DNA from: an uncultured Parabacteroides sp.
Lineage (GTDB): Bacteria > Bacteroidota > Bacteroidia > Bacteroidales > Tannerellaceae
Reading direction: 5' to 3'
NCBI GenBank assembly: GCA_900552415.1
Contig: USAD01000050.1
Span: forward strand, 1-12,694
Length of the DNA: 12,694 nucleotides
Part shown: positions 1 through 12,694 of the stretch, piece after piece
Layout: every line of letters starts with the position of its first letter
How positions within the stretch are numbered: position 1 is the stretch's first letter
The notes under the pieces: generated by a model
The model's database searches: none
What the model was told of the DNA's origin: nothing
What the model saw: only the letters and a program-made list of their open reading frames with translations
Program-made: the position numbers and the translations under genes

Positions 1-619
1 CGTAGATGACGATCGTTTTCTGTTTCCCTTGTTTGTAGACCTTGAAGTCGGGCGTGATGATTCGTGTCTCGCTGGCGATTCTTTTCCAGTGAAAGGCCGG
101 TTGGATATCCTGACTGGCCAAATTGACCAGCAGGCCGTCGTCGTTACGGATATCGTCGATCAGGGTTTGGGTTTGCCGCTCTTTCCAGAAATTGGCGATA
201 ATACTTTCGGGCAGGTCCGGCACCTTTGTATTGAACTCCATCCTGTAGGGCTTGATCAGGTCGAGCGCCCGAAGGGTGCCGTAGCAACCGGAAGCGATCT
301 TAAGATGCTTTTGGGCAAACAAGAACTCCTCTGTCGTGAAATCGGCGGGTTGCAGGTGCTGGAATACGACGCCCGTATAGGCCAGGATTGCCTGCAGGCC
401 GGGGCGCTCTGTCGAGTGAAACTCCTGGAAACGCCAATAGGCGTCGGCCGCCACTTTAGGGCTTATCTTGAGTATCGCGGCCAAATCCTCGGAGGGAAGT
501 TGTGCCATGAGAAGCGCGAGCGCCTGAGCCTCGTCCTGAAAGCGAGGTGTAGAGCCCTGTGGGGCGATAATATCGGTCGTGCCGGTCATGGTTTTCGCCG
601 GCGAGAGGATGATTTGCAT
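1..619 (-). CDS. yaaA: YaaA family peroxide-stress protein (partial, C-terminus beyond left edge)
   Basis: Reading the minus strand from the ATG at 619-617 gives 206 uninterrupted codons running off the left edge. The protein opens with MQIILSPAKT, the hallmark N-terminus of the YaaA/UPF0246 (DUF328) family. Further family segments are YTG at residues 81-83, SGCYGTLRALDLIKPYR at 110-126 and NLAS at 166-169. E. coli YaaA is 258 residues, so about four fifths is present. In E. coli the protein is induced by OxyR and limits intracellular iron-driven damage during peroxide stress; the same role here is inferred from homology. The 110-126 block departs slightly from the usual SGLYGxLRPLD form (C for L, A for P). 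The gene is divergent from clpB across 229 bp. The long plus-strand frame over the same DNA is an antisense shadow. Confidence 0.92.
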   Translation of the reverse strand, partial: MQIILSPAKTMTGTTDIIAPQGSTPRFQDEAQALALLMAQLPSEDLAAILKISPKVAADAYWRFQEFHSTERPGLQAILAYTGVVFQHLQPADFTTEEFLFAQKHLKIASGCYGTLRALDLIKPYRMEFNTKVPDLPESIIANFWKERQTQTLIDDIRNDDGLLVNLASQDIQPAFHWKRIASETRIITPDFKVYKQGKQKTIVIY

Positions 620-649
620 AAATGAGTCTCTATATATAATAAGGTAACG

Positions 650-681
650 CGAAGATAACACGACTCCTTGGTCCGGACAAT
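650..681 (-). promoter_or_regulatory. Candidate yaaA promoter (Bacteroidota type)
   Basis: On the minus strand TATCTTCG (657-650) matches the Bacteroidota -7 consensus TAnnTTTG at all but one position. ATTG (681-678) lies 20 nt upstream as a -33 element. The predicted start of transcription falls about 25 nt before the yaaA ATG. This is a motif match only. Confidence 0.4.
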
Positions 682-782
682 GGTTATTGTCGCGCTTTTT
701 GTCTTGGTTGAAGATGTTTCGGCAGGTTCTTTCCAGAGAAAAATAATTAATATATGACAATATGGCAGTATTTGAAATTGGC

Positions 783-799
783 ATTCCTTTTGTAGGAAT
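783..799 (+). repeat. Inverted repeat in the clpB leader/promoter region
   Basis: ATTCCT-TTTGT-AGGAAT is a perfect 6-bp dyad with a 5-nt centre, 50 nt before the clpB start. It is not the CIRCE heat-shock operator (TTAGCACTC-N9-GAGTGCTAA). It could be an operator or a small mRNA hairpin. It overlaps a TCCTTTTG (785-792) that is one mismatch from TAnnTTTG, but no convincing -33 element precedes that box. Confidence 0.35.
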
Positions 800-848
800 A
801 TAGGCGTAAAACGAAAAGATAGAAACATAAGAAAAGGAGATTAAAGAT

Positions 849-3437
849 ATGAATTTTAATAATTTTACAATTAAAGCGCAAGAGGCGGTGCAACAGGCTG
901 CGCAGATGGTTACACAGAATAACCAACAGGCGATCGAGCCAACGCACTTGTTGAAAGCGGTCATGTTGACGGGAGAGAGCGTGACCAATTTCATCTTCCA
1001 GAAGTTGGGTGTGAATATGCGAAATCTCGTCCAGGTATTGGATCGCGAGATCCAGTCGTATCCGAAAGTGTCGGGTGGTGAGCCTTATCTTTCGGGTGAT
1101 ACGAATAAGGTATTGCAAAAGGCAATCGACTACTCATCAAAGATGGGTGATCAATATGTCTCCCTGGAGCCGATTATCCTGGCTTTGTTCACGGAGAAGA
1201 GCACGGCGTCTCAAATGTTGAAGGATGCTGGCGTGACGGAGAAAGAGCTTCGTCTGGCTATTGAGGAGTTGCGTAAAGGCAACAAGGTAACCAGCCAGTC
1301 GGCCGAGGATACTTATGAGGCGTTGAGTAAATATGCGATCAACTTGAATGAGCGGGCTCGTAACGGAAAACTGGATCCGGTCATCGGCCGTGATGAGGAG
1401 ATTCGTCGGGTCTTGCAGATCTTGAGTCGTCGTACGAAGAATAACCCGATCCTGATCGGTGAGCCGGGTGTCGGTAAGACCGCGATCGCTGAGGGATTGG
1501 CGCACCGGATCGTGCGGGGCGATGTGCCTGAGAACTTGAAGACGAAACAGATCTTCTCGTTGGATATGGGCGCGTTGATCGCGGGAGCAAAATATAAAGG
1601 TGAGTTTGAGGAACGATTGAAGGCGGTCGTAAATGAGGTGATGAAGTCGGATGGCGAGATTATCTTGTTTATTGATGAGATCCATACCTTGGTCGGCGCC
1701 GGTAAGAGCGAGGGGGCTATGGATGCCGCCAATATCCTCAAGCCTGCTTTGGCTCGTGGTGAGTTGCGGGCGATTGGCGCGACGACTTTGGACGAGTACC
1801 AGAAATATTTCGAGAAGGATAAGGCGCTTGAGCGTCGGTTCCAGACGGTCATGGTGGATGAGCCGACCGAGGTGGATACGATCTCAATCTTGCGTGGTTT
1901 GAAGGAGAAGTATGAGAACCATCATAAGGTTCGGATCAAGGATGACGCGATCATCGCCGCCGTACAGCTCTCCAGCCGTTATATCACCGACCGGTTCTTG
2001 CCGGATAAGGCGATCGACTTGATGGATGAGGCCGCTGCCCGGTTGAGGATGCAGATGAACTCCGTGCCGGAATCGTTGGATGAGGTTTCACGCCGTATCA
2101 AGCAGTTGGAGATCGAGCGTGAGGCGATCAAGCGTGAGGATGACCAGCAGAAGTTGGATCAGCTGAATAAGGAGATCGCCGACTTGAAAGAGGAGGAGAC
2201 CAAACAGAAGGCACAGTGGGAGAGCGAGAAGGCTCAGATCAATAAGATCCAGCAGAACAAGATCGATATTGAGAACCTGAAGTTTGAGGCCGACCGTGCG
2301 GAGCGTGAGGGCGATTATGGAAAGGTCGCTGAGATCCGTTACGGTAAGATCAAGCAGAAGGAGGAGGAGATCAAGCAGACTCAGGAGAAACTGAAGACGA
2401 TGCAAGGCGCCTCGGCCATGATCAAGGAGGAGGTTGATAGCGATGATATCGCTGATGTGGTTTCTCGTTGGACGGGTATTCCTGTCAGCAAGATGATGCA
2501 GAGCGAGAAGGAGAAGCTGCTACATCTGGAGGAGGAGTTACACAAGCGTGTGATCGGCCAGGATGAGGCGATCCAGGCAATCGCGGACGCCGTACGTCGG
2601 AGCCGTGCCGGTTTGCAAGATCCGAAACGACCGATCGGCTCGTTTATCTTCCTCGGTACGACAGGTGTCGGTAAGACGGAGTTGGCCAAGGCGTTGGCTG
2701 ATTACCTGTTCGATGATGAGAATATGATGACCCGTATCGATATGAGTGAGTATCAGGAGAAGTTCAGCGCGACTCGTCTGATCGGTGCGCCTCCGGGATA
2801 TGTTGGTTACGATGAGGGTGGCCAGTTGACGGAGGCGATCCGCCGGAAACCTTATTCGGTGGTCTTGTTTGATGAGATTGAGAAGGCTCATCCGGACGTG
2901 TTCAATATCTTATTGCAAGTCTTGGATGATGGTCGTCTGACCGATAACAAGGGACGGACGGTGAACTTCAAGAATACCATCATTATCATGACCAGCAATA
3001 TGGGATCGTCGTTGATCCGTGAGAATTTCGAGAAGATGACTGACGCTAACCATGACGAGGTAGTCGAGAACACGAAACGCCAAGTCCTGGAGTTGCTGAA
3101 GAAGACGATCCGTCCGGAGTTCTTGAACCGTATTGACGATATCATCATGTTCACCCCGTTGAACGAGAAGGAGATTCGTGAGATTGTCGGCTTGCAGTTG
3201 AATGGCGTGAAGAAGATGCTGGCCCAGAATGGTGTTACGCTCGAGTTTACCGATGAGGCTCTCAACCTGATCGCCAATAAGGGCTATGATCCACAGTTTG
3301 GCGCACGTCCTGTTAAGCGGGTTATCCAGAGGATGGTGCTTAATGAGCTCTCGAAAGAGTTGCTGAGTGGTCATGTCAACCGTGAGCGTCCGATCGTGAT
3401 CGACCGTGTAGGCGATGGGTTGGTGTTCAAGAATTGA
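849..3437 (+). CDS. clpB: ATP-dependent disaggregase ClpB
   Basis: This 862-residue protein is a full-length ClpB/Hsp104 AAA+ disaggregase. With DnaK/DnaJ/GrpE it threads aggregated proteins through a cytoplasmic hexamer. In order it shows: a Clp N-domain (about 1-145); first AAA+ module with Walker A GEPGVGKT (204-211) and Walker B IILFIDE ending at D276-E277; the charged coiled-coil M-domain (about 399-519) that sets ClpB apart from ClpA/ClpC; second AAA+ module with Walker A GTTGVGKT (603-610) and Walker B VVLFDE (D675-E676); and sensor-2 GARPVKR starting at 818. No ClpP-docking loop is apparent, as expected for ClpB. The start is supported by AAGGAGA at 834-840, eight nt before the ATG. 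The gene is monocistronic, with a terminator 34 nt after its stop. No lesion is seen. Confidence 0.98.
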   Translation: MNFNNFTIKAQEAVQQAAQMVTQNNQQAIEPTHLLKAVMLTGESVTNFIFQKLGVNMRNLVQVLDREIQSYPKVSGGEPYLSGDTNKVLQKAIDYSSKMGDQYVSLEPIILALFTEKSTASQMLKDAGVTEKELRLAIEELRKGNKVTSQSAEDTYEALSKYAINLNERARNGKLDPVIGRDEEIRRVLQILSRRTKNNPILIGEPGVGKTAIAEGLAHRIVRGDVPENLKTKQIFSLDMGALIAGAKYKGEFEERLKAVVNEVMKSDGEIILFIDEIHTLVGAGKSEGAMDAANILKPALARGELRAIGATTLDEYQKYFEKDKALERRFQTVMVDEPTEVDTISILRGLKEKYENHHKVRIKDDAIIAAVQLSSRYITDRFLPDKAIDLMDEAAARLRMQMNSVPESLDEVSRRIKQLEIEREAIKREDDQQKLDQLNKEIADLKEEETKQKAQWESEKAQINKIQQNKIDIENLKFEADRAEREGDYGKVAEIRYGKIKQKEEEIKQTQEKLKTMQGASAMIKEEVDSDDIADVVSRWTGIPVSKMMQSEKEKLLHLEEELHKRVIGQDEAIQAIADAVRRSRAGLQDPKRPIGSFIFLGTTGVGKTELAKALADYLFDDENMMTRIDMSEYQEKFSATRLIGAPPGYVGYDEGGQLTEAIRRKPYSVVLFDEIEKAHPDVFNILLQVLDDGRLTDNKGRTVNFKNTIIIMTSNMGSSLIRENFEKMTDANHDEVVENTKRQVLELLKKTIRPEFLNRIDDIIMFTPLNEKEIREIVGLQLNGVKKMLAQNGVTLEFTDEALNLIANKGYDPQFGARPVKRVIQRMVLNELSKELLSGHVNRERPIVIDRVGDGLVFKN

Positions 3438-3470
3438 TTGATGAATAATCCTTATTTCGTATAAATATAG

Positions 3471-3507
3471 AATCCCCGGTTTCCGAAAGGAGATCGGGGA
3501 TTTTTTT
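3471..3507 (+). terminator. Intrinsic terminator of clpB
   Basis: AATCCCCGGT (3471-3480) pairs with ATCGGGGATT (3493-3502), giving eight Watson-Crick pairs plus a G-T wobble around a 12-nt loop. It is followed directly by a run of seven T (3501-3507). It ends clpB and separates it from the convergent toxin-antitoxin operon. On the minus strand the hairpin is followed only by a weak T-rich stretch, so it is at best partly bidirectional. Confidence 0.9.
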
Positions 3508-3511
3508 ATGC

Positions 3512-3823
3512 CTACATCTGGGCGATTGGTTTTACGATGTCGAATCTTAATCCGAGGGCGTCTATGATACGGAGGAATAGACCGGCGCCGGGTTCGACAA
3601 GCCCGTTTTCTATTTTTGAGATGTAAGACTTGTTTATCCCGACTCTTTGGGCAAGTTCCGATTGGGTCATTTTGGCCTCTTTTCTTGCGTCAAGAAGTAT
3701 TTGGCCCGTATAGAACGCATAGGCTTTCTCTTCTGCTTTCGTGCGTTCAAGAGTTCCCTCTTTCCCGAATTTTGCGTCTAAAACAGCATCGTAATCCACA
3801 ATCTGATGATTATTTGTCTCCAT
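3512..3823 (-). CDS. XRE-family antitoxin (HigA-like)
   Basis: This 103-residue protein has an XRE/Cro-type helix-turn-helix at about 52-74 (MTQSELAQRVGINKSYISK, then IENG), with a conserved LRIIDALG helix after it. The N-terminal 40 residues are charged and unrelated to the DNA-binding part; in HigA-type antitoxins such a segment contacts the toxin. It follows the toxin gene, with a 14-bp overlap of coding sequences, and has its own GGAGG (3830-3834) six nt before the ATG, lying inside the toxin reading frame. Toxin-first order is typical of higBA systems. The likely role is to neutralise the toxin and repress the operon; the dyad at 4155-4172 is a candidate operator. The gene stops just before the clpB terminator. 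Confidence 0.9.
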   Translation of the reverse strand: METNNHQIVDYDAVLDAKFGKEGTLERTKAEEKAYAFYTGQILLDARKEAKMTQSELAQRVGINKSYISKIENGLVEPGAGLFLRIIDALGLRFDIVKPIAQM

Positions 3824-4136
3824 AATATGCCTCCTTTATTTTTAATGCCTTTTCTATTTCCGAAGATGGTGTCCTTTGGGTCTTTTTTGGGAATCCATTG
3901 AACAGGACGATTATCTGGCCTTCGTCAAAAATAAAAAATACCCGGTAAATGTTTCCGTTATATTCGGTCCTCAGTTCATATAATCCATCCCTAATCAATT
4001 TTACGAATTTCTTAGGCAACCTGTCTTGCGTTTTCAAAAGAAGCAGGCCATATTGTATTTTTTCCTGCTCTTTCTCTTTCAGAGTGGCCATGAACGCCTC
4101 AAAATATCCTCCGTAGGTTCTTATCTTACGTTTCAT
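3810..4136 (-). CDS. HigB/Gp49-like toxin (RelE superfamily)
   Basis: Taken from the ATG at 4136, this is a 108-residue protein with the signature of the phage-derived Gp49-like/HigB family (PF05973): GLYELR (51-56), YRVFFIFDEG (64-73) and LFNGFPKKTQRTP (78-90). Members are usually ribosome-dependent mRNA interferases that cut translated mRNA; activity here is inferred. A longer frame begins at 4220, but its extra 28 residues are unlike the family and would place the start upstream of the promoter, so 4136 is preferred. The promoter -7 box ends only five nt before this ATG, so the mRNA may have almost no leader. The gene overlaps the antitoxin gene by 14 bp. Sampled 60-nt stretches are about 38-40% G+C, below the clpB and permease genes on either side, consistent with acquisition by transfer. 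Confidence 0.87.
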   Translation of the reverse strand: MKRKIRTYGGYFEAFMATLKEKEQEKIQYGLLLLKTQDRLPKKFVKLIRDGLYELRTEYNGNIYRVFFIFDEGQIIVLFNGFPKKTQRTPSSEIEKALKIKEAYYGDK

Positions 4137-4140
4137 ATCA

Positions 4141-4148
4141 CAAAGGTA
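4141..4148 (-). promoter_or_regulatory. -7 box of the toxin-antitoxin promoter
   Basis: On the minus strand TACCTTTG is an exact match to the Bacteroidota -7 consensus TAnnTTTG. Initiation about five nt downstream would fall at or next to the toxin ATG (4136). The -33 position (about 4169-4172) reads GTTT, a weak match to TTTG, which fits a promoter held by a regulator. Confidence 0.6.
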
Positions 4149-4154
4149 ATAATT

Positions 4155-4172
4155 GTTTCTATATATGGAAAC
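4155..4172 (-). promoter_or_regulatory. Candidate autoregulatory operator dyad
   Basis: GTTTCTATATATGGAAAC is an 18-bp palindrome with one mismatched pair (GTTTC and GAAAC arms around an AT core). It fills the space between the -33 and -7 elements of the toxin-antitoxin promoter. Binding there would block RNA polymerase, as expected for an XRE-type antitoxin acting as an autorepressor. The protein-site link is inferred from position. Confidence 0.55.
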
Positions 4173-4177
4173 TTTTG

Positions 4178-4196
4178 GACACAGAATCCCTGTGTC
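4178..4196. repeat. Perfect inverted repeat upstream of the toxin promoter
   Basis: GACACAG-AATCC-CTGTGTC is a perfect 7-bp dyad with a 5-nt spacer, 30-48 bp upstream of the toxin -7 box. With its flanks it presents TTGGACA (4175-4181) and TGTCAA (4193-4198), the same half-site words as in the dyads at 4418-4455 and 6979-7016. It could be a second operator for the toxin-antitoxin genes or a site for the exporter regulator. Confidence 0.5.
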
Positions 4197-4212
4197 AAGG
4201 TTTGATTGTTTT

Positions 4213-4313
4213 ATTACCATCTTTTGGTAATGAAATTTTCATCCTATGGTAATTGCGTTTTTTTCCTATGGTAATTGTATTTTCCTGCTTTGGTAATAGT
4301 ATTTTTCTCTATG
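4213..4313. repeat. Tandem repeat, four units of 22 bp, with an inverted partner
   Basis: TGGTAAT occurs at 4225, 4247, 4269 and 4291, spaced by exactly 22 bp each time, separated by T-rich spacers that also resemble each other (for example TTTTTTCCTAT and TTTCATCCTAT). One inverted copy, ATTACCA (4213-4219), faces the first unit and forms a 7-bp dyad with a 5-nt loop. A 22-bp spacing puts every site on nearly the same face of the helix, as in iteron-like or cooperative binding arrays. No function can be assigned. Confidence 0.75.
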
Positions 4314-4345
4314 CCTGTTGTTCGTTATTTATAATGCCTGTTGTT
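4311..4345. repeat. Direct repeat of 12 bp (two copies)
   Basis: ATGCCTGTTGTT is present at 4311-4322 and 4334-4345, a 23-bp period that carries on the rhythm of the neighbouring 22-bp array although the sequence differs. It may be a continuation of the array or a remnant of duplication. Confidence 0.5.
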
Positions 4346-4416
4346 AAGATCTTATGATGGGCATTCTGATGACGGAAGAATTGGGAGGATAGGATAATTG
4401 GAAGAGTTGATGTCGA

Positions 4417-4456
4417 GTGTCAAAAAATTGGACAGTAGTGTCAAATTTTTTGACAC
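4417..4456 (+). promoter_or_regulatory. Paired enhancer-like dyads upstream of the permease gene
   Basis: Two 17-bp dyads, TGTCAAAAAATTGGACA (4418-4434) and TGTCAAATTTTTTGACA (4439-4455), have centres 21 bp apart, two helical turns. Their centres lie at about -111 and -90 relative to the start predicted from the sigma-54-type element at 4511-4525. This is the usual position for upstream activating sites of NtrC-family activators. The same pair recurs at 6978-7017 with identical geometry. Confidence 0.75.
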
Positions 4457-4490
4457 TTTTAGGGATAGATTAAAATCGCAAAATGCTTAT

Positions 4491-4506
4491 AGATAAGCGT
4501 TTATCT
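4491..4506. repeat. Inverted repeat between the dyads and the -24 element
   Basis: AGATAA-GCGT-TTATCT is a perfect 6-bp dyad lying at about -46 to -31 of the permease promoter. It could bind a further regulator or modify DNA looping. No equivalent dyad is seen in the ATPase promoter, so it would be specific to the permease gene. Confidence 0.4.
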
Positions 4507-4510
4507 GTTA

Positions 4511-4525
4511 TGGCATGAATTTTGC
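4511..4525 (+). promoter_or_regulatory. Sigma-54 (-24/-12) promoter of the permease gene
   Basis: TGGCATGAATTTTGC fits the sigma-54 consensus TGGCACG-N4-TTGC(A/T), with one substitution in the -24 box. The invariant GG (4512-4513) and GC (4524-4525) are separated by exactly 10 nt. The predicted start is near 4537, leaving a leader of about 36 nt before the permease ATG. The element overlaps the TTG codon at 4522, which rules out that codon as the translation start. Confidence 0.75.
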
Positions 4526-4572
4526 TTTATTTTAAGGGAAAAGGAAGTCATAAACGAGATAAATGGGTTATT

Positions 4573-6969
4573 ATGAAAACGATGTTAACGAATTTCTTGT
4601 CGGTTGCCCGTGCTTATAAGGGGACTTTGGTGATGAACGTGGTGGGATTGGCGATGGCTTTCGCCGCCTTTCTGGTGATCATGATGAAGGTCAGTTATGA
4701 ACGGAACTTCGACCGGTGCCACCCGAAAGCGGAACGGATCTATCGGGTCGGTATCGAGACGAAAGAGAGCTTGTCGGGCGACGTGATCTTGCCGCGGGCC
4801 TTGGTGGACGCGATTATTGCCTCCTCGCCCTATATTGAGGCCGGGACGTTGATTAATCCTTTTGTGGGCGAACGTTATATTTCGGTGGAGCGGGAAGGGG
4901 TTCCAACCGGTTTTCGGGAAAGTTTTATCGCTTGCTATCCAGATATTACTCAAATCTTTGGCTTCCGGATGGTAGAGGGCGACGCTGGGTGCTTGCGGAC
5001 CAATGGCTCGGTCCTGATTCCGGAGAGTATGGCCCGGCGCCTGTTTGGGGATGGTCCGGCGGTGGGGCGGCGGATCGACCTGAAGGAGACGCTCTGGATG
5101 AACGAGAAGCTCAGTTTTATCACGGTGGGTGGTGTTTATGCCGATTTCCCGGGGAATACCCAGTTGGAGAACGCCATTTATTTAACGCCACAGCCGGGCG
5201 ATGCCTCGGAGGGGCAATGGGATGCCTCCAATTATCTCTGTTATCTCTTGTTGGCGCCTGGAGTCTCGCCCGAGGCAGTGATCGCCAACTTTAACCAGCA
5301 CTTTGATTTCTCAAACTTATCATATATCCCGGCTGATAGTAAGCCGAGTTTGACGTTGTGTCCTTTGACGGATATCTTCTCGTTAGGGATGACGGAGCGG
5401 TTTATCTCGAAGGGTGGCAATATGGAGACGACCCGACTCCTGTCGTTGGTGGCTCTGTTCACGATCCTGATCGCAGGAGTCAATTTCATGAATTTCGCTG
5501 TCTCGCTGGGCCCGTTGCGGATGCGGAGTATCAATACGCAGAAGATTCTGGGTTGCCCGGTGAGTCGCTTGCGCTGGTCTTTGTTGCTCGAGATGGTCGG
5601 GCTCTCGTTGGTCGCTTATCTGTTGTCGTTGTTGGTCGTGGCGCAATTGAACAGGTTGGCGTTCCTGACCTTCCTTAATGTGGATACGACCTTGTCGGGG
5701 CATTTGGGCCTCTTGTTTGTGGTGGGAGGCGTGGCCTTGTCGCTTGGCCTGTTGGCCGGGCTTTATCCGGCCTTTTATGTGACCTCCTTCCAGCCGGCAC
5801 TGGTGCTCAAGGGGTCGTTTGGCCTGTCGCCGACCGGGCGCCGACTGCGTGTGGGCTTGGTCTTTTTCCAGTTCCTGGTTTCGATTATTCTGATCATCTC
5901 TGCTATAGGCATGGCCTTGCAGGATCGTTATATGCGTCATTTCCCTTTGGGATTCGATCGGGATCAGGTCTTGGTGGTCGAGCTGGACAATAAGTTCTTG
6001 GACAAGTCGAGAGAGGCTTATGTGGAACGGTTAAAGCGCTTTCCGGGGATTGAGGATGTCGCCTTCTCGCATCAGAAACTGGGCGCGAGAGATCAATATA
6101 TGTATTGGGGACTGGAGTATAAAAACGAGCGGAATACGTTTCAGATCCTTTCGGTCAGCTGGAATTTCTTGAGCGTGATGGGCATCCAGTTGATCGATGG
6201 GCAGATGCCGACCGAGAGTATGGAACGTTCGGAAAATCTCTACTTTTATGCTTATGAGTCGATTTACAAGCGGTTGGGATTGTCGATTGGTGATCGTCTG
6301 GCGATGCCGGGCGCTTCCGATGATTCTACTCCCATGACGGTAGTCGGAGTGGTACGAGGTCCTCAATTCTCATCCATGCGCCAACGGATGACCGATGCCT
6401 TGTTTGCCATTAATTATAACGCGAACCATCTGCCTTGTACTTATATCCGGGTCAAGGCGGGGAGCGACTTTGGGGCGGTTGTTGAGCATATCCGTAAGGT
6501 GGTTCATGAGATCGACCCAACCTATCCGGTTGACGTGGAGTTCTACGATACGATCCTCAATAATTTCTATCAGGAAGAGAATCGGGTGACCCGGATGGTC
6601 TATTCCTTCTCGTTCCTGGCGATCATCATCTCGTTGATGGGGGTCTTTAGCTTGGTCTTGTTCGAGACGCAATACCGCCGGAAAGAGATCGGTATCCGTC
6701 GGGTGATGGGTGCTTCGGTAGGCGAGATCCTGATGTTGTTTGGGCGGCGTTATACTTGGATTGTTATACTGAGCGCGTTTCTGGCGGTTCCGCTGGCTTG
6801 CTGGGTGGTCTGGTCGTGGCTGAATCACTTCGCTTACAAGATCGATATGCCGATCTGGGCGTTCCTCTTGGCGGTCGTGGCGGTTTGGTTGGTGACGTTG
6901 TCGGTTGTTTGGACCCGCTGCTGGCATACGGCCAATGAGAACCCGGTAGAGAGCATCCGGAAGGAATGA
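4573..6969 (+). CDS. FtsX/MacB-like ABC transporter permease
   Basis: This 798-residue inner-membrane protein has the Bacteroidota duplicated MacB_PCD-FtsX layout. An N-terminal membrane helix (about 17-41) is followed by a periplasmic domain, then three helices (about 286-312, 331-363, 377-402). A further helix (about 425-450) opens a second periplasmic domain, and three final helices follow (about 675-700, 727-752, 762-783). The coupling-helix-like segment RRKEIGIRRVMGAS (702-715) after the sixth helix is typical of FtsX permeases. Such proteins work by mechanotransmission, passing ATP-driven movement to the periplasm, and export peptides, lipids or drugs; the substrate is unknown here. The frame is open upstream to a TTG at 4522, but that codon overlaps the promoter and ATG 4573 gives the family-like MKTMLTNFLSVAR start. 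The partner ATPase is the next gene, under a matching promoter. Confidence 0.93.
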   Translation: MKTMLTNFLSVARAYKGTLVMNVVGLAMAFAAFLVIMMKVSYERNFDRCHPKAERIYRVGIETKESLSGDVILPRALVDAIIASSPYIEAGTLINPFVGERYISVEREGVPTGFRESFIACYPDITQIFGFRMVEGDAGCLRTNGSVLIPESMARRLFGDGPAVGRRIDLKETLWMNEKLSFITVGGVYADFPGNTQLENAIYLTPQPGDASEGQWDASNYLCYLLLAPGVSPEAVIANFNQHFDFSNLSYIPADSKPSLTLCPLTDIFSLGMTERFISKGGNMETTRLLSLVALFTILIAGVNFMNFAVSLGPLRMRSINTQKILGCPVSRLRWSLLLEMVGLSLVAYLLSLLVVAQLNRLAFLTFLNVDTTLSGHLGLLFVVGGVALSLGLLAGLYPAFYVTSFQPALVLKGSFGLSPTGRRLRVGLVFFQFLVSIILIISAIGMALQDRYMRHFPLGFDRDQVLVVELDNKFLDKSREAYVERLKRFPGIEDVAFSHQKLGARDQYMYWGLEYKNERNTFQILSVSWNFLSVMGIQLIDGQMPTESMERSENLYFYAYESIYKRLGLSIGDRLAMPGASDDSTPMTVVGVVRGPQFSSMRQRMTDALFAINYNANHLPCTYIRVKAGSDFGAVVEHIRKVVHEIDPTYPVDVEFYDTILNNFYQEENRVTRMVYSFSFLAIIISLMGVFSLVLFETQYRRKEIGIRRVMGASVGEILMLFGRRYTWIVILSAFLAVPLACWVVWSWLNHFAYKIDMPIWAFLLAVVAVWLVTLSVVWTRCWHTANENPVESIRKE

Positions 6970-6977
6970 GCCCTCAG

Positions 6978-7017
6978 GTGTCAAAAAATTGGACACTACT
7001 GTCTAATTTTTTGACAC
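6978..7017 (+). promoter_or_regulatory. Paired enhancer-like dyads upstream of the ATPase gene
   Basis: TGTCAAAAAATTGGACA (6979-6995) and TGTCTAATTTTTTGACA (7000-7016) have centres 21 bp apart. The 40-bp block differs from the one at 4417-4456 at only three positions. As RNA it could fold into an 18-bp stem with loop CTAC just after the permease stop, so it may also weaken read-through. The exact repetition of its distance to a -24/-12 element argues that its main role is as a DNA-binding site. Confidence 0.75.
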
Positions 7018-7033
7018 TCCGAAATCTTTAGTG

Positions 7034-7046
7034 AATCGATAAATTG
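7034..7046 (+). promoter_or_regulatory. Possible IHF-like bend site
   Basis: AATCGATAAATTG matches the IHF consensus WATCAANNNNTTR at all but one constrained position and lies between the dyads and the -24 element, where IHF commonly bends DNA in sigma-54 promoters. At nearly the same offset the permease promoter has AATCGCAAAATGC (4474-4486), a weaker match sharing AATCG. This is a tentative call. Confidence 0.3.
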
Positions 7047-7071
7047 TTGCTGTATAATGTATTGCCTGTTT

Positions 7072-7086
7072 TGGCACGGGATTTGT
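7072..7086 (+). promoter_or_regulatory. Sigma-54-type (-24/-12) promoter of the ATPase gene
   Basis: TGGCACGGGATTTGT has a perfect -24 box (TGGCACG) and a -12 box with T in place of the C of the GC pair. GG (7073-7074) and GT (7085-7086) are spaced by 10 nt. The imperfect -12 lowers confidence in this element alone. However, its distance from the upstream dyads (65 bp from the second dyad centre to the GG) equals that in the permease promoter. Predicted start is near 7098, leaving a leader of about 70 nt. Confidence 0.6.
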
Positions 7087-7167
7087 ATACTTTTTGTCAA
7101 GAAAAGCCCATGTTGAGGCGACACGATAAGGAAGAATTGGAATATTAACATTATAAAATGGAAAGTC

Positions 7168-7848
7168 ATGATTAAAATTGAAGGATTAAGCAAGTTTTTC
7201 CGTACGGAAGAGGTGGAGACGATCGCGTTGAACAAGGTCTCTTTGGAAGTGCAAGATGGCGAGTTTGTGGCGATCATGGGGCCTTCGGGCTGTGGCAAGT
7301 CGACGTTGCTGAATATTATGGGGCTTTTGGACAATCCCTCGGAGGGAAACTATTATCTGGCGGGCCAAGAGGTGGGACATTTGAAAGAGAAAGATCGCAC
7401 ACGGGTTCGTAAGGGCAATATCGGTTTCGTGTTCCAGAGCTTCAACTTGATCGATGAACTGAACGTATTCGAGAATGTGGAATTGCCTTTGACCTACTTG
7501 GGTGTGAAGCCTGCCGAGCGACGTAAACGGGTAACGGAGATCTTGCAACGGATGAATATCAGCCATCGGGCGGCGCATTATCCACAGCAGTTGTCGGGAG
7601 GACAGCAACAAAGGGTAGCGATCGCCCGGGCGGTGGTCTCGAACCCGAAGATTATCCTGGCCGACGAGCCGACCGGTAATTTGGACTCCAAGAATGGCGC
7701 GGAGGTGATGCGCCTGTTGAATGAACTGAACGATGAGGGAACGACAATCGTGATGGTTACTCACTCAAAGCACGACGCCGGTTTTGCGCATCGGGTTATC
7801 AACCTCTTTGATGGTAGCATTGTCTCGTCGGTGAGCGAGTTTATTTGA
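7168..7848 (+). CDS. ABC transporter ATP-binding protein (MacB/LolD type)
   Basis: This 226-residue cytoplasmic ATPase has every ABC motif: Walker A GPSGCGKST (38-46), Q-loop in FVFQSFNL, signature LSGGQQQ from 142, Walker B IILADEP (162-168, catalytic E167) and the switch histidine H199 in VTHSKH. Length and motif style place it with the LolD/MacB/FtsE ATPases that drive FtsX-type permeases, so the preceding permease is the natural partner. It has its own -24/-12 promoter 82 nt before the ATG rather than only read-through from the permease gene. An earlier ATG at 7158 is out of frame and stops after five codons. No periplasmic adaptor (HlyD) or TolC gene lies in the window, so either these lie elsewhere or the pair acts alone. 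Confidence 0.95.
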   Translation: MIKIEGLSKFFRTEEVETIALNKVSLEVQDGEFVAIMGPSGCGKSTLLNIMGLLDNPSEGNYYLAGQEVGHLKEKDRTRVRKGNIGFVFQSFNLIDELNVFENVELPLTYLGVKPAERRKRVTEILQRMNISHRAAHYPQQLSGGQQQRVAIARAVVSNPKIILADEPTGNLDSKNGAEVMRLLNELNDEGTTIVMVTHSKHDAGFAHRVINLFDGSIVSSVSEFI

Positions 7849-7857
7849 TTGATTCTG

Positions 7858-7959
7858 CACATACGTACCTGTCGCCTGACATATACGTACATGGAAGCCG
7901 ATATATACGGTCGCGTTTATTTATACGACCGTATGTATCGGCTTTCACATACGTATGTG
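7858..7959. repeat. Large hairpin element rich in TACGTA motifs
   Basis: The core stem pairs 7895-7913 with 7926-7944 (19 positions, one G-T wobble) around a 12-nt loop. The outer arms (7879-7894 and 7945-7959) are also largely complementary, with a two-base bulge. The right arm contains the perfect 14-bp palindrome CACATACGTATGTG (7946-7959), and CACATACGTAC (7858-7868) is a further copy of the motif. It lies between the convergent ATPase and gltS genes, so it may end transcription from both sides, but neither side has the T-run of a standard intrinsic terminator. Confidence 0.7.
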
Positions 7960-7978
7960 TTTCGGGGGGTAATCCTGG

Positions 7979-9319
7979 TTATTTTTTCCACCAGCCCATC
8001 TTGATTGAGAGCAGGATGATCAGGATGGAGAGCAGCAGGCAGGCCAGCAGCAGCCAGAGGCCCAACCCGTTTACGAACAGGATCGGCACGAAGGTGATCA
8101 GCAGGATTTCGACCGGCGCGATCGGGAGGTAGGCCATGGCGTAATCGTCCATCGCCTTGCTGGCCTGTTTCGGGTCGACAATGCGAAGCAGGGCGATACC
8201 CATCGCCATGGTTCCCGTCCACCAGCCCCAAGCGAAAATCGTTCGCTCGAACCAGAAGGTGCGCGACAATCTTTTCCCGAAATAGAAGGTGATGAACCAG
8301 ACGATCAGGATGCCCGCAAGGATCAGGACGATCAGCGGCACCGCGTATTTGATGACGACGCCCATCTTGATCGAGGCGACACCGCAGGCGACAAGTACGT
8401 CAGTGAAGGCGCTGCTGAGGCGTTCCGTCGTCTGGATGTTGACGTAGCGGCTGACGGTCGTCAGGTCGAACAGTTTTTTCAGGAGCAGGCCGATGATGAA
8501 CGCGCAGCTGAACACGGGCAGTTCCAGCATCGGATAGTATTGCTTGACGCCTTGGCTGGCCAGGTAGCCCAGGAAGGCGATGACGAAGATCAGGGCTGAA
8601 TGGAACGTCAAGGTATCGATCGAGATGGACGAGGTGGTCGCCTCGCCGATGGGGTCGCGCTTGTTTTCGGGCAACAGGCCGCTCCGCAACTCGTCCGGCA
8701 GCTCGTCGAAGTCGGTGATGAAAGCGGTCTGCCGGTTTCTGGCCGCCCATTTTATGAAAAAGAGGCCACCGATGATGGCGCAGACGATGCCGACGGTGGC
8801 GGTGGTCATGCCCAGGCTGGTAGCGTCTTCCCAGCCCAGATCCTGGAATGCGGAGCCGATCGCGGCCGCCGTCCCGTGTCCGCCATAGAAACCGGTCGAG
8901 AGCATGATGCCGAACGCGTCGTTCAGGTCGGGCCAGATCAGCTTGAGCACGAACAGGCCGAACAGGCCCGCCAAAGCCCATTGCATGAGCATGCCGATTT
9001 GCGCGTAGGCCCAGATCGGGCCGACCCGCCGGGCGATCTCCTTCATCGAGACGTTGGGCGAGGAGAGGGGCAACGCGCCGAAGACGAGGGCGATCAGGAT
9101 GGCGGAATAGGTGCCGATGGCGTCCGACAACGGGATCCAACCCAACCCGTTCGGGCCGAACAGGAGTCCCAAGAGCCCGGCGATCAGGCTCGGAGGAATG
9201 AACAGTTGCTGGACCCATTTCACCTTGACGCGGATGATCTTGCCGATCAGCATGAGTATGAAGATAAAGCCCAGGTCCGTGAAGAGCGTCCAAGGCGTAA
9301 ACTGCGATAAATCAATCAT
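7979..9319 (-). CDS. gltS: GltS-family sodium/glutamate symporter
   Basis: This 446-residue, very hydrophobic protein belongs to the ESS (glutamate:Na+ symporter, PF03616) family, which takes up glutamate with sodium across the inner membrane. The diagnostic segment GFYGGHGTAAAIG, with H148 in its centre, corresponds to the conserved GHGT re-entrant motif. It has two hydrophobic halves joined by a polar central stretch (roughly 205-235), the usual arrangement of inverted halves. It is somewhat longer than E. coli GltS (401 residues), and glutamate specificity is assumed rather than shown. The start ATG 9319 is followed at once by the family-like N-terminus, with a -7 box upstream. A sampled 60-nt stretch is about 63% G+C, higher than its neighbours, which explains the long spurious open frames on both strands. 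Its stop faces the TACGTA hairpin. Confidence 0.9.
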   Translation of the reverse strand: MIDLSQFTPWTLFTDLGFIFILMLIGKIIRVKVKWVQQLFIPPSLIAGLLGLLFGPNGLGWIPLSDAIGTYSAILIALVFGALPLSSPNVSMKEIARRVGPIWAYAQIGMLMQWALAGLFGLFVLKLIWPDLNDAFGIMLSTGFYGGHGTAAAIGSAFQDLGWEDATSLGMTTATVGIVCAIIGGLFFIKWAARNRQTAFITDFDELPDELRSGLLPENKRDPIGEATTSSISIDTLTFHSALIFVIAFLGYLASQGVKQYYPMLELPVFSCAFIIGLLLKKLFDLTTVSRYVNIQTTERLSSAFTDVLVACGVASIKMGVVIKYAVPLIVLILAGILIVWFITFYFGKRLSRTFWFERTIFAWGWWTGTMAMGIALLRIVDPKQASKAMDDYAMAYLPIAPVEILLITFVPILFVNGLGLWLLLACLLLSILIILLSIKMGWWKK

Positions 9320-9353
9320 GGCATTAGATATTTGTTATATAAATACATGGTCA

Positions 9354-9361
9354 CAAATATA
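9354..9361 (-). promoter_or_regulatory. -7 box of the gltS promoter
   Basis: On the minus strand TATATTTG is an exact TAnnTTTG match, placing the transcript start about 30 nt before the gltS ATG. The -33 region (about 9381-9385) is T-rich but lacks a clean TTTG. It lies downstream of the susD terminator, so gltS is transcribed on its own. Confidence 0.55.
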
Positions 9362-9425
9362 CTTTTTTTACCTTAAAAAACAGCTATCGGATGAAATGCT
9401 TTACGAAAGTGTTATCGCTATGGTG

Positions 9426-9460
9426 AAAAAAATGCCCCCGCGTCATCTCAACGCGAGGGC
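9426..9460 (-). terminator. Intrinsic terminator of the susCD operon
   Basis: The arms 9434-9443 and 9451-9460 form a 10-position GC-rich stem with one mismatch around a 7-nt loop. On the minus strand it is followed by seven T (9432-9426). It lies 57 nt past the susD stop and before the gltS promoter, so it closes the susCD unit. Confidence 0.92.
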
Positions 9461-9517
9461 AATCATATAAAAAATATTACTTATGAAAAATCCAGAGGAT
9501 TTTTTGAAGTGGGTCGA

Positions 9518-11227
9518 TTATTCAACATCCCACCATACACGAGAATCGAAACGATCGCCTCCATTCATACGGCTGACAGCGGCATCGTAGTTAACACCAT
9601 TTACAGAAGACTCTGTAGTCGGATAACGGAAACGACGAGGTATCGTACCATCCGTATCGGAGTTACCATAAGGATTAGACGGATCGTGAGCTGGGGTCAA
9701 CTCCGGATAGCCGGAACGACGCCAGTTGGCGAAAGTCTCATACTCATCGCAGAAGCAGTTAATCCAATATTGCGTATTGATTTGTTCCAACGCACGACTC
9801 TGATCAAACTGATTGTGATTGTCCGCTAAATATTGGTCGATAGCCTCCGGAGTCAGATATTGGGAATACAACGTCGTACCATTCGGGAATTGCGAGAACT
9901 GCTGCATAGCGGCGCGAACGCCATTCTCGTAGTAAGTCTGTGCGCTTCCCGATGCGCTTGTTCCATTCAACCAACCTCTATAAGCGGCCTCCGCCAACAA
10001 GAGTTGAGTCTGAGCGTAAGTACAGATAAATGTCGGAGCGGTCGGATCAGAATAAGTACGACGGTTTACTGTTGAATAGTTCTTTCTGAAATAGTCATAG
10101 AGAGACATGGGTTCATCCGGTTTTTTCTCGTCATATTCGTCATCATCCTTATCGTATGGAGGAAGAACTTCTGGAATTAACTCCGGATAATACCTACCAA
10201 TGTACCACGGGCTACTCTCCGCATGAGTATAACCATCGGGAATACCTTTCTGAATAGCCGGATCGGAATTTCCATAATCGAAGTTGTTAGCGTCTTGGAC
10301 AGAAGTACGAGGATTCCGGCAAACCGTAGCGATCAACGGCAAACGGGGATCGTTCGTCTTTTTCAAGATATTGATAAAGAACTCATTAATCATGAAGTTA
10401 CCACGATCTTCGTGTGCGAAAATCTTAGCGTACGGTTCGGAAGTATCGTTCGTGGTAACAGCGCCCGGATGTTCTAACTTGGCGTTATCCGCATTAGACT
10501 CAAACAGTCCGTTATTAACCGCTGTCTTAACCCATTGTTCTGCTGTGGTCGGATCCACCTTGCTCATACGCATCGCGATACGCAGCATCAACGAGTTGGC
10601 GAACTTACGCCATTTCTCCGTATCACCTTGATAGTAGACATCCTGAGCACCCATCGGGGCTGTGCCCATACCATCTAAGGCAGCCTGCGCCTCGTTCAAC
10701 TCTTTCAGCAAGTCCATGTAAATGGATTGTTGCGTGTCGTACTCTGGATAGGAGTATTCGCTGGGCTGACCTGCTTGAAAATAAGGAATATCTCCATAAA
10801 GATCGGTCATACGATGCATCACATAGACGCGCATGATGCGAGCGAGTTGATAATCCACTTGATGATCCTCATCCTCTCTCCATTGCTCACGTACATTCGT
10901 CACATCACGGATCGCTCCACGATCGCCCGAATAAACGCCATCCCAATAAGCGGCGGAATAACCGTCACTCCAAAGATACATCGCATAATCTGCCCAACCC
11001 AACGAAGCTATATGGTTCATCCATTGGCCGGAGTAAATGCAACCGTTTCGCCAAACGTCCCAATCGGAACCCAAGGCTTGGTGCTGCGCGTTGGTAAATA
11101 GCATTTCCAACGGCACATTTGTCTCATTCATGTGCTCCGGGTCGATGTTCACGTCCCCGAAATCGCTACAGCTCGTTCCCATCACGGCCGCAGCGGCGCA
11201 CGTCATATATACTAAATACTTTTTCAT
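9518..11227 (-). CDS. SusD/RagB-family nutrient-binding outer-membrane lipoprotein
   Basis: This 569-residue protein has a lipoprotein signal peptide: basic MKKYL, a hydrophobic stretch, and a lipobox ending in TSC with the lipid-bearing C20. The following SDFGD (21-25) is acidic, as in the Bacteroidota surface-export signal, so the protein should sit on the outer face of the outer membrane. The early NIDPEHMNE and LFTNAQHQALG segments are typical of the SusD-like_2 group (PF12771). It would close over the paired SusC barrel and bind the nutrient. AAGGAG (about 11240-11245) lies before the ATG, and the gene follows susC by 26 bp. No glycoside hydrolase, protease or regulator lies between it and its terminator, so the ligand (glycan, peptide or other) cannot be inferred. 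Confidence 0.93.
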   Translation of the reverse strand: MKKYLVYMTCAAAAVMGTSCSDFGDVNIDPEHMNETNVPLEMLFTNAQHQALGSDWDVWRNGCIYSGQWMNHIASLGWADYAMYLWSDGYSAAYWDGVYSGDRGAIRDVTNVREQWREDEDHQVDYQLARIMRVYVMHRMTDLYGDIPYFQAGQPSEYSYPEYDTQQSIYMDLLKELNEAQAALDGMGTAPMGAQDVYYQGDTEKWRKFANSLMLRIAMRMSKVDPTTAEQWVKTAVNNGLFESNADNAKLEHPGAVTTNDTSEPYAKIFAHEDRGNFMINEFFINILKKTNDPRLPLIATVCRNPRTSVQDANNFDYGNSDPAIQKGIPDGYTHAESSPWYIGRYYPELIPEVLPPYDKDDDEYDEKKPDEPMSLYDYFRKNYSTVNRRTYSDPTAPTFICTYAQTQLLLAEAAYRGWLNGTSASGSAQTYYENGVRAAMQQFSQFPNGTTLYSQYLTPEAIDQYLADNHNQFDQSRALEQINTQYWINCFCDEYETFANWRRSGYPELTPAHDPSNPYGNSDTDGTIPRRFRYPTTESSVNGVNYDAAVSRMNGGDRFDSRVWWDVE

Positions 11228-11253
11228 AAATCTATTTTCTCCTTCAATCGTGA

Positions 11254-12694
11254 TTAGAATTTAACATTGACATTGAAACCGATGTTACGTGTTGCCGGAT
11301 AACCGTTCAACTCCAAACCTTGGCCGTTCGTGTTGTTATAAGCGGACTCCGGATCGATGTTATCGGTATGCTTGATAATCGTCCACAAGTTACGTCCTAC
11401 CAAGGAGACGCTCAGGCCCTTCACCACTTTCATCTTGCTCAGGATGGATTGCGGGAAGGTGTAACCCAACGACAATTCACGTAACTTCAAGAAATTAGCG
11501 TTATAAACGAACTCCTCGGCGATGTTGTTACTCGTAATCGCTTGGTGATAGTCTTGTGCCTTTACTGCCACGGTATTCTCTCCCAAGATATTGCCATCGG
11601 CATCCATCATGACACCTTGACCAACAAATCCGGCACCGCCTGGGTTCTCCGGTGTACGACCCAGCAAAGTTCCCTTATGCAGACCTTCGCTATAGAGCGA
11701 GTAGTTCGTACCAGAAAAGATGCTGGCTCCCGCCTTGAAATCCAACAAGAACGACAACGAGAAGTCTTTATAGCGCAACGTATTGCTCCATCCGCCCGTG
11801 TACTTGTACACACCATTACCTAAGACCTCCAATTTACCGCTGTTTTGAGGAAGACCATCTTTGTGGATAATCCTGCCTTGATCATCGCGTGCGTATTTGT
11901 AACCCACGATCACGCCATAAGGTTGACCCACCATATTCTGGATCGTTACGTTACCCGAACGAGAAGAAGCTCCATCAATTTGTAATTGTTTAGCACCTCC
12001 TAAATACTTCACTTCACTGTCATTGTAAGCGAAGTTGAAGGTTGTCTCCCAAGAGAAATCGTTGGTGTGTACCGGAGTAGCGTTCACCATGAACTCGAAA
12101 CCTTGGTTCTGGATTTCACCCACGTTCATAAACTTTGCGTTGTAACCCGAAGCGCTAGAAGTAGAAACCACTGCGATATCGTCCGTCGTGTTCTTGTTGT
12201 AGTACGCCATATCGAACGACAAACGGTTGCTGAAGAACGCTAAGTTTAAACCTACCTCGTACTCCTTGATGCTAACCGGCTTCAGGTTTTCATTCGGGAA
12301 CTGGTTGCTATTACCCTGCGTAACTACACTCTGGCCGTTTACTTGATAATCTCGCAAATTGTACAACAGTAACGTCTTGTACGGGTCGGTACCGTTGGAT
12401 GAGCTTGCCCAAGAGCCGCGGATCTTACCGAAGTCGAACCAGTCCGGCATACTGTCGCGGAACGTATCCGTGAAGACCCAAGACAAGGTGACAGACGGAT
12501 AGAAATAGCTGTTGCTGTTCGGGTTCAAGGTAGAGAACCAGTCGTTACGTCCTGTCAAGTTCAAGAAGATTTGGTTCTTCCAGCCGAAATCAGCCGTGGC
12601 GTAAACGGAGTTTACACGGTATTCTTTATAATCCTTTTGAGAACGTTTATCCGTCAAGTTGTTCACGGACCACAATCCATCCACCACGAACGGA
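11254..12694 (-). CDS. SusC/RagA-family TonB-dependent outer-membrane transporter (partial, N-terminus beyond right edge)
   Basis: The minus-strand frame is open from the right edge to the stop at 11254, giving the C-terminal 479 residues of a protein usually about 1,000-1,100 long. The visible part is the C-terminal half of the 22-strand TonB-dependent barrel: alternating polar/hydrophobic strands, NLTGRNDWFSTLNP and YFYPSVTLSWVFTD early on, LRELSLGYTFP and LVGRNLWT near the end, and a C-terminal strand ending NVNVKF with the terminal phenylalanine needed for barrel assembly. The GTG at 12687 is an internal valine codon, not the start. With the SusD lipoprotein encoded 26 bp downstream it would form an energy-dependent uptake complex. 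The signal peptide, carboxypeptidase-like domain and plug are outside the window. Confidence 0.95.
   Translation of the reverse strand, partial: PFVVDGLWSVNNLTDKRSQKDYKEYRVNSVYATADFGWKNQIFLNLTGRNDWFSTLNPNSNSYFYPSVTLSWVFTDTFRDSMPDWFDFGKIRGSWASSSNGTDPYKTLLLYNLRDYQVNGQSVVTQGNSNQFPNENLKPVSIKEYEVGLNLAFFSNRLSFDMAYYNKNTTDDIAVVSTSSASGYNAKFMNVGEIQNQGFEFMVNATPVHTNDFSWETTFNFAYNDSEVKYLGGAKQLQIDGASSRSGNVTIQNMVGQPYGVIVGYKYARDDQGRIIHKDGLPQNSGKLEVLGNGVYKYTGGWSNTLRYKDFSLSFLLDFKAGASIFSGTNYSLYSEGLHKGTLLGRTPENPGGAGFVGQGVMMDADGNILGENTVAVKAQDYHQAITSNNIAEEFVYNANFLKLRELSLGYTFPQSILSKMKVVKGLSVSLVGRNLWTIIKHTDNIDPESAYNNTNGQGLELNGYPATRNIGFNVNVKF

Follow-up and report, generated by a model that had tools for sequence, protein, structure and literature searches.

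Paired dyads at near-fixed distances from sigma-54 boxes upstream of the permease and ATPase genes of a predicted Parabacteroides exporter

Described sigma-54 enhancers and MacB-type exporters

The glnAp2 promoter is an NtrC-type, enhancer-dependent sigma-54 promoter, and exporters of the MacAB-TolC type combine a permease with MacB_PCD and FtsX domains, an ATPase, an HlyD-type adaptor and TolC. The control regions described here resemble NtrC/NorR-type sigma-54 promoters (glnAp2, norVW) in the presence of a -24/-12 box and multiple upstream sites as well as a predicted AAA+ activator, but differ from them in the dyad sequence, the target genes and the near-rigid placement at many dispersed genes; furthermore, the loop of the candidate activator is mostly of the GAFTDA type, not GAFTGA. 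According to the accessible part of the report on NorR, this protein needs three enhancer sites as a scaffold for its oligomer (PMC2941729). CbrB of Pseudomonas putida, a sigma-54 activator, binds subsites that are spaced by 20-25 bp and share one face of the helix and, in the accessible text of that study, the authors suggest that spacing may outweigh sequence (PMC6296734). As described there, the CbrB subsites are non-palindromic and variably spaced, whereas those analyzed here are palindromic, with near-fixed spacing and a fixed distance to the promoter (PMC6296734). In Bacteroidia, predicted sigma-54 promoters are enriched upstream of COG0577 ABC antimicrobial-peptide permease genes, but the accessible part of this source describes no enhancer dyads, spacing or cognate activator (PMC12316311).

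The predicted exporter shares with the MacAB-TolC type the MacB_PCD and FtsX-containing permease and the ATPase, with an HlyD-type adaptor and TolC found in relatives, but here the ATPase is a separate polypeptide and the parts are scattered over separate sigma-54 units. In the literature searched, neither this regulon nor its activator or fixed geometry is described, and no paper names DUF3836, a family that also appears behind these sites. The mechanism looks to be of the known NtrC kind, whereas the regulon, the near-rigid geometry and the native GAFTDA-type activator loop appear to be new.

Two control regions in the Parabacteroides window

The window is the entire stretch of 12,694 nucleotides that was analyzed. 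The clear genes among its ten frames, as detected by Pfam scan, are listed in Table 1. The permease contains MacB_PCD (6.2e-22) and FtsX (4.3e-20) domains, both scored on the longer frame 4522-6969, and together with the ABC ATPase comprises the domain set of a MacB/FtsX ABC exporter. No periplasmic adaptor or TolC partner was detected by Pfam among the ten frames; in relatives, these components are encoded in adjoining genes or under the same control. The best relatives of the permease form a cluster at 97% identity, the next being at 52%; the named relatives come from Parabacteroides, Tannerellaceae, Dysgonomonas and other Bacteroidales, most of the listed proteins being unnamed. The ATPase is 90.7% identical to a P. 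distasonis ATPase that has the same control region. Only about 200 bp separate the permease stop from the ATPase start.

Table 1. Genes and predicted control elements of the window
Feature	Position	Strand	Details
YaaA-family protein			Pfam
ClpB	849-3437		Pfam
HTH protein and Gp49-like protein		-	Pfam
Distal dyad TGTCAAAAAATTGGACA, permease control region	4418..4434	+	centre -86 from GG of -24 box
Proximal dyad TGTCAAATTTTTTGACA, permease control region	4439..4455	+	centre -65
Sigma-54 -24/-12 box TGGCATGAATTTTGCT, permease	4511..4526	+	TGGCAT-N5-TTGCT; predicted start near 4537
FtsX/MacB-type ABC permease	4573..6969	+	798 aa from likely ATG
Distal dyad TGTCAAAAAATTGGACA, ATPase control region	6979..6995	+	centre -86
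Proximal dyad TGTCTAATTTTTTGACA, ATPase control region	7000..7016	+	centre -65
Sigma-54 -24/-12 box TGGCACGGGATTTGTA, ATPase	7072..7087	+	TGGCAC-N5-TTGTA; predicted start near 7098
ABC ATPase	7168..7848	+	226 aa; Pfam ABC_tran 1.4e-36
Sodium/glutamate symporter; SusD-like and TonB-receptor genes			Pfam

The preliminary description placed a pair of 17-bp dyads, with centres 21 bp apart, before each of the two exporter genes, and this arrangement is borne out: all four dyads are exact matches to TGTCNAANNNTTNGACA, 17 bp each, the first dyad base lies 94 bp from the GG at both genes, and the second dyad centre lies 65 bp from it at both, the leading G of the -24 GG serving as the reference for the centres. 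The box spacing, given there as TGGCA-N8-TTG, is actually TGGCA-N6-TTG; the two boxes match the -24/-12 consensus (TGGCAC-N5-TTGCA type) at 9 and 10 of 11 bases. Relative to the predicted start, the dyad centres fall at about -111 and -90, within the range of about -80 to -150. The distal dyad of the ATPase begins 10 bp past the permease stop. No further TGTCNAANNNTTNGACA dyads are present in the window at up to 2 mismatches, the chance expectation by shuffling at this threshold being 0.62, with 4 reached in 1 of 200 shuffles. In an order-1 Markov simulation based on the composition of the local intergenic DNA, exact dyads arose at 0.001 per 12.7 kb, and none of 1000 runs contained a pair 21 bp apart. 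Because the second dyad is approximately the reverse complement of the first, the 38-bp unit is near-palindromic. A sigma-54-like box of clpB at position 779 was rejected as the same control element as it comes without the dyads.

The dyad pairs of the two genes are identical at 35 of 38 positions, and the 55-bp spacers are identical at 26 of 55, compared to 15.8 by shuffling (p 0.0026). The leaders show weak similarity (p 0.024). Because the spacers share more than expected by chance, the two copies are partly related rather than fully independent, so that the earlier proposal that sequence drifted while spacing was kept holds in part within the window, and the argument from geometry rests on the comparison across species. 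The same similarities are what would be expected if the identical spacing resulted from a recent duplication of one promoter cassette, together with the ATPase gene, instead of selection on geometry.

The same control region in other genomes

Other genomes were searched with the 21-bp dyad pair alone, the sigma-54 box being free to lie anywhere in 150 bp. This search yielded 27 further regions, in agreement with the expectation that dyads and spacing are conserved in related genomes: 21 from six genomes of an order scan that covered 393, four from P. distasonis, and one each from P. massiliensis and P. oris. With the two regions of the window included, the best sigma-54 box places the dyads at -86/-65 in 25 of the 29 regions, at -87/-66 in three and at -85/-64 in one. 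The order-scan, P. distasonis and window sites account for 25 cases of -86/-65 and two of -87/-66; two loci found by the same pattern, L003 (-87/-66) and L006 (-85/-64), bring the total to 29 of 29. Each palindromic pair was oriented by the higher-scoring sigma-54 box, the opposite side reaching 5-9 against 8-11. Excluded from the 29 are the third dyad of L007, the cases with 22-23 bp between the dyads (L001, L002, L015 and L018) and the viral L004; of these, L001 and L002 belong to genomes G001 and G002, and the viral L004 record is G003.

The order scan at up to 1 mismatch gave 16 sites in 6 of the 393 genomes, with no matches in any of the 393 for the reversed-pattern control. At up to 3 mismatches, six chosen genomes were searched; 19 sites were found in four of these (nine in G108, four each in G208 and G292, and two in G355) and none in G062 and G356, and the reversed pattern again had no matches in the six. 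One site each in G014 and G124, searched at up to 1 mismatch only, completes the 21. In the other 387 genomes, no site fits the strict pattern of 21 bp and at most 1 mismatch; some of the genomes without a strict site have drifted or 22-23 bp versions, and in others none were found. This recurrence of dyads, spacing and box across genomes, far beyond the controls, makes it highly improbable that a housekeeping promoter located upstream is what mainly reads both genes, with the sigma-54 elements being vestigial, even if read-through is possible given that the permease stop lies some 200 bp from the ATPase start.

The genes behind the 21 order-scan sites encode FtsX-type proteins in ten cases, TolC-type proteins in six, ATPases in three (one of these calls relies on a 26-residue fragment at a contig edge), and a DUF3836 protein and a PF00144 hydrolase in one case each; some genes were typed by Pfam and others by tblastn to proteins of the window or of P. 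distasonis. The wider regulon sharing this dyad type that had been anticipated accordingly includes TolC, further permeases, ATPase, DUF3836 and a hydrolase. The DUF3836 gene of P. oris is preceded by dyads at -87/-66. The permease of L044 appears to be broken.

The P. distasonis search covered 16 records, about 2.8 Mb and part of the set, which are filed as plasmids and look chromosomal. All four control regions found there have the -86/-65 geometry and precede, respectively, the ATPase, an ATPase remnant ahead of a permease, TolC and another permease; the ATPase site has a third, weaker dyad at -107 (L007; overlapping, 3 mismatches). The ATPase remnant with its cassette sits inside a permease array, an indication that cassettes get copied. 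Duplication may account for the pair in the window, though not for the conservation: TolC, DUF3836 and distantly related permease genes of several genomes have the same geometry upstream; Persicobacter (L018) keeps a near geometry of -86/-63 with weaker dyads 23 bp apart and a weaker box (8 of 11); and the different dyads of another regulator, described below, nearly keep it too. Recent copying is an unlikely explanation of the spacing as a whole, and selection on geometry the more likely one.

A paralogue locus of P. massiliensis (L015) also has weaker dyads, 23 bp apart, at -87/-64. The FtsX genes in L009, L010 and L022 of P. distasonis come without the dyad pair; the boxes of L022 are accompanied by inverted repeats of another motif, outside the -86/-65 geometry, and were discarded. 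Viral contigs scanned with the dyad pair gave one record (L004), with CAAATTTTTTGACA-type repeats and no sigma-54 box in register, which was likewise rejected, and the permease scan of viral contigs gave no match. The upstream regions of Rahnella L021 and Hymenobacter L019 contain sigma-54 boxes with no clear dyads in register; for Pseudoalteromonas L020 and Spirosoma L023, no sigma-54 box is listed.

Candidate regulators and the predicted mechanism

Activators with receiver, AAA+ and HTH domains are encoded in the genomes of relatives, and the NtrC-type regulator with a histidine kinase that had been predicted near other sites is present near homologous ones. In L001 (a Bacteroidaceae MAG) and L002 (Phocaeicola oris), a receiver-AAA+-Fis regulator and a HATPase kinase are encoded on the other strand from a TolC-adaptor-permease array, with dyads 22 bp apart at -86/-64 and a sigma-54 box upstream of TolC; in L002, a DUF5916 gene lies between regulator and site. 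The typing of these loci relied on Pfam for the regulator, kinase, TolC, adaptor and L001 ATPase, and on tblastn for one permease each. In P. massiliensis L006, the -85/-64 site is flanked by the regulator on one side and a divergent long frame on the other. In P. distasonis, the regulator (WP_009276067.1 in TSDC17.2-1.1) and kinase are encoded in L005, where the annotation shows no FtsX gene up to 20 kb from the regulator; rpoN is annotated in OY725749.

All six site-bearing genomes of the order scan have a site and an NtrC-type regulator (receiver-AAA+-Fis HTH) on one contig. The distance between site and regulator match is at most about 200 bp in G292, G208, G355 and G124, about 2 kb in G108 and about 3.3 kb in G014. 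Relatives of the P. distasonis regulator (E<=1e-140) are encoded in 100 of the 393 genomes, 94 of which lack a strict site. The four top-ranking relatives (85, 85, 78 and 74% identity) belong to G292, G108, G208 and G355, which are also the only genomes of the scan with more than one site; this ranking is confounded by relatedness to P. distasonis, from which the query was taken.

When 52 regulator loci were scanned without a motif, 23 intergenic sigma-54 boxes were identified, and the best repeat pair has a lag of 21-23 and a centre at -83 to -87 for 14 of these, compared to 13 of 920 shuffles, the geometry window having been chosen after the pattern was seen. Six of the 14 are already known site loci (L061, L063, L091, L097, L001 and L006), and seven are fresh cases (L065, L068, L072, L083 twice, L087 and L089). 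The scan missed the known sites in L060 and L062. The case in L019 appears to be off register.

Regulators beside TGTC dyads contain (S/T)RQTLYNK or SRQTLYSK near the C-terminus, and less similar regulators accompany drifted dyads, e.g., TGTAAAA..TTTTACA. A paralogous regulator in P. distasonis (L011) has TRFSLYRK in the HTH (RFSLYRK versus RQTLYNK), and upstream of the permease beside it the dyads are of another sequence, GTGCATTATCGCAC and GTACGCTATCGCAC, placed at about -84.5/-63.5 with a separation of 21 bp. In this one case, the HTH sequence seems to go with the dyad sequence while the geometry is nearly kept, which is a lead rather than proof. In L016, where the regulator has TRYALYRK, the box is 10 kb from the regulator and the GTGCGCTATCGC-like repeats are outside the -86/-65 geometry; this candidate was rejected.

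Operators often take the form of short palindromes like these. Given that binding to the dyads is predicted from sequence, they might serve an unrelated protein, whether repressor or activator (TetR, GntR or similar), and be close to sigma-54 boxes by coincidence, with another enhancer protein acting on sigma-54. This is quite improbable considering that, in all 29 regions, the dyad pair predicts the position of the sigma-54 box to within 1 bp, that an NtrC-type regulator is encoded near the sites in relatives, and that the dyads accompanying the paralogous regulator differ in sequence and occupy nearly the same positions.

The genomes directly show where the sites and boxes lie, their geometry, the genes around them and, in relatives, the adjoining regulator; all of this evidence is computational. 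Very likely, the two genes of the window have two-site-enhancer sigma-54 promoters at which one NtrC-type activator switches on permease and ATPase; the original proposal of a single enhancer-binding protein for both exporter subunits is thus supported, with the corrections given above. Each control region would thus combine a sigma-54 promoter and a two-site enhancer. One activator (receiver, AAA+ and Fis-type HTH), in phosphorylated form and with the kinase encoded beside it in relatives as its partner, would bind as two dimers to the two dyads, which are two helical turns apart on one DNA face, and assemble an AAA+ ring that contacts the sigma-54 polymerase over a loop of about 65-86 bp, short and fixed in phase. 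The persistence length of DNA is about 150 bp, far above the proposed loop length. One signal, probably envelope or antimicrobial stress, would then induce permease and ATPase and, elsewhere, TolC and other exporter parts, as separate transcription units. We infer that the organism of the window encodes this activator.

The strict site pattern could assign partners, from sequence, to the many Bacteroidota FtsX permeases and NtrC-type regulators of unknown partners; it joins scattered TolC, permease and ATPase genes in one predicted pump regulon and supplies DUF3836 with a functional context. A broader possibility, which we advance tentatively and consider somewhat short of probable, is that Bacteroidota have position-locked sigma-54 enhancers, with dimers at -86/-65 in fixed phase, native GAFTDA-loop activators, dyads that pick the activator, paralogues that share the geometry, and insulated exporter regulons. 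If so, one cell would run several such regulons from one architectural template, and these would extend to DUF3836 proteins. The sites offer a natural test case of whether exact helical phasing is required by bacterial enhancers that act at short range and, likewise, of the effect of G-to-D in the sigma-54 contact loop of a native activator.

With respect to this loop, the accessible part of the NorR study reports that the G266D variant, with a substitution at the same position, is active without the signal and retains oligomerization and open-complex formation, so that a GAFTDA-type loop may be compatible with function (PMC2941729). Among the 52 fetched regulators, which were gathered largely by similarity to one query and are not independent, 47 have GAFTDA, GSFTDA or GAYTDA; of the rest, one loop was not located, three have other residues and one is GAFTGA.

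Regulator and exporter genes in distant taxa

ATPase and permease genes adjoin the regulator-kinase pair in Hymenobacter, Spirosoma and Rahnella (L019, L023 and L021, respectively), and matches to both the permease and the ATPase are found near the Pseudoalteromonas regulator (L020); the association of regulator and exporter genes therefore extends to Gammaproteobacteria. The activator loop is of the GAFTDA type, in place of GAFTGA, in 47 of the 52 regulators (GAFTDA 33, GSFTDA 11, GAYTDA 3), a set that consists of the P. distasonis gene (L005 20001-21350) and 51 other regulator genes. In another P. distasonis locus (L011, at 6699), a paralogous regulator is accompanied by different dyads with nearly the same spacing ahead of a permease, which hints at the existence of several insulated exporter regulons.

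Copies of the control region

The location of an ATPase remnant directly after a control-region copy, inside the P. distasonis permease array, suggests that promoter-ATPase cassettes undergo duplication and decay. The common enhancer and sigma-54 box also precede genes for DUF3836 proteins in two genomes (L003, from P. oris, and L039). A second DUF3836 gene of G108, a genome with nine sites, is not preceded by this combination, and no DUF3836 match was found in five other site-bearing genomes.

Coordinates of the discussed features
Feature	Location	Strand	Context
ATPase remnant	L007 14467-14583		immediately 3' of control-region copy
DUF3836 protein gene	L003 850-1323		
DUF3836 protein gene	L039 1655-2059		
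Sigma-54-like box TGGCATTCCTTTTGTA	window 779-794		start 70 bp upstream of clpB
HTH_3 protein and Gp49-like protein	window 3512-4220	minus	

Other loci in the window

No TGTC dyads accompany the sigma-54-like box ahead of clpB; farther upstream there is a dyad of another sequence, GACAATGGTTATTGTC. PMC12316311 describes COG0542 proteases as enriched in Bacteroidia. The HTH_3 and Gp49-like genes, a putative pair resembling HigB/HigA-type toxin-antitoxin systems, adjoin the permease control region.
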